Assembly: GCF_007997135.1 (NCBI RefSeq)
Contig: NZ_VORU01000002.1
Span: 62,001-126,000, forward strand
Length of the DNA: 64,000 bases
Direction of reading: 5' to 3'
Source of the DNA: Aequorivita lipolytica
Lineage (GTDB): Bacteria; Bacteroidota; Bacteroidia; Flavobacteriales; Flavobacteriaceae
Numbering within the stretch: the stretch's first letter is position 1; each line of letters begins with the position of its first letter. Position numbers and translations under genes: made by a program. Positions 1 to 64,000 of this stretch are shown piece after piece. Below the pieces are notes generated by a model. It saw only the letters and a list, made by a program, of their open reading frames with translations. It was not told where the DNA came from and did no database searches.

Positions 1-1336
1 TGAAAGCCTTGTTTTCAGTCTTCAATTTTATGGCAAGCTCAACATCCACAGATTTCTCTGGAACATCGGCATCGTCGTAATATTCGTTTTTTACATATTT
101 ACCCGCGAGCTCCTTCATTTCTGGACGGAATTTTCCCTGTAAATCTACTAACGGAACCAGATTTCCGTTGTCGTCCATTACCAGCAGTGGCGGAATTTCT
201 GGAGTTGCCTCCTTCGCAACTTTTGCATCGTCTGCACCAAAAGTTGGCGCTGTGTGGACTATTCCGGTTCCGTCTTCAGTGGTTACAAAATCGCCAGCTA
301 TAATTCTGAAAGCGTTTTCGGGATTATCGTGTGGTTTTGCATAATCCAGCAACTGTTCGTAACGGATTCCTAATAAATCTGCCCCTTTAAATTCCTTTGC
401 TATAAAGTATGGAATCAATTTATCGCCCTGAGTGAAAGACTCTAAAGATTCCTCATTTGGCTTCTCTTCGAATTTATTTGCAAATTGTTCCGCGACCAAA
501 TTCTTCGCCAACACAACGTTTATGGGTTGAAAAGTGTATTGGTTGAAAGTTTTCACCAAAACATAATCAATTTTTGCACCAACGGTCAAAGCGGTATTGC
601 TCGGTAGCGTCCAAGGCGTAGTTGTCCACGCAAGAAACCAAATGTTATTCGATTCTTCAGCAAGAAAATCTGGCAAAGTCTCTGCCATCGCCCTAAACTG
701 GGCAACTACAGTTGTATCTGTAATATCTTGATAGGTTCCAGGCTGATTGAGCTCGTGAGAACTTAAGCCTGTTCCCGCTTTTGGGGAGTAGGGCTGAATA
801 GTGTACCCTTTGTATATTAAATTCTTGTTGTAAATTTCTTTTAAAAGCCACCAAACGGTTTCCATATATTTGGGCTCGTAGGTAACGTATGGATCGCTCA
901 TATCTACCCAATAGCCGTAACTTTCGGTCACCTTATTCCACACGTCGGTATAACGCATCACTGCTTTTTTACAGGCTGCGTTGTAATCTTCAACCGAAAT
1001 TTTTTTGCCAATGTCTTCTTTAGTTATTCCGAGTTCTTTTTCAACACCAAGTTCAATTGGTAAACCGTGGGTATCCCAACCTGCTTTTCGGTCAACTTTA
1101 AAACCTTTTTGAGTTTTGTAACGGCAGAAAATATCTTTTATAGCACGTGCCATAACGTGGTGGATTCCCGGTAGTCCGTTGGCCGATGGCGGTCCTTCAA
1201 AAAACACGAACGGCTTCGCCCCTTCGCGTATGGAAATACTCTGCTCAAAGATGTTTTCTTCTTTCCAGAAATCGAGTATTTCTTCCGCCATTTTAGGGAG
1301 GTCTAGCCCTTTGTATTCTTTAAATTTCTTGCTCAT
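1..1336 (-). CDS. ileS: Isoleucine-tRNA ligase, N-terminal 445 codons (runs off left edge)
   Basis: Class I aminoacyl-tRNA synthetase that charges tRNA-Ile in the cytoplasm. Translating the minus strand from the ATG at 1336 gives MSKKFKEYKGLDLPKMAEEI, and the frame stays open to base 1. The class I nucleotide-binding signature appears as GIHH at about residues 57-60, in the context PPSANGLPGIHHVMAR, followed by GWDTHGLPIE. The editing domain (AWTTTPWTLPSN, then GTGIVHTAPTFGADD) is present. The KMSKS loop and tRNA-binding C-terminus lie outside the window. A TACTTTTG box sits 26 bases upstream. Identification is firm. Confidence 0.97.
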   Translation of the reverse strand, partial: MSKKFKEYKGLDLPKMAEEILDFWKEENIFEQSISIREGAKPFVFFEGPPSANGLPGIHHVMARAIKDIFCRYKTQKGFKVDRKAGWDTHGLPIELGVEKELGITKEDIGKKISVEDYNAACKKAVMRYTDVWNKVTESYGYWVDMSDPYVTYEPKYMETVWWLLKEIYNKNLIYKGYTIQPYSPKAGTGLSSHELNQPGTYQDITDTTVVAQFRAMAETLPDFLAEESNNIWFLAWTTTPWTLPSNTALTVGAKIDYVLVKTFNQYTFQPINVVLAKNLVAEQFANKFEEKPNEESLESFTQGDKLIPYFIAKEFKGADLLGIRYEQLLDYAKPHDNPENAFRIIAGDFVTTEDGTGIVHTAPTFGADDAKVAKEATPEIPPLLVMDDNGNLVPLVDLQGKFRPEMKELAGKYVKNEYYDDADVPEKSVDVELAIKLKTENKAF

Positions 1337-1361
1337 AGTTTGGGTATAACAATAAAGTGTG

Positions 1362-1369
1362 CAAAAGTA
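1362..1369 (-). promoter_or_regulatory. -7 box of ileS
   Basis: Minus-strand TACTTTTG, an exact match to the Bacteroidota -7 consensus TAnnTTTG, 26 bases upstream of the ileS ATG. No clear -33 element was seen. Confidence 0.6.
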
Positions 1370-1454
1370 AGGTTTTTTGGAGAAAAAGAGCATCGCTCTT
1401 CAACATGAGTTTGCGAAGAAAACATAGTATCTTCACCTGAACTTGTTTTATAAA

Positions 1455-1485
1455 AAAAGGCTACCTCAAATTTGAGGTAACCTTT
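1455..1485 (-). terminator. Hairpin downstream of the lipoprotein gene
   Basis: Long inverted repeat (AAAGG.TACCTCAAA / TTTGAGGTA.CCTTT) with an A-run on the plus strand, which is a T-run at the 3' side on the minus strand. It lies 25 bases past the stop of the lipoprotein gene and before ileS, so it fits a Rho-independent terminator. Confidence 0.7.
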
Positions 1486-1509
1486 ATAAAATGCTGTTTA
1501 AAAATTACT

Positions 1510-2025
1510 TTATTGTTTGGTAAATCTTAATTCTTCAGTGTAAACAGAATTGTCGCCGTTTGGTTCTGTAGTTGTTTCGGACAAACTAATTGTAAAACCT
1601 GTAGGATTAAAGTTGCTAACTTTATAAGTTGAACCGTCTATTGTCAATTCTGCGGTGGCAGCATTTGCCGAATATCCACTCGTTTCGTTATCAATATCAA
1701 CAATGTATGTTTCTGTATTACTTTGACTACCTTGGGTTACAGTTTCTGTAATTCTGTAAGTTCCATCGATGGTAACGGTATTGTTAGAAGCAAAAACACT
1801 GCTAACGTTAAAAGTATCTCCAATAGAGCTAGTAGTTGTAACCACATCAAATCCACTTACATTCACGGTCTCAACTTCTCTGCTTTCGAAAAAAGTAATT
1901 TTGTAGGTGCCTGTAAGATTATCTTTAGTATACTCGTATGGAGCAGGACCATTATCATCATCTTTGCTACAGCCAATAGCCGCAATAGTAAGGACAAAAA
2001 GGAAAATTAATTTTGCAAATTTCAT
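1510..2025 (-). CDS. Surface-type lipoprotein of unknown function, 171 aa
   Basis: The protein begins with a lipoprotein signal peptide ending in the lipobox AIGC, so Cys19 should be the lipidated residue. It is followed directly by SKDDD, which matches the acidic lipoprotein export signal that sends lipoproteins to the cell surface in Bacteroidota. The rest is rich in Thr, Ser and Val with alternating beta-strand patterns (GTYKITFFESREVETV, GTYRITETVTQ), suggesting a small beta-sandwich or lipocalin-like fold. No catalytic motif was recognised. It is monocistronic with its own terminator at 1455-1485. A variant -7 sequence TATATTCG lies at 2051-2058 on the minus strand. Confidence 0.85.
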   Translation of the reverse strand: MKFAKLIFLFVLTIAAIGCSKDDDNGPAPYEYTKDNLTGTYKITFFESREVETVNVSGFDVVTTTSSIGDTFNVSSVFASNNTVTIDGTYRITETVTQGSQSNTETYIVDIDNETSGYSANAATAELTIDGSTYKVSNFNPTGFTISLSETTTEPNGDNSVYTEELRFTKQ

Positions 2026-2377
2026 AATGTTAGGTTTTTTAAATTTTCGGCGAATATAGCACGATTTTTAATAGTAACATTCAAACGAGTCTTTTATTAT
2101 GTTTTTGAATAAACATAACACCACATTCTTCCTTCTTTGAATTGATTTCGTTGTGGTTACGCTCTTCTTTCAAAATTTTATACCACTGAATAAAAACTTC
2201 ATATTTATTTTTGAAATTTTTGATTTCTAAGGTATTTCAGCGCATAATCTTGGAGTATCTATATATTTGTGCTTAATCTTTTAAGGGTTTATGCCTAAAA
2301 CTGTATCATAATTTTGATTACATCGTTTTTTACCTCAAATTTGATATCCATTTTGCGAATAAAAAATTAATTCACTA
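2026..2377. other. Divergent intergenic region, 352 bp
   Basis: AT-rich spacer between the minus-strand lipoprotein gene and the plus-strand dsbD-like gene. It holds a possible minus-strand -7 variant (TATATTCG, 2051-2058) and an exact TATATTTG on the plus strand at 2262-2269. The latter is 108 bases upstream of the dsbD-like ATG, so its assignment to that gene is uncertain. No coding frame or RNA was recognised. Confidence 0.4.
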
Positions 2378-4450
2378 ATGAAAAAAATATTCCTATTTCT
2401 TCTCCTCGCCACAATTTCATTTTCTTCCGTTCAATCACAAATTCTTGACCCAGTACAATGGTCGACAAGCGTTAAAAAAATATCGGAAACAGAGTACGAT
2501 TTAATTTCGAAAGCGTCCATTGATACTAATTGGCATTTGTACTCTCAATCAGTTCCGGAAGATGGCCCATTGCCAACAGTATTTACTTTTGAAGAAAATA
2601 GCGCTTATAAAGCAATCGGGAAAATAAAGGAAAGTAAAGGTATTACTGAAATGGATCCCGTATTTGATATGGTAATCACCTTTTTCTCCAATACGGCAAC
2701 TTTTACAAAACGAATAAAATTAACAGGCGATAAAGGAACCACTATAAAAGGCGAAGTAGAATTTATGGTCTGCGATGATACCCGTTGCTTGCCACCAAAC
2801 TATGTAGATTTAGTTTTCAAAATACCCGCACCACAAAAAACTGAAGTGGCAATAACTCCAGAAAATACTGAAACTTCTGAAGCAACCAGTGAAGTTGTTG
2901 CAGAAAACAAAGAGGTTGATTCTGTGAAAGTAGAAGCAACCGAGGTTGTAAAAGACACGGTTCAAAATTCTTCGGAAATTTCCGAATCCGCAGTTGAACA
3001 AAACAAAAAGCAAGATAAAAAAGGGTTGTGGACCATCTTTATTTTGGCTTTTGGAGCAGGTTTTATTGCGTTGCTAACACCTTGCGTTTTTCCAATGATA
3101 CCAATGACTGTTAGCTTTTTTACAAAGCAGAGTAAAACGCGTGCAACTGGAATTAGAAATGCAATTATTTACGGTGTTGCCATCATTCTAATTTACATTT
3201 TTTTAGGCGCCATTGTAACTTGGATATTTGGTGCAGATGCGCTTAATGCCCTCTCAACCAATGTGTGGTTCAATATAATTTTCTTCCTGCTTTTGGTAAT
3301 ATTTGCACTTTCATTTTTGGGAGCTTTTGAAATTATGCTGCCAAATTCCTGGGCAAACAAAGTAGATAAACAGGCAGATCGCGGCGGATTGATAGGCATT
3401 TTCTTTATGGCTTTGGCATTAGCGATTGTTTCATTTTCTTGTACGGGACCAATTGTGGGAACGCTTTTAGTTGAAGCAGCTTCAAAAGGCGGTATCGCTC
3501 CTTTTGTAGGTATGTTTGGGTTTTCACTCGCATTGGCATTACCTTTTGGGTTGTTTGCAGCATTCCCGGGATGGATGAATTCGCTACCAAAATCTGGCGG
3601 ATGGTTAAACACCGTAAAAGTGTTTTTAGGATTTTTAGAACTTGCTTTAGCTTTCAAATTTCTATCAAATGCAGATTTGGTACTTCAGCTTCACTGGCTT
3701 GAAAGAGAAGTTTTCTTAGCAATCTGGATTGCTATTTTTGGAACTTTGGCGCTCTATCTCTTCGGAAAAATCAAGTTGCCACACGACTCGCCACTTTCGC
3801 ATATTTCCGTAGGAAGATTGAGTCTTGGGCTTATAGTTTTATCATTTACAATTTACATGATTCCAGGATTATGGGGCGCGCCCTTAAAATTAATTAGCGG
3901 CTTCCCACCAGCAATGAATTATAGCGAAGCCCCATACGGTGTAGGCTACACAAAATTAGGCAGTGGCGGAAGCACCTCAACTGATGAAGAATTTCCTGAA
4001 GGAGCCTATCTAGGACCACACGATATTATTTCATTTCACGATTATGAAACAGGTTTAGCTTACGCAAAAAAAGTAGGAAAACCTGTTCTTATTGATTTTA
4101 CCGGCCACGCCTGCGTAAACTGCCGAAAAATGGAAGAGCGCGTGTGGAGCGAACCAAAAATACTGAATCTGCTTAAAGAAGATATCGTACTGATTTCACT
4201 TTATGTGGATGATAAGCGGCCGTTGCCCGAAGGCGAAGAAGTAACCTCAAAAATTTCTGGAAAAAAACTACGATATATCGGCCAAAAATGGAGCGAGTTC
4301 CAAATTTTGAAATATAAAGCAAACGCTCAACCTTTCTACGTTTTAATGGGTCACGACGAAGAAAATCTAATAAAACCTGTGGGCTATACCCCAGATACTG
4401 AAGAATATTACGATTGGCTTCAAAAAGGGGTTGGCGCATTCAAAAAATAA
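2378..4450 (+). CDS. dsbD: DsbD-type thiol:disulfide interchange protein
   Basis: Inner-membrane protein that passes reducing power from cytoplasmic thioredoxin to the periplasm. It has a signal peptide (residues 1-20), a periplasmic DsbD-alpha-like domain with the redox pair C132/C137 in CDDTRCLPP, an acidic linker (about 155-210), and a CcdA-like membrane domain with C236 (TPCVFPM) and C355 (SFSCTGP). A C-terminal thioredoxin domain carries C579/C582 (CVNC). All three cysteine pairs needed for the relay are present. At 690 aa it is longer than the E. coli protein, partly because of the linker. It could also serve cytochrome c maturation. No operon partner is obvious. Confidence 0.92.
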   Translation: MKKIFLFLLLATISFSSVQSQILDPVQWSTSVKKISETEYDLISKASIDTNWHLYSQSVPEDGPLPTVFTFEENSAYKAIGKIKESKGITEMDPVFDMVITFFSNTATFTKRIKLTGDKGTTIKGEVEFMVCDDTRCLPPNYVDLVFKIPAPQKTEVAITPENTETSEATSEVVAENKEVDSVKVEATEVVKDTVQNSSEISESAVEQNKKQDKKGLWTIFILAFGAGFIALLTPCVFPMIPMTVSFFTKQSKTRATGIRNAIIYGVAIILIYIFLGAIVTWIFGADALNALSTNVWFNIIFFLLLVIFALSFLGAFEIMLPNSWANKVDKQADRGGLIGIFFMALALAIVSFSCTGPIVGTLLVEAASKGGIAPFVGMFGFSLALALPFGLFAAFPGWMNSLPKSGGWLNTVKVFLGFLELALAFKFLSNADLVLQLHWLEREVFLAIWIAIFGTLALYLFGKIKLPHDSPLSHISVGRLSLGLIVLSFTIYMIPGLWGAPLKLISGFPPAMNYSEAPYGVGYTKLGSGGSTSTDEEFPEGAYLGPHDIISFHDYETGLAYAKKVGKPVLIDFTGHACVNCRKMEERVWSEPKILNLLKEDIVLISLYVDDKRPLPEGEEVTSKISGKKLRYIGQKWSEFQILKYKANAQPFYVLMGHDEENLIKPVGYTPDTEEYYDWLQKGVGAFKK

Positions 4451-4511
4451 AGATTTAAGTTGCTTGTTTTGGGAAGCATTCATTAATTTTAAGTAATTTT
4501 TAAAAAGACAA

Positions 4512-6005
4512 ATGATGATTACTTCGGAAGAAAAAGTAAAGACCAGCTCCTTGGAAAAGTATTTTGAACCTTTCCGAAACAACATTGTGGGCATCAATCA
4601 AGAATTTGATTCTCCCTTCGGAAGAAAAAAAATTATCTATACCGATTGGACCGCGAGCGGCAGATTATACGCTCCAATCGAAGAAAAAATGCTGAAGGAT
4701 TTTGGTCCTTTCGTCGCCAATACACACACCGAAACATCGGTGACCGGAACGGCAATGACAAAAGCCTATCACGAGGCTAGGGAAATTATAAAAAAGCATG
4801 TTAATGCCAACGGGAATGACGTGCTTATTACCTGCGAGAGCGGAATGACTGGCGTTATAAATAAGTTTCAGCGTATCCTCGGATTAAAAATTCCTGAAAA
4901 TATTAAGCCTTACACAAAAATCCCAGATGCGATAAGACCTGTGGTTTTCGTGACACATATGGAGCACCATAGTAACCAAACTTCATGGCTTGAAACAATT
5001 GGGACAGTCGTTGTAATTCCACCCAATGACGATGTTTTGGTTTGCATGAAAACATTTGCAGAAACCGTTGAAAAATATAAAGACCATCCCATAAAAATTG
5101 CAGCGGTTACTAGCTGTTCCAACGTAACAGGGATTCAAACGCCGTATCACGAAATAGCGAAACTGATGCACAAAAATGGCGGACTTTGTTTTGTAGATTT
5201 CGCCTGTTCTGCGCCTTATGTTTCAATAGATATGCACCCAAAAGAGGAAGGTGCATATTTGGATGCTATCTTTTTTTCGCCCCATAAATTTTTGGGCGGG
5301 CCGGGTTCGAGCGGTGTTCTTGTTTTCAATAACAATCTTTATAAAAATACAGTCCCGGACAATCCCGGAGGCGGAACCGTTTCGTGGACTAATCCTTGGG
5401 GAAACCACAAATATATTGATGATATTGAAACTCGTGAGGACGGCGGAACACCCGGTTTTCTTCAAACTATTCGCACGGCGCTATCCATTCGTTTAAAAGA
5501 AAAAATGGGAATTGAAAATATTTTGAAACGCGAACACGAGCTTTTAGATATTATTTTCGACAAACTTTGTAATGTTCCCAACCTTAAAATTCTGGCACCC
5601 CAAACAAAAGATAGATTGGCGGTATTAAGTTTTTATATTGACGACTTGCACTTCAATTTGGGTGTAAAATTGCTCAATGATCGCTTCGGAATACAAACCC
5701 GCGGCGGATGTTCCTGTGCGGGAACCTATGGACACTATTTACTTCACGTTGACCAAGAAACCTCAAACAATATTACTTGCGAAATTAATGATGGGGATTT
5801 AACCCACAAACCAGGTTGGATACGCATGTCTATTCACCCAACCACCACAAATGCCGAAGTGGAATTTGTTTGTGATTCCATAAAACAATTGGCTGAAAAT
5901 TTTTCGGAATGGAGTAAAGAATATAAGTACAATTCCAAAACTAATGAATTTTTCCACCAAGATGAAAAGGAGGATAACATGATGGAAACATGGTTTACTT
6001 TTTAA
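4512..6005 (+). CDS. Class V aminotransferase, cysteine-desulfurase-like PLP enzyme, 497 aa
   Basis: PLP enzyme of the aminotransferase class V / cysteine desulfurase fold. The PLP lysine is K259 in SPHKFLGGPGS, and an upstream FVDFACSAPY segment supplies the cofactor aspartate. THMEHHSNQTSW matches the cofactor-stacking His region. A loop with RGGCSCAGTYGHY around residue 400 holds cysteines where SufS-type enzymes keep the persulfide Cys, although the context differs from SufS and IscS. No suf genes are adjacent, so the substrate is open: cysteine, selenocysteine or another amino acid. The two consecutive ATGs at 4512 and 4515 are equally possible starts. Confidence 0.85.
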   Translation: MMITSEEKVKTSSLEKYFEPFRNNIVGINQEFDSPFGRKKIIYTDWTASGRLYAPIEEKMLKDFGPFVANTHTETSVTGTAMTKAYHEAREIIKKHVNANGNDVLITCESGMTGVINKFQRILGLKIPENIKPYTKIPDAIRPVVFVTHMEHHSNQTSWLETIGTVVVIPPNDDVLVCMKTFAETVEKYKDHPIKIAAVTSCSNVTGIQTPYHEIAKLMHKNGGLCFVDFACSAPYVSIDMHPKEEGAYLDAIFFSPHKFLGGPGSSGVLVFNNNLYKNTVPDNPGGGTVSWTNPWGNHKYIDDIETREDGGTPGFLQTIRTALSIRLKEKMGIENILKREHELLDIIFDKLCNVPNLKILAPQTKDRLAVLSFYIDDLHFNLGVKLLNDRFGIQTRGGCSCAGTYGHYLLHVDQETSNNITCEINDGDLTHKPGWIRMSIHPTTTNAEVEFVCDSIKQLAENFSEWSKEYKYNSKTNEFFHQDEKEDNMMETWFTF

Positions 6006-6038
6006 TAAAGATTGGGCTCTAATTAACTCTTCAATAAT

Positions 6039-6959
6039 TTGAAAAAACTTTTACTTCTAATGTTATTTTTTCCTTTTTTTAGTTCCGCACAGGAATATGT
6101 GGATATTTTAAGAATTGGTTACGGGCAAACATTTAATAATAATTTTGAAGGGACTGATAGCAGTACTTTTGTGAAATTTTTAGATGCCGGATTTACATTC
6201 CCGATTGTTATTAATGAAAAGCAAGCATTAATAACAGGAGCAGATTTCAGCAGAAATAACCTTCAGCTTTTCCCTGATGCTGAATATACAAGCCTTTTCA
6301 GTACAAACTTGAAGTTGGGACTGGCTTCCACTTGGTCAGAAAAATGGAGCTCAACAATTGTTTTACTTCCGAAAATTGCTTCCGATTACAAGAATATCTC
6401 AAATGATGATTTTTACTCTGGGGGTTTCGCTTTATTGAAATTTCAGAAAAATAAAAATCTTAAATATCGTTTTGGTGTTTACGCATCGCAGGAAGCATTC
6501 GGGCTTTTTACCACGCCTATTTTGGGCTGGTATTATTTGAGTCCGAATAAGCGGTTTGAGATGGATATGAGTTTACCAATTTCTGCAGATGTAAGTTATA
6601 AACTTGGAATTACAACTGTAGGTGTTGATTACTTCGGAATTGGGCGTAGTTATAACGTTCATTATGAAAATCGGCCCACACTGTATGCAGACCTCAGCTC
6701 TTTGGAATTTGCAGGCTATTTGCAATTCAATGCTTTGGATGAAAGTGTTTTGTTGCGAGCAAAATTAGGCTACTCCAGCAATAATTATGAAATGTATGCC
6801 GAAGGCGAAAAATTAGATTTGGGCGTTTCAGCTTTCAGTTTTGGCGACGATCGCACCCAGCTGAATCCTTCACTCAACGGAGGTGTTTTTCTGAAATTTG
6901 AAGCAATCTATAGGTTTCATATAAAGGAAACCTCGAAATCTCAAGAACCTTCCCAATAG
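6039..6959 (+). CDS. Predicted outer-membrane beta-barrel protein (DUF6268-like), 306 aa
   Basis: The protein has a Sec signal peptide (MKKLLLLMLFFPFFSSAQ) and then many short amphipathic strands with alternating aromatic residues, typical of an outer-membrane barrel. It resembles the DUF6268 group of Bacteroidota; that assignment is from memory. The start is TTG at 6039: this gives the basic n-region of the signal peptide, whereas the next ATG (6060) would remove it. It follows the class V enzyme gene by 33 bases and may be cotranscribed. A perfect 18-bp palindrome overlaps its stop codon. Confidence 0.75.
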   Translation: MKKLLLLMLFFPFFSSAQEYVDILRIGYGQTFNNNFEGTDSSTFVKFLDAGFTFPIVINEKQALITGADFSRNNLQLFPDAEYTSLFSTNLKLGLASTWSEKWSSTIVLLPKIASDYKNISNDDFYSGGFALLKFQKNKNLKYRFGVYASQEAFGLFTTPILGWYYLSPNKRFEMDMSLPISADVSYKLGITTVGVDYFGIGRSYNVHYENRPTLYADLSSLEFAGYLQFNALDESVLLRAKLGYSSNNYEMYAEGEKLDLGVSAFSFGDDRTQLNPSLNGGVFLKFEAIYRFHIKETSKSQEPSQ

Positions 6960-6968
6960 CTATTGGGA
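6951..6968. repeat. Perfect 18-bp palindrome over a stop codon
   Basis: TCCCAATAGCTATTGGGA is a perfect inverted repeat containing the TAG stop of the preceding gene. No T-run follows, so a terminator role is doubtful. It is close to the TCCCGATAGCTATCGGGA type of palindrome I know as a dispersed element in flavobacterial genomes. Confidence 0.6.
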
Positions 6969-7005
6969 CAAATTAAGTTCCGAAAAAAAATTCTATCTTT
7001 AATTT

Positions 7006-7359
7006 ATGGAAAAAACCTGTCCGGAATGTGGTGATAAATTAATTGGGCGCGCTGACAAAAAATTTTGTAGCGATGCTTGTCGCAATGCGCACAATAATTC
7101 GCTTAATAAGGATAATAAAAATCTGGTTCGGAATATTAATAATCGTCTTCGGAAAAACTATCGAATTCTTGAAAAACTAAACACTGAAGACAAAACGAAA
7201 ACCACTAAAGACAAACTTCTGCGAGCAGGTTTCAGTTTTGATTATTTCACCGGAATTTATACCACAAAATCAGGTTCTACCTACTTCTATCTATACGATC
7301 AAGGGTATCTTCCGCTAGACAATGATTTTTATCTTTTAGTGAAAAAAGATCTTAAATAA
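7006..7359 (+). CDS. Small zinc-ribbon protein (DUF2116-like), 117 aa
   Basis: The N-terminus holds a compact treble-clef type zinc site: CPECG at residues 5-9 and FCSDACRNAHNN about 13 residues later, giving a Cys4 set with GRADKKFCS between. This is the signature of small DUF2116-type Zn-ribbon proteins. The middle is basic (residues 30-70) and the C-terminus (GFSFDYFTGIYTTKSGSTYFYLYDQGY) is aromatic-rich. It is cytoplasmic with no signal peptide. Function is unknown; nucleic-acid or protein binding is only an inference from the fold. Confidence 0.75.
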   Translation: MEKTCPECGDKLIGRADKKFCSDACRNAHNNSLNKDNKNLVRNINNRLRKNYRILEKLNTEDKTKTTKDKLLRAGFSFDYFTGIYTTKSGSTYFYLYDQGYLPLDNDFYLLVKKDLK

Positions 7360-7469
7360 TTCTTGAAAATGAACAATTATTCCGCATTTGGGTGATTTCA
7401 TGTTGAAATTTGGCAAAGTATTAAACATAATCTAACAGTCCTTTAACCTCCAACCCTTCGTTTATAGGA

Positions 7470-7477
7470 TACCTTTG
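7470..7477 (+). promoter_or_regulatory. -7 box that fixes the start of the SYLF gene
   Basis: TACCTTTG, exact TAnnTTTG. An in-frame TTG at 7475 lies inside this box and so cannot be the translation start; the ATG at 7502 is 25 bases downstream. Confidence 0.6.
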
Positions 7478-7501
7478 AGTTTCAAACAAAAAAACCTAAA
7501 T

Positions 7502-8035
7502 ATGAAAACGAAAGGACTTTTAACAATGATGATACTGTTTTTTAGTATCTCCATTTTTGCGCAAAACGCAGACGACAAAAAAATTATTAAAGATGCTGAA
7601 AATGCAAAAGCAGCTTTTCTCGAAGCAAATTCAAACATGCAAGGCTATTTTGATGATGCCAAAGCATACGCTATTTTTCCCAATGTTGGAAAAGGAGCGA
7701 TAATAATTGGTGCAGCTTCCGGTAACGGTGCAGTTTATGAGAGAGGCGTATTAGTTGGAATGGCAAACTTGAAACAATTAGACATAGGTGCCCAAATAGG
7801 CGGAAAAGCTTTTAGCGAAGTTATTTTCTTTAAAACAGATAAGGCCGTACAGGAATTTATGGATGATGATTTCAGTTTTGGTTCAAATGTTTCAGCAGTA
7901 GCTGTAAATCAAGCACCACCTTCATTTAATATTACTTATACTGATGGTGTAGCAGTGTTCTCATTGCCCAAAGAAGGTTTGATGGCTGAAGTATCAGTTG
8001 GCGGACAGAGATTTGATTTTGAAGATTTTGACTAA
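7502..8035 (+). CDS. Exported SYLF (Ysc84-type) lipid-binding domain protein, 177 aa
   Basis: After a signal peptide (MKTKGLLTMMILFFSISIFAQ) the mature protein is a single SYLF domain. It shows the typical start (AKAYAIFPNVGKGAIIIGAASGNGAVYERG), then LDIGAQIGGKAFSEVIFFKT and a C-terminal FSLPKEGLMAEVSVGGQRF. Family members bind phosphoinositides or other lipids in eukaryotes; the bacterial periplasmic versions are uncharacterised. The start at 7502 is preferred because it gives the signal peptide directly and lies downstream of the -7 box. A strong terminator follows at 8070-8114, so the gene appears monocistronic. Confidence 0.88.
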   Translation: MKTKGLLTMMILFFSISIFAQNADDKKIIKDAENAKAAFLEANSNMQGYFDDAKAYAIFPNVGKGAIIIGAASGNGAVYERGVLVGMANLKQLDIGAQIGGKAFSEVIFFKTDKAVQEFMDDDFSFGSNVSAVAVNQAPPSFNITYTDGVAVFSLPKEGLMAEVSVGGQRFDFEDFD

Positions 8036-8069
8036 TTAAATTTTTCAAATATCTTTTTTTATAACAGTA

Positions 8070-8114
8070 AAACTGTTTAAGCTACTTAAAATAGCTTAAA
8101 CAGTTTTTTATTTT
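8070..8114 (+). terminator. Rho-independent terminator of the SYLF gene
   Basis: Perfect 15-bp stem (AAACTGTTTAAGCTA / TAGCTTAAACAGTTT), 7-nt loop, then TTTATTTT. Confidence 0.88.
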
Positions 8115-8159
8115 AGGGGGTTGCCTCGGTTAAAACAGTCATCAACAATTCTAATTTAA

Positions 8160-8167
8160 TACCTTTG
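8160..8167 (+). promoter_or_regulatory. -7 box before the kinase remnant
   Basis: TACCTTTG, exact TAnnTTTG, 23 bases upstream of the ATG at 8190. The remnant therefore still has its promoter. Confidence 0.5.
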
Positions 8168-8189
8168 AAAAAAGATTGATTGACCCAAA

Positions 8190-8444
8190 ATGACACTCGA
8201 AAAAAATCTTAAGGAACGTATCAAAGAGCTTACTTGTCTGTATGAAGTATCTTCAATTATTGTAAATAACGATTATAAGGAACTGGACAAAACTCTTTAT
8301 TCTGTTACACTAAGCCTTCGCAAATCCTTACAATACAGCAAGAATGCTACTGTACCTGCCAGCGTATTTATTCAAAACTATCCAAACATGCTTCGAGAAG
8401 TTCCAATTCTAAAAAATCGTGTTCGGAAGTTAAATGATGCGTGA
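8190..8444 (+). pseudogene. N-terminal remnant of a GAF-type sensor histidine kinase
   Basis: The 84-residue reading frame opens with LKERIKELTCLYEVSSIIVN, followed by LSLRKSLQYSKNATV. In flavobacterial sensor histidine kinases this segment leads into a GAF domain. Here no GAF, dimerisation or ATPase domain follows. From about residue 60 the frame runs antisense to the 3' part of the convergent minus-strand gene (8368-8988), which reads like real protein there. The kinase sequence therefore probably ends near 8340-8370, where a deletion or rearrangement joined it to the neighbour. Promoter and start are intact, so a short peptide may be made. Family assignment is from pattern memory. Confidence 0.55.
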
Positions 8445-8988
8445 AAAATAGCATGTTTATTTTTTCACCGACAAATTTTTCACCCCACAATTCTTGAAAA
8501 ATAATTAGAAAGGCATCCTCAAGTCTATCTTGACTAACTCGTTTTAAATTTTAAGGAAGAAGAAGTAACAAATCAAAAATATCTTTTTCGGGATCCCAAG
8601 CTGTTACAGTAAAGCGCACGTCTTTTGGCCAAATGCTGAAATCATCAAAGTCAAAAGGATGGGATAAAAGTTTTGCGTCAACTTTAAATTCAGCTTGTTT
8701 AAATGCTTCGATTTCCCATTGAGATAGTGAAGGTGCGGCATCAACCAATCTATTTACGTACATAAAAAGATCCCTATTTGCGTTGCAGGAAATTGTCAAT
8801 TTATACTTGCCTTTATTCTTCTTTTTGTTGAAATCGAGAATTATTTCCAGTCCCGAATGATAAGAATCCAACAGTGAAAATAAATAGTTATAAGGCTCGT
8901 GAATCTTTTCGGTATTGGGCAAATTCAAGTTGAAACGGAGTGTTTCTTCGTAGTTTTCAAATTCAGCCCAAAACTCTTTTGCAGTCAT
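8368..8988 (-). pseudogene. Conserved hypothetical protein interrupted by one in-frame TAA
   Basis: From the ATG at 8988 the frame encodes 145 residues (MTAKEFWAEFENYEETLRF...) ending DLLLLLP at a TAA (8551-8553). The same frame then continues for 60 codons of convincing protein, including DRLEDAFLIIFQELWGEK, to a TAA at 8368-8370. The whole would be about 205 aa. I recall flavobacterial proteins of this length with an FW-(acidic) N-terminus and a C-terminal WGE segment, but no function is known. No frameshift is needed; one substitution would restore the frame. The upstream palindrome at 9008-9023 may be regulatory. Confidence 0.7.
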
Positions 8989-9130
8989 AATTACAACTTT
9001 AAGAGACTATACTTTGAAGTATAAAAACATTTCTTTCCTATAAATTTAAGAAACAGATTTGAATATAAATGTTCTTCAGAAAAATATTCGACTATCTACA
9101 TTTAATTGATTTGCAATAGAAAAGCTTTTT

Positions 9131-10072
9131 TTAAAGCGCAAGTATCACCAAAATAGCACTCACCGAAATAAATATCCACAAAGAAAAACCTAGAATCATC
9201 GGTTTCCAACCGGCAGATTTTATTTTTTCCATAGAAAGTCCAGCACCGATTAAGAAGAGTGTAAGCACCAATAATGATTTCGAAACACTTGTAATTCCGC
9301 TAGTTAAAAATTGAGGAATTGGCAAGTAGCTATTCAGAATAATTGCCAATATGAAAAGGAAGATGAAATATGGAATTTTCACACTTTTCCCTTTTCCTTT
9401 AAATAGAAAAACGGAAAGTAAAGAAAGTGGAATAATCCAGAGTGCTCTAGCGAGTTTTACGGTTGTAGCCACCTTTAAAGCTTCTTCGCCAAAAGTGTAA
9501 GCCGCGCCAACTACCGAACTGGTATCGTGAATGGCAATGGCGCACCAAAGTCCAAATTGATGCTGGCTAAGTCCAAACAAATGCCCGAGCGGTGGAAAAA
9601 CAATTAGCGCAATTGAGTTTAGTAAAAAGATTACGCCAAGCGATATTGAAATATCTTTTTCAGAAGCATTGATAATAGGTGAAACGGCTGCAATGGCACT
9701 ACCCCCACAAATAGCAGTTCCCGAAGAAATAAGATGGCTGCTTTTTCGATTCATTTTTAGAAGTTTTCCCAAAAAATATCCAAGTATCAGCGTTGCGGAA
9801 ATTGAAAAGACCGTAAGCAAAAAGCCATCTTTTCCAGCGGTTAAGGTTTCTTTTAAATTCATTCCAAAACCCAAACCAACAACTGCAATTTTCAGCAACC
9901 AGTTTACCGCTTGGCTATTTAGCGTAATAAATGGATGCCCAAAAAAATAGGAAAATAAAAATCCACCGACTAAAGCTATAGGACTGTTAACATAGCCCAA
10001 AATACAGAGTACCATACAAAGCACAAATAGTACTTTTACAATCGTTTCATTGCGTTTAGCCCATTCTTTCAT
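9131..10072 (-). CDS. YeiH-family (UPF0324) putative sulfate exporter, 313 aa
   Basis: Polytopic inner-membrane protein with about ten hydrophobic segments. Family hallmarks are VVGLGFGMNLKETL, the glycine-rich SSGTAICGGSAIAAVSPI, IHDTSSVVGAAYTFGEEAL and the C-terminal FLIGAGLSMEKIKSAGWKP. The family is annotated as putative sulfate exporter, but experimental support is thin, so the substrate is uncertain. Its ATG overlaps the stop of the mscS-type gene by 4 bp, indicating translational coupling in the EamA-MscS-YeiH operon. Confidence 0.9.
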   Translation of the reverse strand: MKEWAKRNETIVKVLFVLCMVLCILGYVNSPIALVGGFLFSYFFGHPFITLNSQAVNWLLKIAVVGLGFGMNLKETLTAGKDGFLLTVFSISATLILGYFLGKLLKMNRKSSHLISSGTAICGGSAIAAVSPIINASEKDISISLGVIFLLNSIALIVFPPLGHLFGLSQHQFGLWCAIAIHDTSSVVGAAYTFGEEALKVATTVKLARALWIIPLSLLSVFLFKGKGKSVKIPYFIFLFILAIILNSYLPIPQFLTSGITSVSKSLLVLTLFLIGAGLSMEKIKSAGWKPMILGFSLWIFISVSAILVILAL

Positions 10073-11199
10073 TTGCTTTTATCCTCTTCTTCAGAATTGC
10101 TTTTTCCAGTTTCAGTCTCAACTTTGTTGTCTTTGAAAACTATAGTGCGGTGCGGATATGCCAAATCTATCCCTTCTTTATCGAAACGGTTTTTGACACT
10201 TTCCAATAAATCGCAGCGCATATTAAAAGAGTCCTCATAATTTCGTGCCCAACACCAGGCTCTTACAGTTAGCGTAGATTCGTTGATTGAAACTAATGCT
10301 GTGCGCACCATTTGGCTCCCATCCAGAATATCTATGTCCGAACGATTATCAATAATTAGCGGGTGTGCTTCACATTCCTCTTTCATTATTTTTTTAGCCA
10401 AATCTAGATTGCTTTCGTAAGAAATTTCAAATTCGATGCGTTCGCAAATTTTTAAATCGAAGAGATTATAATTAATGAGTTTTTCCTTATTAATAATGGC
10501 ATTGGGAATAACAATCATTTTGTTATCAAAATTACGAAGCACGGTATGCCTCAAAGTAATATCTACCACTGTGCCTACCATAGTGTCGGTAACTTTTATA
10601 ATGTCGCCTATTTTGAAGGGTTTAAAGGAAATTATAAAAACGCCTCCAACTAAATTAGCCAAAGCTTCCTGAGATGCCACACCAGCAATCAATGCTATTA
10701 CACCAGCTCCTCCTAAAGCTGTTTGTGCAACTCCTTTTAAGGAAGGAAAGGCAAGAAGTGCAATTAATACTCCAATTAAATAAACTGCAAATACCGCTAT
10801 ATAACGTAAAAATTTGAAGGCAGTTGGATCCTCCTTATCGTTTATTTTACGTTTAATACTTTTTTTAAACCAGAAGTGAACTGAAGAAGCAATTACAATG
10901 GTAATCACCGATACAACACCTAAATACAATACTACTTGGAAATCGTGTTTAAACTTCTGGTACGCATCTTCAAAAAACAAAAAAATTAGGGCCATCAATC
11001 CCATTACTAGCCAGAGTGAATTTAAAATTCGCTTTACCAAGGTTATCGCCGTCGGCTGAATTCCAGGAACCCGCTTTTGTCCTCTTAGAACTAACCACCT
11101 ATGGAAGAGGTTTGTTGCGATTCGTAATAATACAACTGCCAATATAACTCCCAATGAGTAGAAAAGTTCAGTTTTATATGTTTCTAAAAATTCAATCAT
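10069..11199 (-). CDS. MscS-family small-conductance mechanosensitive channel, 376 aa
   Basis: Inner-membrane channel that releases solutes on hypo-osmotic shock. Four or so transmembrane helices precede the pore-lining TM3 region with its Gly/Ala pattern (GGAGVIALIAGVASQEALANLVGG) and the FKIGDIIKV beta-domain entrance, followed by the cytoplasmic alpha-beta domain. It is longer than E. coli MscS (286 aa) because of an additional N-terminal helix pair. The C-terminal tail is highly charged (EEEDKSK). It is second in a three-gene operon, 14 bases after the EamA gene. Confidence 0.92.
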   Translation of the reverse strand: MIEFLETYKTELFYSLGVILAVVLLRIATNLFHRWLVLRGQKRVPGIQPTAITLVKRILNSLWLVMGLMALIFLFFEDAYQKFKHDFQVVLYLGVVSVITIVIASSVHFWFKKSIKRKINDKEDPTAFKFLRYIAVFAVYLIGVLIALLAFPSLKGVAQTALGGAGVIALIAGVASQEALANLVGGVFIISFKPFKIGDIIKVTDTMVGTVVDITLRHTVLRNFDNKMIVIPNAIINKEKLINYNLFDLKICERIEFEISYESNLDLAKKIMKEECEAHPLIIDNRSDIDILDGSQMVRTALVSINESTLTVRAWCWARNYEDSFNMRCDLLESVKNRFDKEGIDLAYPHRTIVFKDNKVETETGKSNSEEEDKSK

Positions 11200-11213
11200 A
11201 GTATTTTATATTA

Positions 11214-12134
11214 TCAGAAATTCTGAGAATTCGTATATTTAGTTATGGGCTGAATATCTTTCTTCTTTTCCCGTATTAAATAAATGCCCCATAAGATAAG
11301 CAATCCGCCAATTACATACCATAGACTAAATTTTTCTCCATCCAATAAGCCCCAAATTACGGCTACCACTGGCAATAAATACGTAACCGTACTTGCAAAA
11401 ACTGCGGAAGTCTTTTGAATTAATTTATAATACAAAATCATTGCAATTGCGGTACCAAAAACAGTCAAAATACTTAAGTAGCCCAATGCCTCCCAAGTTT
11501 CGGCTTTGGCGGTAAAATCACTAAAAAATCCAGAGAGATACAATATGATTAAAGAAGGAATCATCCAGACTGAAAACACCGCTCCCGAAAGTTGAACAGA
11601 AGGCACGTGCTGTAGTTTTTCTTTTATAATAAGACCTGCAACGGCGTAACAGGCGGTGGCCAAAACTACCAAAAGTGCGTACCCAAGTTTTGATTCTTCG
11701 GAAGTGGTTTCAGAAAAGTACATTAATATTGCCGCACCAGCAAAACCAATTATAGCTCCCAAAACTTGCAGCCATTTGCTTTTAATTCCGAAGAGAAAAT
11801 ATCCTAAAACTAATATAAAAACGGGAACCAAAGAATCCAAAATACCCGCCATCGAACTACTTACGCGCGTTTGAGCAATGGGAAAAAGGTACATAGGAAG
11901 AAAATTTCCGAAGAAACCTGTTAAAGCAACCCAAAATAAAGTCTTCTTTTTCATTTTGCGGAGCACCGGAAAACCAATATAACCTAATAGTAAACCCGAT
12001 ATACCAACTCGAAACGCACCAATTTCATAGGGCGAGAAAACCAATAGCGATTTTTTTATTAAAATGAAGGAGCTGCCCCAAGTGATAGCTATAATGATTA
12101 GTAGAAACCACTTGTTTTCGAAAACTTTTGCCAT
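11214..12134 (-). CDS. EamA/DMT-superfamily transporter, 306 aa
   Basis: Ten hydrophobic segments arranged as two EamA repeats (about residues 8-140 and 150-290), with the typical TWGSSFILIKKSL start and the second-repeat YLLPVVAVIWGLLDGE motif. It probably exports a small metabolite or amino acid; the substrate cannot be inferred. It is first in the operon with the MscS and YeiH genes. A TATCTTTG -7 box lies only 8 bases upstream of the ATG, so the transcript is likely almost leaderless. Confidence 0.9.
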   Translation of the reverse strand: MAKVFENKWFLLIIIAITWGSSFILIKKSLLVFSPYEIGAFRVGISGLLLGYIGFPVLRKMKKKTLFWVALTGFFGNFLPMYLFPIAQTRVSSSMAGILDSLVPVFILVLGYFLFGIKSKWLQVLGAIIGFAGAAILMYFSETTSEESKLGYALLVVLATACYAVAGLIIKEKLQHVPSVQLSGAVFSVWMIPSLIILYLSGFFSDFTAKAETWEALGYLSILTVFGTAIAMILYYKLIQKTSAVFASTVTYLLPVVAVIWGLLDGEKFSLWYVIGGLLILWGIYLIREKKKDIQPITKYTNSQNF

Positions 12135-12141
12135 AGGCCAA

Positions 12142-12149
12142 CAAAGATA
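12142..12149 (-). promoter_or_regulatory. -7 box of the EamA-MscS-YeiH operon
   Basis: Minus-strand TATCTTTG ends 8 bases from the ATG at 12134, implying a very short or absent 5' leader. Confidence 0.6.
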
Positions 12150-12715
12150 AAAGCAATTGCGGTCTGCAATTGCTTTTTACAGAAATTTCTAAAGCTCTTT
12201 TACAAATTGAGTGTTGGTCAAAACCACAATCCACAAAAATAAATTGGCCGTTAGTCTATCACAATCAAACGGGATTGTTTTTCTGAGGTTGTGGTTTATT
12301 GCTTTTGAAATTTTTTGGAAGCTTCCAGATTGTAAACTGAAACCACTTTGTTTGCACTTTTGAGCCCGCGTATTTCGTAATTCGCCATATAGTACCCATT
12401 GCGAATATTGCAATTTTTCCCTTTAGGTTGAAAATTTTTAATGTATCCAAATTAGACAATGGATAACTAAATAAAGAATTCACTAATAATATCAATGATG
12501 AGTATTGGCAAATAATGGATTCCTGATATACCCTTAATCTGAAATTTTATTAACTTTATTGTAATTAAGCTTTTTAATAAAGTAACGCAAAAAATAATTG
12601 AGGATTTTTTAATCCTTAAAACCTCAAAACTCGAAAAAATTAAAAAATTTATTTGGAGATATTTTCCTTATAATTAATTATAGTTTTAGCAGAAACTAAT
12701 AAAATCCAGTCATTA
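12150..12715. other. Divergent intergenic region, about 570 bp
   Basis: AT-rich spacer between the EamA operon and the AGCS gene. A minus-strand frame with no usual start codon (12296-12448) reads like protein, with the stretches NCNIRNGYYMANYEIRGLKS and VVSVYNLEASKKFQ, and may be a decayed gene end. The rest (about 12450-12715) is AT-rich with no hairpin or exact promoter box that I could support. Confidence 0.35.
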
Positions 12716-14806
12716 ATGGTAAAACCATTTCTTTTCTTTTTACTTTCTTTCCTGTTGATAACGAGCTTCAATGCTCAAACCCCTGTTCAATCTACAGACG
12801 AAATAAAAGTCAGTATTGAGTTAAAAAACCCTTCGTCTGAGATTAATAATGGAACGGCACAATTACTGGTAGATGGAGGTAATCCGCCGTATCGCTATAA
12901 ATGGACCGATCCCAGCACTTCCTTAAATTCCAACCGCGCGATAGGTTTAATAGAAGGAATGGAACACTCGGTAACCATTACTGATTCAAACGGAAATAGT
13001 GTTTCAAAATCATTCATTATTCCTGCGGAATCTATAGTCGAGGTTTTCAATAGTAATGTTCAACCAGCGGTGGATTTTCTCGGTGCTATTTTATTTTGGG
13101 ATCCTTTTGCCTCCTCAGGAATTTACGATCCAGTAGTCTATATTTCCAAAGAAGACATCCCACTTCCACAATCCAATAAAACTCAACAACAATATCGTCT
13201 AAAAAAATGGCTATTGGCAGACAGGGAGTTGGTGAAAAAAGATCAAGAAATTGCACTCCTTGAAAATGATAATGAAGAAATAATAATATACGCGCAAAAT
13301 GATGGGAGACTTAAATATTTATTAGAAGAAGGAACTCTTATTACATCAACTTCAGAAGAAGCAATAGTGGATGATAAGGTTTTGCTTGGCGTTATTCAGT
13401 TTAACAGTCTGAGGCCATCACTATATCCTAACGGCGATGTAGTAACAAGTACCATCCCTTTTATCGTTATTTGGTTAATTTTAGGCAGTATCTTCTTCAC
13501 TTTTCGTTTAAAATTTGTGAATATCCGCGGCTTTAAGCACTCAATAGAATTAGCAAGGGGAAAATATGATGATCCCAATGCCCCTGGAAGTATAACCCAC
13601 TTTCAGGCAATGGCAACAGCAGTATCTGCCACGGTAGGATTAGGAAATATTGCCGGAGTTGCCGTAGCAATTTCTTTGGGAGGTGCGGGGGCTACGTTTT
13701 GGATGTTTTTGGCTGGTTTTTTCGGGATGTCTTTAAAATTTGCCGAATGTAGCATGGGAGTGAAATATCGTTTTATTGATTCCGAAGGGCGAATTTTTGG
13801 AGGACCGATGAATTATTTACGCTATGGTCTTGAAAAAAGAAATCTCAAAACTTTAGGAAAATTTCTAGCAGCATTTTTTGCAATTTTAGGAGTAGGAGCT
13901 TCTTTTGGAGGTGGCAATATGCTTCAATCAAACCAAGCATTTAAGATAGTCTCAGAACAAATTCCGATCCTTCAAGGGCAAGGTTTTTGGTTTGGTGTTG
14001 GTTTTGCAATACTTGTTGGAATAGTAATTATTGGCGGAATAAAAAGTATCGCAAAGGTTACCGAAAAAGTCGTACCCGTTATGGCCATATTATATGTTGT
14101 GGGTTGTTTGGTCGTTATTGGGTCTAATATTGGCGGAATTGGCAACGCTTTTTTAGCGATTTATGATGGTGCTTTTTCTGCCGATGCACTAAAAGGTGGG
14201 TTTATTGGTGTACTAATCGTCGGGCTACAGCGTGCTGCTTTTTCTAGTGAAGCAGGAGTGGGATCGGCAGCAATTGCTCATAGTGCCTCCAAGACAAACC
14301 ATCCAATTGCCGATGGCTTTACGTCCTTAGTTGAACCTTTTATCGATACCATGGTAGTGTGCACCATGACTGCTTTAGTATTGATCTTTACCGGAAAACA
14401 CCAAGTAGGTGGGGAAATGGGAGGGGTAGAACTTACTGCTGACGCGTTTGGAAGTGTAATTTCATGGTTCCCAGTAGTTTTGGCCATCGCAGTGTTTTTA
14501 TTTGCGTTCTCCACTATGGTTTCTTGGTCTTACTACGGAATGCGCTCCTGGACATATTTGTTTGGGAGAAGTAAGAAAGGCGAATTGCTGTATAAAATAA
14601 TGTATTTATGCTTTGTAGTTTTAGGTGCTTCAGTGAGTCTGGGAGCCGTACTAAGTTTTGCCGATATGATGATATTAGCAATGTCTTTTCCAAACATTAT
14701 AGGGTTATACATTCTCTCACCCGAGATATACGCAGATATGAATATTTATTGGGAAAAATTGAAAAAAGGAAAACTATACATTAGCGCAAAGTTTGCCAAG
14801 ACTTGA
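12716..14806 (+). CDS. Alanine:cation (AGCS) symporter with N-terminal extracytoplasmic extension, 696 aa
   Basis: The C-terminal 450 residues are an AGCS-family Na+/amino-acid symporter: SATVGLGNIAGVAVAI (substrate/ion motif), GGPMNYLRYGL and AAFSSEAGVGSAAIAHSA, with about eleven membrane helices. In front lies an unusual exported part. It has a signal peptide (1-20), an SprB-like Ig-type module with the GGNPPYRYKWTDPS pattern (about 30-105), then a segment (IIIYAQNDGRLKYLLEEG, about 180-225) that looks like a biotinyl/lipoyl-type hairpin. The first membrane helix begins near residue 243. The extension suggests a periplasmic substrate-capture or gating role, which is inference. The gene is monocistronic. 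Confidence 0.88.
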   Translation: MVKPFLFFLLSFLLITSFNAQTPVQSTDEIKVSIELKNPSSEINNGTAQLLVDGGNPPYRYKWTDPSTSLNSNRAIGLIEGMEHSVTITDSNGNSVSKSFIIPAESIVEVFNSNVQPAVDFLGAILFWDPFASSGIYDPVVYISKEDIPLPQSNKTQQQYRLKKWLLADRELVKKDQEIALLENDNEEIIIYAQNDGRLKYLLEEGTLITSTSEEAIVDDKVLLGVIQFNSLRPSLYPNGDVVTSTIPFIVIWLILGSIFFTFRLKFVNIRGFKHSIELARGKYDDPNAPGSITHFQAMATAVSATVGLGNIAGVAVAISLGGAGATFWMFLAGFFGMSLKFAECSMGVKYRFIDSEGRIFGGPMNYLRYGLEKRNLKTLGKFLAAFFAILGVGASFGGGNMLQSNQAFKIVSEQIPILQGQGFWFGVGFAILVGIVIIGGIKSIAKVTEKVVPVMAILYVVGCLVVIGSNIGGIGNAFLAIYDGAFSADALKGGFIGVLIVGLQRAAFSSEAGVGSAAIAHSASKTNHPIADGFTSLVEPFIDTMVVCTMTALVLIFTGKHQVGGEMGGVELTADAFGSVISWFPVVLAIAVFLFAFSTMVSWSYYGMRSWTYLFGRSKKGELLYKIMYLCFVVLGASVSLGAVLSFADMMILAMSFPNIIGLYILSPEIYADMNIYWEKLKKGKLYISAKFAKT

Positions 14807-14877
14807 TGCCAGATCTTACATTAGAGGAGACAGCTGTCCAAAAGGTCTGGAATAAAAAACTTACTCTATAAAATGGA

Positions 14878-15294
14878 TTAACCTTTTAATTTAATTTTTA
14901 AAGTTTTATTGGATTCCAAATAAAACTGACAATCCTTAAAAGTAGGAGCTGCAAATCTTGGGCGAAAGTTATTTGAAAACCCATAAGGTTCTGTGGGAAT
15001 ACCTAAGAAGTTCCGATTACATTCCCCGTCTGCATTTTCATCGTGATACATTGAAATAGCATAAGTGCCTTTCGGCAAATCTTCAATTATTACAGTTTCT
15101 GAGCCTGACTTCACCTTAACCGAAATGGTTTTAAGTGCTTGCCCTTCTTCCAAAAAACGCTCTCCGCTATTAAAAAGCCCAATTTCCAAAGTTCCTTTTA
15201 CAGTTTCAATATTGGTTATATTTATTGTTAGAGTATGGGTATCATTAGATGGACCGACACTTAGGAAGTAAAAGATGAATAGTATAAAGTTCAC
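14878..15294 (-). CDS. Exported DUF2141 protein, 138 aa
   Basis: An N-terminal hydrophobic signal (MNFILFIFYFLSVG) is followed by one DUF2141 domain. Its markers are LTINITNIETVKGTLEIGLFN, DLPKGTYAISMYHDENADGE and the C-terminal GIPTEPYGFSNNFRP. Such proteins are small secreted or periplasmic beta-sandwich proteins of unknown function, common in Bacteroidota. It lies 32 bases downstream of the META-domain lipoprotein gene on the same strand and may be cotranscribed. It is convergent with the AGCS gene. Confidence 0.88.
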   Translation of the reverse strand: MNFILFIFYFLSVGPSNDTHTLTINITNIETVKGTLEIGLFNSGERFLEEGQALKTISVKVKSGSETVIIEDLPKGTYAISMYHDENADGECNRNFLGIPTEPYGFSNNFRPRFAAPTFKDCQFYLESNKTLKIKLKG

Positions 15295-15326
15295 AGTTTG
15301 CGAATTAAGTTAATAATCTTCTATAT

Positions 15327-16142
15327 TTAATCAAAATAAACTGCCTCAAAAACAGCTAACGGGGATCTGCGGCCCATATTCAACGAAAGTGTATCGCCAT
15401 TAATAGTGTAATTATCCGCCAGTTCAAAAAACTTTAAAAATTCTGCTTCGTTAAAATTCACATCTGGGCAGGCCATCATTGTAGTAGCCATTTGCGAAAA
15501 ACGAATTCTATTGCCCTCTTCCAAGGTATAGCTTCCTGAAAACGTGTTGCAACCAGCAAAGCCGCTTACTCGATTTTCATCGGTCTTCAACATAAAGTAG
15601 GTTTCCTTTTGTTGGTTTTTTGCCATTTTTACTTCCTGTCCTTCCGAACTTTTCAGCTTCCAATATTTTTCGGTAATGGGTTCAGAAAGTTTATTCGCCT
15701 TTTTGAAAACTGCCAATGGCGCGCGTTTCCCAACATTTATTGATAATGTATTTCCATCAATAGTATAGTTGTCTGCCAATTCAAAAATCTTCAAGAATTC
15801 AGATTCGTTGAAGGCAAGATCTGGACAAGCCATTCGTGTAGAACCCAAAGCAGAAAATTTTATACGATTACCGGCTTCTAAAGCATAGCTTCCGAAAAAA
15901 TTATTGCATCCGGTGTTTCCTGTAATCTTATTATCATTTTCACTTAAAGAGAAGCCTATTTCCTGTAGGCGATTTACAGAAGTTGAAACATTTTTACCTT
16001 CAAGCGTTTCTAATTTCCAATATACTTCTGTGATTGAATTTGCCGAAGCGTCTGCGTTATCCATCGCTTCATTTTGTTTTGTCGTGCCACAACTATAAAT
16101 TGTGAATGCAGTTAAAGCGATTGTGATAAGTTGTAATTTCAT
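15327..16142 (-). CDS. Lipoprotein with two META (HslJ-like) domains, 271 aa
   Basis: A lipoprotein signal peptide ends at YSCG (Cys18). Two META domains follow in tandem (about residues 38-150 and 155-268). Each has the pattern YWKLE..EG, GNTGCN/GFAGCN, SYALE/TLEEGNRI and MACPD with a final PLAVF. The two copies are clearly internal duplicates: RMACPDLAFNESEFLKIFEL against MACPDVNFNEAEFLKFFEL. META proteins such as HslJ are tied to envelope stress and heat-shock responses in E. coli; a direct function here is unknown. Confidence 0.9.
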   Translation of the reverse strand: MKLQLITIALTAFTIYSCGTTKQNEAMDNADASANSITEVYWKLETLEGKNVSTSVNRLQEIGFSLSENDNKITGNTGCNNFFGSYALEAGNRIKFSALGSTRMACPDLAFNESEFLKIFELADNYTIDGNTLSINVGKRAPLAVFKKANKLSEPITEKYWKLKSSEGQEVKMAKNQQKETYFMLKTDENRVSGFAGCNTFSGSYTLEEGNRIRFSQMATTMMACPDVNFNEAEFLKFFELADNYTINGDTLSLNMGRRSPLAVFEAVYFD

Positions 16143-16326
16143 TAATATATTATATTTATTTGCAAAAGTCTATCAATTTTAAATTAGCTGAAAACTACTG
16201 TTTTAATTTCATAAAATCCTTACTAAAAAGATAAATTAAAGGGAAGTCTTCACCACCGTTTCATCATTAAGCACAAAGCAAGCCATGAATAGGAATATAC
16301 TGAAAGCATTGATATTTTGGGACAAT

Positions 16327-17484
16327 TTAGATTTTCCGAAAAAACAAATGTGCCAGCAAAATCAAGACAGATAGTATGAGTCCGAGTATAGAAACACCTG
16401 TCCAACCATAATGTTGCCAAGCCAAAGCACCCAAAGTTGTACCAAGCGCCCCACCAATGAAAAATGAAACCATATAAACGGTATTAATCCTGTTTCTTCC
16501 TTGGGGATTTTTTGAGAAAATAATATTTTGATTGGTAATGTGAAGCGCTTGCAAACCAAGATCTACCAAAATTACTCCAACCACCAGTCCAAAAATTGAA
16601 TTTCCCGAAACAAGAAAAATAGCCCATGAAACAATTAGAAGAATCGCAGAGAAAATGATAATTCTGTTTTTGTTCAGCTTATCGCTTAATTTCCCGACAA
16701 CTGTTGCTCCCAATGCCCCGGCAATTCCCAGGAGTCCGAATAGTCCCGTAATAGTACTTCCATAACCAAAACTGTCTTCCATCAAAAAGACCAGAGTAGT
16801 CCACAAAGCACTCAAGCCGGCAAAAGCTAAGGCTCCGCGAAGTGAAGCAAGCCGCAATGCAGGTTCTGTTTTGAAGTAATGAAAAATGGATTTCAATAAA
16901 CTCCCGTAACTCCCGGGAAAGTGTGGGTTCAATCGAGGCAATTTTACCTGCAGAATGAAAAACAACAGTATCATCAAAACAGCTGCGGCATAGTAGATAA
17001 CTCGCCAGCCAAACTGTTCGCCCACAAAACCACTTATTACCCTACTTCCTAAAATTCCTATTAGGAGACCGCTCATCACGATTCCGATGGCGCGACCCCT
17101 TCCCTTTTCATCACTGAGCTGCGCAGCCATCGGTACAAAAAGTTGTGGAATGGAGGAAGTAAAACCAATAAAAAAGCTACTGATTATAAGTAATAGCAAA
17201 CTGTTAGCAGTTGCCGCCGCTATTAGGGAAAGAACCATCACTAAAAAATCCAGTTTTAATATGCGGTGGTTCGAAATCTTGTCGCCAAGTGGAATAATAA
17301 ACAACAGCCCAAAAGCATAACCCAGCTGGGTGCTCAGCGCTACGTTGCTAACTTCTGCTTCCGTAACGCCATAATCAGTGGCAATTTGATGCAGTAAAGG
17401 CTGGTTGTAGTAGAGGTTTGCTACTACAAGACCAGCCGAAATGCTCATTAGGTATAATACTGAATTGGTGAGTTTGGGAGTCAT
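16327..17484 (-). CDS. Major facilitator superfamily transporter, 385 aa
   Basis: Twelve predicted membrane helices in two halves, an N-terminal LVVANLYYNQPLLHQIA signature, and the MFS loop motif seen as GDKISNHRILKLD between helices 2 and 3. NLYYNQPLL is characteristic of the YgaY/drug-efflux-like branch of MFS, so export of a small organic compound is likely, but the substrate is unknown. It stands alone, 50 bases upstream of the TrkA_C gene's 3' end on the same strand order. Confidence 0.9.
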   Translation of the reverse strand: MTPKLTNSVLYLMSISAGLVVANLYYNQPLLHQIATDYGVTEAEVSNVALSTQLGYAFGLLFIIPLGDKISNHRILKLDFLVMVLSLIAAATANSLLLLIISSFFIGFTSSIPQLFVPMAAQLSDEKGRGRAIGIVMSGLLIGILGSRVISGFVGEQFGWRVIYYAAAVLMILLFFILQVKLPRLNPHFPGSYGSLLKSIFHYFKTEPALRLASLRGALAFAGLSALWTTLVFLMEDSFGYGSTITGLFGLLGIAGALGATVVGKLSDKLNKNRIIIFSAILLIVSWAIFLVSGNSIFGLVVGVILVDLGLQALHITNQNIIFSKNPQGRNRINTVYMVSFFIGGALGTTLGALAWQHYGWTGVSILGLILSVLILLAHLFFRKI

Positions 17485-17533
17485 TGATACGTTTCAGGAT
17501 TATGCAAAAAGTAAATTCCCAAATAAATTATAG

Positions 17534-18304
17534 TTAGTTGGAATCATCCCGATCGGCCTCTTGTTTTTCAATTCTTTCATTCTCTTTCTCAACATAGCGT
17601 TTATGAGCCATGGAAGCCACAAAATTCTGTTTACGGGAATATAAATTTTTAATTACATCCGCCTTTCCGTAAACCGTAATTACATCTTTTGGAAGAATAT
17701 AAATACTACCCGTGGGCGAACCAATATAATCGCAATCAACGCGATCTATCCCCAAAATGGTAATTCCTTCGTGACGCAAATCCAGTTCTTTTAAAGTTTT
17801 GTTCGCCATCCAGTTATCTTCTTCCACTTTTTTCTCGCTAATTCTATAGTTATCTTTTAAGTGAAGAACAGCTGCATAATCCTGGATTTCTAAGTCTGTG
17901 TATTTTTTCAGCATTCTATTTATAAGTTTGGATAATGCCTTGTCTACCCATTTACTTTTTACTGCCCAATAAACTAAACTCAAGCCAACAACCACGATTA
18001 CTAAACCGTACAATTTAGAAGATAAAGTATCTGGCAATACAAAGGTTAAAATCAACGATGACATAACCGTTACAAACCCTGCATTTCCTACTAGCATTAG
18101 GTGAAACACTATTTTCCGACGTACAGGATGATTCATGACTTTTTCAGATTCTGACGTGGTAAAACCAGCACCAGTATATGCTGAACGTGCTTGAAATCTA
18201 GCACTCTGTGTAGATAGCCCCGTGTGCATTAATGCAATGGTGGCAATTTTTGTAATTAATGCTGAAAGCGCTACTACTAAAAATAAGGTTACTGCTGCAA
18301 TCAT
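17534..18304 (-). CDS. Membrane protein with TrkA C-terminal (RCK_C) domain, 256 aa
   Basis: The N-terminus has a membrane helix (residues 2-25), a TrkH-like pore-region segment (STQSARFQARSAYTGAGFTT, about 32-51) and two more helices near 66-120. The C-terminal half ends in a TrkA_C/RCK_C ligand-binding domain (GITILGIDRVDCDYIGSPTG and PKDVITVYGKAD, about 170-225) with a charged tail. This layout suggests a potassium-related regulator or small channel subunit sensing a ligand. A TAATTTTG box lies upstream. Potassium as substrate is inferred only from the domain. Confidence 0.8.
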   Translation of the reverse strand: MIAAVTLFLVVALSALITKIATIALMHTGLSTQSARFQARSAYTGAGFTTSESEKVMNHPVRRKIVFHLMLVGNAGFVTVMSSLILTFVLPDTLSSKLYGLVIVVVGLSLVYWAVKSKWVDKALSKLINRMLKKYTDLEIQDYAAVLHLKDNYRISEKKVEEDNWMANKTLKELDLRHEGITILGIDRVDCDYIGSPTGSIYILPKDVITVYGKADVIKNLYSRKQNFVASMAHKRYVEKENERIEKQEADRDDSN

Positions 18305-18311
18305 ATACGTT

Positions 18312-18319
18312 CAAAATTA
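18312..18319 (-). promoter_or_regulatory. -7 box of the TrkA_C gene
   Basis: Minus-strand TAATTTTG, exact TAnnTTTG, ending 8 bases from the ATG at 18304; again an almost leaderless arrangement. Confidence 0.5.
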
Positions 18320-18498
18320 AGAAGAAATAGACACAGCAGCTATTCTTTATAAAAATATTATGGTTTCTGAAAAATTGTGACTTGGATGAAACTAAAGAAA
18401 TAAAGCGATTTTTGGGCTACATTCAAATTCACATTACAAAAATTTATAACTTGTTCCGCTCTATTAAAGCTGATAATTCTACAATTCAAATTTTTTAT

Positions 18499-20067
18499 AT
18501 GAAAACGCTATCCTTAAAAACCATTGCCTTCGTTTTTGCATTTTTCCTTTTCAATTCAATTGTAAAAGCACAGGTTTTAAGCAGTTCCCAAATTGATAAT
18601 TTGGTTCAGAAAACAATGAAAACCTTCGACGTACCGGGAATGGCAGTGGCTGTTCTAAAAGACGGCAAGATTTATCATAAAAATACTTATGGCGTTCGTT
18701 CACAAAAGACAAATGCCGAAGTAAATGAAAATACCCTTTTCGGGGTAGCCTCAAACACGAAGGCTTTTACAACCGCCGCGCTCGCACAGTTAATAGACCA
18801 AAAAAAATTGGATTGGGATACAAAAGTAACAGACATAATTCCTGAATTTAAACTTAACGACGCATACGTTACAGCTCAATTTACAGTACGCGATTTAGTA
18901 ACCCACCGCAGTGGTTTGGGTCTTGGCGCGGGCGATTTAATGATTTTTCCCGCAAACAATACAACCACTAAAGCCGAAATGATCCACAACCTTCGTTATC
19001 TAAAACCTGTGTCGTCTTTCCGCTCAAAGTTTGATTATGACAATCTGCTTTATATTGTGGCTGGCGAAATTGTAGCGAGAATTTCAGGAGTGGATTATGA
19101 CGATTATATTGCAAACAATTTCTTCAAACCTTTGCAGATGAAGCGATCTTTGCTTTCCATTCCAGCAATAGCGGCAGATAATAACAGAATTGATGGTCAC
19201 GCTCCGGTAAATGGAAAACTGGAAATAACGGGTAACACCTTTACGCAACTTGCCACGCCCGCCGGTGGCATATATGCTTCAATTAATGATATGAGCACTT
19301 GGGTACAAGCGCAATTAGATGAAGGAAAATATGGTGAAAAATTGAAGGATAGTCTTTTCAGCAAAAAGGCCCAACGCGAAATGTGGACGCCCCAAACCCT
19401 TTTAAGAAGTGGCAAAGGCCCGTACAACACCCATTTTTCCGCTTATGGCTTAGGTTGGTTTTTGAGCGATGTTAGTGGTTATTTTCAAGTAACGCACACA
19501 GGAGGTCTGCTTGGTATTGTGAGCCAAGTAACGATAATTCCAGAGCTTGAACTTGGCATTATCGTGCTTACCAACCAGCAAAGTGGTGCGGCTTTTAGTG
19601 CAATTACCAATTCTATAAAAGATGGCTATTTCGAAATAAAAGGCGAAGATAGAATTCAGCAATATAACGAACGTCGTTTGGCTGGCGAACGTGAAGAAGA
19701 TAGCATTTCTAAAAAAATAGCAGCAGATTTAAAAACACAGCTAAAAAGTAAAGCTTCAAAACCAAACCCAGCAATTGTAATAGGAAACTACAAAGATTCT
19801 TGGTTTGGAAAAGTAGCCATCAGTGACCAAAATGGAAGTCTTCGCTTTAAGGCAGAAAAATCTTTGGACTTAATTGGGACAATGACTTTTTACAAGGGAA
19901 CAACTTATGTGGTACGCTGGGATGATGCTTCGCTTAAAGCAGATGCTTTTGTAAACTTTTCGTTAGATACCGAAGGAATGGCAAACGGTTTTACAATGAG
20001 CCCTATTTCACCTTTGACAGATTTCAGTTATAATTATCAGGATTTGGAGTTTGGGAGAGTGAAATAG
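18499..20067 (+). CDS. Serine hydrolase, beta-lactamase/CubicO type with DUF3471 tail, 522 aa
   Basis: Exported penicillin-binding-protein-like serine hydrolase. The start at ATG 18499 gives a clean signal peptide (MKTLSLKTIAFVFAFFLF); an upstream in-frame ATG at 18382 would add 39 residues without signal character. Class C motifs are all present: the nucleophile in SNTKAFT (SxxK), YDN (YxN) and HTGG (KTG-type). A C-terminal DUF3471 region (NPAIVIGNYKDSWFGKVAI to the end) follows. Such enzymes act on D-amino peptides or esters; the substrate is unknown. Genuine beta-lactam resistance is not implied. Confidence 0.88.
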   Translation: MKTLSLKTIAFVFAFFLFNSIVKAQVLSSSQIDNLVQKTMKTFDVPGMAVAVLKDGKIYHKNTYGVRSQKTNAEVNENTLFGVASNTKAFTTAALAQLIDQKKLDWDTKVTDIIPEFKLNDAYVTAQFTVRDLVTHRSGLGLGAGDLMIFPANNTTTKAEMIHNLRYLKPVSSFRSKFDYDNLLYIVAGEIVARISGVDYDDYIANNFFKPLQMKRSLLSIPAIAADNNRIDGHAPVNGKLEITGNTFTQLATPAGGIYASINDMSTWVQAQLDEGKYGEKLKDSLFSKKAQREMWTPQTLLRSGKGPYNTHFSAYGLGWFLSDVSGYFQVTHTGGLLGIVSQVTIIPELELGIIVLTNQQSGAAFSAITNSIKDGYFEIKGEDRIQQYNERRLAGEREEDSISKKIAADLKTQLKSKASKPNPAIVIGNYKDSWFGKVAISDQNGSLRFKAEKSLDLIGTMTFYKGTTYVVRWDDASLKADAFVNFSLDTEGMANGFTMSPISPLTDFSYNYQDLEFGRVK

Positions 20068-20111
20068 CTAAGTCAGAAATTAATGAAAAAAAAGAGTTGT
20101 TTTTATCTCAG

Positions 20112-20783
20112 TTAGTTACCTGCTGGCTTTTCCGCCTGTTTCTTCAAATTCAGATAATATTCTTTTGTTTCCTTGTTGAATTTCTCAATTGCGTATCGAA
20201 GTGTAATTCTTGGCATTTCAGTTGCGTGTTTGTCAAGGAATTTTTTTAGCTTTTCTTCATTTCGCTTTCCGGCTTCCCTTATCCAACTTCCTACAGCTTT
20301 TTGAACATATTCGTCTGTATCGTGAACTAGAATTTCGGCAATTTTGAATGTATCTTCTATTTCGTTTTTTCTGATAAAATAATAAGTACTTACAATTGCC
20401 GTTCTTCGTTCCATTGGATTTTTAGATTTTGCTAAATCGTATAATGGATTTTTGTCCTTGTCATACAAATATCCGCCAACCACATAAGGTGCTGCCCTGT
20501 CTACCAAACCCCAACTATTAATCCATTTATGATTATCAATATACGCTCGGTATGTATCTTTCTTTTCTTCTACTGAAATTTTCTTATTTCGGGCTTTCCA
20601 ATCTAAAATAGATACTGCTCCAAGTCGATGATTGTCATTTTTATCTTTGAGCAATTTTACAACCTCAAATACTGGAATTTGCTGATATTCTTTTGCTAAT
20701 GAAAATATTTCCCTTTTCGGAATTTCTCCCGAATAATCTTGACCGATTATTTTTAAAGTTTCAATAAATTCTTTAGCATTCAT
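20112..20783 (-). CDS. AlkD-like DNA alkylation repair / HEAT-repeat protein, 223 aa
   Basis: An all-helical protein of HEAT-like repeats. The segment WINSWGLVDRAAPYVVGGYL matches the AlkD region holding the catalytic Trp/Asp pair, and DEYVQKAVGSWIREAGKR corresponds to the helix with the third conserved residue, Arg. AlkD enzymes remove bulky or cationic alkylpurines without base flipping. The conserved residues appear retained, so a glycosylase role is plausible. It is convergent with the serine hydrolase gene. Confidence 0.8.
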   Translation of the reverse strand: MNAKEFIETLKIIGQDYSGEIPKREIFSLAKEYQQIPVFEVVKLLKDKNDNHRLGAVSILDWKARNKKISVEEKKDTYRAYIDNHKWINSWGLVDRAAPYVVGGYLYDKDKNPLYDLAKSKNPMERRTAIVSTYYFIRKNEIEDTFKIAEILVHDTDEYVQKAVGSWIREAGKRNEEKLKKFLDKHATEMPRITLRYAIEKFNKETKEYYLNLKKQAEKPAGN

Positions 20784-21212
20784 TTGTTTTTATTCTTTAG
20801 AATTTAAATTTAGTACACTAAATCATAAATCAAATTGCAATAAGCCACTAAAAATGCAATGTTCTTTTTTCAGCTTGCGGGTAACTTATTTATATCTCCA
20901 ACTCTATCGGTTTTATGCATTAAATAAATTTGGCTATGCCCCAGGTTTGAGCGTTTTAGGTAACATGTTTTTCAAATATAAAGAAAAACCACTATTTCCG
21001 GCATCGCTTCCTTCAGCGTTTCTAACTTTACACTCAGCAGTTTGTTTCCTAAACCCACTCAATAATGAACGTTCTCAGAAACAGAGTAGGCACTATTTAA
21101 TAATTCGTGTATTCGTGGTTTCTCTTTTTCTTTAAATGTCAAAAAAAATTAAAGAAACTATCAGTCTTCTTAGCTAAATTTATTAATTTCATAGGTATAA
21201 AACTCAGTCCTT
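20784..21212. other. Intergenic region, about 430 bp
   Basis: Between the AlkD-like gene and the cysteine-rich hypothetical gene. A plus-strand frame (20854-21135, 93 codons) is open but its composition does not resemble a protein. It ends in ATTCGTGTATTCGTGG, a phrase I associate with dispersed flavobacterial intergenic repeats. No promoter box or hairpin was found with confidence. Confidence 0.35.
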
Positions 21213-21665
21213 ATGAAAACTACAAAAAGACTGGATGCTGCATTGGAAAAACTTTACAATGCTTTTCACAATGACACTTTAAATCCGGAATGTTGTAACC
21301 ATTGCGCAGTAGGAAATATTTGCAACAATACCGATAGTTGGAAATACCTTAGCGATGATCACGGTTCGCTGCAATTGAACTATGTTGGGATAATCCATCA
21401 AAATCTGGGACGCAGGTTTTACGGCTATTCCCCGCTGGAACTTTTAAATATAGAAGCTGAATTTTTAAAAGGTTGTGGGTATATTTTGCCCTTAAATTTC
21501 AGAAATGCGAAACCAAAACATCCAACTTCCAAAGAAACTCTCTTCAACGGTCTTTGCGGTGCTGTTGCGCTTTTATGTTCTCTTGACGGAGTACAAAATG
21601 TAATGGATTATTATCCGCTATTTCAAAAAGAAACGGAAGTGTCTATTTTGGAAAATTCACAATAA
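21213..21665 (+). CDS. Conserved cysteine-containing hypothetical protein, 150 aa
   Basis: A soluble protein with no signal peptide. A cysteine cluster (NPECCNHCAVGNIC) lies near residues 25-40, and conserved Trp, Gly and Cys residues follow (SWKYLSDDHGSLQLNYVG, LFNGLCGAVALLCSLDG). I recall close flavobacterial relatives carrying the automated label NADH-quinone reductase subunit F. Nothing here supports that: it is far shorter than NqrF and lacks a recognisable 2Fe-2S or flavin motif. The cysteines could bind a metal. A shared terminator lies at 21667-21703. Confidence 0.75.
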   Translation: MKTTKRLDAALEKLYNAFHNDTLNPECCNHCAVGNICNNTDSWKYLSDDHGSLQLNYVGIIHQNLGRRFYGYSPLELLNIEAEFLKGCGYILPLNFRNAKPKHPTSKETLFNGLCGAVALLCSLDGVQNVMDYYPLFQKETEVSILENSQ

Positions 21666-21666
21666 A

Positions 21667-21703
21667 AAACCTCTACTATCGGCTTCGCCAATAAAAGAGG
21701 TTT
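21667..21703. terminator. Bidirectional terminator hairpin
   Basis: AAACCTCT / AGAGGTTT stem with a loop containing a smaller GGC-TTC-GCC hairpin. It lies between two convergent genes and has A/T runs on both sides. Confidence 0.7.
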
Positions 21704-21727
21704 AATAACAATATTTCTTTTTTCCAA

Positions 21728-22228
21728 TTAAATTTTCAAGTCACCCTGTTCGCCCAAATCTGGCTCATTGCCAGTTATGGCACCTTGAGCCATTTTTAAT
21801 AGGGAAAGTACTTTACCATTTTTGGTATCCCAATAATGGGCATCGTCTGGCACTACCTTAATGGCGGTAATCATCGGGTCATCTTCTCCTTCAAACCAAG
21901 CATCATCGCCACTGCCATATAGCTCCTTGATTCTATTGCGATCAGTGCTTATGTGTGCACGGCCATAAATGCTCAAAAACTCAAAGTTTCCTTTGTCTGC
22001 ATAAATGAGGTGCGTTCTATTTTCTTTTTCAATATTTTGATTGTGTGTGCTAGTTTTATTGCTGAGAAACCAAATATTTCCATCGTGATCCACTTCTTTC
22101 GTACTCATTGGAATCACGTGGAAAGGTTGGCTCTTCAAATCGGTAGCCATCATTGTAAAGTCAATAGACTCTGCAAGTTCTTTAATTTTCTCTCTTGCTT
22201 CTTTACTGTAAAGATTTTTTGTGCTCAT
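21728..22228 (-). CDS. Pyridoxamine 5'-phosphate oxidase-like general stress protein, 166 aa
   Basis: A flavin-binding split-barrel protein of the general stress protein 26 group. Recognisable features are KIKELAESIDFTMMATDL, a strand run VIPMSTKEVDHDGNIWFLSN, the NIEKENRTHLIYADKGNFEF segment and the C-terminal DDPMITAIKVVPDDAHYWD with GKVLSLLKMAQGA. Members bind FMN or FAD and are linked to stress responses in Bacillus and Xanthomonas; the substrate is undefined. It is convergent with the preceding gene and probably monocistronic. Confidence 0.87.
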   Translation of the reverse strand: MSTKNLYSKEAREKIKELAESIDFTMMATDLKSQPFHVIPMSTKEVDHDGNIWFLSNKTSTHNQNIEKENRTHLIYADKGNFEFLSIYGRAHISTDRNRIKELYGSGDDAWFEGEDDPMITAIKVVPDDAHYWDTKNGKVLSLLKMAQGAITGNEPDLGEQGDLKI

Positions 22229-22350
22229 AGTTTTTTATTTTCAAGATAGGAAACTATCTACTTCTTACGTTTTAAGGAAATCATAAAGTTTATCGATACG
22301 AAAAAAGAGTGAATAAAATAATTTCGGTATAATCTGTACGGTTTGGAAAT

Positions 22351-23631
22351 TTACTTTCCCGTGTAGGCAATCCGCCAAATATGATGGGTGGTATCATCGG
22401 TAATGAGCATAGCTCCATCTGGCAATACTACTGCGCCTACAGGTCTTCCGCGCACCTCATCCTTGTTTGGATCAACAATGAAACCCGTAAGAAAATCCGA
22501 TGGTTTGCCGGCTGGTTTGCCGTTTTCAAAAGGAATAAAAACCACGCGATAGCCCGAAAGAATATCACGATTCCAAGAACCATGCTGTACTACAAAGGCT
22601 CCGTTTTTATACTTTTTCGGAAAAGAATCAGCGGTATAAAAGACCAATCCCAAGGAGGCCGTGTGCGAGCCAAGATCAACATCGGGCACGATAGCTTCCT
22701 TCAACCTAACGTTTGGCGGAATGGGCACACGCGGATCATAATGGTTGCCCCAATACGTATAGGGCCAGCCGTAATAGCCGTCTTGTTTTACAGAAGTTAA
22801 ATAGTCCGGAACTAGATTGTCTCCCAATTCATCCCGCTCATTCACAGAGGTCCAAAGAGTTTTTGTGGTTGGTTCCCAATCCATTCCCACGGGATTTCTT
22901 AAACCGGAAGCATACACTTGAAGGTCGCTACCATCGGGATTCATCTCTAGAATATTGGCGCGCATCACTTCATGTTCCATTCCTTTTTCACCAATATTAT
23001 CGCCGCTGCCAACGGCAATATATATTTTGGAATTATCGGCATTGGCAATAATATTGCGCGTCCAGTGTCTATTTACTTTCCCCGCAGGAAGATCCGCAAT
23101 CTTTTTTCCCATCACGGTAATTTCTGTTTGTCCGGCCTTGTAAGGATAACGCAATACGGCATCGGTATTTGCAACATACAACCAATCGCCAATAACCAGC
23201 ATTCCGAAAGGCTGCTTAAGACCTTCTTTTTTTGTGAGCAGCGTTTTTCGCAAATCGGGCATTCCATCGTTATTTGTGTCACGAAGTAAAGTAATAACAT
23301 CAGCACTGTTTTTTAAATTGTTGGAACCGCCTGCACCAATAATTGTAGCGCCAATTTGTTTTGGAATGCTGTAATTGCTATTGCTTTCAGCTATCAAAAC
23401 ATCGCCGTTTGGAGTAACGTACATCCAACGTGGATTTTCAAAACCATCTGCATATTTTGTTACAACAAATCCTTCGGGAGCTTTTGGCGTTTCCCCGTCA
23501 TTCCAACCAATAACGTTGGAATAATTTGAATTCGATTTTGTTGCAAATGGCTCGGGCAACTCTTTTCCATCTTTAACCTGTGAAAAAAGTGAAAGCGGAA
23601 CAGCAATTAAAAATAGAAAATACGTTTTCAT
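22351..23631 (-). CDS. Periplasmic sorbosone-dehydrogenase-like PQQ sugar dehydrogenase, 426 aa
   Basis: An exported six-bladed beta-propeller enzyme of the GDH/L-sorbosone dehydrogenase family. Signal peptide MKTYFLFLIAVPLSLFSQ is followed by propeller strands with PEGFVVTKYADGFENPRWMY, GSGDNIGEKGMEH, YASGLRNPVGMDWEP, DGYYGWPYTYWGNHYDPR and a final DGAMLITDDTTHHIWRI. The GLRNPVGMDW and FVVQHGSWNR segments match the family's cofactor and calcium site regions. It should oxidise an aldose or aldehyde using PQQ. No PQQ synthesis genes are nearby, so the cofactor would be scavenged or different. Confidence 0.88.
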   Translation of the reverse strand: MKTYFLFLIAVPLSLFSQVKDGKELPEPFATKSNSNYSNVIGWNDGETPKAPEGFVVTKYADGFENPRWMYVTPNGDVLIAESNSNYSIPKQIGATIIGAGGSNNLKNSADVITLLRDTNNDGMPDLRKTLLTKKEGLKQPFGMLVIGDWLYVANTDAVLRYPYKAGQTEITVMGKKIADLPAGKVNRHWTRNIIANADNSKIYIAVGSGDNIGEKGMEHEVMRANILEMNPDGSDLQVYASGLRNPVGMDWEPTTKTLWTSVNERDELGDNLVPDYLTSVKQDGYYGWPYTYWGNHYDPRVPIPPNVRLKEAIVPDVDLGSHTASLGLVFYTADSFPKKYKNGAFVVQHGSWNRDILSGYRVVFIPFENGKPAGKPSDFLTGFIVDPNKDEVRGRPVGAVVLPDGAMLITDDTTHHIWRIAYTGK

Positions 23632-23652
23632 AATTGGTATGATTATTTATTT

Positions 23653-23660
23653 CAAAAATA
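23653..23660 (-). promoter_or_regulatory. -7 box of the sorbosone dehydrogenase-like gene
   Basis: Minus-strand TATTTTTG, exact TAnnTTTG, 22 bases upstream of the ATG at 23631 and inside the short gap after the aldehyde dehydrogenase gene. The two genes may therefore be transcribed separately. Confidence 0.45.
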
Positions 23661-23664
23661 TCGA

Positions 23665-25059
23665 TTAACGCTTAAGACGCATAATGGCCTTCTCGTTCAC
23701 AAATTCCTTCATTCCGAAACCACCGTGCTCACGGCCATAACCAGAATCTTTTACCCCACCGAAAGGCATATTGGGCTGTGCAAGACCGAAAGAATTGATG
23801 AAAATCATACCAGTATCAAAATGTTTGCTGGCTAGTTCCATCGCTTTATCTTCGTCTTTGGAAAAAATTCCACCGCCTAGACCAAATCTGCTGTCGTTTG
23901 CAATTCGCATAGCATCGTCTTGGTCCTCGGCACGAATAAGTGAAGCCACCGGACCGAAAAGCTCATCGTCATAAGCGGGTTGTCCTGGTTTTACATTATC
24001 AAGAACCGTTGCTGGATAGAAGAAACCTTTGCCTGTTGGCATTTCACCTCCACAAAGTATTTTTGCGCCTTTCTTTACGCTTTTTTCTACCTGCTCATGA
24101 AGCGTCTCCCGAAGATCTTCACGCGCCATCGGGCCTATTTTTGAATCTTTATCGGTTGGGTCGCCGTGTTTTATTTTCTTCATCTGTTCTACATGCGCAT
24201 CGCGAAATTGATCATAAACCTTATCTACGATCACAAAGCGTTTCGCCGCTACGCAAGTTTCGCCATTGTTGTAAATACGGCCCTGCACGCAGGTTTTTAC
24301 AGCCAATTCTAAATCTGCATCCTCCAAAACAATATAGGCATCGTTGCTACCCAGTTCCATAACACTTTTCTTTAAAGCGGCTCCTGCTTTTTTAGCGATG
24401 GTTCTTCCGGCACCTGGGCTTCCCGTAAGGGTTACACCTCTAACCAATTTGTGTTCTATAATTTTATCGCTTTGATCGTGGCTAATTTTTAGAATGGTAA
24501 AGAGATTTTTTGGCAATCCTGCTTTTTCGTAAATTTTCTGAAGCATCAATCCTGTACCCGTTACGTTTTCGGCGTGTTTCAATAGAATTCCATTTCCAGC
24601 CATTAGGTTTGCGATTGAATAGCGTATAACTTGATACACGGGAAAATTCCAAGGCTGGATTCCATAAATAACACCAAGAGGAGAGTAGGTTATTACTCCT
24701 GTTCCGCCATTTGGCAGTTCACGCTCTTCGTCCTTAAAATTTTCAGGGCCATTGTCAGCCGTCCAATCACAGATGCCCGCACAAAGTTCTACTTCCTGCT
24801 TGCTCTGCTTTAGCAGCTTACCCATTTCATCAGTCATAAGTTTAGAAAGCGCATCAACATTATCTCTTAATTCCTTTCCAATTGCCTTTAGTATTTTTCC
24901 CCTTTCCTCGTGAGAGACCAAGCGCCAATCCATAAAAGCTTCGTGACATTCTTTAACTGCTTCGTCCGCTTCCTTGTCGGTCATTAATGGGTATTTCTTA
25001 ATTACTTTTCCTGTGCTTGGATTGATTGTAACCAGGTCATTCTGTTCTTCCTTTTTCAT
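23665..25059 (-). CDS. NAD(P)-dependent succinate-semialdehyde-type aldehyde dehydrogenase, 464 aa
   Basis: Aldehyde dehydrogenase superfamily. The Rossmann entry YGIQPWNFPVYQ, the catalytic glutamate in MELGSNDAYIV, the nucleophile in NNGETCVAAKRF and the C-terminal FGLAQPNMPFGGVKDSGYGREHG are all present. MPFGG.KDSGYGRE.G and the short N-terminus match the succinate-semialdehyde dehydrogenase subgroup, but the family is promiscuous. It probably oxidises succinate semialdehyde to succinate (GABA degradation). It is upstream of the sorbosone dehydrogenase-like gene on the same strand. Confidence 0.9.
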   Translation of the reverse strand: MKKEEQNDLVTINPSTGKVIKKYPLMTDKEADEAVKECHEAFMDWRLVSHEERGKILKAIGKELRDNVDALSKLMTDEMGKLLKQSKQEVELCAGICDWTADNGPENFKDEERELPNGGTGVITYSPLGVIYGIQPWNFPVYQVIRYSIANLMAGNGILLKHAENVTGTGLMLQKIYEKAGLPKNLFTILKISHDQSDKIIEHKLVRGVTLTGSPGAGRTIAKKAGAALKKSVMELGSNDAYIVLEDADLELAVKTCVQGRIYNNGETCVAAKRFVIVDKVYDQFRDAHVEQMKKIKHGDPTDKDSKIGPMAREDLRETLHEQVEKSVKKGAKILCGGEMPTGKGFFYPATVLDNVKPGQPAYDDELFGPVASLIRAEDQDDAMRIANDSRFGLGGGIFSKDEDKAMELASKHFDTGMIFINSFGLAQPNMPFGGVKDSGYGREHGGFGMKEFVNEKAIMRLKR

Positions 25060-25120
25060 AGCATTTTCTTTTTGTTGAATATATTATTTTGAAGAAGAAC
25101 TGTGTCTTAAGAAACTGTTA

Positions 25121-25128
25121 TACTTTTG
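25121..25128 (+). promoter_or_regulatory. -7 box of the GNAT gene
   Basis: TACTTTTG, exact TAnnTTTG, 54 bases upstream of the ATG at 25182. Confidence 0.5.
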
Positions 25129-25181
25129 AAAGCTGAAAGGATATTTAAGCTTTTGAAGCATTTCATCTTTAAAATTTCAGA

Positions 25182-25760
25182 ATGAAAAGTCTTGAAACAC
25201 AAAACATTCGCCCCGCCCGCCCTGAAGATTACAAACAGGTTGCGCCCCTCATTGTGCAGGCAATGGAAGATTTAGCATGTACTTTTGCAAATACTGCGGA
25301 TACCAAACAAGCCGTTCCGTTGTTTGCCCACTTTTTTCAGCAAACTGCAAACCAATATAGCTTTGCGCATACTTTAGTATATGCTGAAGGCGACGAAATA
25401 AAGGGATCAATTACTTTTTACGATGGCCAGTTGTTGCCAAAGTACCGCGCACCGTTTCTTAAATATATAGCCGAAACCTACATGGTTAAAGATTTAGCAA
25501 TTGAAGACGAAACCATTCCGGGAGAGGTTTATATAGACACATTAAGTGTTTATCCAAAGCATCAAGGGAAAGGTATTGGCAAGAAATTATTGGCCGCGGC
25601 AATCGAACACGCAAGGCAGGATGGCCATAAAAAAATTGGACTCTTGGTAGATTTCGAAAATCCCAATGCTAAAAGATTGTATGTGGCTCTGGGATTTGAA
25701 AGTATTGGTAAAAAGCAACTTGGCAATGGCATTTATGAACATTTGCAATTGAAGTTTTAG
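25182..25760 (+). CDS. GNAT-family N-acetyltransferase, 192 aa
   Basis: A single GNAT domain. The N-terminal IRPARPEDYKQVAPLI, the central strand VYIDTLSVYPKHQGKGIGKKLL carrying the acetyl-CoA binding Q/R-x-x-G-x-G/A loop (HQGKGIGK, about residues 127-134), and the C-terminal NAKRLYVALGFESIGKK are diagnostic. The acceptor substrate is unknown. It is monocistronic, convergent with recO. Confidence 0.9.
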   Translation: MKSLETQNIRPARPEDYKQVAPLIVQAMEDLACTFANTADTKQAVPLFAHFFQQTANQYSFAHTLVYAEGDEIKGSITFYDGQLLPKYRAPFLKYIAETYMVKDLAIEDETIPGEVYIDTLSVYPKHQGKGIGKKLLAAAIEHARQDGHKKIGLLVDFENPNAKRLYVALGFESIGKKQLGNGIYEHLQLKF

Positions 25761-25782
25761 TTTTTTAGAATAATTCTATTTG

Positions 25783-26502
25783 TTATGAAAACAATTGATT
25801 GAGCACCGCCAACGATTTGGGTTTTTTATAGCCCTGAACGTGGAAACTGTAATAGGTCAAAATTAGTTCCAGTAAATCTTTACGCTGGTTTTTGGTGAGT
25901 TTTTCAGTGTTTAAAGTATCAAGATTTAACCCGAAGAAATGTTTGAAATTTTCTACTTGCTCACCTTCAATACAGTAATTGGATGTATTTGTCGCTTGAA
26001 AATTTCCATCAATTATATTGAAATAGCTTTCCTTAATATGTGTGGCATCGGGGAAAAATCCTAAATAAATACTTAGTTGCATCAAAAAGAAAATGTGGAA
26101 ATTGGCAATGGCATCATTTTGGTCAAGCCACTGAAAAGAGCGTTCCAAAAAAGAGAAGAGTTCTTTATTTGTTTCTTCCTCGCGAATGCAGTTTTTTAGC
26201 ATTTCAGCCAAAAACATAATCAATCCCGTTTTGGCAATATCTGTATGAAGTGTTTTGTAAGGATAATAAACTTTAACCTCCTTAATATACTCTAAGGTTC
26301 CTTTGTTTTTGTGATCTGCTATAAGCTCCAATTGTGTGAGCGGTTGAAAATAAGATGCCTTTAGTTTTCCTTTTCTAGATTTCAGAATATTGCGAAGAAG
26401 ATAACTTTTAATTCCTGAAATTTCAGTGAAACAACTTGCAATTAAATCTGCTTCAGAATATTTGATGGCTGAAAAAACTATGGCTTTGGTAGCAACGACC
26501 AT
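25783..26502 (-). CDS. recO: DNA repair protein RecO
   Basis: Recombination mediator that loads RecA with RecR at gaps. An N-terminal OB-fold (VATKAIVFSAIKYSEADLIASCFTE) is followed by a helical C-terminal domain (AEMLKNCIREEETNKELFSFL, then FHIFFLMQLSIYLGFFP). The zinc-site cysteines seen in some RecO proteins are absent, as in other Bacteroidota RecO. Its ATG overlaps the porZ stop by one base (TGATG), so the two genes are translationally coupled; I recall the same order in other Flavobacteriia. Confidence 0.9.
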   Translation of the reverse strand: MVVATKAIVFSAIKYSEADLIASCFTEISGIKSYLLRNILKSRKGKLKASYFQPLTQLELIADHKNKGTLEYIKEVKVYYPYKTLHTDIAKTGLIMFLAEMLKNCIREEETNKELFSFLERSFQWLDQNDAIANFHIFFLMQLSIYLGFFPDATHIKESYFNIIDGNFQATNTSNYCIEGEQVENFKHFFGLNLDTLNTEKLTKNQRKDLLELILTYYSFHVQGYKKPKSLAVLNQLFS

Positions 26503-28799
26503 CAGCGAATAATCATGATTTTTGCAACCTTGGTTTGAAGGTTATCATCTGTTGTTACCAAAACCAAATACACCCCCGAACGAACTTTGTATTTCCCAAA
26601 AGCCGAAGTATCCCATAGTACACTGCCGCCTTCAGATGTTTGTTCAAAAACTAGGTTTCCGGTAATATCTGTAATTTTCACATTGGCCTGAGATGTAAGG
26701 CCATCAATAGTAACATTACCACTAAATTCAGGACGCACCGGATTTGGAAATGCGTGTACATTGTCTAAATTATCACTGGGCGCCGTGGCTGTACCTTTGT
26801 ATGCCACAAGCCCTTGAGTGGTTGCAAAATATACAACTCCCGTAAAAGGATCTATCGCTATATCCTGCACATTGTTAGTAGGCAGCGGAGAATTGTCTTT
26901 AGTAAAACGAAGCAAGGTTTCTTGCCCATTTGGTGATAAGTAAAAAACGCCCGAGGTGGCCGTTGCAATCCATTTGTTGTTGGATCCATCTACCGCAATA
27001 TCGGTTATAGATTGTTCAAATAGCAACTCTTGGGCTACACCGTCTTCAAGTATAATAATTGCTTGTGAATCTTGTGTTGGGCCTTCTTGAAAAAAACCAC
27101 CCGGACTAAAGAGCACCCTAAGTCCCTTTAGCGTTCCAATCCACAATCTATTTTGTTTATCAAAAGTAAGTGCACGGGTGTTATTTGTTGGCAAATTACC
27201 GCCGCCCAAGTTATCCGTCAGTGAATTAAATTTTTTGGTCGTTGGGTTATAGCCTATAATTCCGCTTCCATAAGTACCAAAAAATACATAGCCTTCTCTA
27301 CTAATAGCAAGTTCTGTAAGTGCTATTTCACCTTCATTTGCTAAAATGCTTGAAATATCCACTTTTTGGAATTGGCCGCCAGGTGTAAGCTTTATTAAAC
27401 CTTCTTTTTCTTTACTTTGTACAAACCATAAATTACCCTGAGAGTCAAATTGGGAGCCAAATATGCGTATTCCCGCATCAGCGCCACCAAGAAGTATTCT
27501 TTCTAACGGGCTATTGGTTTGATCGTAAAGTATGGTTGGGGTTTCTTCCACAATTTTCAGCAAGCCCTTTTCGAATGAACTCATGAAAACTTCATTTGGG
27601 TCTTCAGGATTGATTGTAACTTTTACCAAATCTGTAGGTTCAGCACCTACGGCAGCTCTCAAATCTTCGTATTGAATGTTTGTCCAAAGCGTGTCTTTAA
27701 GATGGCTGATTCCATATTTGGAAATTGGAAATGGATTATAATCCACATCTACTTCGCCAAAGCTAACCCAGAGTTCGCCGGGTGAAGCGTCTATGGAAAA
27801 CGGACTGTTTCTAAGTGGTCCATTGGGAAGTACTTGTGTAGGTTGTATACTTCCAAAGGGAACAATCAAGAGGCCGTCTTCTGCAGTTCCCAAATAAAAT
27901 CTGGATCCAAAGGCATAACCGGACTGCAAGTTGAGGTCGAAATCCTGTAGGTTGGTAACCGAGGCTTCCTGTACAAAACCTTCGGAATAGGATTGAATTG
28001 AATTGTTCGTTGTAATTGTTAATAAATCATCGGCCAATCTAAATTTCTTAACATTGGATGTAAAAGATTGCACATTGGTGCGGATTCCGTCTGCGGTAAA
28101 ACGTAAAATGGTATTGGAGTTATCTGCGGCATATAGTTCATTTCCCAATTTTTCCATCGCAGAAAAACCGCTACCCAGAATGGTTGTCCAGTTTTGATAA
28201 TCAATCAAATCATCATCTGCAACCAACGCCCTACGAATACCGTTGAAAGCACTGGCGGCAAAAATATAAGGTTCCTGCACGGTAGTTTGCACAATGTTTA
28301 TTTGGCCGCCGCCGTCACCAATAAAATAGGTGTCACCAAACTCTAAGGCCGCAAGATTGAATACTGAAATTCCATATTGGGTGGCAATGTAAATTTTGCC
28401 ATCATATTCGTTGAAGTTATTGATGCGTTTTTTATCTGGTGGAATGGTTAGTTTTTCTAAAATGTCCACTACTTTCAAAATATTTTCCTCTCCGTCTTTC
28501 ACTATTTCAATCAACCCGTTTTCGTAACCAATTACCAGTAGCTTGAATGCTTCGCTGTAGTGAATCGTGGTTATAAAATTTCCCGAAAGACCGTTTACCG
28601 TTGAACGGGTTTCTATTTGCTGAGTAGAAAGATCATACGTAAATACCGCATTTTCGGCTCCCACATAAATTTTGTTATCTCCCTGTGAAATATCTTTTAC
28701 CGAAACGTAAGAAAAGAAACCGATCCAGCGGTCTTCAAAATTCTGGGCGCCTGCCAGAATAGGAAATAATAATAGGAAAGCAACTGCCCACCGCTTCAT
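26502..28799 (-). CDS. porZ: T9SS protein PorZ (beta-propeller protein with sorting domain), 765 aa
   Basis: A large exported protein with two-component-regulator-type propeller repeats (YVGAENAVFTYDLSTQQIE, IYIATQYGISVF, LWIGTLKGLRVLF and others). It ends in a T9SS C-terminal sorting domain (NPVRPEFSGNVTIDGLTS, then SGVYLVLVTTDD...KVAKIMIIR). In Porphyromonas PorZ is part of the surface attachment complex with PorU. Start: ATG 28799 gives the signal peptide MKRWAVAFLLLFPILAGAQ. The upstream in-frame ATG at 28823 would add eight residues without improving it. It is coupled to recO. Confidence 0.87.
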   Translation of the reverse strand: MKRWAVAFLLLFPILAGAQNFEDRWIGFFSYVSVKDISQGDNKIYVGAENAVFTYDLSTQQIETRSTVNGLSGNFITTIHYSEAFKLLVIGYENGLIEIVKDGEENILKVVDILEKLTIPPDKKRINNFNEYDGKIYIATQYGISVFNLAALEFGDTYFIGDGGGQINIVQTTVQEPYIFAASAFNGIRRALVADDDLIDYQNWTTILGSGFSAMEKLGNELYAADNSNTILRFTADGIRTNVQSFTSNVKKFRLADDLLTITTNNSIQSYSEGFVQEASVTNLQDFDLNLQSGYAFGSRFYLGTAEDGLLIVPFGSIQPTQVLPNGPLRNSPFSIDASPGELWVSFGEVDVDYNPFPISKYGISHLKDTLWTNIQYEDLRAAVGAEPTDLVKVTINPEDPNEVFMSSFEKGLLKIVEETPTILYDQTNSPLERILLGGADAGIRIFGSQFDSQGNLWFVQSKEKEGLIKLTPGGQFQKVDISSILANEGEIALTELAISREGYVFFGTYGSGIIGYNPTTKKFNSLTDNLGGGNLPTNNTRALTFDKQNRLWIGTLKGLRVLFSPGGFFQEGPTQDSQAIIILEDGVAQELLFEQSITDIAVDGSNNKWIATATSGVFYLSPNGQETLLRFTKDNSPLPTNNVQDIAIDPFTGVVYFATTQGLVAYKGTATAPSDNLDNVHAFPNPVRPEFSGNVTIDGLTSQANVKITDITGNLVFEQTSEGGSVLWDTSAFGKYKVRSGVYLVLVTTDDNLQTKVAKIMIIR

Positions 28800-28855
28800 A
28801 GATATGTTTTTGTTTATTAACACGCTAAAATACTATTTATTGCGGTATATGAATG

Positions 28856-28907
28856 AAAAAGCCTTTCCATATCTTTCATTTCGAAAAAAGACAGTCGGAA
28901 AGGCTTT
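28856..28907 (-). terminator. Terminator of gdhA
   Basis: 11-bp stem AAAGCCTTTCC / GGAAAGGCTTT with a 28-nt loop, then a T-run on the minus strand. It lies 25 bases past the gdhA stop. Confidence 0.75.
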
Positions 28908-28931
28908 AACCTTATTCTTAATTTGAAGTAG

Positions 28932-30278
<1,347 letters not shown>

Positions 30279-30496
30279 TTAAATTTTATTTTACTTTTAG
30301 CGAATTCCTTTGGTATCTGTTTGTAGCCGTGCATTTTACAAAATATCTTAAATTTGAATTTGAAGAAAAAAATACATTAGTTAAAACATTTACATAAGGA
30401 AGCAACAAATATAAGCGTTATGATAAAAACTGTACGTCAATTTTTTACAAATTAGCTAAATAGCTTTATTAAATTTCGCTGTTAAATATGTTTTTA

Positions 30497-30504
30497 TATA
30501 TTTG
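30497..30504 (+). promoter_or_regulatory. -7 box that excludes the first ATG
   Basis: TATATTTG, exact TAnnTTTG. The predicted transcript start is about 7 bases beyond its G, so the ATG at 30507 would lie upstream of the transcript and the ATG at 30534 is preferred. Confidence 0.6.
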
Positions 30505-30533
30505 TTATGTCTCAATCTAAACCCATGTTTATA

Positions 30534-31334
30534 ATGAATACCAGATCTTTGTTATTGGTATTTTTCTTGTTTGTCTTTGCAAAACAAGAAGCTTACAGCC
30601 AATTTGGCTTTTCTCATGAAGTGGGTTTAATTACTGGCCCGGTTGTTTTCTATTCAGATTTTGGTCAGCGAAATAACTTTGAAACCAATGCCAAAAACAC
30701 AGGTTTCGGTATTGGTCTTATTCATTATCTTAACTTTTCCTATCGCGCAGATTGTAATTGCTATACCCGCGATAAGTATTTTAATGACCACTTTAAGGTG
30801 CGTAATGAGATTGATTACCACAAAACAAATTTAGAACATTTTGGCCGTTGGGTAGAGCCAGACCAAACCTCATTATTTGCAGATCAACTACGTGCAATGA
30901 GCGGTTCTGTTAGTGTTTTTGAAGTTGGTTCACAACTTGAATTTTTTCCATTGAGCATTCGTGATTTTGCCGCGGGCGCCTATAAAATTGCACCATTTAT
31001 AAGCTTTGGTGTGCATTATGTAAATTTCGACCCTGAAGTGGAATCATCTTTGGGACCATTAAATAGTCCTATTTCTACCCCAGATAAATATTTTAATGCC
31101 TTTCAACAGGATCCTGCATCCACTTGGGCTATGGTAGGCAGTGTTGGGATTCGTTATAAATTGACTCCCTTGAGCGATTTGATGCTGGATAGCCGCTGGG
31201 AGTATTACTTTTCAGATTATGTGGACGGCCTAAACCCAAGCCTTGAAAACAACGGAACCAAGCCGGTTCCGGAAAACAAGGCCAATGAGTGGATCTATTG
31301 GTTGAATATTGGGTATATTTATTATATAGATTAA
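30534..31334 (+). CDS. THC0290_0291-type outer-membrane protein, 266 aa
   Basis: A signal peptide (MNTRSLLLVFFLFVFAKQEAYSQ) is followed by an outer-membrane barrel-like sequence rich in aromatic strands (FGFSHEVGLITGPVVFYSDFG, SWEYYFSDYVDGL, NEWIYWLNIGYIYYID). The final aromatic strand is typical of Bam-inserted barrels. I recall the family name THC0290_0291 for such flavobacterial proteins; no function is known. The start was set by the promoter, since an upstream ATG adds nine residues that would precede the transcript start. It has its own terminator at 31353-31388. Confidence 0.75.
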   Translation: MNTRSLLLVFFLFVFAKQEAYSQFGFSHEVGLITGPVVFYSDFGQRNNFETNAKNTGFGIGLIHYLNFSYRADCNCYTRDKYFNDHFKVRNEIDYHKTNLEHFGRWVEPDQTSLFADQLRAMSGSVSVFEVGSQLEFFPLSIRDFAAGAYKIAPFISFGVHYVNFDPEVESSLGPLNSPISTPDKYFNAFQQDPASTWAMVGSVGIRYKLTPLSDLMLDSRWEYYFSDYVDGLNPSLENNGTKPVPENKANEWIYWLNIGYIYYID

Positions 31335-31352
31335 AGTAAACTGTTTTATATG

Positions 31353-31388
31353 AAAAGAGGCTGATTGATTTCAGCCTCTTTTTTGTTT
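31353..31388 (+). terminator. Terminator of the outer-membrane protein gene
   Basis: Perfect 12-bp stem AAAAGAGGCTGA / TCAGCCTCTTTT, 6-nt loop, T-rich tail. Confidence 0.85.
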
Positions 31389-31406
31389 CTGGAGTTTTTT
31401 GTAAAA

Positions 31407-32113
31407 CTATTCCTTGATGAACTTTTTCACTTCCACATTTCCAGTTTCATCTTCAATATTTAAAAAGTATATACCGCTTTTGAGATTGGAAACATCTATG
31501 GAGGTTTGGTCTTGAATCTCCAAATTTTCAGTGCGTATAAGTTTGCCTTCTATGTTGAGGATTTTAACTTTTAGATTGGCAGTAGGGTTTGTAGCGTTTA
31601 TGTACAATCTGTTTTTAACGGGGTTGGGGTGGATTGAAAATTGTGATGCTGAAAAAATGGGTGTGGACAAGGGTTGATTGCCGTAGAATGCTTTGTTTCC
31701 TAAATCGCTTGTAAAACTAAAGACAAGTCATTACCTTGACTTTCTATTATGTATGCGAAGGTTTTATCAAGTGATTGCCATTCAAAAAAGCCATTATAAT
31801 ACAGATTTTGATAATCATTGCTTTCCGCTAAAACACACGGCTCGTCCGGTAATATTACAAATTCAAATACATTTATCTCATCATTAGAAATTGTCAAATT
31901 TTGACCAGATAGACTTTCACAAACATTAGTATTAAAAAAGTCTGGAAAAATATTTAATTGAATAAAATCGATTTCACTATTGTGTGGCGCTTGGTAATCT
32001 ACACCATCAATATTTATCTTTTGTAGATACCAAGTATTATCAAAAAGTTGCGGGTCTTGGGCAAAAGAAATTGTGCTGATATGGAATAACAATATGTAAA
32101 ATAATGTTTTCAT
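31407..32113 (-). pseudogene. Secreted T9SS-sorted protein broken by a 1-base frameshift
   Basis: From ATG 32113 the frame encodes a signal peptide (MKTLFYILLFHISTISFAQ) and a lipocalin-like body (LFDNTWYLQKINIDGVDY) up to a premature stop at 31700. Shifting one base near 31713-31716, a TTTT run on the minus strand, continues it in a second frame through GNKAFYGNQPLSTPIFSASQ. That frame ends in a complete T9SS sorting domain (HPNPVKNRLYINATNP to KKFIKE) at 31407. With one T restored the gene is 708 bp, 235 aa. The ATG lies 3 bases after the stop of the LRR gene, the last gene of a three-gene cluster. Confidence 0.8.
31501..31614 (-). repeat. 114-bp exact direct repeat, copy A (sorting domain)
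   Basis: Identical base for base to 32211-32324, 710 bases away, and covers most of the T9SS sorting domain of the broken gene. Flanks diverge at once. Confidence 0.95.
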
Positions 32114-32116
32114 ATT

Positions 32117-33067
32117 TTATTCTTTTAGAAATTTTTTGATAGCCTTATTGCCGTTTTCATCTTCTATGTTTAAAAGGTAAAGGCCGCTTTTAAGATTTGA
32201 AACACCTATTGAGGTTTGGTCTTGAATCTCCAAATTTTCAGTGCGTATAAGTTTGCCTTCTATGTTGAGGATTTTAACTTTTAGATTGGCAGTAGGGTTT
32301 GTAGCGTTTATGTACAATCTGTTTGTTGCGGGGTTGGGGTATAGACTAAAGTAAATACCTTTTAAATCTGTTAAACTTAGACTACAATCCTCACTATATG
32401 AAGACCAATCATCCTTACACCACCCTTCAAGAGGAAAACCCCCACATTCTGGGTATGTAGCATTTTCATCATCAACTTGAATGCACATTAAATTTTCATT
32501 ACCCGTGGAAATCATTACCGTCATATTATTATTATTGCCATTGTCAAGAAATAGACTATTAAGTTGATTATCGGTGCATTCTAAATAATCAAGCTTACTA
32601 TTTCCAGACAACCCCAAACTATTTAACTGATTAAAAGAGCAACCCAATGATTCAAGGTTTACATTTCCAGAAATATCCAATTCGCTCAGTTGATTGTTAT
32701 CGCAAACCAACGTTCTAAGATTTATATTTTGGGTGAGAATTAAATTATTAATTTGATTATTGCCACACCCCAATAAATGAAGGTTTATATTTTGCGACAT
32801 ATCCAAAATAATTAACTGATTTCCATAACATTGTAATACTTCAAGGTTAATAAAACTCTCTATTCCTTCAAGTGATGAAATATTCTTGAAATTAACATTT
32901 AAATTCACTACTACCTCGGCTTCACTAACCTGTATTTCACCGTCATTATTGGTGTCCACCCCCACTTCTATAAGAGCAATTTTAAAGTTGGCATCCGGAA
33001 TATTTACAATTTGGGCATTGAGAAAGGTACTTGTCAATAAAAATATAAGTATATATAATTTTTTCAT
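32117..33067 (-). CDS. Secreted leucine-rich-repeat-like protein with T9SS sorting domain, 316 aa
   Basis: A signal peptide (MKKLYILIFLLTSTFLNAQ) is followed by a segment with an EF-hand-like DTNNDGEIQVSEA (about residues 37-49). Short LRR-type repeats with N-QL/L-x-x-L spacing come next (LEVLQCYGNQLIILDMSQNI, LRTLVCDNNQLSELDISGNV, LESLGCSFNQLNSLGLSGN). A C-terminal sorting domain (YPNPATNRLYINATNP, then KSGLYLLNIEDENGN) ends the protein. It resembles surface LRR proteins of flavobacteria; the ligand is unknown. Its sorting domain is nearly identical to that of the next gene. It is middle gene of the cluster. Confidence 0.85.
   Translation of the reverse strand: MKKLYILIFLLTSTFLNAQIVNIPDANFKIALIEVGVDTNNDGEIQVSEAEVVVNLNVNFKNISSLEGIESFINLEVLQCYGNQLIILDMSQNINLHLLGCGNNQINNLILTQNINLRTLVCDNNQLSELDISGNVNLESLGCSFNQLNSLGLSGNSKLDYLECTDNQLNSLFLDNGNNNNMTVMISTGNENLMCIQVDDENATYPECGGFPLEGWCKDDWSSYSEDCSLSLTDLKGIYFSLYPNPATNRLYINATNPTANLKVKILNIEGKLIRTENLEIQDQTSIGVSNLKSGLYLLNIEDENGNKAIKKFLKE
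32211..32324 (-). repeat. 114-bp exact direct repeat, copy B (sorting domain)
   Basis: Second copy of the repeat at 31501-31614, inside the sorting domain of the LRR-like gene. Confidence 0.95.
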
Positions 33068-33087
33068 GATCTTAAATTTTAAAGGGA

Positions 33088-33562
33088 TTATTGTTTCGCT
33101 AAGTTTTTGGAATCGACGATTTCGCCATCACATGCAAGGGATACGGAATATAGTCCGTGGATTTTCATATAATATTTCGTTATAATCATTTGGATAAAAA
33201 CCTGTCAAAATAGGTTTTTCTAAGGGAATAATATTTTCAATCTCATATCTAAAAGTAAAATCTGTAAAAATTTCATTTTCACCCAGAGTAACTAAATAAA
33301 CTTTTTGTAAGCGTGGTGTGGTAGAAGTTGGAAACGCTTTCTCGAAAAAATAAACTTCTTTATCATTTACAAAATTTGAGAAATCGTTTATATTAGTTGT
33401 AATTGAAATGGTTCCATCATTATTGGTGGTCTGCTGTATGGTACCCAAATTATACTCTGGCTTTATTTCAAGATAATACTCTTCAGTGTTTTGGGCAGTC
33501 AAGAAAATTGAAGAAATAACAACCACAATAAAGATGAAAATTCTGTGGGCGTGTGTTTTCAT
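33088..33562 (-). pseudogene. Secreted hypothetical protein, frameshifted near its 3' end
   Basis: From ATG 33562 there is a signal peptide (MKTHAHRIFIFIVVVISSIF...) and a body including TPRLQKVYLVTLGENEIF. The frame ends at 33128 after IFRIPCM. The other frame directly after it reads ACDGEIVDSKNLAKQ to a TAA at 33088, which looks like the true end. Loss of one TA from a TATATA run at about 33148-33155 would explain it; the restored gene is 477 bp. It is first gene of the cluster, 20 bases before the LRR gene. Function unknown. Confidence 0.65.
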
Positions 33563-33617
33563 ACTTTGAGCGATTAAAGTTAGTTGATTTCTTAAAATTA
33601 TGCTAAAATATTTAAAT

Positions 33618-33643
33618 AAAAAACAGGTTTTTCCCTGTTTTTT
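33618..33643 (-). terminator. Terminator of the MetB-like gene
   Basis: AAAAAACAGG / CCTGTTTTTT stem with a 6-nt loop and a following T-run on the minus strand, 52 bases past the stop at 33695. Confidence 0.8.
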
Positions 33644-33694
33644 ATAGAGGGTTTTACCTGTTTATAATGAAGTCTCTTTCTTACAATGAAGAAA

Positions 33695-34837
33695 TTATCC
33701 TATCGCCTGCTCCAAATCAGCAATCAAATCATCCACGTCTTCAATACCCACGGAAAGACGAATCAAAGAATCAACAACGCCCGTTTTTTCGCGTTCCTTT
33801 TTTGGGATGCTGGCGTGCGTCATACTTGCCGGATGGCCTGCAAGACTTTCAACCCCGCCCAAGCTTTCTGCGAGAGTAAAGATTTTCAGATTTTCAACTA
33901 TTTTGATGGCTTCTTCGTAATTGTTTCCTTTGGTTACAAAAGAAATCATCCCTCCAAAATCATTCATCTGTTCTTTCGCTATGGCATGATTTGGATGGCT
34001 TTCAAAACCGGGCCAATATACTTTCTCAATTTTTGGATGTTTCGCCAAATATTCCGCAACGGCCTTTCCGTTTTCGCAATGGCGTTGCATACGGATGTGA
34101 AGCGTTTTTAAACCTCGTAAAACGAGAAAGCTATCTTGTGGCCCACAAACGGCACCACTAGCGTTTTGAATAAAATATAACCTTTCCGCAAGTTCTTTGT
34201 CTTTTACAACCAAAGCACCCATAACCACATCGCTGTGCCCACCAAGATATTTTGTGGCGCTGTGCATCACGATATCTGCACCCATTTCCAAGGGTTGTTG
34301 CAAATATGGCGTTGCAAAAGTGTTATCAACAGCCAACAAGATTTTATGCTTTTTTGCAATTGAAACAGCTTTCTTTATGTCGATGATATTCATCATCGGG
34401 TTGGTTGGTGTTTCTACCCAAATGAGTTTCGTTTTATCATTTACGTGCTCTTCGATTTTATCGGCATTTTCCATTCCGATAAAGTGAAATTTAATGCCGA
34501 ACCCTTCAAAAATCTTGGTAAACAAACGGTAGGTTCCCCCGTAAAGATCGTTGGTTGAAATAACCTCATCGCCGGGTTTCAAAAGTTTCATAATGGCATC
34601 AATTGCTGCAAGCCCGCTTCCAAAGGCAAGACCGAACTCACCATTTTCAATACTTGCAAAAGCACGTTCCAAGGCAGCACGTGTTGGGTTTCCGCTGCGT
34701 GAATACTCAAAACCTTTGTGGCCACCGGGCGTTGTTTGTGAATAGGTTGAGGTTTGATAGATTGGAGGCATTACCGAGCCATAAGCTGGATCTACATTGT
34801 GTTGGCCGCCGTGTATTGTTTTTGTGTTAAATTTCAT
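33695..34837 (-). CDS. Cystathionine gamma-synthase / gamma-lyase family enzyme, 380 aa
   Basis: PLP enzyme of the Cys/Met metabolism family. The N-terminal TKTIHGGQHNVDPAYGSVMPP, the YSRSGNPT motif, the PLP lysine in MHSATKYLGGHSDVVMGA (about residue 197), and ASGAVCGPQDSFLVLRGLKTL are all present. A C-terminal LAESLGGVESLAGHPASMTH segment is typical of MetB and CGL. Synthase versus lyase cannot be separated reliably by eye. No other methionine genes are adjacent and no SAM riboswitch was seen upstream. It is monocistronic with its own terminator. Confidence 0.93.
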   Translation of the reverse strand: MKFNTKTIHGGQHNVDPAYGSVMPPIYQTSTYSQTTPGGHKGFEYSRSGNPTRAALERAFASIENGEFGLAFGSGLAAIDAIMKLLKPGDEVISTNDLYGGTYRLFTKIFEGFGIKFHFIGMENADKIEEHVNDKTKLIWVETPTNPMMNIIDIKKAVSIAKKHKILLAVDNTFATPYLQQPLEMGADIVMHSATKYLGGHSDVVMGALVVKDKELAERLYFIQNASGAVCGPQDSFLVLRGLKTLHIRMQRHCENGKAVAEYLAKHPKIEKVYWPGFESHPNHAIAKEQMNDFGGMISFVTKGNNYEEAIKIVENLKIFTLAESLGGVESLAGHPASMTHASIPKKEREKTGVVDSLIRLSVGIEDVDDLIADLEQAIG

Positions 34838-34931
34838 AGACTTTTCGAAAATTTTAAAGTGATAATCAGCAATATCAAAACTATATTTTAGGTTTTAACA
34901 TAACTTTCACAATAGCTGATTTTAAAGTTAT

Positions 34932-34939
34932 TACTTTTG
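34932..34939 (+). promoter_or_regulatory. -7 box of the RsiV-like operon
   Basis: TACTTTTG, exact TAnnTTTG, 58 bases upstream of the ATG at 34997. Confidence 0.5.
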
Positions 34940-34996
34940 AAATGCAAATCTAAGAGTTTGATTTGTGATAGCTAACCATCCAATCCTTTTTAACCT

Positions 34997-35755
34997 ATGA
35001 ATAGCAAAATTGCGGTCGTAACATTAATTGCGCTGATAAGCGTAAGTTGCAATCGAGAAAAAAATATTGAAATTTCGTCAGAAAGTTTTACAGAAAAAGA
35101 GCTTTCAATGTGTGAAAACAGCAAGTGTCCCGAAGTAACCATCAATTATGTAGAAGTTTTTGGTGACGATGAGATATCTGAAAAAATAAATGCGAAAATA
35201 AAAAACTTTATCTTCAGCTCATTGATAATGGGCGAAGATACCATCCCCACAGCCAAAACGATACAAGAAGCCGCATCCGGTTTCATAAACGCCTACAATG
35301 CTGATAAAGCCCAATTTCCAGATATGGCCGGGGAATATTTTGCCGAAATTTCAGTGAATGAAATTTACAGATCAAAAGAACATCTTTGTTTTGAAATGCG
35401 CCAATACCTTTTCACCGGCGGGGCGCACGGTTATGGCACTACTTCATTTATGAACATAGACCCGGAAACTGGAGAGGAGCTTACTTCAAAAGAACTTTTC
35501 AAAAAAATAAAAGAATTTACTGTATTTGCGGAAAAGAAATTCCGCGATAAACAAAAAATAGCCGAAGAACAAGGAATTAACGATACTAAATTTTGGTTTG
35601 AAAATGATGCGTTCTATCTACCCGAAAGTGTCGGCTTTACTCAGGACAGCCTTATTTTTATTTACAACCAATACGATATTGCAAGCTATGCCGACGGGCC
35701 CATAGAACTAAAAATAGCCATAAAAGAAGCCGAGCCTTTTTTAAATATTGATTAA
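34997..35755 (+). CDS. RsiV-like (DUF4163/DUF3298) lipoprotein, 252 aa
   Basis: Lipoprotein signal peptide with Cys18 (SVSCNREK) and an acidic/basic stretch. The mature part has a DUF4163-like N-half and a DUF3298 C-half, seen in FTGGAHGYGTTSFMNIDPETG and VGFTQDSLIFIYNQYDIASYADGP. In Bacillus RsiV the same fold binds lysozyme and controls a sigma factor; here no sigma factor is adjacent, so a free-standing periplasmic or surface protein is more likely. It is first in an operon with the ArsC-like and EamA genes (9-bp gap, then overlap). Confidence 0.85.
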   Translation: MNSKIAVVTLIALISVSCNREKNIEISSESFTEKELSMCENSKCPEVTINYVEVFGDDEISEKINAKIKNFIFSSLIMGEDTIPTAKTIQEAASGFINAYNADKAQFPDMAGEYFAEISVNEIYRSKEHLCFEMRQYLFTGGAHGYGTTSFMNIDPETGEELTSKELFKKIKEFTVFAEKKFRDKQKIAEEQGINDTKFWFENDAFYLPESVGFTQDSLIFIYNQYDIASYADGPIELKIAIKEAEPFLNID

Positions 35756-35764
35756 TTTTGAACG

Positions 35765-36121
35765 ATGCAAAAAGTATATTATTTATCAAGTTGTGATACT
35801 TGCAAAAGAGTGATGGAAGAAATAGAAATTCCGTCGTCATTTATAAAACAAGATATTAAGGTTCAAGGAATAACCGAAGAAGAGTTGGATGAACTTTTCA
35901 ACCTTACCGATAGTTTTGAAGAACTTTTTAGCCGTAGGGCAAAGCTGTATAAAGAGAAAAATTTAAAAGGTGAAATCTTGCTGGAAGAGGACTACAAGGA
36001 TCTCATCCTAGAACACTACACTTTCTTAAAGCGGCCCGTGATTGTATATAACGACGAAATATTTATAGGAAGCAGCCCAAAAACTGTTGCTGCCGCTAAA
36101 AAATCCATCCATAAAAATTGA
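35765..36121 (+). CDS. ArsC/Spx-family thioredoxin-fold protein, 118 aa
   Basis: Glutaredoxin-like ArsC fold with the CxxC-type motif SSCDTCKRVMEE at residues 8-19, the arginine-containing RRAKLYKEKN region and FLKRPVIVYNDE. The family covers arsenate reductases, Spx and uncharacterised reductases. There are no arsenic genes nearby, so arsenate is not implied. Its stop overlaps the TTG start of the EamA gene by 3 bp, so the two are translationally coupled. Confidence 0.85.
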   Translation: MQKVYYLSSCDTCKRVMEEIEIPSSFIKQDIKVQGITEEELDELFNLTDSFEELFSRRAKLYKEKNLKGEILLEEDYKDLILEHYTFLKRPVIVYNDEIFIGSSPKTVAAAKKSIHKN

Positions 36122-37020
36122 CCAACCAACGCATCTTTGCGCTTTTGGCGGCAACCACTGCCAGCACTATCTATGGCATAAACCATACTATTGCCAAAGG
36201 GTTGATGCCAGACGTAATAAAGCCGTTCGGTTTCATATTATTGCGAGTGTCTGGTGCAGCCTTGATTTTTTGGATTATAAGTCTGTTCTTCCCTTCAGAA
36301 AAAGTGGAGCGTCGCGATTGGTTTAGATTCATAGCTTGCGCATTCTTCGGAATGGTTTTAAACATGCTCGCCTTTTTTAAAGGATTAAGCCTTTCTACAC
36401 CTATCAATAGTTCGGTTATCATCACAATTTCACCTGTTTTATTATTGGTGCTTTCTGCCTTTATTTTAAGGGAAAGAATAACTTGGATGAAGAGTCTTGG
36501 TATATTTTTAGGTTTGGCCGGTGCTTTGGTTTTAATTCTTTTTGGATTGAAAGAACAACCCAATGCCCCCAATATTCCGCTCGGTAATTTACTTTTTATA
36601 GTGAATGCAACCTCCTATTCTATCTATTTGATTTTAGTGAAACCCTTAGTCCCAAAATATAGCTCCATCACATTGATGAAGTTTCTTTTTCTCTTTGCTT
36701 TCCTAATAAATCTACCAATCGGAATATCAGAATTTACAGAAGTAGCTTGGAGCAGCCTTGCTTTTGAAGATATTTGGAAACTGGGCTTTGTCGTTCTTTG
36801 CACAACTGTAATGACCTATCTTCTGAATATTTACGCTTTGAAACAATTAAGCCCATCCACTATTGGTGCATTTATTTATTTACAGCCTGTAATTGCGGTG
36901 CTTTTTGCAGTACTAGTTGGCGCAGATAGCTTAACTGCATTGCGAATAGGCGCAGCAGCCTTAATATTTTTGGGCGTTTATCTTTCTACAATAAAACGTG
37001 TACGGAAGATTTCCGATTAA
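36118..37020 (+). CDS. EamA/DMT-superfamily transporter, 300 aa
   Basis: Ten membrane helices in two EamA repeats, with the N-terminal TTASTIYGINHTIAKGLMPD and the second-half TYLLNIYALKQLSPSTIGAFIYLQPVIAVLF. The start is TTG at 36118, inside the stop of the preceding gene (TTGA overlap). The next ATG would remove the first helix. The substrate is unknown. The stop overlaps the convergent thioesterase gene by three bases, so no terminator fits between. Confidence 0.88.
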   Translation: MTNQRIFALLAATTASTIYGINHTIAKGLMPDVIKPFGFILLRVSGAALIFWIISLFFPSEKVERRDWFRFIACAFFGMVLNMLAFFKGLSLSTPINSSVIITISPVLLLVLSAFILRERITWMKSLGIFLGLAGALVLILFGLKEQPNAPNIPLGNLLFIVNATSYSIYLILVKPLVPKYSSITLMKFLFLFAFLINLPIGISEFTEVAWSSLAFEDIWKLGFVVLCTTVMTYLLNIYALKQLSPSTIGAFIYLQPVIAVLFAVLVGADSLTALRIGAAALIFLGVYLSTIKRVRKISD

Positions 37021-37496
37021 AGATCTTTCGGGCGCTGACTATACTTTCGGGTGTTTTCTTTGGTAAGAATTCTGAAGTCATCTGTCTTTTCCAATGAGTC
37101 AAGTTTCTCATAAAATTCCCTCGGAAGGCCTACTAGTTTTCGTTCTCTTAAATCTATCCATCCTCCCATCATTTCACAACGGGCATAGTTTTTTCCGTTT
37201 TCGTCATAAAAATTATGGAGAAATTCAAAGTAGGTTCCATCTGCTGATAAACCTTTCAATTGAAGCGAAACAGTAACCGGTTTCCCCGGAAAAAATTCAC
37301 GGAAGTAGAACATATGTTCATAAAATGCCACCGCACCAATATTTTGCTTTTCCAGATTCGTAAGGTCTAGCCCACTTTCCATAAAAAAACTCATACGGGT
37401 GTGGCTCATGTAATCTATATAGGCGCTGTTGCGCAAGTGGCGATTGGCATCCACATCGCTCCAGCGTATTTCAAATTGTTTTGTGTACATCTTCAA
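37017..37496 (-). CDS. Hot-dog fold acyl-CoA thioesterase (4HBT), 159 aa
   Basis: A single hot-dog thioesterase domain. The catalytic motif RWSDVDANRHLRNSAYIDYMSHTRM, with the conserved aspartate and Asn/His context, is at residues 11-35; the FFPGKPVTVSLQLKGLS and NYARCEMMGGWIDL strands follow. It resembles YbgC/4-hydroxybenzoyl-CoA thioesterase-type proteins. The acyl-CoA specificity is unknown. The minus-strand TAAATTTG box is 10 bases upstream. Confidence 0.9.
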   Translation of the reverse strand: MKMYTKQFEIRWSDVDANRHLRNSAYIDYMSHTRMSFFMESGLDLTNLEKQNIGAVAFYEHMFYFREFFPGKPVTVSLQLKGLSADGTYFEFLHNFYDENGKNYARCEMMGGWIDLRERKLVGLPREFYEKLDSLEKTDDFRILTKENTRKYSQRPKDL

Positions 37497-37505
37497 ATTT
37501 TTCTA

Positions 37506-37513
37506 CAAATTTA
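37506..37513 (-). promoter_or_regulatory. -7 box of the thioesterase gene
   Basis: Minus-strand TAAATTTG, exact TAnnTTTG, 10 bases from the ATG at 37496; divergent and almost touching the plus-strand box at 37517. Confidence 0.5.
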
Positions 37514-37516
37514 AAG

Positions 37517-37524
37517 TACTTTTG
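37517..37524 (+). promoter_or_regulatory. -7 box of the YheT-like gene
   Basis: TACTTTTG, exact TAnnTTTG, 53 bases upstream of the ATG at 37577. It forms a divergent pair with the 37506 box, three bases apart. Confidence 0.55.
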
Positions 37525-37576
37525 TTATGCAAGCATAGCATTTATGTTTAGTTTCTGTTAAAATTCCTTTAAGAAA

Positions 37577-38533
37577 ATGCCGCTGATTAAAAGCAATTAC
37601 CAACCAACATTTCCTTTTAAAAACGGACACTTCTCCACTATTTATTCCGCAAAACTTCGGCCTTCACCACATTTAGTCCAACAACGTGAACGGGTGCAAT
37701 TGCCCGACGGCGATTTTCTGGATATAGATTGGTCCTTCGCCAAAAAACCTTCAAGGAAAGTTGCTATAATTCTCCACGGCTTAGAGGGGAACGCACAGCG
37801 CACATATATAAAAGGGCAAGCTAAGGTTTTAAACCAAAATGGTTGGGATGCCGCGGCCGTAAATTTTCGCGGTTGCAGTGGCGAGGCTAATATTTCCTAT
37901 CAATCATACAACGCAGGGAAAACCGACGATTTAGAAGCAGTGATAAATATAATTCTGAAAAAAGATAAGTACGCTGAAATTGCGCTAGTTGGTTTCAGTC
38001 TGGGCGGAAACCTACTTTTGAAATATCTAGGCGAGCGCGAATCTTTTCCGAAGGAAATAAAAAAGGCAGTCGCCATTTCTACCCCGCTGAGTTTGAAGGG
38101 TTCTTTGGAATCTTTAAATGTCTTCTCCAATTGGGTGTATCGAAATTCGTTTCTAATCAATCTTCGGAAAAAGTATAAAACAAAAATGAAGGATTTTCCA
38201 GAAAAAATGACTGCCAAAGATTACAAAAAAATCACTTCCCTTTTTGAGTTCGACAATGTTTACACCGCTCCAGCACACGGTTTTAAAAATGCTTTGGAGT
38301 ATTATGAAAAGAACAGCAGCCTACAGTTTCTTCCTAATATTGAAATTCCGGTCTACATATTAAATGCTGAAAACGATAGTTTCATTTCTGAAGATTGTTA
38401 CCCGATAGAGTTGGCTTCAAAAATGAAAAACCTTCATTTGGAAATTCCCAAATATGGCGGTCATGTGGGTTTTCATCAAACCAATAAATTGTATTACAGC
38501 GAAGAGCGAACCGTGCAATTCTTGACTGAATAA
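37577..38533 (+). CDS. YheT-family alpha/beta hydrolase, 318 aa
   Basis: An alpha/beta hydrolase with the nucleophile elbow GFSLGGNLLLKYLGE (about residues 139-153), a fold start AIILHGLEGNAQRTYIKGQA and a C-terminal GGHVGF histidine. The family entry FPFKNGHFSTIYSAKLRP and the RERVQLPDGDFLDIDW pattern match YheT/ABHD1-3. The substrate is unknown (esters or lipids). It is cytoplasmic with no signal peptide. Confidence 0.9.
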   Translation: MPLIKSNYQPTFPFKNGHFSTIYSAKLRPSPHLVQQRERVQLPDGDFLDIDWSFAKKPSRKVAIILHGLEGNAQRTYIKGQAKVLNQNGWDAAAVNFRGCSGEANISYQSYNAGKTDDLEAVINIILKKDKYAEIALVGFSLGGNLLLKYLGERESFPKEIKKAVAISTPLSLKGSLESLNVFSNWVYRNSFLINLRKKYKTKMKDFPEKMTAKDYKKITSLFEFDNVYTAPAHGFKNALEYYEKNSSLQFLPNIEIPVYILNAENDSFISEDCYPIELASKMKNLHLEIPKYGGHVGFHQTNKLYYSEERTVQFLTE

Positions 38534-38584
38534 TCCAAGTTGTTTAACTAACGTCTGCTGACTAACGACTAACGACTATTTTAC

Positions 38585-38592
38585 TACCTTTG
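38585..38592 (+). promoter_or_regulatory. -7 box of the yicC-gmk operon
   Basis: TACCTTTG, exact TAnnTTTG, 20 bases upstream of the yicC ATG. Just upstream, GACTAAC is repeated in tandem. Confidence 0.6.
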
Positions 38593-38612
38593 CCCTTCAC
38601 AAAATCAGGAAT

Positions 38613-39470
38613 ATGATCCAATCCATGACGGGCTATGGCAAAGAAGTTGTTCAACTGCCTTCCAAAACAATTACCATTGAAATTAAATCGTTAAACAGCA
38701 AAGGGCTCGACCTCAACACGCGCGTGCCTTCGGCCTATCGTGAAAAGGAGCTCGAAATACGCGACCTGCTTGCAAAATCTCTGCAGCGTGGAAAAGTAGA
38801 TTTTTCACTTTACATCGAGGTTACAGGCGAGGAAGTTACAACCCAACTCAACGAAGGCGTTGTAAAACAATACATGAAGCAGTTGGCAAACGTGGTAAAT
38901 GGCGACTCTGTTGAGCTTTTAAAAATGGCCGTGCGTATGCCAGATGCCTTGAAAACCGAGCGTGAAGAAATTGATGAAAAGGAGTATAAAACTATTTTAA
39001 AAGGAATTGACCGAGCGCTGGAAGCCATCAATAAATATAGAACTGACGAAGGTTTGGTTTTGGAAAACGACTTTTTGGATCGCTCTAAAACCATTTCAAA
39101 ATTACTTGAAGAAGTGATCGCAATTGATCCCGAACGTGTGGATGCGGTAAAAGAAAGACTTCGCAAAGCAGTTTCGGAGTTAAAAGAAAAAGTGGACGAA
39201 AACCGTTTTGAGCAGGAATTGATTTATTATCTCGAAAAATACGACATCACCGAAGAAAAAGTTCGGCTTAAAAACCACTTGGAATATTTTGAAGAAGCTT
39301 TAAAATCCCACGATTCCAATGGAAAAAAATTAGGCTTTATTACTCAGGAAATAGGGCGTGAAATCAACACCATCGGTAGCAAAGCAAATTACGCACCTAT
39401 GCAGCAAGTAGTAGTGCAAATGAAGGACGAGCTTGAAAAAATTAAAGAACAAGCCTTAAACGTTTTATAG
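38613..39470 (+). CDS. yicC: YicC/YloC-family endoribonuclease, 285 aa
   Basis: N-terminal MIQSMTGYGKEVVQLPSK and EIKSLNSKGLDLNTRVPSAY are diagnostic of YicC/YloC. The C-terminal half keeps the YYLEKYDITEEKVRLKNHL and GKKLGFITQEIGREINTIGSKA motifs of the endoribonuclease domain (DUF1732). YicC is reported to cleave RNA and to influence small-RNA turnover in E. coli. It abuts gmk without spacing (stop 39470, ATG 39471), a conserved pairing. Confidence 0.94.
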   Translation: MIQSMTGYGKEVVQLPSKTITIEIKSLNSKGLDLNTRVPSAYREKELEIRDLLAKSLQRGKVDFSLYIEVTGEEVTTQLNEGVVKQYMKQLANVVNGDSVELLKMAVRMPDALKTEREEIDEKEYKTILKGIDRALEAINKYRTDEGLVLENDFLDRSKTISKLLEEVIAIDPERVDAVKERLRKAVSELKEKVDENRFEQELIYYLEKYDITEEKVRLKNHLEYFEEALKSHDSNGKKLGFITQEIGREINTIGSKANYAPMQQVVVQMKDELEKIKEQALNVL

Positions 39471-40082
39471 ATGAAAGGAGGAAAATTGATAGTTTTTTCG
39501 GCACCCTCCGGCAGCGGAAAAACAACCATCGTACAGCATTTGCTGAAACAGGAAGATCTCAATTTAGAGTTTTCAGTTTCATGTACCTCACGCGAAGCTC
39601 GTGGCGATGAAAAGCACGGCGAGAATTATTATTTCATTTCCCTCAAAGATTTTAAGCAGCACATAAAAGATGGTGATTTTTTGGAGTGGGAAGAAGTGTA
39701 CCGCGATAATTTTTACGGTACGTTAAAAAGTGAAGTAGAACGTATTTGGAGCCACGGAAAAAACGTGATTTTCGATATTGACGTAGTGGGCGGACTTCGA
39801 ATTAAAAAGAAATTTCCCGAGAAGACCTTGGCTGTTTTCGTTAAACCACCGAGTATTGACGAGCTGAAAATTCGTTTAAAAAAGCGTAAAACCGAAAGTG
39901 ACGAACGCATCAATATGCGTATTGCAAAAGCTTCGGTAGAGCTTGCTACGGCACCACAATTTGATTATATCATCAAAAACCACGATTTAGAAATCGCTTT
40001 GAACGAAGCGCACGATTTGGTGGAGAGTTTTATAAATTCCAAACAAGAAAATCCCAAATTCCAAATTCCAAATTCCAAATAA
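39471..40082 (+). CDS. gmk: Guanylate kinase
   Basis: Phosphorylates GMP to GDP. The P-loop FSAPSGSGKTTIVQHLL (residues 8-24), the GMP-binding SCTSREARGDEKHGENYYF and VIFDIDVVGGLRIKKKFP segments are present, ending with the lid region KRKTESDERINMRIAKA. The usual end of the protein is near residue 190; the last dozen residues are encoded by a CAAATTC repeat and appear to be added tail. It is cotranscribed with yicC. Confidence 0.96.
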   Translation: MKGGKLIVFSAPSGSGKTTIVQHLLKQEDLNLEFSVSCTSREARGDEKHGENYYFISLKDFKQHIKDGDFLEWEEVYRDNFYGTLKSEVERIWSHGKNVIFDIDVVGGLRIKKKFPEKTLAVFVKPPSIDELKIRLKKRKTESDERINMRIAKASVELATAPQFDYIIKNHDLEIALNEAHDLVESFINSKQENPKFQIPNSK

Positions 40083-40090
40083 ATTCCAAA
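40055..40090 (+). repeat. CAAATTC heptamer repeat at the gmk 3' end
   Basis: Three consecutive CAAATTC units (40055-40075) plus degenerate copies to 40090. The gmk stop codon lies inside, so the gene now reads into repeat DNA. Related AAATTCC-type motifs appear elsewhere, e.g. near 50350. Confidence 0.75.
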
Positions 40091-40147
40091 AAAGAAAAAA
40101 ACAAATTTCAAAAAATTAATATTTTAAACGCATAAACTTTTAAACTC

Positions 40148-40738
40148 ATAAAAACTACTAAAAAAATAGGACTCTATTTCGGTACTTTCAACCCAATACA
40201 CATTGGGCATTTGATTATTGCCAACCACATGGTAGAGTTCAGCGATTTGGACGAAGTTTGGTTTGTGGTTACGCCGCATAATCCATTAAAGAAGAAGAAA
40301 ACATTATTGGAAGACCATCATCGATTAGCCATGGTTCGCATTGCAGTGGAAGACTATCCAAAGTTGCAAGCTAGCAATGTTGAATTTTACCTTCCACAAC
40401 CCAATTACACCGTGAATACCTTGGCCCATTTGGAAGAAAAATATCCTGAAAGTAATTTCTGCTTAATTATGGGAGAAGACAATCTGAAAAGCTTTCAAAA
40501 GTGGAAAAACTATCACGTGATTTTAGACAGATATTCAATTTATATTTATCCAAGAATTTCCGAAGGAACTGTGCAAACGCAATTTGATAATCATAAAAAG
40601 ATTGAAAAAGTTGGTGCGCCTATTATTCAGCTTTCTTCAACTTTTATACGCAATGGCATAAAATCTGGAAAGAACATTAGGCCCATGCTTTCTGCAGAAG
40701 TGTGGAAGTATTTGGATGAGATGAATTTTTATAAGTAG
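40148..40738 (+). CDS. nadD: Nicotinate-nucleotide adenylyltransferase, probable ATA start
   Basis: Makes nicotinate adenine dinucleotide in NAD synthesis. The nucleotidyltransferase signature GTFNPIHIGHL and the C-terminal QLSSTFIRNGIKSGKNI are complete. The frame is open from the TAA at 40133-40135 but holds no ATG, GTG or TTG before the signature; a TTG at 40211 lies after it. ATA at 40148 gives KTTKKIGLYFGTFNP, which aligns with family N-termini, so I place the start there (196 aa). Alternatively an original ATG has mutated or the sequence has an error. Follows gmk. Confidence 0.85.
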   Translation: MKTTKKIGLYFGTFNPIHIGHLIIANHMVEFSDLDEVWFVVTPHNPLKKKKTLLEDHHRLAMVRIAVEDYPKLQASNVEFYLPQPNYTVNTLAHLEEKYPESNFCLIMGEDNLKSFQKWKNYHVILDRYSIYIYPRISEGTVQTQFDNHKKIEKVGAPIIQLSSTFIRNGIKSGKNIRPMLSAEVWKYLDEMNFYK

Positions 40739-40765
40739 CTATTGCTGCTATTTATGAGATTCCCA

Positions 40766-40843
40766 CTATCGTTGTAATGAAAAACCGCCCCACCAAATTA
40801 ACACTTGGGGAGCGGCCTCAACTAAATAACCAACCAAAATCAT
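40766..40843 (-). other. 25-codon reading frame inside an orphan hairpin transcript
   Basis: On the minus strand, ATG at 40843 opens a 25-residue frame beginning MILVGYLVEAAPQVLIWWGG and ending TAG at 40766. It overlaps the hairpin at 40780-40815, so either a leader-type peptide or a small RNA is possible; coding is unproven. Confidence 0.3.
40780..40815 (-). terminator. Orphan GC-rich hairpin with T-run, minus strand
   Basis: Minus-strand stem CCGC.CCCA / TGGG..GCGG (40785-40815) followed by TTTTT. No annotated minus-strand gene lies upstream, so it may end a small RNA. It is near the nadD 3' end and could also act on that transcript. Confidence 0.5.
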
Positions 40844-40971
40844 TGAACCTACTTTCGTATTGAAGGGAAACCCCAACTCAATAATTAAAGGCAATAACGT
40901 GTAGAAATATAGAAACATTGCACGGTCATTCTTAAGCTACTGTTAAATGTTTCGGAAACACTAGAATTGTG

Positions 40972-40979
40972 TACTTTTG
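40972..40979 (+). promoter_or_regulatory. -7 box that excludes an upstream TTG for gpsA
   Basis: TACTTTTG, exact TAnnTTTG; an in-frame TTG at 40977 lies within it and cannot be the start. Confidence 0.65.
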
Positions 40980-40997
40980 ATATTAGAAATGAAATCA

Positions 40998-42002
40998 ATG
41001 TCAGAAAAACCAAAATTTGCGGTCATCGGCGGTGGAAGCTGGGCCACGGCAATTGTAAAAATGCTTTGCGAAAACCTTGACGAAGTGTGTTGGTATATGC
41101 GCAGTAATTACGCCTTGGAACACCTAAAAAAACATGGCCACAATCCAAACTATTTGAGTTCGGTAGAATTCAATTTAAAGCAATTAAAACTCAGCAATGA
41201 TATTAATGAAACCGTTAGCTGTGCCGATTGTCTCATTTTTGTTGTTCCGTCGGCTTTTCTTCATAAAGAGCTTGAAAAACTGTCCGTTACTTTGGAGGAC
41301 AAAATAGTTTTTTCAGCGATAAAAGGTATTGTTCCCGAAACCAGTCTTATTGTTGGTGATCATTTCAATACGCATTACAAAGTTCCTTTCAATAATATTG
41401 GCGTTATATCTGGGCCTTGCCATGCGGAAGAAGTTGCGCTAGAAAGACTTTCCTACCTTACCATTGCAAGTGCTGATGACGAAAAAGCAAAAATGATTGC
41501 AAATGTTTTAAGCAGCGATTACATAAAATGCACCACCAGCGATGATGTTTTGGGGATAGAATATGCAGCAATGCTTAAAAACATATATGCCATTGCTGCG
41601 GGAATTGCCCATGGTCTTGGATATGGTGACAATTTTCAGAGTGTGCTTATGAGCAACGCCATCCGCGAGATGAAAAAGTATGTGAAAAAAGTACATAAAA
41701 TGAAGCGTGACATTAATGATTCTGCTTATTTAGGAGATTTGTTGGTTACTGGTTACTCCGCATTTAGCCGAAATAGACTCTTCGGAACAATGATTGGAAA
41801 AGGTTACACAGTAAAAAGCGCACAATTGGAAATGAGTATGATTGCTGAAGGCTACTATGCTACAAATAGCGCCTATAAATTGAACCAGCAAAAAGGTAAG
41901 AAAAAAGCCAAAACCCCAATAATAAATGCCGTTTATGAGGTGCTTTACGAAAATAAAGATCCAAAAAAGACATTTAAAAAACTAACCGATAAATTGGATT
42001 AA
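40998..42002 (+). CDS. gpsA: Glycerol-3-phosphate dehydrogenase
   Basis: Reduces dihydroxyacetone phosphate to sn-glycerol 3-phosphate for phospholipid synthesis. Rossmann motif FAVIGGGSWATAIVKML at the N-terminus, SAIKGIVPETSL, GVISGPCHAEEV and the catalytic-domain GIEYAAMLKNIYAIAAGIAHGL are all family hallmarks. The ATG at 40998 gives MSEKPKFAVIGGG; ATG 40989 is an alternative but leaves only a few bases of leader, and the earlier TTG lies in the promoter. It is monocistronic with a weak terminator. Confidence 0.94.
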   Translation: MSEKPKFAVIGGGSWATAIVKMLCENLDEVCWYMRSNYALEHLKKHGHNPNYLSSVEFNLKQLKLSNDINETVSCADCLIFVVPSAFLHKELEKLSVTLEDKIVFSAIKGIVPETSLIVGDHFNTHYKVPFNNIGVISGPCHAEEVALERLSYLTIASADDEKAKMIANVLSSDYIKCTTSDDVLGIEYAAMLKNIYAIAAGIAHGLGYGDNFQSVLMSNAIREMKKYVKKVHKMKRDINDSAYLGDLLVTGYSAFSRNRLFGTMIGKGYTVKSAQLEMSMIAEGYYATNSAYKLNQQKGKKKAKTPIINAVYEVLYENKDPKKTFKKLTDKLD

Positions 42003-42034
42003 AAAAAGCCACACACTTGTTGCTTAGCTTTTTT
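42001..42034 (+). terminator. Weak terminator of gpsA
   Basis: AAAAAAGC / GCTTTTTT with an 18-nt loop, overlapping the stop codon. Only two GC pairs, so the signal is modest. Confidence 0.5.
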
Positions 42035-42050
42035 CTTTATTTAATGCTTT

Positions 42051-44213
42051 TTATTTCTTAATATCTTTATTGACGTTTTCTGGTAATTCTTCAAACCCCA
42101 TATTGAAGAGAGTAAATCCAAAAATATCGGCATACTGCTCAATGGTTTTGCTCACGGGAGTTCCTGCTCCGTGGCCGGCATCGGTTTCGATTCTAATCAA
42201 AACGGGATTGTTTCCTGTTTGTTTTGACTGAAGTTCTGCTGCAAATTTAAAACTGTGCGCAGGTACTACCCTATCATCGTGATCACCTGTTGTTATTAAA
42301 GTTGCAGGATATTGAACGCCTTCTTTTACATTGTGCAAGGGTGAATACCCTTTTAGATATTCAAACATTTCCTTATTGTCTTCGGCTGTTCCATAATCAT
42401 ATGCCCAGCCAGCTCCAGCAGTGAAAGTGTGATAACGAAGCATATCAAGAACACCAACCGCAGGAAGTGCAACTTTCATTAAATCTGGTCGCTGCGTCAT
42501 TGTTGCGCCAACAAGCAAACCACCATTTGAACCTCCACGAATTGCAAGATAATCGCTGGAAGTGTAATTGTTTTTAATTAAATATTCTGCTGCAGCTATA
42601 AAATCGTCAAACACATTTTGCTTTTTTTGCTGTGTTCCTGCATCGTGCCATTTTTTTCCATACTCACCGCCGCCGCGAAGATTTGGCACAGCGTAAATAC
42701 CACCTTGTTCCATCCATACTGCATTGGCAATGCTAAAACTTGGCGTTAAACTAATATTGAAACCTCCATAACCGTAAAGAATTGTTGGGTTTTTACCGTC
42801 CATTTTCAATCCCTTTTTGTGTGTAATAATCATCGGGATTTTTGTTCCATCCTTTGAGGTGTAGAAAACTTGTTGGCTTTCATAATTTTCAGGGTTGAAA
42901 TCTATTTCAGGTTTTATGAATAATTCTGAATTACCGTTTGCAATATCATATTTGTATATGCTACCCGGTGTAACGTAATTGGTGAAGGAGTAGTATAATT
43001 CAGTTTCTTCCTTTTTGGTTCCAAAACCACCTGCAGAACCTACGCCCGGAAGTTTTATTTCACGAATTAAATTGCCTTCATAATTATACTGCATCACTTT
43101 TGACACTGCATCTACCATATAATTGGCGAAAATATTGCCTCCTCCGGTACTGGGTGAAAGTACGTTTTCAGTCTCAGGAATAAAATCTTTCCAGTTTTCG
43201 GGACTTGGATTTTTAGCATCTACCGTAACAACTTTTCTGTTCGGCGCATTCATATTAGTTACAATGAAAAGTTTAGAACCTACATTTTCTAGAATGCCAG
43301 TATCGGTTTCTGTGTTGTCCAAAATTGTTACAAACTTAGCATCTGGTTTAGTAAGGTCTTTTATAAAAAGTTTGTTGCCTGAAGTTGAGGTACTCGCTCT
43401 AATTATTAAATAGTTATCGTCTTCTGTTACAGATGCTCCTATGTAGCGATGTTTCTCTTCTGGCGTTGCCCCAAATATTATTTTGTCTTCGCTTTGTGAG
43501 GTTCCCATTTTATGGTAATACACTTTGTGCTGATCGGTTTTTGCAGAAAGCTCACTGCCTTTGGGCTTATCGTAACTAGAGTAATAAAATCCTTCCTCGC
43601 CTTTCCAAGAAAGACCACTAAACTTAATATCCTTTAAGGTATCTCCTACCAATTCCCTTTTTTCGGTATTCATAACAAGCACTTTGCGCCAGTCGCTTCC
43701 ACCTTCAGAAATACTGTAAGCCAATTGGCTGCCATCTTTGGAAAAACTAGTTTCACCCAATGAAATAGTACCATCTTCCTTAAATGTATTTGGATCTAGA
43801 AATATTTCAGCCGTATTTGCGTCTTCGCCTGTTTTGTAACGGTAAATAACATATTGATTTTGCAATCCATCATTTTTATAGAAGTAAGTGTAATCGCCTT
43901 CTTTGAATGGCGGTCCTACTTTTTCATAATTCCATAAATTTGAAAGTCGTTGTTTTAATTCTTCGCGGAAAGGTATTTTTTCCAAATAACCAAAGGTTAC
44001 TTCGTTCTCTGCTTTTACCCAAGCCGCGGTTTCTTCGCTTCGGTCATCCTCCAGCCAGCGGTAAGGATCCTGCACGTCAACTCCGAAATAGGTGTCCACG
44101 GTATCAACTGTCTTTGTTTGAGGATATGTCACAGAAATTGTTTCTTTTTTTTGTTCTTCTTTACAGCCAATCAAGGCAAGAACAAGGATTGTAGGAACGA
44201 TTGAAAATTTCAT
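42051..44213 (-). CDS. Prolyl oligopeptidase (S9A) lipoprotein, 720 aa
   Basis: A lipoprotein signal peptide (LALIGCKEE, Cys17) leads into a seven-bladed propeller domain ([21 protein letters not shown] at its start) and a C-terminal alpha/beta hydrolase domain. The catalytic triad is visible: Ser in [12 protein letters not shown], Asp in [13 protein letters not shown] and His in DAGHGAGTP. It cleaves short proline-containing peptides. Lipidation means it acts at the membrane surface or in the periplasm. It is monocistronic. Confidence 0.94.
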
Positions 44214-44275
44214 AATGTTTATTTTTTTCGAAACGTAAATGTACTGCTTTTAACTTAAAATAAAATAGTAGAAAA

Positions 44276-44302
44276 TACAAAAAGGCCCCCGATACGGGAG
44301 CC
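44276..44302 (-). terminator. Terminator of the DoxX gene
   Basis: Minus-strand GGCTCCCG / CGGGGGCC stem with a 3-nt loop and TTTTT tail, 26 bases past the stop. Confidence 0.85.
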
Positions 44303-44327
44303 TATAATTTAATATAACCGGAGTGTT

Positions 44328-44708
44328 TTAAAGAAATAAAGGTCTATAAACCTTCCAATGTTTGTAAATCAAAATAACATTTAAAACAACTATCACCAAT
44401 GCTGCTATAAGGCCTGGAGTGTCCAAAAATAAATGGAAAAGTAAAATATTTACCGTTATGGGCGCTAATAGAAGTAGTGCGAAAGGTACCCACTTGTTAA
44501 TAAGCAAAAGCAATCCGATAAACATTTCAAAAATTCCAACAACTTTCAGAATATAGCCAGTATCGCTCAGCGAGTCAATAAATATAGCCGCCTCTCCTGT
44601 ATAGATATGCGTCGGCATAATATTGAAATGAATCAATTTGCTCAACCCAAAAAAGAGTAATCCCAAGCCTAAAATGATTCTTAGGATTTTAGTGAAAGTT
44701 GAGTTCAT
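44328..44708 (-). CDS. DoxX-family membrane protein, 126 aa
   Basis: Four membrane helices and the DoxX-like pattern ILRIILGLGLLFFGLSKL, LKVVGIFEMFIGLLLLINKWVPFALL and NVILIYKHWKVY. DoxX proteins take part in quinone or thiosulfate-linked oxidation in some archaea; the bacterial small ones are uncharacterised. It has its own terminator and lies downstream of asd, separated by the asd terminator. Confidence 0.82.
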   Translation of the reverse strand: MNSTFTKILRIILGLGLLFFGLSKLIHFNIMPTHIYTGEAAIFIDSLSDTGYILKVVGIFEMFIGLLLLINKWVPFALLLLAPITVNILLFHLFLDTPGLIAALVIVVLNVILIYKHWKVYRPLFL

Positions 44709-44751
44709 AAGCTCTGTATTTAGGGTTAATTTCTTAAAGATACTGAAAAAT

Positions 44752-44785
44752 AAAAAATGCGCCTTTAATAAAAGCGCATTTTTTT
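44752..44785 (-). terminator. Terminator of asd
   Basis: AAAAAATGCGC / GCGCATTTTTT stem with an 11-nt loop and T-runs on both strands, 40 bases past the asd stop. Confidence 0.85.
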
Positions 44786-44824
44786 AACAAATTTTTAAAA
44801 GTAATTTTATTCTAGCCTGAAAAT

Positions 44825-45814
44825 TTAAACCAAATTGTTGTTCACTAAGTATTCTGCTATTTGTATGGCGTTTGTTGCAGCACCTTTCCGAAGGTTATCG
44901 CTTACAATCCACATATTCAAAGTATTGGGCTGTGTTTCATCGCGGCGAATGCGGCCAACAAAAACCTCATCCTTGTCGTGCGCGTAAATAGGCATAGGGT
45001 ATGTATTGGTATCTGGGTTGTCCTGTACTGTAATTCCCGGAGTTTCGTGTAGTATTCTGCGTACGTCACCCAGATCAAAATCATTTTCAAACTGAACGTT
45101 CACTGACTCACTGTGGCCACCAGCTGTTGGAATCCGCACTGCAGTAGCAGTAATTGAAAACGTACGATCATCCAATATTTTTTGTGGCTCACGAGCAAGT
45201 TTCATCTCTTCTTTTGTGTATCCGTTTTCTTCAAACGTATCACAATGTGGCAACGCATTTTTATGAATTGGGTAAGGATAGGCCATTTCGCCTTTTATTC
45301 CTGCCATTTCATTCTCCATTTGTTGCACGGCCTTTATACCCGTTCCAGAAACCGATTGATAGGTAGAAACAACCACCCTTTTCATTTTATATTTTTTATG
45401 AAGCGGCGCCAAAGCCATCACCAATTGTATGGTTGAGCAATTTGGATTGGCAATAATTTTATCGTCTTTAGTCAAAAGATTCGCATTGATTTCGGGAACA
45501 ATAAGTTTTTTATCGGCTTCCATGCGCCAAGCTGAAGAGTTGTCGATTACTGTGGTTCCAACCTCAGCAAATTTTGGCGCCCATTCCAGCGAAGTACTTC
45601 CACCAGCTGAGAAAATAGCGATGTTTGGTTTTGCAGCCACAGCTTCCTTTAAGCCAATCACTTTATAGTTTTTTCCTTTGAATGAAATTTCCTTTCCTAC
45701 AGATCTTTCCGAAGCTACCAAAAGCAGTTCGTCAATAAGGAAATTGCGTTCACTCAAAACTCTTAACATTACCTCGCCAACCATTCCGGTGGCACCTACC
45801 AAAGCTAATTTCAT
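44825..45814 (-). CDS. asd: Aspartate-semialdehyde dehydrogenase
   Basis: Reduces aspartyl phosphate to the semialdehyde on the path to lysine, methionine, threonine and diaminopimelate. N-terminal ALVGATGMVGEVMLRVL is the NADP-binding loop; the nucleophile Cys is in ANPNCSTIQLVMALAPL (about residue 129); the catalytic His is in PTAGGHSESVNVQFE. Length 329 aa is normal. A TACTTTTG box lies 51 bases upstream, and an inverted repeat (45821-45838) sits in the leader just before the ATG. Confidence 0.95.
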   Translation of the reverse strand: MKLALVGATGMVGEVMLRVLSERNFLIDELLLVASERSVGKEISFKGKNYKVIGLKEAVAAKPNIAIFSAGGSTSLEWAPKFAEVGTTVIDNSSAWRMEADKKLIVPEINANLLTKDDKIIANPNCSTIQLVMALAPLHKKYKMKRVVVSTYQSVSGTGIKAVQQMENEMAGIKGEMAYPYPIHKNALPHCDTFEENGYTKEEMKLAREPQKILDDRTFSITATAVRIPTAGGHSESVNVQFENDFDLGDVRRILHETPGITVQDNPDTNTYPMPIYAHDKDEVFVGRIRRDETQPNTLNMWIVSDNLRKGAATNAIQIAEYLVNNNLV

Positions 45815-45820
45815 ATGTTT

Positions 45821-45838
45821 TTCCCGCGCAGGCGGGAA
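45821..45838. repeat. Inverted repeat in the asd leader
   Basis: TTCCCGC / GCGGGAA with a 4-nt loop, starting 7 bases from the asd ATG. It matches a GC-rich dispersed element I know from flavobacterial genomes and could hide the ribosome binding region. Confidence 0.6.
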
Positions 45839-45864
45839 TCTTTTAATTAATACCTATTTGTTTG

Positions 45865-45872
45865 CAAAAGTA
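45865..45872 (-). promoter_or_regulatory. -7 box of asd
   Basis: Minus-strand TACTTTTG, exact TAnnTTTG; the implied transcript start is about 44 bases before the ATG, so the inverted repeat would be transcribed. Confidence 0.55.
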
Positions 45873-45906
45873 GTTGATAGCAAATTATTATTTCTGAATA
45901 AAAAGC

Positions 45907-45944
45907 AAAAAAGAACCCTCCGAAGCTTTACGCGAAGGAGGGTT
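45907..45944 (-). terminator. Terminator of mscL
   Basis: AACCCTCC / GGAGGGTT stem with inner pairing in the loop (TTCGCG...GCTTC) and TTTTTT tail on the minus strand. Confidence 0.82.
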
Positions 45945-45979
45945 AAGGTTAAAATATGTAATGCAGCGGTGGCTGTAAA

Positions 45980-46389
45980 TTATTTTTTTCTAAGCTCGTC
46001 ACGAATTTTCATTAGAATATCTTTTTCAGATGGCCCCGGATCTGGTGCTGGAGCAGCTTCTTTTTTCTTACGTGCATTGCTGTAAGCTTTTACAATCAAG
46101 TACAAAACAAAACCAACAATAATAAGGTTGATGAGGGTATTGATCCATTTGCCATACATTATTGCATTTTCGGGTTTGGCTACTTCGCCATCGGGTCCAA
46201 TTACTTCATTATCAAGAACATATTCGAATCTGCAAAGTCTATACCCCCGGCAAAATGGCCAACGATTGGCATGATCATATCATTTGTAAATCCTGTAACA
46301 ACAAGCCCGACGGCTCCTGCCAGAATTACTGCAACGGTCAGGTCTACCACGTTTCCGGTCAAAATAAAATTCCTGAATTCTTTTAACAT
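45980..46389 (-). pseudogene. mscL: Large-conductance mechanosensitive channel, frameshifted
   Basis: Frame one from ATG 46389 gives the MscL N-terminus (MLKEFRNFILTGNVVDL, then AVILAGAVGLVVTGFTND and FAGGIDFADS) and stops at 46201. The adjacent frame continues exactly in register of the family: YVLDNEVIGPDGEVAKPENA, MYGKWINTLINLIIVGFVL, a charged linker and DILMKIRDELRKK to a TAA at 45980. Loss of one A from an AAA run near 46223 explains it; repaired, the gene is 411 bp, 136 aa, the usual MscL length. Either a real recent mutation or a sequence error. Its own terminator is intact. Confidence 0.9.
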
Positions 46390-46467
46390 GTTGATTGGTT
46401 TTTAGGTGTTAATAGAACTAATTTACTCAAAAGAATTCATGTTTTGAATAATTTACCCAAACAGGGA

Positions 46468-47577
46468 TCAATTCCTACAAATAACCCTTTTTACTCTTTG
46501 CGATACAGCCGTTATCAATTCATAGGAAATGGAATTGATGGCGGCAGATAATTCTTCGGCAGTGGTTGAAGGACCAAAAACGATAACTTCGTCGCCTTCT
46601 TCACAATCTATATCAGTAACATCAACCATGATCATATCCATACATACGTTTCCAAGAATGTGAGCCTTTTTACCATTTATAGTTACCCAACCTTTGCCTT
46701 TTCCATAGGAACGCGGAATACCATCTGCGTGGCCAATGGGAAGTGTGGCTGAACGGGTTGCTTTTTCAGCAATAAAACCTCGGTTGTAACCCACACTTTC
46801 ACCATTTTCAACTTTGTGGATTTGTGAAATAACGGTTTTTAAAGTTCCGACAGGTTTTAAATGTTTGTTTTCTTCTTTATCGTTTCCGAAGCCATAAAGG
46901 CCAATTCCTGTGCGGACCATATCAAAATGTGCCTCGGGATAATTTATGATTCCTGAAGTATTTGCGCAATGAAGGAAAGGTTTGTAACCAATCTTGGCAA
47001 TTAATTCTTCTGAAATTTTTTGGAACATTTCAATTTGACCGAGTGTGAATTCTTTCAACTTTAAATCTTCGCTTGCCGCAAGATGCGAAAATGCCGATTT
47101 TACCTTTACGCTTTTAGTTTTTGAAAGCATTTCAGCAATAAAAGGAATATCATTTTCAACGAAACCCAAACGGTTCAAACCTGTGTTGAATTTTAAATGG
47201 ATTGGGTAATTGATTTGCTTTTTTTCTTCCGAGAAAGCGATAAATTCCTCCAACGTTTTCCGGGAATAAATGCTGGGTTCCAAACAGCGGTTTACAATCA
47301 CTTCAAAATTAACGGGAAGTGTGTGCAATACCAAAATTGGGGTTTCAATCTTTGCATTTCTGAGTGTTTCGCCTTCATTGGCATAAGCCACAGCAAAATA
47401 ATCAACACCCAACTCCACAAGTTCCTTTGCAATAACCACAGAATCGCTTCCGTAGGCAAAAGCTTTTACCACGGCCAGCACTTTGGTTCCGGGTTTTATT
47501 TTTGAAGTAAGGTATTTGTAATTATTGTCGAGTGCGTTTAGGTTTATCTCCAATAATGTTTCGGTGGCTTTGGGCAT
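46468..47577 (-). CDS. alr: Alanine racemase
   Basis: Makes D-alanine for peptidoglycan. Fold type III PLP enzyme: the PLP lysine is in VLAVVKAFAYGSD (about residue 38), the SRKTLEEF and LKFNTGLNRLGF barrel motifs follow. The C-terminal domain has VGYNRGF, SYGKGKGWVTI and NVCMDMIMVDVT. A fairly standard 369 aa. VVKAFAYG replaces the usual VVKANAYG. It lies downstream of tdk on the same strand, separated by a hairpin. Confidence 0.95.
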   Translation of the reverse strand: MPKATETLLEINLNALDNNYKYLTSKIKPGTKVLAVVKAFAYGSDSVVIAKELVELGVDYFAVAYANEGETLRNAKIETPILVLHTLPVNFEVIVNRCLEPSIYSRKTLEEFIAFSEEKKQINYPIHLKFNTGLNRLGFVENDIPFIAEMLSKTKSVKVKSAFSHLAASEDLKLKEFTLGQIEMFQKISEELIAKIGYKPFLHCANTSGIINYPEAHFDMVRTGIGLYGFGNDKEENKHLKPVGTLKTVISQIHKVENGESVGYNRGFIAEKATRSATLPIGHADGIPRSYGKGKGWVTINGKKAHILGNVCMDMIMVDVTDIDCEEGDEVIVFGPSTTAEELSAAINSISYELITAVSQRVKRVICRN

Positions 47578-47619
47578 TTAATCTTGAAGTTTATGTTTTT
47601 TTCAATTATTGATTAATCC

Positions 47620-47657
47620 GAAAAACCCTCCATTTAGAGTAGTGGCGAAGGTTTTTC
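47620..47657 (-). terminator. Possible terminator of tdk
   Basis: GAAAAACC / GGTTTTTC stem with a 22-nt loop next to the tdk stop. The loop is long, so confidence is moderate. Confidence 0.45.
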
Positions 47658-48316
47658 TAGGCTTGTTTTCCAGTTTTTTCGGAAGATTTGTTTTTATTAA
47701 TTTCTTCGGCATCTTTCACTTCCATCTTCACTACTTTGTCGCGCATTTGTGCTTTATAAAAAGCCGCGCGACTCAAGGGTTCGTATTCTTCGGTTTCCCC
47801 GAGCAAAACCAATGCTTCACTTTTCGCTTTTCGGTAGCTGTAATGGGCAAGATTTCCGGTGCGGGTGCAAACGGCGTGTACTTTGGTAACATATTCGGCA
47901 GTTGCCATTAAAGCGGGCATCGGGCCGAATGGGTTTCCTTTATAATCCATATCAAGCCCTGCAACAATTACACGAACGCCACGATTGGCGAGGTCGTTGC
48001 AAACTTTTACAATTTCATCATCAAAAAATTGGGCTTCGTCAATGCCTACCACATCACAATTATCTGCCAAGATTGGGATGTTTGCCGCAGCGGGAACGGG
48101 TGTTGAACGAATTTTATTACTGTCGTGGCTCGTTACAGAATCTTCGCTATACCGTGTATCTATCGATGGTGTGAAAATCTCCACTTTTTGACGGGCAAAT
48201 TGGGCGCGTTTCAGCCTTCTTATAAGTTCTTCTGTTTTTCCTGAAAACATAGAACCGCAGATTACTTCAATCCAGCCAAATTGTTCTTTCTGATTTACGG
48301 TATTTTCAAGAAACAT
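47657..48316 (-). CDS. tdk: Thymidine kinase
   Basis: Phosphorylates thymidine in nucleoside salvage; type II tetrameric family. The P-loop [19 protein letters not shown] (about residues 21-39), the [16 protein letters not shown] box and the lasso region [18 protein letters not shown] are present. The structural zinc cysteines of many family members (CxxC in the lasso and a second CxxC pair) seem lost: here the sequence is CTRT, and RAAFYKAQ stands in place of the second cysteine pair. The basic C-terminal tail is extended. Confidence 0.93.
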
Positions 48317-48500
48317 AGTTTAATTTTACGCGAAACATTAAGCATCAATTCACTTTCCAAACGGATGTTCAACTCAGAGATTGCTTGAAACCATCATAAA
48401 CCGAAGGATTTAAACAAGAAAACAAAAATAGTTGACGTTTACATAAAGGATGCGTAAATTTATAAAAACAAAATAGAAATTTAGGTTAATTTAAAAAGAT

Positions 48501-49292
48501 ATGAAGAAGAAACTCCGCGAGCAGATAACAGCGCTTGGAAAGCAATTAATAGAAGAAGAAAAAACGTTTAAGTCCGCATCAGTAAAGGGGTTGGTAGCTG
48601 AGCTTTATGAAAAGTTAACCGTACTTGAATATCTTGAAAACCAACTTGGCGATGACTCCGAAGCGCCAGCCGCAGCGTCTCTGGATTCAAAAAGTTTCCG
48701 CGAAGAAAACTGGTTTACAGAGCCTGAACCGGTTCCGCAACCAGATCACAAAGAAGATCTCATCGAGCCTTTAATGGAAAAAATAAAAGACATTGTAGCA
48801 CAAATGCCGCAAGAAAGCGAGCGAATAGATGAATTGCTAGATGAAATGCTGCCGAAAAACCCGGAATCTGAAACCGCAGAAATACAGAAAAAGCCAACAG
48901 TAAAATATGTTAAAAATGATTTAGAGGAATTCGCCTCAAACTATCAGCAAATGCCAGAGTTTGAAAGAAAAAACTTGGAACTCTTCCCCAAATCTGTTGA
49001 AGGAACAGAGGCCAGTAAAACAATGACCGAGTCTCGAGCAAGATCTATAAACGATTCAGTCAACAAAGGATTAAACATTGGGCTGAACGACCGTTTAGCT
49101 TTTATAAAACATCTTTTTGAGGGCCAGGTGGAAGATTATACCCGCGTACTTTCACAGATAAATACAATGCAAAATTTTGAAGAAGCACAAAGTTTTATAA
49201 AAGGCAAAGTAAAACCAGATTATAACTATTGGCTTAACAAAGAAGAATATTCAGAGCGGTTTATGAATATTATTGAAAAACGTTTCAATTAA
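48501..49292 (+). CDS. Conserved hypothetical protein, 263 aa
   Basis: Cytoplasmic, acidic protein with a helical N-terminus (LREQITALGKQLIEEEKTFK), an acidic disordered middle (PEPVPQPDHKEDLIEPLMEK) and a conserved helical C-terminus, NIGLNDRLAFIKHLFEGQVE and DYNYWLNKEEYSERFMNII. The C-terminal part is, by memory, widely conserved in Bacteroidota without a known role. It is followed after 11 bases by the DoxX-like gene and then rsmI on the same strand, so the three may form an operon. Confidence 0.75.
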   Translation: MKKKLREQITALGKQLIEEEKTFKSASVKGLVAELYEKLTVLEYLENQLGDDSEAPAAASLDSKSFREENWFTEPEPVPQPDHKEDLIEPLMEKIKDIVAQMPQESERIDELLDEMLPKNPESETAEIQKKPTVKYVKNDLEEFASNYQQMPEFERKNLELFPKSVEGTEASKTMTESRARSINDSVNKGLNIGLNDRLAFIKHLFEGQVEDYTRVLSQINTMQNFEEAQSFIKGKVKPDYNYWLNKEEYSERFMNIIEKRFN

Positions 49293-49303
49293 ATTCCACA
49301 ATT

Positions 49304-49660
49304 ATGACTGCCCAAAAAACAATCTATTGGATAGCCACAGGGCTGCTCAGCGCGCTATTTCTTTATTCCGCTGTTATGTATTTAACCGATACTGCGGTAA
49401 TTGAAGGTTATTATCAGGATTATCAATATCCCACCTATTTAGTGATCCCAATGGCCATTGCAAAAATTTCGGCAATCGTTTTTATCCTTTTGCGAAAGCC
49501 AAAATGGGTTATGGAATGGGCCTATGCCGGACTCTTTTTCGATATGGTTTTAGCGTGTTTTGCACATTATCGGATAGATGATCCTGGAATAACACTTCCT
49601 TTATTGGGAATTCTATTTTTGTTAGTTTCATATTTCTTCGGAAAAACGGCACGTCCATAA
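49304..49660 (+). CDS. DoxX-like small membrane protein, 118 aa
   Basis: Four membrane helices and the DoxX-like (PF13564-type) pattern WIATGLLSALFLYSAVMYL, a short acidic loop (YYQDYQYPTYLVIPMAIAKI), then LRKPKWVMEWAYAGLFFDMV and LLGILFLLVSYFFGKT. Uncharacterised; it sits between the conserved hypothetical and rsmI genes, with 11-bp and 3-bp gaps. Confidence 0.82.
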   Translation: MTAQKTIYWIATGLLSALFLYSAVMYLTDTAVIEGYYQDYQYPTYLVIPMAIAKISAIVFILLRKPKWVMEWAYAGLFFDMVLACFAHYRIDDPGITLPLLGILFLLVSYFFGKTARP

Positions 49661-49663
49661 ACT

Positions 49664-50338
49664 ATGACGGGAAAACTTTACTTAGTACCCACGCCCATCG
49701 GCAATTTAAAAGATATGACCTTTCGCGCTGTTGAAGTGCTGAAAGAGGTAAATCTAATACTCGCCGAAGACACACGAAACAGCGGAAAACTTCTGAAACA
49801 TTTTGAAATCGGCACCCAAATGCATTCCCATCACATGCACAACGAGCATAAAACAGTGGAAGGGATTGTAAAACGAATCCAAAATGGAGAAAACATTGCA
49901 TTAATCAGTGATGCCGGAACACCAGCCATCAGCGATCCTGGCTTTTTACTGACCCGCGCCTGCGTGGAAGCAGGCATAGAAGTAGATTGCCTGCCCGGTG
50001 CCACGGCTTTCGTTCCAGCACTTGTAAATAGTGGCTTCCCAAATGATAAATTTGTTTTTGAAGGTTTTCTTCCAGTAAAAAAAGGAAGGCAAACAAGGCT
50101 AGAACTTTTAGCCGAAGAAACTCGAACCATTATTTTTTACGAATCGCCACACAAACTGCTGAAAACACTTGCACAATTTGTAGAATTTTTTGGTGCAGAC
50201 AGACAAGTTTCCGTTTCGCGGGAAATCACAAAACTTCACGAAGAAACCGTCCGTGGCACTGCTGAAGAAGTTTTAAAACATTTTGAAAACAAGCCGCCGA
50301 AGGGGGAGATTGTGGTTGTTGTTTCAGGGAAGAAGTAA
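49664..50338 (+). CDS. rsmI: 16S rRNA (cytidine-1402 2'-O)-methyltransferase
   Basis: SAM-dependent tetrapyrrole-methylase fold protein that methylates C1402 of 16S rRNA. Motifs: LVPTPIGNLKDMTFRAVEVL at the start, ILAEDTRNSGKLLKHFEI, ALISDAGTPAISDPGFLL, DCLPGATAFVPALVNSGFP and VSVSREITKLHEETVRGTAEE. A short C-terminus without the extra dimerisation tail is usual in Bacteroidota. It is probably cotranscribed with the preceding two genes. Confidence 0.95.
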   Translation: MTGKLYLVPTPIGNLKDMTFRAVEVLKEVNLILAEDTRNSGKLLKHFEIGTQMHSHHMHNEHKTVEGIVKRIQNGENIALISDAGTPAISDPGFLLTRACVEAGIEVDCLPGATAFVPALVNSGFPNDKFVFEGFLPVKKGRQTRLELLAEETRTIIFYESPHKLLKTLAQFVEFFGADRQVSVSREITKLHEETVRGTAEEVLKHFENKPPKGEIVVVVSGKK

Positions 50339-50399
50339 TTATTAAAAATTAAATTCCAAAAAAAAAATCAATCTAAAATCGTATATCGTAAATCTAAAA

Positions 50400-50990
50400 T
50401 CACAGGTGTTTGCCTTTATTCCACCCATTCTTCCCAAGATATTGCTCACCACTTTCCACCGCACCATCTTCAATAGGAGTTCCCATTGAATCATTCCAGC
50501 GATTTAAATAACCAAAGAGGGAAATAACACCCAGCATTTCCACGATTTCACCCTCGTTCCAATATTTGTAAAGTCTTTGTTTAATTTCGTCATCCACCGC
50601 ATTTGGCACTTGGCTGGCAGCCAAAGAAAAATCGAGCGCAGCGCGTTCACCTTCTGAAAATGACGAATGTGTTCTGTATTCCCAAATGTTATCCAACTGT
50701 TCCTGCTCCGCCCCATAACGTTCTGCAGCACGAATGGCATGTGCTTGACAGTAACGGCAACCAGTTGCATTGCTGCTCACCCAAGCAATCATTCGTTTTA
50801 AAGCTGAAGTAGCGCGACCCTCATTCGCCATTACGGCTTTGTTGAGATTGATAAACGCTTTACTGATTGCTGGGCGGTGCTGCATAGTTAGCACGCTGTT
50901 GGGGCAAAAGCCGAGGGTTTCGTTGAAAAATTCAGCCAATTGCTTTGTATCTGCATCATGGTCTGGGGAAAGTGGAGTTACTAATGACAT
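50400..50990 (-). CDS. Carboxymuconolactone-decarboxylase / AhpD-family protein, 196 aa
   Basis: An all-helical AhpD-like domain with the peroxidase CxxC and following His in GCRYCQAHAIRAAE (about residues 75-88), and EGERAALDFSLAASQVPN later. Such proteins reduce alkyl hydroperoxides or act in alkylhydroperoxidase-like detoxification. No AhpC partner is adjacent. A variant TACTTTCG box lies near 51020 on the minus strand. Confidence 0.87.
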   Translation of the reverse strand: MSLVTPLSPDHDADTKQLAEFFNETLGFCPNSVLTMQHRPAISKAFINLNKAVMANEGRATSALKRMIAWVSSNATGCRYCQAHAIRAAERYGAEQEQLDNIWEYRTHSSFSEGERAALDFSLAASQVPNAVDDEIKQRLYKYWNEGEIVEMLGVISLFGYLNRWNDSMGTPIEDGAVESGEQYLGKNGWNKGKHL

Positions 50991-51087
50991 AGCTTAAGAA
51001 TGTTTGAAATCCGAAAGTACAAAATGCCATTTGCAAATTTCAAATTACAAGCTCCAAATAAAAAATAAAATATTCAATATTCAAATC

Positions 51088-51110
51088 TGTCATACTGAGC
51101 GCAGCCGAAG
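51088..51110. repeat. Dispersed CTGAGCGCAG repeat, copy 1
   Basis: Contains CTGAGCGCAG followed by CCGAAG; the inverse complement with one variation occurs at 55220-55242. This is the TGTCA...CTGAGCGCAG...CGAAG type element often seen between flavobacterial genes. Confidence 0.7.
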
Positions 51111-51120
51111 TACAAAAAAA

Positions 51121-52602
51121 TCAATTCTTCAGCAATCTGAAAACGCTATTTGAAGTTCTCAAAAAATAAATCCCGCTTTGGGTCGTGGAAAGATTTATTT
51201 GTGATTGTTTATCTGCCAATTCACCAATGGCAATAGTTTTTCCCGTAATATCCGTAATTTGGTAAGCATTGTTTTCAGAAAATAGTTCACGTTCAATCGT
51301 GAAAATTCCGTTTGATGGGTTTGGGTAAATGGTTAATTTTTGGTCTTCGAATTCTGGAAGCAACAAGGTACTGTTGTTGTGACGGAGTAGCACAATATCT
51401 TCCATACCATCATACCAAAATGTATTTCCTACACTAACAATCTTTCCATCTGCCTGCATAATTGTCTTATAATGGTCAAATCCTAGGGATGCACCATTAA
51501 ACGAATTGTCTATATACCCTCCTTCAAAATATCTGCTTACCACATAAATGCTGCCTTCAAAACAATCCAGTAATTTTCCGCTCACAATCATTCTTTGATT
51601 TTCTTGTACAAATAGTTGAGAGATGCTGAAACCGGAAACAGGAAGAAGAACAGTTCCATCATTTCCAAAATCTGGATCAGGCATGCCATCATTTTGGTAT
51701 CTTATAAAATAGGGTTGCATAACTGGCTCGAAAAGGTCAACACAAGCTCCGCAACTTCCCGCAATAACTATTTTATTATCATTAGTAAAATCAATACTAG
51801 CACTGCTAAAATTCATTGGGTTCAAGGCATCAATGTTTTTTGTTACCATTCCGTTATTTCCAAAGTTGGCGTCTAAATAACCGTTTGGCTGAAACTTCAT
51901 CAAAATGATGTCTGCATTCGCATTATTATCTCGCGTTCCAACGAGATAGAAGTTATTCTCTCCGTCAATCTTAAATTCTCCACTCATAAAAATACCGCCA
52001 GAAAAGTTGGAAGACGCTGCGCCATTTACACCAAAGTTGGTATCCAAATCCCCATTAGAGAGGTAGTGATTGATTGTAATTTCATCGCTTCCGCTGAATT
52101 TCAAAAGCATCATGGATCCATCATCCAGAAGTGTCATTGCAGCATAATTTCCGTTTGGAATGGTTAGAATTCCACTATTTCCAAAAGTGTTATCTAAATC
52201 TCCGTTATCCAGATATTTTGCAATAACAAAAATTGAACTTTGGGCTTTTGGTCCAGCGGCAATAATATGTTGTTGATTATCTATAAATAAATATTTGTAG
52301 TCATAAAACCCAGTACCATTGCTGGAAATTACTATACCATCCGAACCAAAGGCAGTATCTACCATTCCATCAGGCATATATCTTATCAAATACGGATAAA
52401 AATTGTTAGAATCTGGACTCGTTATTCCAGATACAACCAATTTTTGATCGGCTTGCTCTACAGCATTCAAGACCAAGTCAAAACTATTATCTATATCTGT
52501 CACCACTATTCCCCCGTCGCCAAAAGAAGTATCCAAACTCCCATCCTGCGCAAAAGATAGAAGTGAAGCTAATCCTACTAAAAAAAGTAAAAGTGTTTTC
52601 AT
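51121..52602 (-). CDS. Secreted delta-60 repeat protein with T9SS sorting domain, 493 aa
   Basis: A signal peptide (MKTLLLFLVGLASLLSFAQ) is followed by seven or so delta-60-type repeats of the LDTSFGDGGIVV pattern (VDTAFGSDGIVIS, LDNTFGNSGILTI, LDTNFGVNGAA, LDANFGNNGMVTK, PDPDFGNDGTVLL, IDNSFNGASL). It ends with a T9SS sorting domain (IYPNPSNGIFTIEREL, TQSGIYFLRTSNSVFRLLKN). Such proteins are predicted surface beta-propellers; ligands and roles are unknown. It is monocistronic. Confidence 0.88.
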   Translation of the reverse strand: MKTLLLFLVGLASLLSFAQDGSLDTSFGDGGIVVTDIDNSFDLVLNAVEQADQKLVVSGITSPDSNNFYPYLIRYMPDGMVDTAFGSDGIVISSNGTGFYDYKYLFIDNQQHIIAAGPKAQSSIFVIAKYLDNGDLDNTFGNSGILTIPNGNYAAMTLLDDGSMMLLKFSGSDEITINHYLSNGDLDTNFGVNGAASSNFSGGIFMSGEFKIDGENNFYLVGTRDNNANADIILMKFQPNGYLDANFGNNGMVTKNIDALNPMNFSSASIDFTNDNKIVIAGSCGACVDLFEPVMQPYFIRYQNDGMPDPDFGNDGTVLLPVSGFSISQLFVQENQRMIVSGKLLDCFEGSIYVVSRYFEGGYIDNSFNGASLGFDHYKTIMQADGKIVSVGNTFWYDGMEDIVLLRHNNSTLLLPEFEDQKLTIYPNPSNGIFTIERELFSENNAYQITDITGKTIAIGELADKQSQINLSTTQSGIYFLRTSNSVFRLLKN

Positions 52603-52733
52603 AATTTAAAGGTTACGGGGGAGAATATTTCCTACAAGATAGTAAATTATCAATTACGAAAATCAGCTTTTCACTAATTGAAATTTTGTAATTTTACAAC
52701 TCTCCCCTTTTAGATTCACTTTACACCAAAATA

Positions 52734-52741
52734 TAAATTTG
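52734..52741 (+). promoter_or_regulatory. -7 box of recJ
   Basis: TAAATTTG, exact TAnnTTTG, 15 bases upstream of the ATG. Confidence 0.55.
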
Positions 52742-52756
52742 GAATTTTTATAGTAT

Positions 52757-54448
52757 ATGCGCTGGACCCTAAAACCAAAACCCGATCCCCAAAAAGTGAA
52801 CTCACTTTCAAAAGCATTGAAGGTTGAACCCATTATTGCTTCACTTTTAGTTCAGCGTGGCGTGGAAACTTTTGAGGAAGCCGAAAAATTTTTCCGCCCA
52901 AGTTTGGAAGACCTGCACGATCCGTTCTTGATGAAGGATATGGATAAAGCCGTTCTGAGAATTCAAAAAGCAATCGAAAACGAAGAAAATATTTTAATCT
53001 ATGGTGATTATGATGTGGATGGAACCACGAGCGTTGCATTGCTTTCTTCCTATTTAAAAAGCTACTACCCAAACATTTCAACCTACATTCCAGATAGATA
53101 TGATGAAGGCTACGGCGTTTCATACAAAGGAATTGACTATGCCGAAGACAATGATTTTTCACTTATTATCGCTTTGGACTGCGGTATAAAAGCAATAGAA
53201 AAAGTTGCATACGCGTCCGATAAAAACATCGATTTCATAATCTGCGACCACCATCGCCCGGGCAAAGAAATACCAAAAGCCATTGCGGTGCTCGATCCAA
53301 AACGGGAAGATTGCGAATATCCTTACAAAGAGCTTTGCGGTTGTGGAGTTGGATTTAAATTAATTCAGGCTTTAGCAGAACAAAGAGGTTTACAGATTAG
53401 AGATTTGTTGCTTTATTTAGATTTGGTAGCCACTGCCATTGCCGCAGATATTGTTCCAATAACTGGCGAAAATAGAATCCTCGCCCACTACGGATTGAAA
53501 GTGATAAACAGCAATCCACGCACCGGCTTTAAAGCTATTCTGAAACAAATAAAAAAAGAAACACTTACCATTACCGACGTAGTTTTTATCATCGCCCCGC
53601 GCATTAATGCTGCCGGACGAATGAAGCACGGCAACCACGCCGTTACATTACTCATAGAAACTGATGCTGAAAAAGCTGAAATATATGCTTCCGAAATTGA
53701 AACTTTTAATACTGATAGGCGTGATACAGACAAAACAATAACAGAAGAAGCGCTGCAGCAAATAATTGAAAATAAAGAAGAAGAACGAAAAACCACAGTA
53801 GTTTATAATGAAAATTGGCACAAAGGCGTTATCGGCATCGTGGCTTCCCGCTTAACGGAAACCTATTATCGTCCCACTTTAGTTTTTACAAAAAGTGGTG
53901 AAAAACTCGCTGCCTCTGCACGCTCCGTAAAAGGGTTTGATGTTTACAATGCTTTGGAAAGCTGTGCCGAACATATTGAACAGTTCGGTGGACATATGTA
54001 TGCTGCGGGTTTAACCTTGTTCGAAAAAGACTTCGAAAAATTTAAAAATGAATTTGAACGTGTAGTTTCAGAAACCATCGATCCACATTTATTAACTCCG
54101 GAAATTAGGATTGATGCCGAAATAAATCTGAAAGACATCACCCCTAAATTCTTTCGGATACTTAAACAGTTTGCGCCTTTTGGCCCCGGAAATATGACGC
54201 CTACATTTATGACCCAAAACCTAAAAGACACGGGCTGGGGAAAATGTGTGGGCGAAGACAAAACACATCTGCGTGTTGTGGTTAAGCAGGGAAATTCAAA
54301 CCAATTTACAGGAATAGGTTTCAGTATGGCTGAAAAAAGTGATATTGCTTGCAACGGAAAACCATTTAAAGCCGCCTATTGTATTGATGAAAACGAATGG
54401 CAGGGGAATGTAAGTTTGCAGCTTCGGCTTAAAGATATTATGGAGTAA
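52757..54448 (+). CDS. recJ: Single-stranded-DNA-specific exonuclease RecJ
   Basis: 5'-3' ssDNA exonuclease acting with RecQ and RecFOR, matching recO elsewhere in the window. DHH family motifs: motif I YGDYDVDGTTSVALL, motif II DCGIKAIEKV with the CDHHRPG metal motif III, motif IV VATAIAADIVPI, then the DHHA1 domain with RINAAGRMKHG and SARSVKGFDVYNALESC. The C-terminal OB-like part has PFGPGNMTPTF. The length of 563 aa is usual. Convergent, overlapping the lpxH-type gene by 11 bp. Confidence 0.95.
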   Translation: MRWTLKPKPDPQKVNSLSKALKVEPIIASLLVQRGVETFEEAEKFFRPSLEDLHDPFLMKDMDKAVLRIQKAIENEENILIYGDYDVDGTTSVALLSSYLKSYYPNISTYIPDRYDEGYGVSYKGIDYAEDNDFSLIIALDCGIKAIEKVAYASDKNIDFIICDHHRPGKEIPKAIAVLDPKREDCEYPYKELCGCGVGFKLIQALAEQRGLQIRDLLLYLDLVATAIAADIVPITGENRILAHYGLKVINSNPRTGFKAILKQIKKETLTITDVVFIIAPRINAAGRMKHGNHAVTLLIETDAEKAEIYASEIETFNTDRRDTDKTITEEALQQIIENKEEERKTTVVYNENWHKGVIGIVASRLTETYYRPTLVFTKSGEKLAASARSVKGFDVYNALESCAEHIEQFGGHMYAAGLTLFEKDFEKFKNEFERVVSETIDPHLLTPEIRIDAEINLKDITPKFFRILKQFAPFGPGNMTPTFMTQNLKDTGWGKCVGEDKTHLRVVVKQGNSNQFTGIGFSMAEKSDIACNGKPFKAAYCIDENEWQGNVSLQLRLKDIME

Positions 54449-55202
54449 ATGTTTTCATTTCAAACGCTTCGCCCTCAAAAACGCCGTAAGTATAATGATT
54501 TATCCAATCGCCCAGATTATAGTAGGTTGAGTGTTCACCCACTTTAATTTCCATCGGCAAATGGCGGTGCCCAAATATGAAGTAATCAAAATGTTTGTTT
54601 TCCAGCTTTCGTTTTGAGTATTGCGCTAGCCATTCCTTTTCATCGCCCAAAAACAGCTTATCGTCATCACCAGAAATCAATTTATTTTTCACGGAAAGAT
54701 GTTGCGCCACACGCATTCCAATATCTGGGTGCAACCAACGGAAAAGCCATTTAAAAACTGGATTGGTGAAAACCTTTTTCATACGCTTAAAACCCTTATC
54801 ACCTGGACCTTTGCCATCGCCATGACCTATAAGGAAATGTTTGTTATTGAAAACAAATTCCTTAGAATCGTGATAGATTGGAATATTAAGCTCCTTTTCA
54901 AAATAATCATTCATCCAGAGATCATGGTTTCCCACAAAAAAGTGAATTTGAATTCCGCTGTCGCGAAGTTCGGCAAGCTTTCCCAAAACGCGAACAAAGC
55001 CTTTAGGCACCACGGTTCTGTATTCAAACCAAAAATCGAAGAGGTCGCCGAGCAGGAAAATAACTTCGGCATCGTGTTTAATGCTTTCCAGCCATTTTAC
55101 AAAAATCTTTTCGCGCGGCAAGCTTTCTGCCTGTGTGGGCGCGCCAAGATGATTATCGCTAGAAAAGTATATTTTTTTGCCTTGCGGGATTTGCATATTC
55201 AA
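54438..55202 (-). CDS. lpxH: UDP-2,3-diacylglucosamine diphosphatase (LpxH type)
   Basis: Calcineurin-like metallophosphoesterase in lipid A biosynthesis. The metal-ligand motifs are in order: FSSDNHLGAP, LLGDLFDFWFEY, HFFVGNHDLWM, LIGHGDGKGPGD and FIFGHRHLPME. The LFDFWFEY and GDWINHYTY segments fit LpxH rather than a generic phosphatase. Convergent with recJ, overlapping by 11 bp at the 3' ends; no terminator can fit between. Confidence 0.9.
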   Translation of the reverse strand: MNMQIPQGKKIYFSSDNHLGAPTQAESLPREKIFVKWLESIKHDAEVIFLLGDLFDFWFEYRTVVPKGFVRVLGKLAELRDSGIQIHFFVGNHDLWMNDYFEKELNIPIYHDSKEFVFNNKHFLIGHGDGKGPGDKGFKRMKKVFTNPVFKWLFRWLHPDIGMRVAQHLSVKNKLISGDDDKLFLGDEKEWLAQYSKRKLENKHFDYFIFGHRHLPMEIKVGEHSTYYNLGDWINHYTYGVFEGEAFEMKTFTP

Positions 55203-55219
55203 AGATATAGAAAAAGACC

Positions 55220-55242
55220 CTTCGACTGCGCTCAGGGTGACA
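55220..55242. repeat. Dispersed CTGAGCGCAG repeat, copy 2 (inverted)
   Basis: Inverse complement of the element at 51088-51110 with small differences, in the gap between lpxH and queD. Confidence 0.7.
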
Positions 55243-55250
55243 ATGTGAGT

Positions 55251-55700
55251 TTAATTATCGTCGGCAAACCACTCAGCATAACTACTGTCGGTTTCCTGAA
55301 GTTTAAGGGAGTGTAGCTGAATGTTTTTTGGCAATCGTATTTTTATTTTTTCAGAAAAATCTATTACCATCATTTCGCTGGTTGGCTGATAATCTACCAA
55401 AAGTACACTGTGACCGCGGTCACTCAGTTCCTTTGCCAATTCCACATGTGGCGTATTTTTATTGAATACAGTGGAATGGTCAAAAACATCAACAATTTCC
55501 TCTTTCACTATTTTTTTAAGGTCGCTAAAATCTATCACCATTCCAAATTTCACATTGTCAGTATCAGAAATTGGGGTGCCAATTACAGTTACCGAAAGTT
55601 TGTAACTGTGGCCGTGCACGTTTCTACACTTGCCATCGTAACCATAAAGTGCGTGGCCCGTTTCAAAAGAAAAAATCTTAGTGATGCGTATCTTATTCAT
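55251..55700 (-). CDS. queD: 6-carboxy-tetrahydropterin synthase, QueD type, 149 aa
   Basis: PTPS/QueD fold with the zinc-binding histidines and catalytic Cys motif KCRNVHGHSYKLSV (about residues 25-38), FSFETGHALYGYDGK before it, and DFSDLKKIVKEEIVDVFDHSTV with the later LKLQETDSSYAEWF. It should make 6-carboxytetrahydropterin in queuosine synthesis. A TATCTTTG box lies 18 bases before the ATG. No other queuosine genes are near. Confidence 0.92.
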   Translation of the reverse strand: MNKIRITKIFSFETGHALYGYDGKCRNVHGHSYKLSVTVIGTPISDTDNVKFGMVIDFSDLKKIVKEEIVDVFDHSTVFNKNTPHVELAKELSDRGHSVLLVDYQPTSEMMVIDFSEKIKIRLPKNIQLHSLKLQETDSSYAEWFADDN

Positions 55701-55717
55701 AGGGTAAAGTTGGGCTA

Positions 55718-55725
55718 CAAAGATA
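55718..55725 (-). promoter_or_regulatory. -7 box of queD
   Basis: Minus-strand TATCTTTG, exact TAnnTTTG, 18 bases upstream of the ATG at 55700. Confidence 0.55.
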
Positions 55726-55774
55726 CAATTTTCTTCGCCCAGACTTTAGCCAATAGCTTTTGAAAAAATAAACC

Positions 55775-55820
55775 GTAGTTTTGAACAAAAGCACGTATGG
55801 TTTGAACCAAAACCACGTAT
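55775..55820. repeat. Tandem partly palindromic motif upstream of the oxygenase gene
   Basis: Two units of about 24 and 26 bases that share TTTGAAC, AAA and CACGTAT (55775-55798 and 55795-55820). Each contains a TTTGAAC(C)AAA half-palindrome, an operator-like arrangement. Confidence 0.55.
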
Positions 55821-55879
55821 CGTTTTTCTGAAAATAAGGTTATGTTTTTGAGCATCGAGAAACCAACCAATTTCTGAAC

Positions 55880-55887
55880 TATATTTG
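55880..55887 (+). promoter_or_regulatory. -7 box that excludes an upstream TTG
   Basis: TATATTTG, exact TAnnTTTG. The in-frame TTG at 55885 lies inside it, so ATG 55909 is the start. Confidence 0.65.
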
Positions 55888-55908
55888 CCCGCTTTTAAAG
55901 AACCAAAA

Positions 55909-56544
55909 ATGACGGAAGAACTCTTTGAACAATTGGAATTTATTGAAAATCCGTTGTTTGAAACTATTATAGATAATCTGCTTCAGCAGCAATATAGCAT
56001 TGTGGATAACTTTTTTTCTTCGGAAGAAGTTGAAGTTTTACGCAATTCATTGCTTGCAAAATACGAAGCAGACCGTTTTAAAAAATCTGCCATCGGCAAT
56101 CGCACCAATGAAGAAATTGATAAAACCATCCGTGGCGATTTTATTCTTTGGATGGATGAAAAGAACGCCAACGAAGCAGAATTGCTCTTCTTCAAGAAAA
56201 TAAATGAACTCGTTAATTACCTAAACAAAACTTGCTTTTTAGGGATCCTCCATAAAGAGTTTCATTACGCAGTTTATCCAAAAGGCACTTTTTACAAGCG
56301 GCATTTAGACACTTTTCAGAATGACGACCGTAGAAAGCTTTCCATTGTTTGTTACTTAAATGAAGACAATTGGCTACCTGAAAACGGTGGCGAACTTACC
56401 ATTTACAGCGAAAAAGAAGCGTTGGACATTTTACCGCTTCCGGGTCGATTGGTGATTTTTGAAAGCCAAATTTTGGAACATGAAGTGAAGGTGGTTAGAG
56501 CCTCAGAACGCATGAGTATTACGGGCTGGTTGAAAACGAGATAA
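55909..56544 (+). CDS. 2-oxoglutarate/Fe(II)-dependent dioxygenase, 211 aa
   Basis: Double-stranded beta-helix oxygenase with the Fe ligands HLDTF (HxD, about residues 133-135), a later catalytic His in QILEHEVKVV, and the 2OG-binding Arg in RASERMSITGW. The GGELTIYSEKEALDILPLPGRL segment is typical of the prolyl 4-hydroxylase-like branch. It probably hydroxylates a protein or small molecule. Start chosen at ATG 55909. Preceded by a repeated operator-like motif (55775-55820). Confidence 0.87.
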   Translation: MTEELFEQLEFIENPLFETIIDNLLQQQYSIVDNFFSSEEVEVLRNSLLAKYEADRFKKSAIGNRTNEEIDKTIRGDFILWMDEKNANEAELLFFKKINELVNYLNKTCFLGILHKEFHYAVYPKGTFYKRHLDTFQNDDRRKLSIVCYLNEDNWLPENGGELTIYSEKEALDILPLPGRLVIFESQILEHEVKVVRASERMSITGWLKTR

Positions 56545-56566
56545 TTCTTGGCTTCTTTCTTGAAAA

Positions 56567-56878
56567 TTATAGATAAATCTGATGATCGCGACAATAGTCG
56601 TCTATATACTTACGAAGATTTTCCACAGCGTTTTTGAAATTCACCCGTTCACTTTCGCCAAAACGTTCGGCTTCCAAATCGCGGTTCAGTTCCATGGAAA
56701 TACTCTGCCTTATCTCACCCAGCAGGATTCTTAAATATTTTTCCTTGCCCATTTCAGAAAACTGCTGCAGATCTATCAGCGCATCGCATACTTTTTCGTA
56801 CTCCCAAACGAGTTCTTTCACCGAATCATTTTCGAGCAATTTGGAATTATTTTTGAAGATTTCAGAAGGAGTTTTCAA
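56567..56878 (-). CDS. Conserved hypothetical protein, 103 aa
   Basis: Small all-helical acidic protein (IFKNNSKLLENDSVKELVWE, ALIDLQQFSEMGKEKYLRIL, NFKNAVENLRKYIDDYCRD). No signal peptide or known domain. It is convergent with the oxygenase gene and lies 36 bases downstream of the small membrane protein gene on the same strand. Confidence 0.7.
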   Translation of the reverse strand: MKTPSEIFKNNSKLLENDSVKELVWEYEKVCDALIDLQQFSEMGKEKYLRILLGEIRQSISMELNRDLEAERFGESERVNFKNAVENLRKYIDDYCRDHQIYL

Positions 56879-56914
56879 AACAATAAATTTTTCTAAATAA
56901 AAAATACGAAGATT

Positions 56915-57013
56915 TTAGCGCTTTTTCAACTTTTGATAAATAACTACGGCAATTACCAGAACCGCCAAAATTAAAAATAGCCCTGGGCCGCCAATAAATT
57001 CTAACCAATCCAT
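56915..57013 (-). CDS. Small single-pass membrane protein, 32 aa
   Basis: Begins MDWLEFIGGPGLFLILAVLV and ends in a positively charged QKLKKR tail. This is one hydrophobic helix (residues 10-26) with a short acidic/aromatic N-terminus and basic C-terminus, a typical N-out topology for a small membrane protein. The clean composition argues for a real gene. It lies 53 bases downstream of the MATE stop. Confidence 0.65.
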   Translation of the reverse strand: MDWLEFIGGPGLFLILAVLVIAVVIYQKLKKR

Positions 57014-57066
57014 GATTTTCGTGATTTGTTAATTCGAGATTCGTTGTTTCTTGTTTCGTAAAAGTA

Positions 57067-58401
57067 TTAATTTTCTATCAGCGGAATATATTTTCTTCGG
57101 AATTTAATCATCAATGCTACCGCGCGGTAAGCCACCCAAATAATAAGTGCGGCCCAGATTCCTATCAACCCCCAATCCATATATTTCGAAAAATAGAGTG
57201 CGGGAATAAAGCCAAATATTGTTGCACCCAAAAGTACGTTGCGCAAATAGCTCATTTCACCCAAGCCTTTAAAAATAGAATCTAGCGTGAATGCCATTGC
57301 ATTAAAGGGCAGACAAATGAGCACCATAAAGAACATTCCGTAAAAAATGGAAAGCACCTTTTCATCTTTGTTAAAAAGAAGTCCCAAAGGTTCATAGAGC
57401 ATTAACCCAATTAAAACAAGCATTGCGGCAACCCCAATATTATATAAGTTTACTTTTTTTGTAAGTTCCCATAGCGATTTGTAATTGCGCTCACCAAGCA
57501 GTTTTCCTCCCAAAATATTTCCGGCAGCTCCATATCCATCGATAAAAAATGCAGTGAAAATCCAGATATTAAAAGCGATAGTATGAGCCGCTATATATTC
57601 CTTTCCCAAGTCTGCCGCTTCACGAGTTGCTAAGATTAATGCAGTGTTTAAGGCCACCGAACGTAAAAACAGATTTAAACTCATGTTTACCAATCTCTTA
57701 ATTTCAGGATGTAATGGAAACTTCAGTTTTAAGGATATCTCTGTTTTCTTTAAGAGAAATATCAAAGCCATAACAGCCATTACGGCTTGCGAAATAAGGC
57801 TCGCCCAAGCCGCTCCTCTAATTCCCATTGCGGAAATATATCCTTCAATTCCGTAGACAAAAGCAAAATCTAGTACAATGTTTAATGCTGCGCCAATGGC
57901 AGCAATAATCATTGGCCAAAATGTATTTTGAAGTCCGCGGAACAAACCAAAAACCGCAAAGGTGAAAAGCGTAAGTGGAAAGCCCCAAACGCGAATGTTG
58001 TAATAATCTATACTAAAGGAAAGAATCATGCCTTCGGCATTGAGTAGTTTAAAGATCTCCTCAACAAAAAAGTATGTGGAAAAAAGCACGACAATACTTA
58101 ACGCAATATTAAAATAGATCGCCTGTGCTGGAAAACTTTGCAAGTCCTTCAATTTTCCGGCACCTAGATTTTGCGAAACTATCGCTGAAATCGCGCTTCG
58201 CGTTTGGCCTAAAATCCAGATCAATGCCGAAAGAAAGGAACCAACAATCCCAACGGCGGCGAGTGATTCAATACCGAATTCACTTATATTTCCAACTACT
58301 GCAGCATCGGTTGCAGACAGCACCGGTTCGGCAATTCCAGCGATAATGGCTGGAATGGCGAGCTGTTGGATTCGTTTGAATGAAATATCAGTCTGCAGCA
58401 T
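57067..58401 (-). CDS. MATE-family efflux transporter, 444 aa
   Basis: Multidrug/toxin extrusion antiporter. About twelve helices; N-terminal IQQLAIPAIIAGIAEPVLSATDAAVVGN and GQTRSAISAIVSQNLGAGK are the MATE signatures, with a second-half IAAHTIAFNIWIFTAFFIDGYGAAGNILGG repeat. Start at ATG 58401 (MLQTDISFKRIQQLAIP); an upstream ATG at 58440 lies before the TAGTTTTG promoter and would add a false N-terminus. Substrate unknown. The small membrane protein gene follows on the same strand. Confidence 0.9.
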   Translation of the reverse strand: MLQTDISFKRIQQLAIPAIIAGIAEPVLSATDAAVVGNISEFGIESLAAVGIVGSFLSALIWILGQTRSAISAIVSQNLGAGKLKDLQSFPAQAIYFNIALSIVVLFSTYFFVEEIFKLLNAEGMILSFSIDYYNIRVWGFPLTLFTFAVFGLFRGLQNTFWPMIIAAIGAALNIVLDFAFVYGIEGYISAMGIRGAAWASLISQAVMAVMALIFLLKKTEISLKLKFPLHPEIKRLVNMSLNLFLRSVALNTALILATREAADLGKEYIAAHTIAFNIWIFTAFFIDGYGAAGNILGGKLLGERNYKSLWELTKKVNLYNIGVAAMLVLIGLMLYEPLGLLFNKDEKVLSIFYGMFFMVLICLPFNAMAFTLDSIFKGLGEMSYLRNVLLGATIFGFIPALYFSKYMDWGLIGIWAALIIWVAYRAVALMIKFRRKYIPLIEN

Positions 58402-58412
58402 TTTGGAAAAAG

Positions 58413-58420
58413 CAAAACTA
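58413..58420 (-). promoter_or_regulatory. -7 box of the MATE gene
   Basis: Minus-strand TAGTTTTG, exact TAnnTTTG, 12 bases upstream of ATG 58401; rules out the ATG at 58440. Confidence 0.6.
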
Positions 58421-58514
58421 CGCAAAATGAAAAAAGCCAAAAGGCTTGATTGCCTTTAAAGTTTTATAATTTATTCAAAATGTGAAAGTATGCTGTGTCG
58501 AAGAATAATTACCT

Positions 58515-58522
58515 TAATTTTG
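58515..58522 (+). promoter_or_regulatory. -7 box of the universal stress protein gene
   Basis: TAATTTTG, exact TAnnTTTG, 29 bases upstream of the ATG at 58551. Confidence 0.5.
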
Positions 58523-58550
58523 TATTCATAAAAACTAGACGTTTCAGGTT

Positions 58551-59041
58551 ATGCAAAATATTTTGGTCCCTGTTGGTTCTTCAGCAAACTCAATCAGTAA
58601 TTTACAATACGCCATAGATTTGGCCGAATCGATAAAAGCCACTGTTTACGTAGTTTCTGTATTTCAGGAACTTTCAAAAGTTGGCGGTCTTTCAAAAGTA
58701 AACGCTATTTTAAAGGAAGAGTCTGAAAACCGCTTAGACGAAGTGCTCTCACAAGTAGACCGCAATGGAGTTCCTGTAATTGCACATCCAATTAAAGGCG
58801 AAGTTTTGGAAGGGATAGAACGCATTAGCAAGCAAGTGCCAATTATACGTCTTACACTCAGGTTGAAGCCGCTACAACTTTTCAGGCCGTGATAGAGCAT
58901 TTTCAGCAATTTCAACCAGATATGCTTTGTGTAATTAGAAGAAAGCGAGGTTTTTTCAAAAAGCTTTGGGAAAAGAACGAGATTCTGAAGAGAGAATTTT
59001 ATACCACTAAACCACTCTTGGTTTTGTCGGTTCAAGATTAA
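58551..59041 (+). pseudogene. Universal stress protein, internal deletion and frameshift
   Basis: The 5' part (MQNILVPVGSSANSISNLQY, then GEVLEGIERISKQV) is a normal Usp N-terminal domain start. The frame ends soon after at 58892. A second frame, from about 58850, holds the end of a tandem-domain Usp: TTFQAVIEHFQQFQPDMLCV, RGFFKKLWEKNE and KPLLVLSVQD to a TAA at 59041. By comparison with tandem Usp proteins (about 275 aa), roughly 100 residues between ISKQV and the C-terminal part are missing. This is a decayed gene rather than a simple reading error. Confidence 0.8.
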
Positions 59042-59112
59042 GTTATTTTTTTAAGATTGAAAATCACTTTTCATTTTGTGTTTCACCTGATACACAATTT
59101 AAAAAAATTTAG

Positions 59113-59120
59113 TATTTTCG
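59113..59120 (+). promoter_or_regulatory. -7-like box upstream of tRNA-Ala
   Basis: TATTTTCG, one mismatch to TAnnTTTG, 50 bases before the mature tRNA start. Confidence 0.4.
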
Positions 59121-59170
59121 CATCCTCAATCCGCAAATGTCCCTACTCTTTGAGAGCTACGGAACACAAA

Positions 59171-59247
<77 letters not shown>

Positions 59248-59248
59248 G

Positions 59249-59275
59249 AACCACCGTTTCCGCGGTGGTTTTTTT
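59249..59275 (+). terminator. Terminator of tRNA-Ala
   Basis: AACCACCG / CGGTGGTT stem, 6-nt loop, T-run. It begins two bases after the CCA and overlaps the 3' end of the convergent hydrolase gene. Confidence 0.88.
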
Positions 59276-60113
59276 ATTTCAGAAAATCAATTGTTGTTTC
59301 AACAACAGTTTTTAATTCCTCGGGTAAGTTTTTATCTTCCCAAGGATGCTTTGTGTTAAAAACGTGATCTGCCCCCTCAACTATTTTTAATTCACTTTGT
59401 GAATTCCAAGAATGGATTGCCTTTGCTTCATTTACAGAAACCGTTGGGTCATCGCTTCCATGAACGAAAAATACAGGAATCTCAATATTTTTCACAGCGC
59501 GGTTTATTGAAAAGCGCTTTTCGTTTTCTTTAAAATCTTTATAAAACTGAAACTTGTGCGGCAGCATTTGTTTCGTTCTGCTATTTTCCACGTGAGTTAT
59601 TCCCGTTTCTTTCCACGCTTTAAAATCTTCAGTATCTTCCTGAAATCTGGCTTTAAAATCGCTTACACTCGCCCAAGTAACAACTTTATTTACGCGAATA
59701 TCTTCTTCGGCTTTTATTAAAACAATTCCGCCGCCACGGCTATGCCCGATTAATGAAATGGTTGAAATTTTCTTCGGAAGATTTTCGTTTCTACTTTTTA
59801 TTTCATTTAAAACTCTGTCCAAATCATCTAGCTCCAAACTGAAATTATTTTCGGCAAAAGCTTCTAAATCTGGAAAATCTATTGGTTGTTCCGCGGTTCC
59901 GCCGTTATGCGAAAAATTAAATTTTATAAAACAAAAACCAGCTTCGGCAAAAGCTTCAGCTACTAAATGCCATGCACCCCAATCTTTAAAACCTTTGTAG
60001 CCGTGACAGAAAATAACGATTGGTTGCGATTTTTCTGTTTCATTATAATAAACATCGTAAAGTATCGGTTTTTTGTTTTCGGAAGTGAGTACTTTATTTT
60101 TTCTAACTATCAT
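59274..60113 (-). CDS. Alpha/beta hydrolase, dienelactone-hydrolase-like, 279 aa
   Basis: Soluble alpha/beta hydrolase. The oxyanion motif IVIFCHGYKGFKDWGAWHLV, the nucleophile elbow SLIGHSRGGGIVLI (Ser, about residue 126), the acid in VHGSDDPTVSV and the His in EGADHVFNTKHPW are present. The substrate is unknown. Its stop lies next to the tRNA terminator; its ATG overlaps the stop of the AddB-like gene by one base, so they are translationally coupled. Confidence 0.88.
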   Translation of the reverse strand: MIVRKNKVLTSENKKPILYDVYYNETEKSQPIVIFCHGYKGFKDWGAWHLVAEAFAEAGFCFIKFNFSHNGGTAEQPIDFPDLEAFAENNFSLELDDLDRVLNEIKSRNENLPKKISTISLIGHSRGGGIVLIKAEEDIRVNKVVTWASVSDFKARFQEDTEDFKAWKETGITHVENSRTKQMLPHKFQFYKDFKENEKRFSINRAVKNIEIPVFFVHGSDDPTVSVNEAKAIHSWNSQSELKIVEGADHVFNTKHPWEDKNLPEELKTVVETTIDFLK

Positions 60114-62839
60114 TATTCTATTTCTTTTTCAATGAATGGAATCTGTGGATCACAAATTTCCAAAATAAGTTTCTTTAATTCAATAGTAAAATTTTCTAAA
60201 GTTTCGGCAGTAATTTGTTGGTCCCGCTTACTGTATGCAGAGGTTTTTGTTCCAAATTTTAGAAATCCACCGGCTAGATTTTTAAACGAAATAATTCCTG
60301 CTTCCGCCCCATTTATTGGCAGCTCTCTGTTCATCATTAAAGCGTAGGTTAAAACTTGAAAAGCCTTGCTGAACTTGTAATCTTTGTTCAATACTGACCA
60401 ATCAATAATTTCAACATCCCCCTGATTTACTGAGCCCGTTTTATAATCGATAATACGAAGTTGGCCGTTATAAGTATCTACCCTATCAACCTTTCCGTGA
60501 ATTTTTACTGGAAAATTAATCTCGTGAATTGGAATTTCCAAAGTGAGATTGGCCTCAATCTTAACTATTTTTATTTCATTGCCAGCTTCAACTTCGGAAA
60601 TTTCACGATCTATGAAGTTTGAAATATAACGCTTGGCCACCTCAAAGATGATTAGATTTTTTCCTTTGGAAAAGTTTCCTCCTTTGAACGTTTTTTTGAA
60701 TTGTTTTGTCACCTCTTCGTGAATCCGCTCCTTCATATCTAATAGATTCTGTACACTAAGAACAAGCGCTTCCAAAGGTTGATAGAAGTTTTCTAAAGTG
60801 TCGTGAACGATGGTCCCCAAGGTATTTGCTGCAACAGTTTCTTCTACTTCCGCAAACTCATTCAACTTTAAAATCTTCTGAAAATAAAACTCCATCGGAT
60901 TTCGGATGTAGCTTGTTAATGCCGAAGGTGAAAACCCTTTTTCTGCAATTTCGCGAATGCGCTTCAATACGGCTTCAGTTTTATGAATCTCCCGCAATTG
61001 AAGTGGTTTTATTTGAACTTTTGGTGAAAGAATGCGTTTTTCAATGGTATGATTTGGATGCTTTTCAATTTCTAATTGCCTAATAAATCGGCTTTTTTCA
61101 CCAGTGTTAATTCCTTCGGAATGATTGTTATAGAGCAAGGTTACGTTTTTTGCACGTTGCAAGAGTCTATAAAAATGATAGGTGTAAATTGCATCCTTTT
61201 CAGTGTAAATCGGCAGGTTGAATTGTTGTTTCAAATCGTATGTAATAAACGAAGCGTTTGATTTTCCGGAAGGGAAAATACCCTCGTTTACAGAGGTAAT
61301 TATAACATTTTCAAAATCGAGTACACGTGTTTCCAGCACACCCATTACTTGCAGCCCGCTGTAGGCATCACCTTCAAAATCTATTGATGTGGTCTGCGTT
61401 AATTCTGAAAAAAGCGTAAGCACACTTCTAATTGATTTTAGGTGTGGATATTTTTCATTTAGGGTGTCAATTTTTTTGAGCACCTTTCCCAATTGATTTG
61501 TTACCACACGCTCAACAACACTTAATTCTTTATCGTTTTGAAGTGTTTCAATAATTTTTATTGAAGATTTAATAGCGGTTTCACTATCATCATTCCAATC
61601 GTCAAAAATGAGTTGGAGCATCGGGTTTTCAGAATCTTCTGAAAAACTTTTTAAATCTTCGAAAGAAATATGGGTTATATTTTGATTGACTAGTTTTTTG
61701 TTAATAATCGTTGTATCCTTCAATAATGTGTTGCCCAACGGATGGTTCAAAATAGCTAATACATCTTTATAATATAGTGTTCTTGGATTGCGGTGATGGA
61801 TGCCGTAAAGCAACTCAAAGAAAACAACAGCTGGAAAATTCTTGAGCGAAATGCCCATGGTAAGGTTTAAATTTTTTACATTTTCCGGTAGGGAATAAAG
61901 TAATGGAACTAGTAAGTTCTCATCGCCAAGTACAATAGCCGTTTTATTTATCTCCCCAGTGGAAAGGGTGGAAAGTAGTTCACCAACATACTTTGCCTGT
62001 CCAACATTTTTTTGGACTTCTACGAATCGAAATTGCTTGGGTCCTTCAAAATTACGGGCAATGAACTTTGGAGTTTCATCTTGAAAATACTTCCATTCTT
62101 TTATATACTTTCTTATGAAATAGGAAGCACTATGTTTTAAATCCTCATAAAAAAAGCGATCTGTATCCCAATAGATTTTTGAATTTTTTGTTTCAAGCAG
62201 CTCTTGAATGATATTTTGCTCTGCAGCATTTAGTGCATTAAAGCCTATGAAAATGTGCTTTTTGTATTTGTTGTTGTTTATATAATGCCCGAGGTTTGAT
62301 GCGGCCTCTCGATAAACCATTCCTTGATAACCTATGCCTTCGCGTAATAATTGATTTTGAATATTTTCATAAAACGAAGGCAGGCTTTCCCAAAACCGTA
62401 AATAGTTCTCGATAAGCTGTGTTTTTTCATCATTCACACCCCATCTTTCCAAGGTCTTAATACTCGCCAAATAACTGAAAAACGGCGCAGGTTCAACTAA
62501 ATACCTATCGATTTCATTAAAGTCATTCAATAATGTAATTGCCCAAGTGGAGTACGTTTCAAAATCTTCCTTTTCAGTACTACTATTTGTACTCAAATAG
62601 GCCTCATAGCTCTTGAAGAGTAGTTCCGTATTATCGATAATTTTAAGATTAGAAAGATCTTCTATAAATTCCTCAATACTGCAAATTCGCGGAGCAAACT
62701 GAGTGTTGTTAGTATTCTTTTTCAATTCATTCAAAAGAAAACCCCCAGCGCGTTTACTGGGTAGAACAAAAGTGATATCAGAAATATCTGGATTAGAATT
62801 TTTAATATCAGCTAAAACTTCTTGAAGGAATGTTACCAT
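60113..62839 (-). CDS. AddB-like PD-(D/E)XK nuclease / inactive helicase protein, 908 aa
   Basis: Large protein with an N-terminal helicase-like region (FVLPSKRAGGFLLNELK, a degenerate Walker A; VITSVNEGIFPSGKSN, a helicase-like motif) and a C-terminal RecB-type nuclease domain. The nuclease motif is in GKVDRVDTYNGQLRIIDYKTG (about residues 790-815). This fits the AddB subunit of AddAB double-strand break repair. The partner AddA-type helicase would be expected adjacent but is not; upstream is an OmpA gene instead. Fe-S cysteines are not obvious. Confidence 0.85.
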   Translation of the reverse strand: MVTFLQEVLADIKNSNPDISDITFVLPSKRAGGFLLNELKKNTNNTQFAPRICSIEEFIEDLSNLKIIDNTELLFKSYEAYLSTNSSTEKEDFETYSTWAITLLNDFNEIDRYLVEPAPFFSYLASIKTLERWGVNDEKTQLIENYLRFWESLPSFYENIQNQLLREGIGYQGMVYREAASNLGHYINNNKYKKHIFIGFNALNAAEQNIIQELLETKNSKIYWDTDRFFYEDLKHSASYFIRKYIKEWKYFQDETPKFIARNFEGPKQFRFVEVQKNVGQAKYVGELLSTLSTGEINKTAIVLGDENLLVPLLYSLPENVKNLNLTMGISLKNFPAVVFFELLYGIHHRNPRTLYYKDVLAILNHPLGNTLLKDTTIINKKLVNQNITHISFEDLKSFSEDSENPMLQLIFDDWNDDSETAIKSSIKIIETLQNDKELSVVERVVTNQLGKVLKKIDTLNEKYPHLKSIRSVLTLFSELTQTTSIDFEGDAYSGLQVMGVLETRVLDFENVIITSVNEGIFPSGKSNASFITYDLKQQFNLPIYTEKDAIYTYHFYRLLQRAKNVTLLYNNHSEGINTGEKSRFIRQLEIEKHPNHTIEKRILSPKVQIKPLQLREIHKTEAVLKRIREIAEKGFSPSALTSYIRNPMEFYFQKILKLNEFAEVEETVAANTLGTIVHDTLENFYQPLEALVLSVQNLLDMKERIHEEVTKQFKKTFKGGNFSKGKNLIIFEVAKRYISNFIDREISEVEAGNEIKIVKIEANLTLEIPIHEINFPVKIHGKVDRVDTYNGQLRIIDYKTGSVNQGDVEIIDWSVLNKDYKFSKAFQVLTYALMMNRELPINGAEAGIISFKNLAGGFLKFGTKTSAYSKRDQQITAETLENFTIELKKLILEICDPQIPFIEKEIE

Positions 62840-62845
62840 AGCCTA

Positions 62846-62879
62846 AAAATAAGAAACGCCCCCAAATTGGAGGCGTTTC
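62846..62879 (-). terminator. Terminator of the OmpA-family gene
   Basis: GAAACGCC.CC / GG.GGCGTTTC stem with a T-rich tail on the minus strand, 31 bases past the stop. Confidence 0.85.
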
Positions 62880-62909
62880 AAAATTATTTATTTTAAAATT
62901 TAATTCAGA

Positions 62910-64000
62910 TTATTTCTGAAGTGAAATTTCAACACGACGGTTTTGTTGTCTTCCAGCTGCAGTATTGTTTGTTGCAATTGGTCTTTCTTCACCGTAACCT
63001 TCAGAGGTAAGTCTATCACCTTCCATTCCAATAGTAGTAAGGTAATCTCTTACAGAAGCAGCTCTTTCTTTAGAAAGCTTCATATTGTAAGAATCACTAC
63101 CACGACTATCTGTGTGGCCTCCAATGTGGAATATTGTGTTAGGATATTCTTTCATAATATCAGCGATGCTCTGAAGTGCAGAATAAGAGTCTTTTCTGAT
63201 AGTTGCTTTATCATAGTCAAACAAGATAGTTTTAGAATACTCGTTCAATTGCTTTATAATTTCTATAGAAACTTCTGGACAACCTTTGTTTGCTACAGTA
63301 CCAGCAACATCTGGACACTGATCATCTTTATCAAGGACACCATCACCATCTCTATCTTCGTAAGGGCAACCATTGTTAGATTTTGGACCAGCTTCATTTG
63401 GACAAGCATCATCTTTATCAGCGATACCGTCACCGTCAGCATCAGGACAACCGTTAAGTGCGGCTAGACCAGCAACAGTAGGACACTCATCTTGTGGATC
63501 AGCAATACCATCACCGTCAGTATCAGGACAACCGTTAAATTCAGCTAGACCAGGAGTATTAGGACAAGCATCATTTCTATCTTCGATGCCGTCACCGTCA
63601 GTATCAGGACAACCATTGAATTCAGCTAGACCTGGGGTCTCTGGACACTCATCATCTTTGTCGTAAATTCCGTCACCGTCAGTGTCTTTTCCGCCAAATT
63701 GAAATACAATACCAGCAGAATGTTGGAAGTGAGTGATTCCATAAGAATCCTCAAATGCATGCTTATAAGTAGATTGCAGATTAAGAGCAATGTTATCGTT
63801 AAACCAAAATTTAACGCCAGCAAGAGCATTAGCAGTACCAAACCCGATATCATCTACCCAAGTGTAACCACCACCAATACCAATAGAAGGATCGAACCAT
63901 CCACCAGGACCGTTCAATGCATTTCTAAAGCTATATTTAATTTCCCCATCTGCACTGTAATAGCTAAGATCGTCTACGGCAATATCACCTAATTTGTCAA
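62910..64000 (-). CDS. OmpA-family outer-membrane protein with TSP3 repeats (runs off right edge)
   Basis: The visible 363 codons start inside a beta-barrel (the frame is open to base 64000, so the signal peptide and first strands are outside). Five thrombospondin type 3 calcium repeats follow, each with DxDGDG ([30 protein letters not shown] and so on). A C-terminal OmpA peptidoglycan-binding domain has [22 protein letters not shown] and [13 protein letters not shown]. It anchors the outer membrane to peptidoglycan. TTG 63917 is only an internal codon, not the start. Terminator at 62846-62879. Confidence 0.94.

Follow-up and report, generated by a model that had tools for sequence, protein, structure and literature searches.

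The closest described parallels to the locus studied here are bacterial genes that begin at codons other than ATG, GTG or TTG. infC is reported to start at ATT in E. coli and at ATC in Streptomyces (PMC5472188), and at AUA in S. aureus (PMC13009471). In S. aureus, ccpN and citZ also start at AUA, an arrangement described as common to B. subtilis for ccpN and as occurring in the NCTC 8325 lineage for citZ; according to the same report, AUA reporters reach ~10% of AUG expression in poor medium, and non-canonical starts are tied to extended Shine-Dalgarno motifs (PMC13009471). The Streptomyces gene sigR is described as having a GTC start, as being repressed by IF3 and as misannotated in available genomes (PMC5472188). 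Bacteroidetes mRNAs, by contrast with the S. aureus cases, are reported to lack Shine-Dalgarno sequences naturally, and A-12 and A-13 are given as positive determinants of initiation in F. johnsoniae (PMC6847099). Short repeats close to start codons have also been described: intergenic TAACTGA heptamers occur in Beggiatoaceae and in five Bacteroidetes, A. sublithincola included, and in one Beggiatoaceae genome they are reported to be for the most part in forward orientation and immediately ahead of start codons (PMC4679880).

Here we analyze a 64,000-nt stretch of the Aequorivita lipolytica genome (contig NZ_VORU01000002.1, positions 62,001 to 126,000; hereafter the window), in which nadD has no canonical start codon and is probably initiated at an ATA. 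A non-canonical nadD start was not found in the titles and abstracts of the literature searched, a scope outside which most subscription journals fall.

The nadD frame of the window has no canonical start codon

The frame at 40133..40738 on the forward strand is assigned to NadD by its match to the profile TIGR00482 (167.4 bits, cut-off 112.45), and is followed by a gene that we take to be gpsA. Its translation (stop, TFKLIKTTKKIGLYFGTFNPIHIGHL...FYK, stop) carries the complete nucleotidyltransferase signature GTFNPIHIGHL in open frame, in agreement with the alignment to the solved NadD chain 1kam. The features of the locus are as follows.

39471..40082, + strand: gmk (guanylate kinase), the neighbor upstream of nadD, an ORF with an ATG start (TIGR03263, E 6.8e-63)
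40122..40152, + strand: octamer repeat array of TAAACTCA type with 8/16-nt period, running into the presumed start (Tandem Repeats Finder)
40133..40135, + strand: TAA, the final in-frame stop before nadD (frame reading)
40148..40150, + strand: ATA, presumed nadD start, codon -4 from the AAA at 40160 (column of the relatives' TTG)
40148..40738, + strand: nadD, nicotinate-nucleotide adenylyltransferase, 196 aa if ATA 40148 is the start (TIGR00482)
40166..40168, + strand: ATA, rival start, encoding the Ile in KKIG and preceded by a run of A (leader bases)
40181..40213, + strand: signature GTFNPIHIGHL, with TTG 40211 as its last codon (ORF list, translation)

An earlier sequence-only reading of the window had reported that this frame holds no ATG, GTG or TTG between the stop at 40133 and the signature, and that the sole listed start, TTG 40211, lies inside the signature. 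Both statements are borne out by reading the frame. The codons after the TAA run ACT TTT AAA CTC ATA(40148) AAA ACT ACT AAA AAA ATA(40166) GGA CTC TAT TTC, with no canonical start ahead of GTFNPIHIGHL. Genes of this kind may be missed or shortened by gene finders: the earliest nadD start on the ORF list is the final codon of the active-site signature.

From the end of gmk onward, every frame meets a stop before nadD (40133 in the nadD frame; 40080, 40125 and 40149, and 40117, 40141 and 40159, in the other two), so that a ribosome begun upstream at a canonical codon would need a hop to reach nadD. The gene is thus out of reach for a ribosome begun in the usual way, and its start codon must lie outside ATG, GTG and TTG. 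Throughout, we number codons from the AAA at 40160, taken as codon 0.

Startless nadD recurs within Aequorivita

Our same-genus set comprised 28 genomes, 27 of them with nadD; G007, which is 69% complete, gave no match. The nadD start is ATG in 10 and TTG in 10 (nine at -4, one at -3), and the remaining 7 have none: G000 (the window's genome), G006, G009, G013, G014, G024 and G026. Outside the genus, the 65 nadD loci (no identical copies among them, and none recurring in the order-level set) comprise 57 with ATG, 8 with GTG or TTG and 0 with none. In an order-level set of 23 nadD loci, 19 were readable (18 ATG, 1 TTG, 0 none) and 4 had no motif match. The genus and the outside loci differ both in startless nadD (7/27 versus 0/84; Fisher p 2.6e-5, kinship ignored) and in non-ATG nadD (17/27 versus 9/84; Fisher p 2e-7, kinship likewise ignored).

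Neighboring genes keep their ATG in this genus: it is found near the N-terminus of gmk in 27/27 genomes, in gpsA in 25/25 assessed and in yicC in 10/10 assessable, of 27 genomes. As a broader control, we took 324 homology-supported gene instances around nadD in 11 Aequorivita genomes and sought a start within the residue range -15 to +16 around the conserved N-terminus. ATG was present in 308, GTG or TTG only in 9, and no start in 7. Five of these 7 are nadD; the other two, an mscL-like piece in the window and a transporter piece in G013, are apparently broken frames. The nadD of G013 was scored as GTG/TTG in this count, its sole in-frame canonical codon, codon 24 of the frame, falling within the signature.

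A transporter-like gene in the window (36115..37017, + strand), presumably of EamA type, opens right after a stop; in 5/11 genomes the region of its conserved N-terminus offers GTG or TTG but lacks ATG. The transporter piece of G013 (L169, 14979..15588) is a frame without a canonical start near its conserved part and is probably a broken gene.

An ATA in the column of the relatives' start

In each of the seven startless genomes, ATA or ATC occupies position -4 or -5, coinciding with or adjoining the relatives' start codon. The sequence-only reading had proposed initiation at ATA 40148 and a comparison of the same codon in related genomes; in that comparison, ATA 40148 shares its column with the TTG of nine same-genus genomes and with the ATA of G026. 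The window and G026 both have the ATA at -4, and the flank in G026 reads ATA AAG ACT TCA against TTG AAG ACT TCA in the TTG relatives. The choice of codon is ambiguous in two genomes, G026 also having ATT at -5 and G009 ATT at -9. ATH codons occupy 31 of 399 positions in the startless leaders, equivalent to 0.15 per genome for -4 or -5; the chance of finding one at -4/-5 in about four leader families is ~5e-4, a value for positions chosen after looking.

The bases upstream point in the same direction for some positions and not for others. A-12 and A-13 are both present ahead of the -4/-5 codon in 7/7 startless genomes and ahead of the codon at +2 in 1/7. In the window, ATA 40148 has A at -6, -12 and -13, and C at -3. 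Counting against the -4/-5 codons, A-3 is present in 2/7 startless genomes and A-6 in 3/7, and the residues between -4 and KK are variable.

The main competitor is the next in-frame ATA at 40166 (codon +2), which would begin the protein as M-GLYFGTFNPIH and leave the preceding codons as an untranslated leader. This codon has A at -3, -6, -12 and -13 in the window, and A-3 and A-6 in 7/7 startless genomes, where it is ATA in 6 and ATC in 1; the TIGR00482 profile, moreover, begins two codons after 40166. ATA at +2 is also somewhat enriched where ATG is missing, in 15/17 TTG or no-start genes of the genus against 5/10 ATG genes, a weak difference (Fisher p 0.065, kinship ignored) that is seen for TTG-start genes taken separately (9/10). 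Outside the genus, however, ATA is likewise the commonest +2 codon (29/65), in genes that all have a canonical start. Furthermore, 0/104 canonical nadD genes (20 same-genus, 65 and 19 outside) need a start downstream of codon 0, and KKIG lies within the stretch aligned to solved NadD chains such as 1kam. Predicted leader folding is similar at the two sites, with unpaired levels of 0.65-0.81 at -4/-5 and 0.52-0.73 at +2. A start at 40148 is favored by the TTG column, by A-12 and A-13, by the lack of any canonical start downstream of codon 0 and by the chains aligned through KKIG; initiation at 40166 is unlikely by comparison, though it keeps a real share of the probability.

A second gene in the genus lends support to the proposed ATA 40148 start. 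No ATG, GTG or TTG precedes [AV]IAIRRKR of infC in 23/23 same-genus rows (the window's genome and 22 others, G024-G027 being left out of this search), and in 15/23 a stop stands directly before GCC ATA GCA ATA; in the window's genome this is locus L160 (G000 C15:19000-21000). From these rows, the start of Aequorivita infC (IF3) is most likely ATA. The absence of a canonical codon from all 23 indicates that Aequorivita uses a non-canonical start, most likely AUA, in a gene it cannot leave untranslated.

Together, these findings suggest that nadD is probably initiated weakly at AUA or AUC (AUA 40148 in the window), which would lower NadD synthesis and perhaps make it sensitive to IF3. AUA 40148 would start the protein with an initiator Met. 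Loss of the canonical start has left AUA or AUC at -4/-5, at or one codon before the relatives' TTG or the outgroup ATG, and this codon would serve in its place. In flavobacteria, which do not rely on Shine-Dalgarno pairing, the A-rich leader would place the ribosome. A weak start codon would reduce NadD synthesis and confer sensitivity to IF3, whose own gene infC itself appears to have a non-canonical start. Control of NAD synthesis by IF3 is at this point a testable guess only.

Error, gene decay and upstream initiation

As one explanation, the sequence-only reading had offered an error in the read; a true canonical codon would then stand at 40148, or a nearby indel would hide one. Such an indel could occur in this assembly, since another gene of the window, mscL-like and located at 45980-46389, looks frameshifted. 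Yet the same absence is found in six other genomes, two of them identical at the nadD start to named isolates (G024 to A. soesokkakensis RSSK-12 and G006 to A. aurantiaca SDUM287046). The reading had also noted that an upstream ATG brought into frame by correcting an indel would overturn it; the stretch 40040 to 40165 contains no ATG, GTG or TTG, whatever the frame, so an indel there brings no existing one into frame. With seven genomes sharing the absence, two identical to named isolates, a read error is no explanation, and we regard one in the window as very unlikely. The missing canonical nadD start is a sound observation that recurs in the genus. The reading's other suggestion, a single recent change of ATG to ATA, is not borne out by the relatives either: the column is TTG in 9/27 genomes, and the start type requires many changes on the tree described below.

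The frameshifted gene at 45980-46389 (- strand), presumably an mscL-like channel, is split into two ORFs of 62 and 59 aa; homologues of the matching frame are present in 9/10 other Aequorivita genomes compared. Either decay of the gene or an erroneous indel in the assembly would account for the split.

NadD is in general an essential enzyme, and in these bacteria it is apparently indispensable. Loss of a start codon can nonetheless be the first step of decay, and nadD might be decaying in the startless species while another enzyme replaces it. The nadD frame is, however, intact in 7/7 startless genomes, and its dN/dS relative to close relatives spans 0.03-0.12 (computable in 6/7; in many of the pairs dS approaches saturation). 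By this measure, nadD is retained under purifying selection in the six startless genomes where the ratio could be computed. Each of the seven has exactly one TIGR00482 match over the cut-off, nadD itself. A weaker TIGR00482 match in the window's genome reads as what we take to be a CoaD-type protein, and in the other six the weak matches span that part of the profile as well, in frames of similar size. A PF01467 search of the window's genome gave three matches, nadD and two others that are presumably CoaD- and RibF-type proteins. No NadR match reached its cut-off in the seven startless genomes, and sub-cut-off matches cover mainly profile positions 164-324, which we assume to be the kinase part. 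With purifying selection and neither a second TIGR00482 match nor a NadR match over cut-off, we reject decay, to which we assign almost no probability.

Canonical initiation upstream, whether in gmk or in a short leader ORF, with a subsequent frameshift, stop read-through or hop into nadD, is equally improbable and is rejected: two of the seven genomes (L024, L029) do have an ATG in the nadD frame at -36 and -48, but each is followed by an in-frame stop before nadD, the other five have no such ATG in the 110 nt examined (the in-frame TTG of L023, at -84, precedes its stop), and in the window stops interrupt all three frames.

Repeated loss of the start and octamer repeats

We mapped the start types onto a four-gene tree (nadD, gmk, gpsA and yicC; 31 rows, gpsA missing in 4). 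The seven startless genomes are scattered on it. Three start types (ATG, TTG, none) require 11 changes, and the label 'none' requires 7 parsimony changes, at least 3 of which are forced by well-supported branches; the tree is weakly supported inside the genus (12 of 28 inner branches starred, 10 open). The label 'none' clusters no more than shuffled labels do (500/500 shuffles as low). The startless G014 and the ATG-bearing G012 are sisters (90/87 support) with wholly different leaders, octamers in the former and a palindromic insert in the latter. A single inherited loss is disfavored by the tree, firmly so only for the 3 changes forced by well-supported branches. At the level of sequence, the canonical nadD start has been lost several times within Aequorivita, although the seven startless genomes are not independent and fall into about four leader families.

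In the window, AAACTCAT-type repeats extend into the presumed start codon (40122-40152 and 40125-40152 in Tandem Repeats Finder). The leaders of G006, G013, G014 and G024 contain octamers of AAACTCAT or CGACTCAT type, spotted by eye, so that such repeats reach the nadD start region in 5/7 startless genomes. No obvious repeat array is present at the nadD start of G026 or G009, though the start is lost there too. A different insert occurs between gmk and nadD at L012, L018, L025 and L028, where the palindromic GACGCACGGCCGTGCGTC or variants of it appear one to two times upstream of a nadD starting ATG GCA. A comparison of gmk-to-nadD distances gave no significant difference (p 0.41), with at least 4 of its 27 rows wrong (negative distances).

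The octamer is not confined to nadD. In the window's genome, the TTTTAAACTCATAAA type occurs at 20 places with at most 1 mismatch (loci L208-L227), against 4 for the reversed pattern, or ~5x. Seventeen of these places were inspected: one is nadD, 12 are followed by an open frame in the same direction whose first canonical codon lies 14-79 nt after the motif (L224, one of the 12, resembles a shadow frame), and 4 lack such a frame. In further genomes of the genus, an ATG follows the CTCATCGACTCATCGACT form after 5 nt at three places among those listed.

Given the overlap of repeats and nadD start region in five startless genomes, the array may have overwritten the nadD start there, with the ATA or ATC coming from the repeat unit itself (ACTCATA, ACTCATC or alike). 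A more far-reaching scenario is that spreading octamers repeatedly overwrote the nadD start and donated AUA or AUC, that the weak start was retained for coupling NAD synthesis to the level of IF3, and that infC and nadD form a small IF3-sensitive group in a phylum without Shine-Dalgarno use. We put this forward as speculation that is, taken whole, unlikely.

Comparison with known non-canonical starts

With ATG, TTG, ATA and ATC on nearly one protein, nadD offers a natural series for the study of start choice in Bacteroidota without Shine-Dalgarno pairing. AUA starts are already known in other bacterial genes, and nadD would likely join them.

The array at nadD resembles the reported TAACTGA heptamers in being made of short tandem repeats near start codons; it differs from them, as they are described, in having an octamer as its unit and in reaching into the presumed start codon. 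Among genes, infC is, like nadD with its candidate codon, an essential gene with a near-cognate start. The infC start serves autoregulation in E. coli, whereas the nadD codon varies by species (ATG, TTG, ATA, ATC). The Streptomyces gene sigR likewise shares a non-canonical start with the candidate at nadD, but its codon is GTC, its product is a regulatory sigma factor and the effect of IF3 on it is reported as measured in Streptomyces, whereas nadD encodes an enzyme and an IF3 effect on it is conjectural. The AUA codon is shared by ccpN and citZ, which are reported AUA genes other than infC and one of which, like nadD, is a central metabolic enzyme; their starts are described as accompanied by extended Shine-Dalgarno motifs, whereas mRNAs of the phylum that hosts this nadD are reported to lack Shine-Dalgarno sequences naturally.
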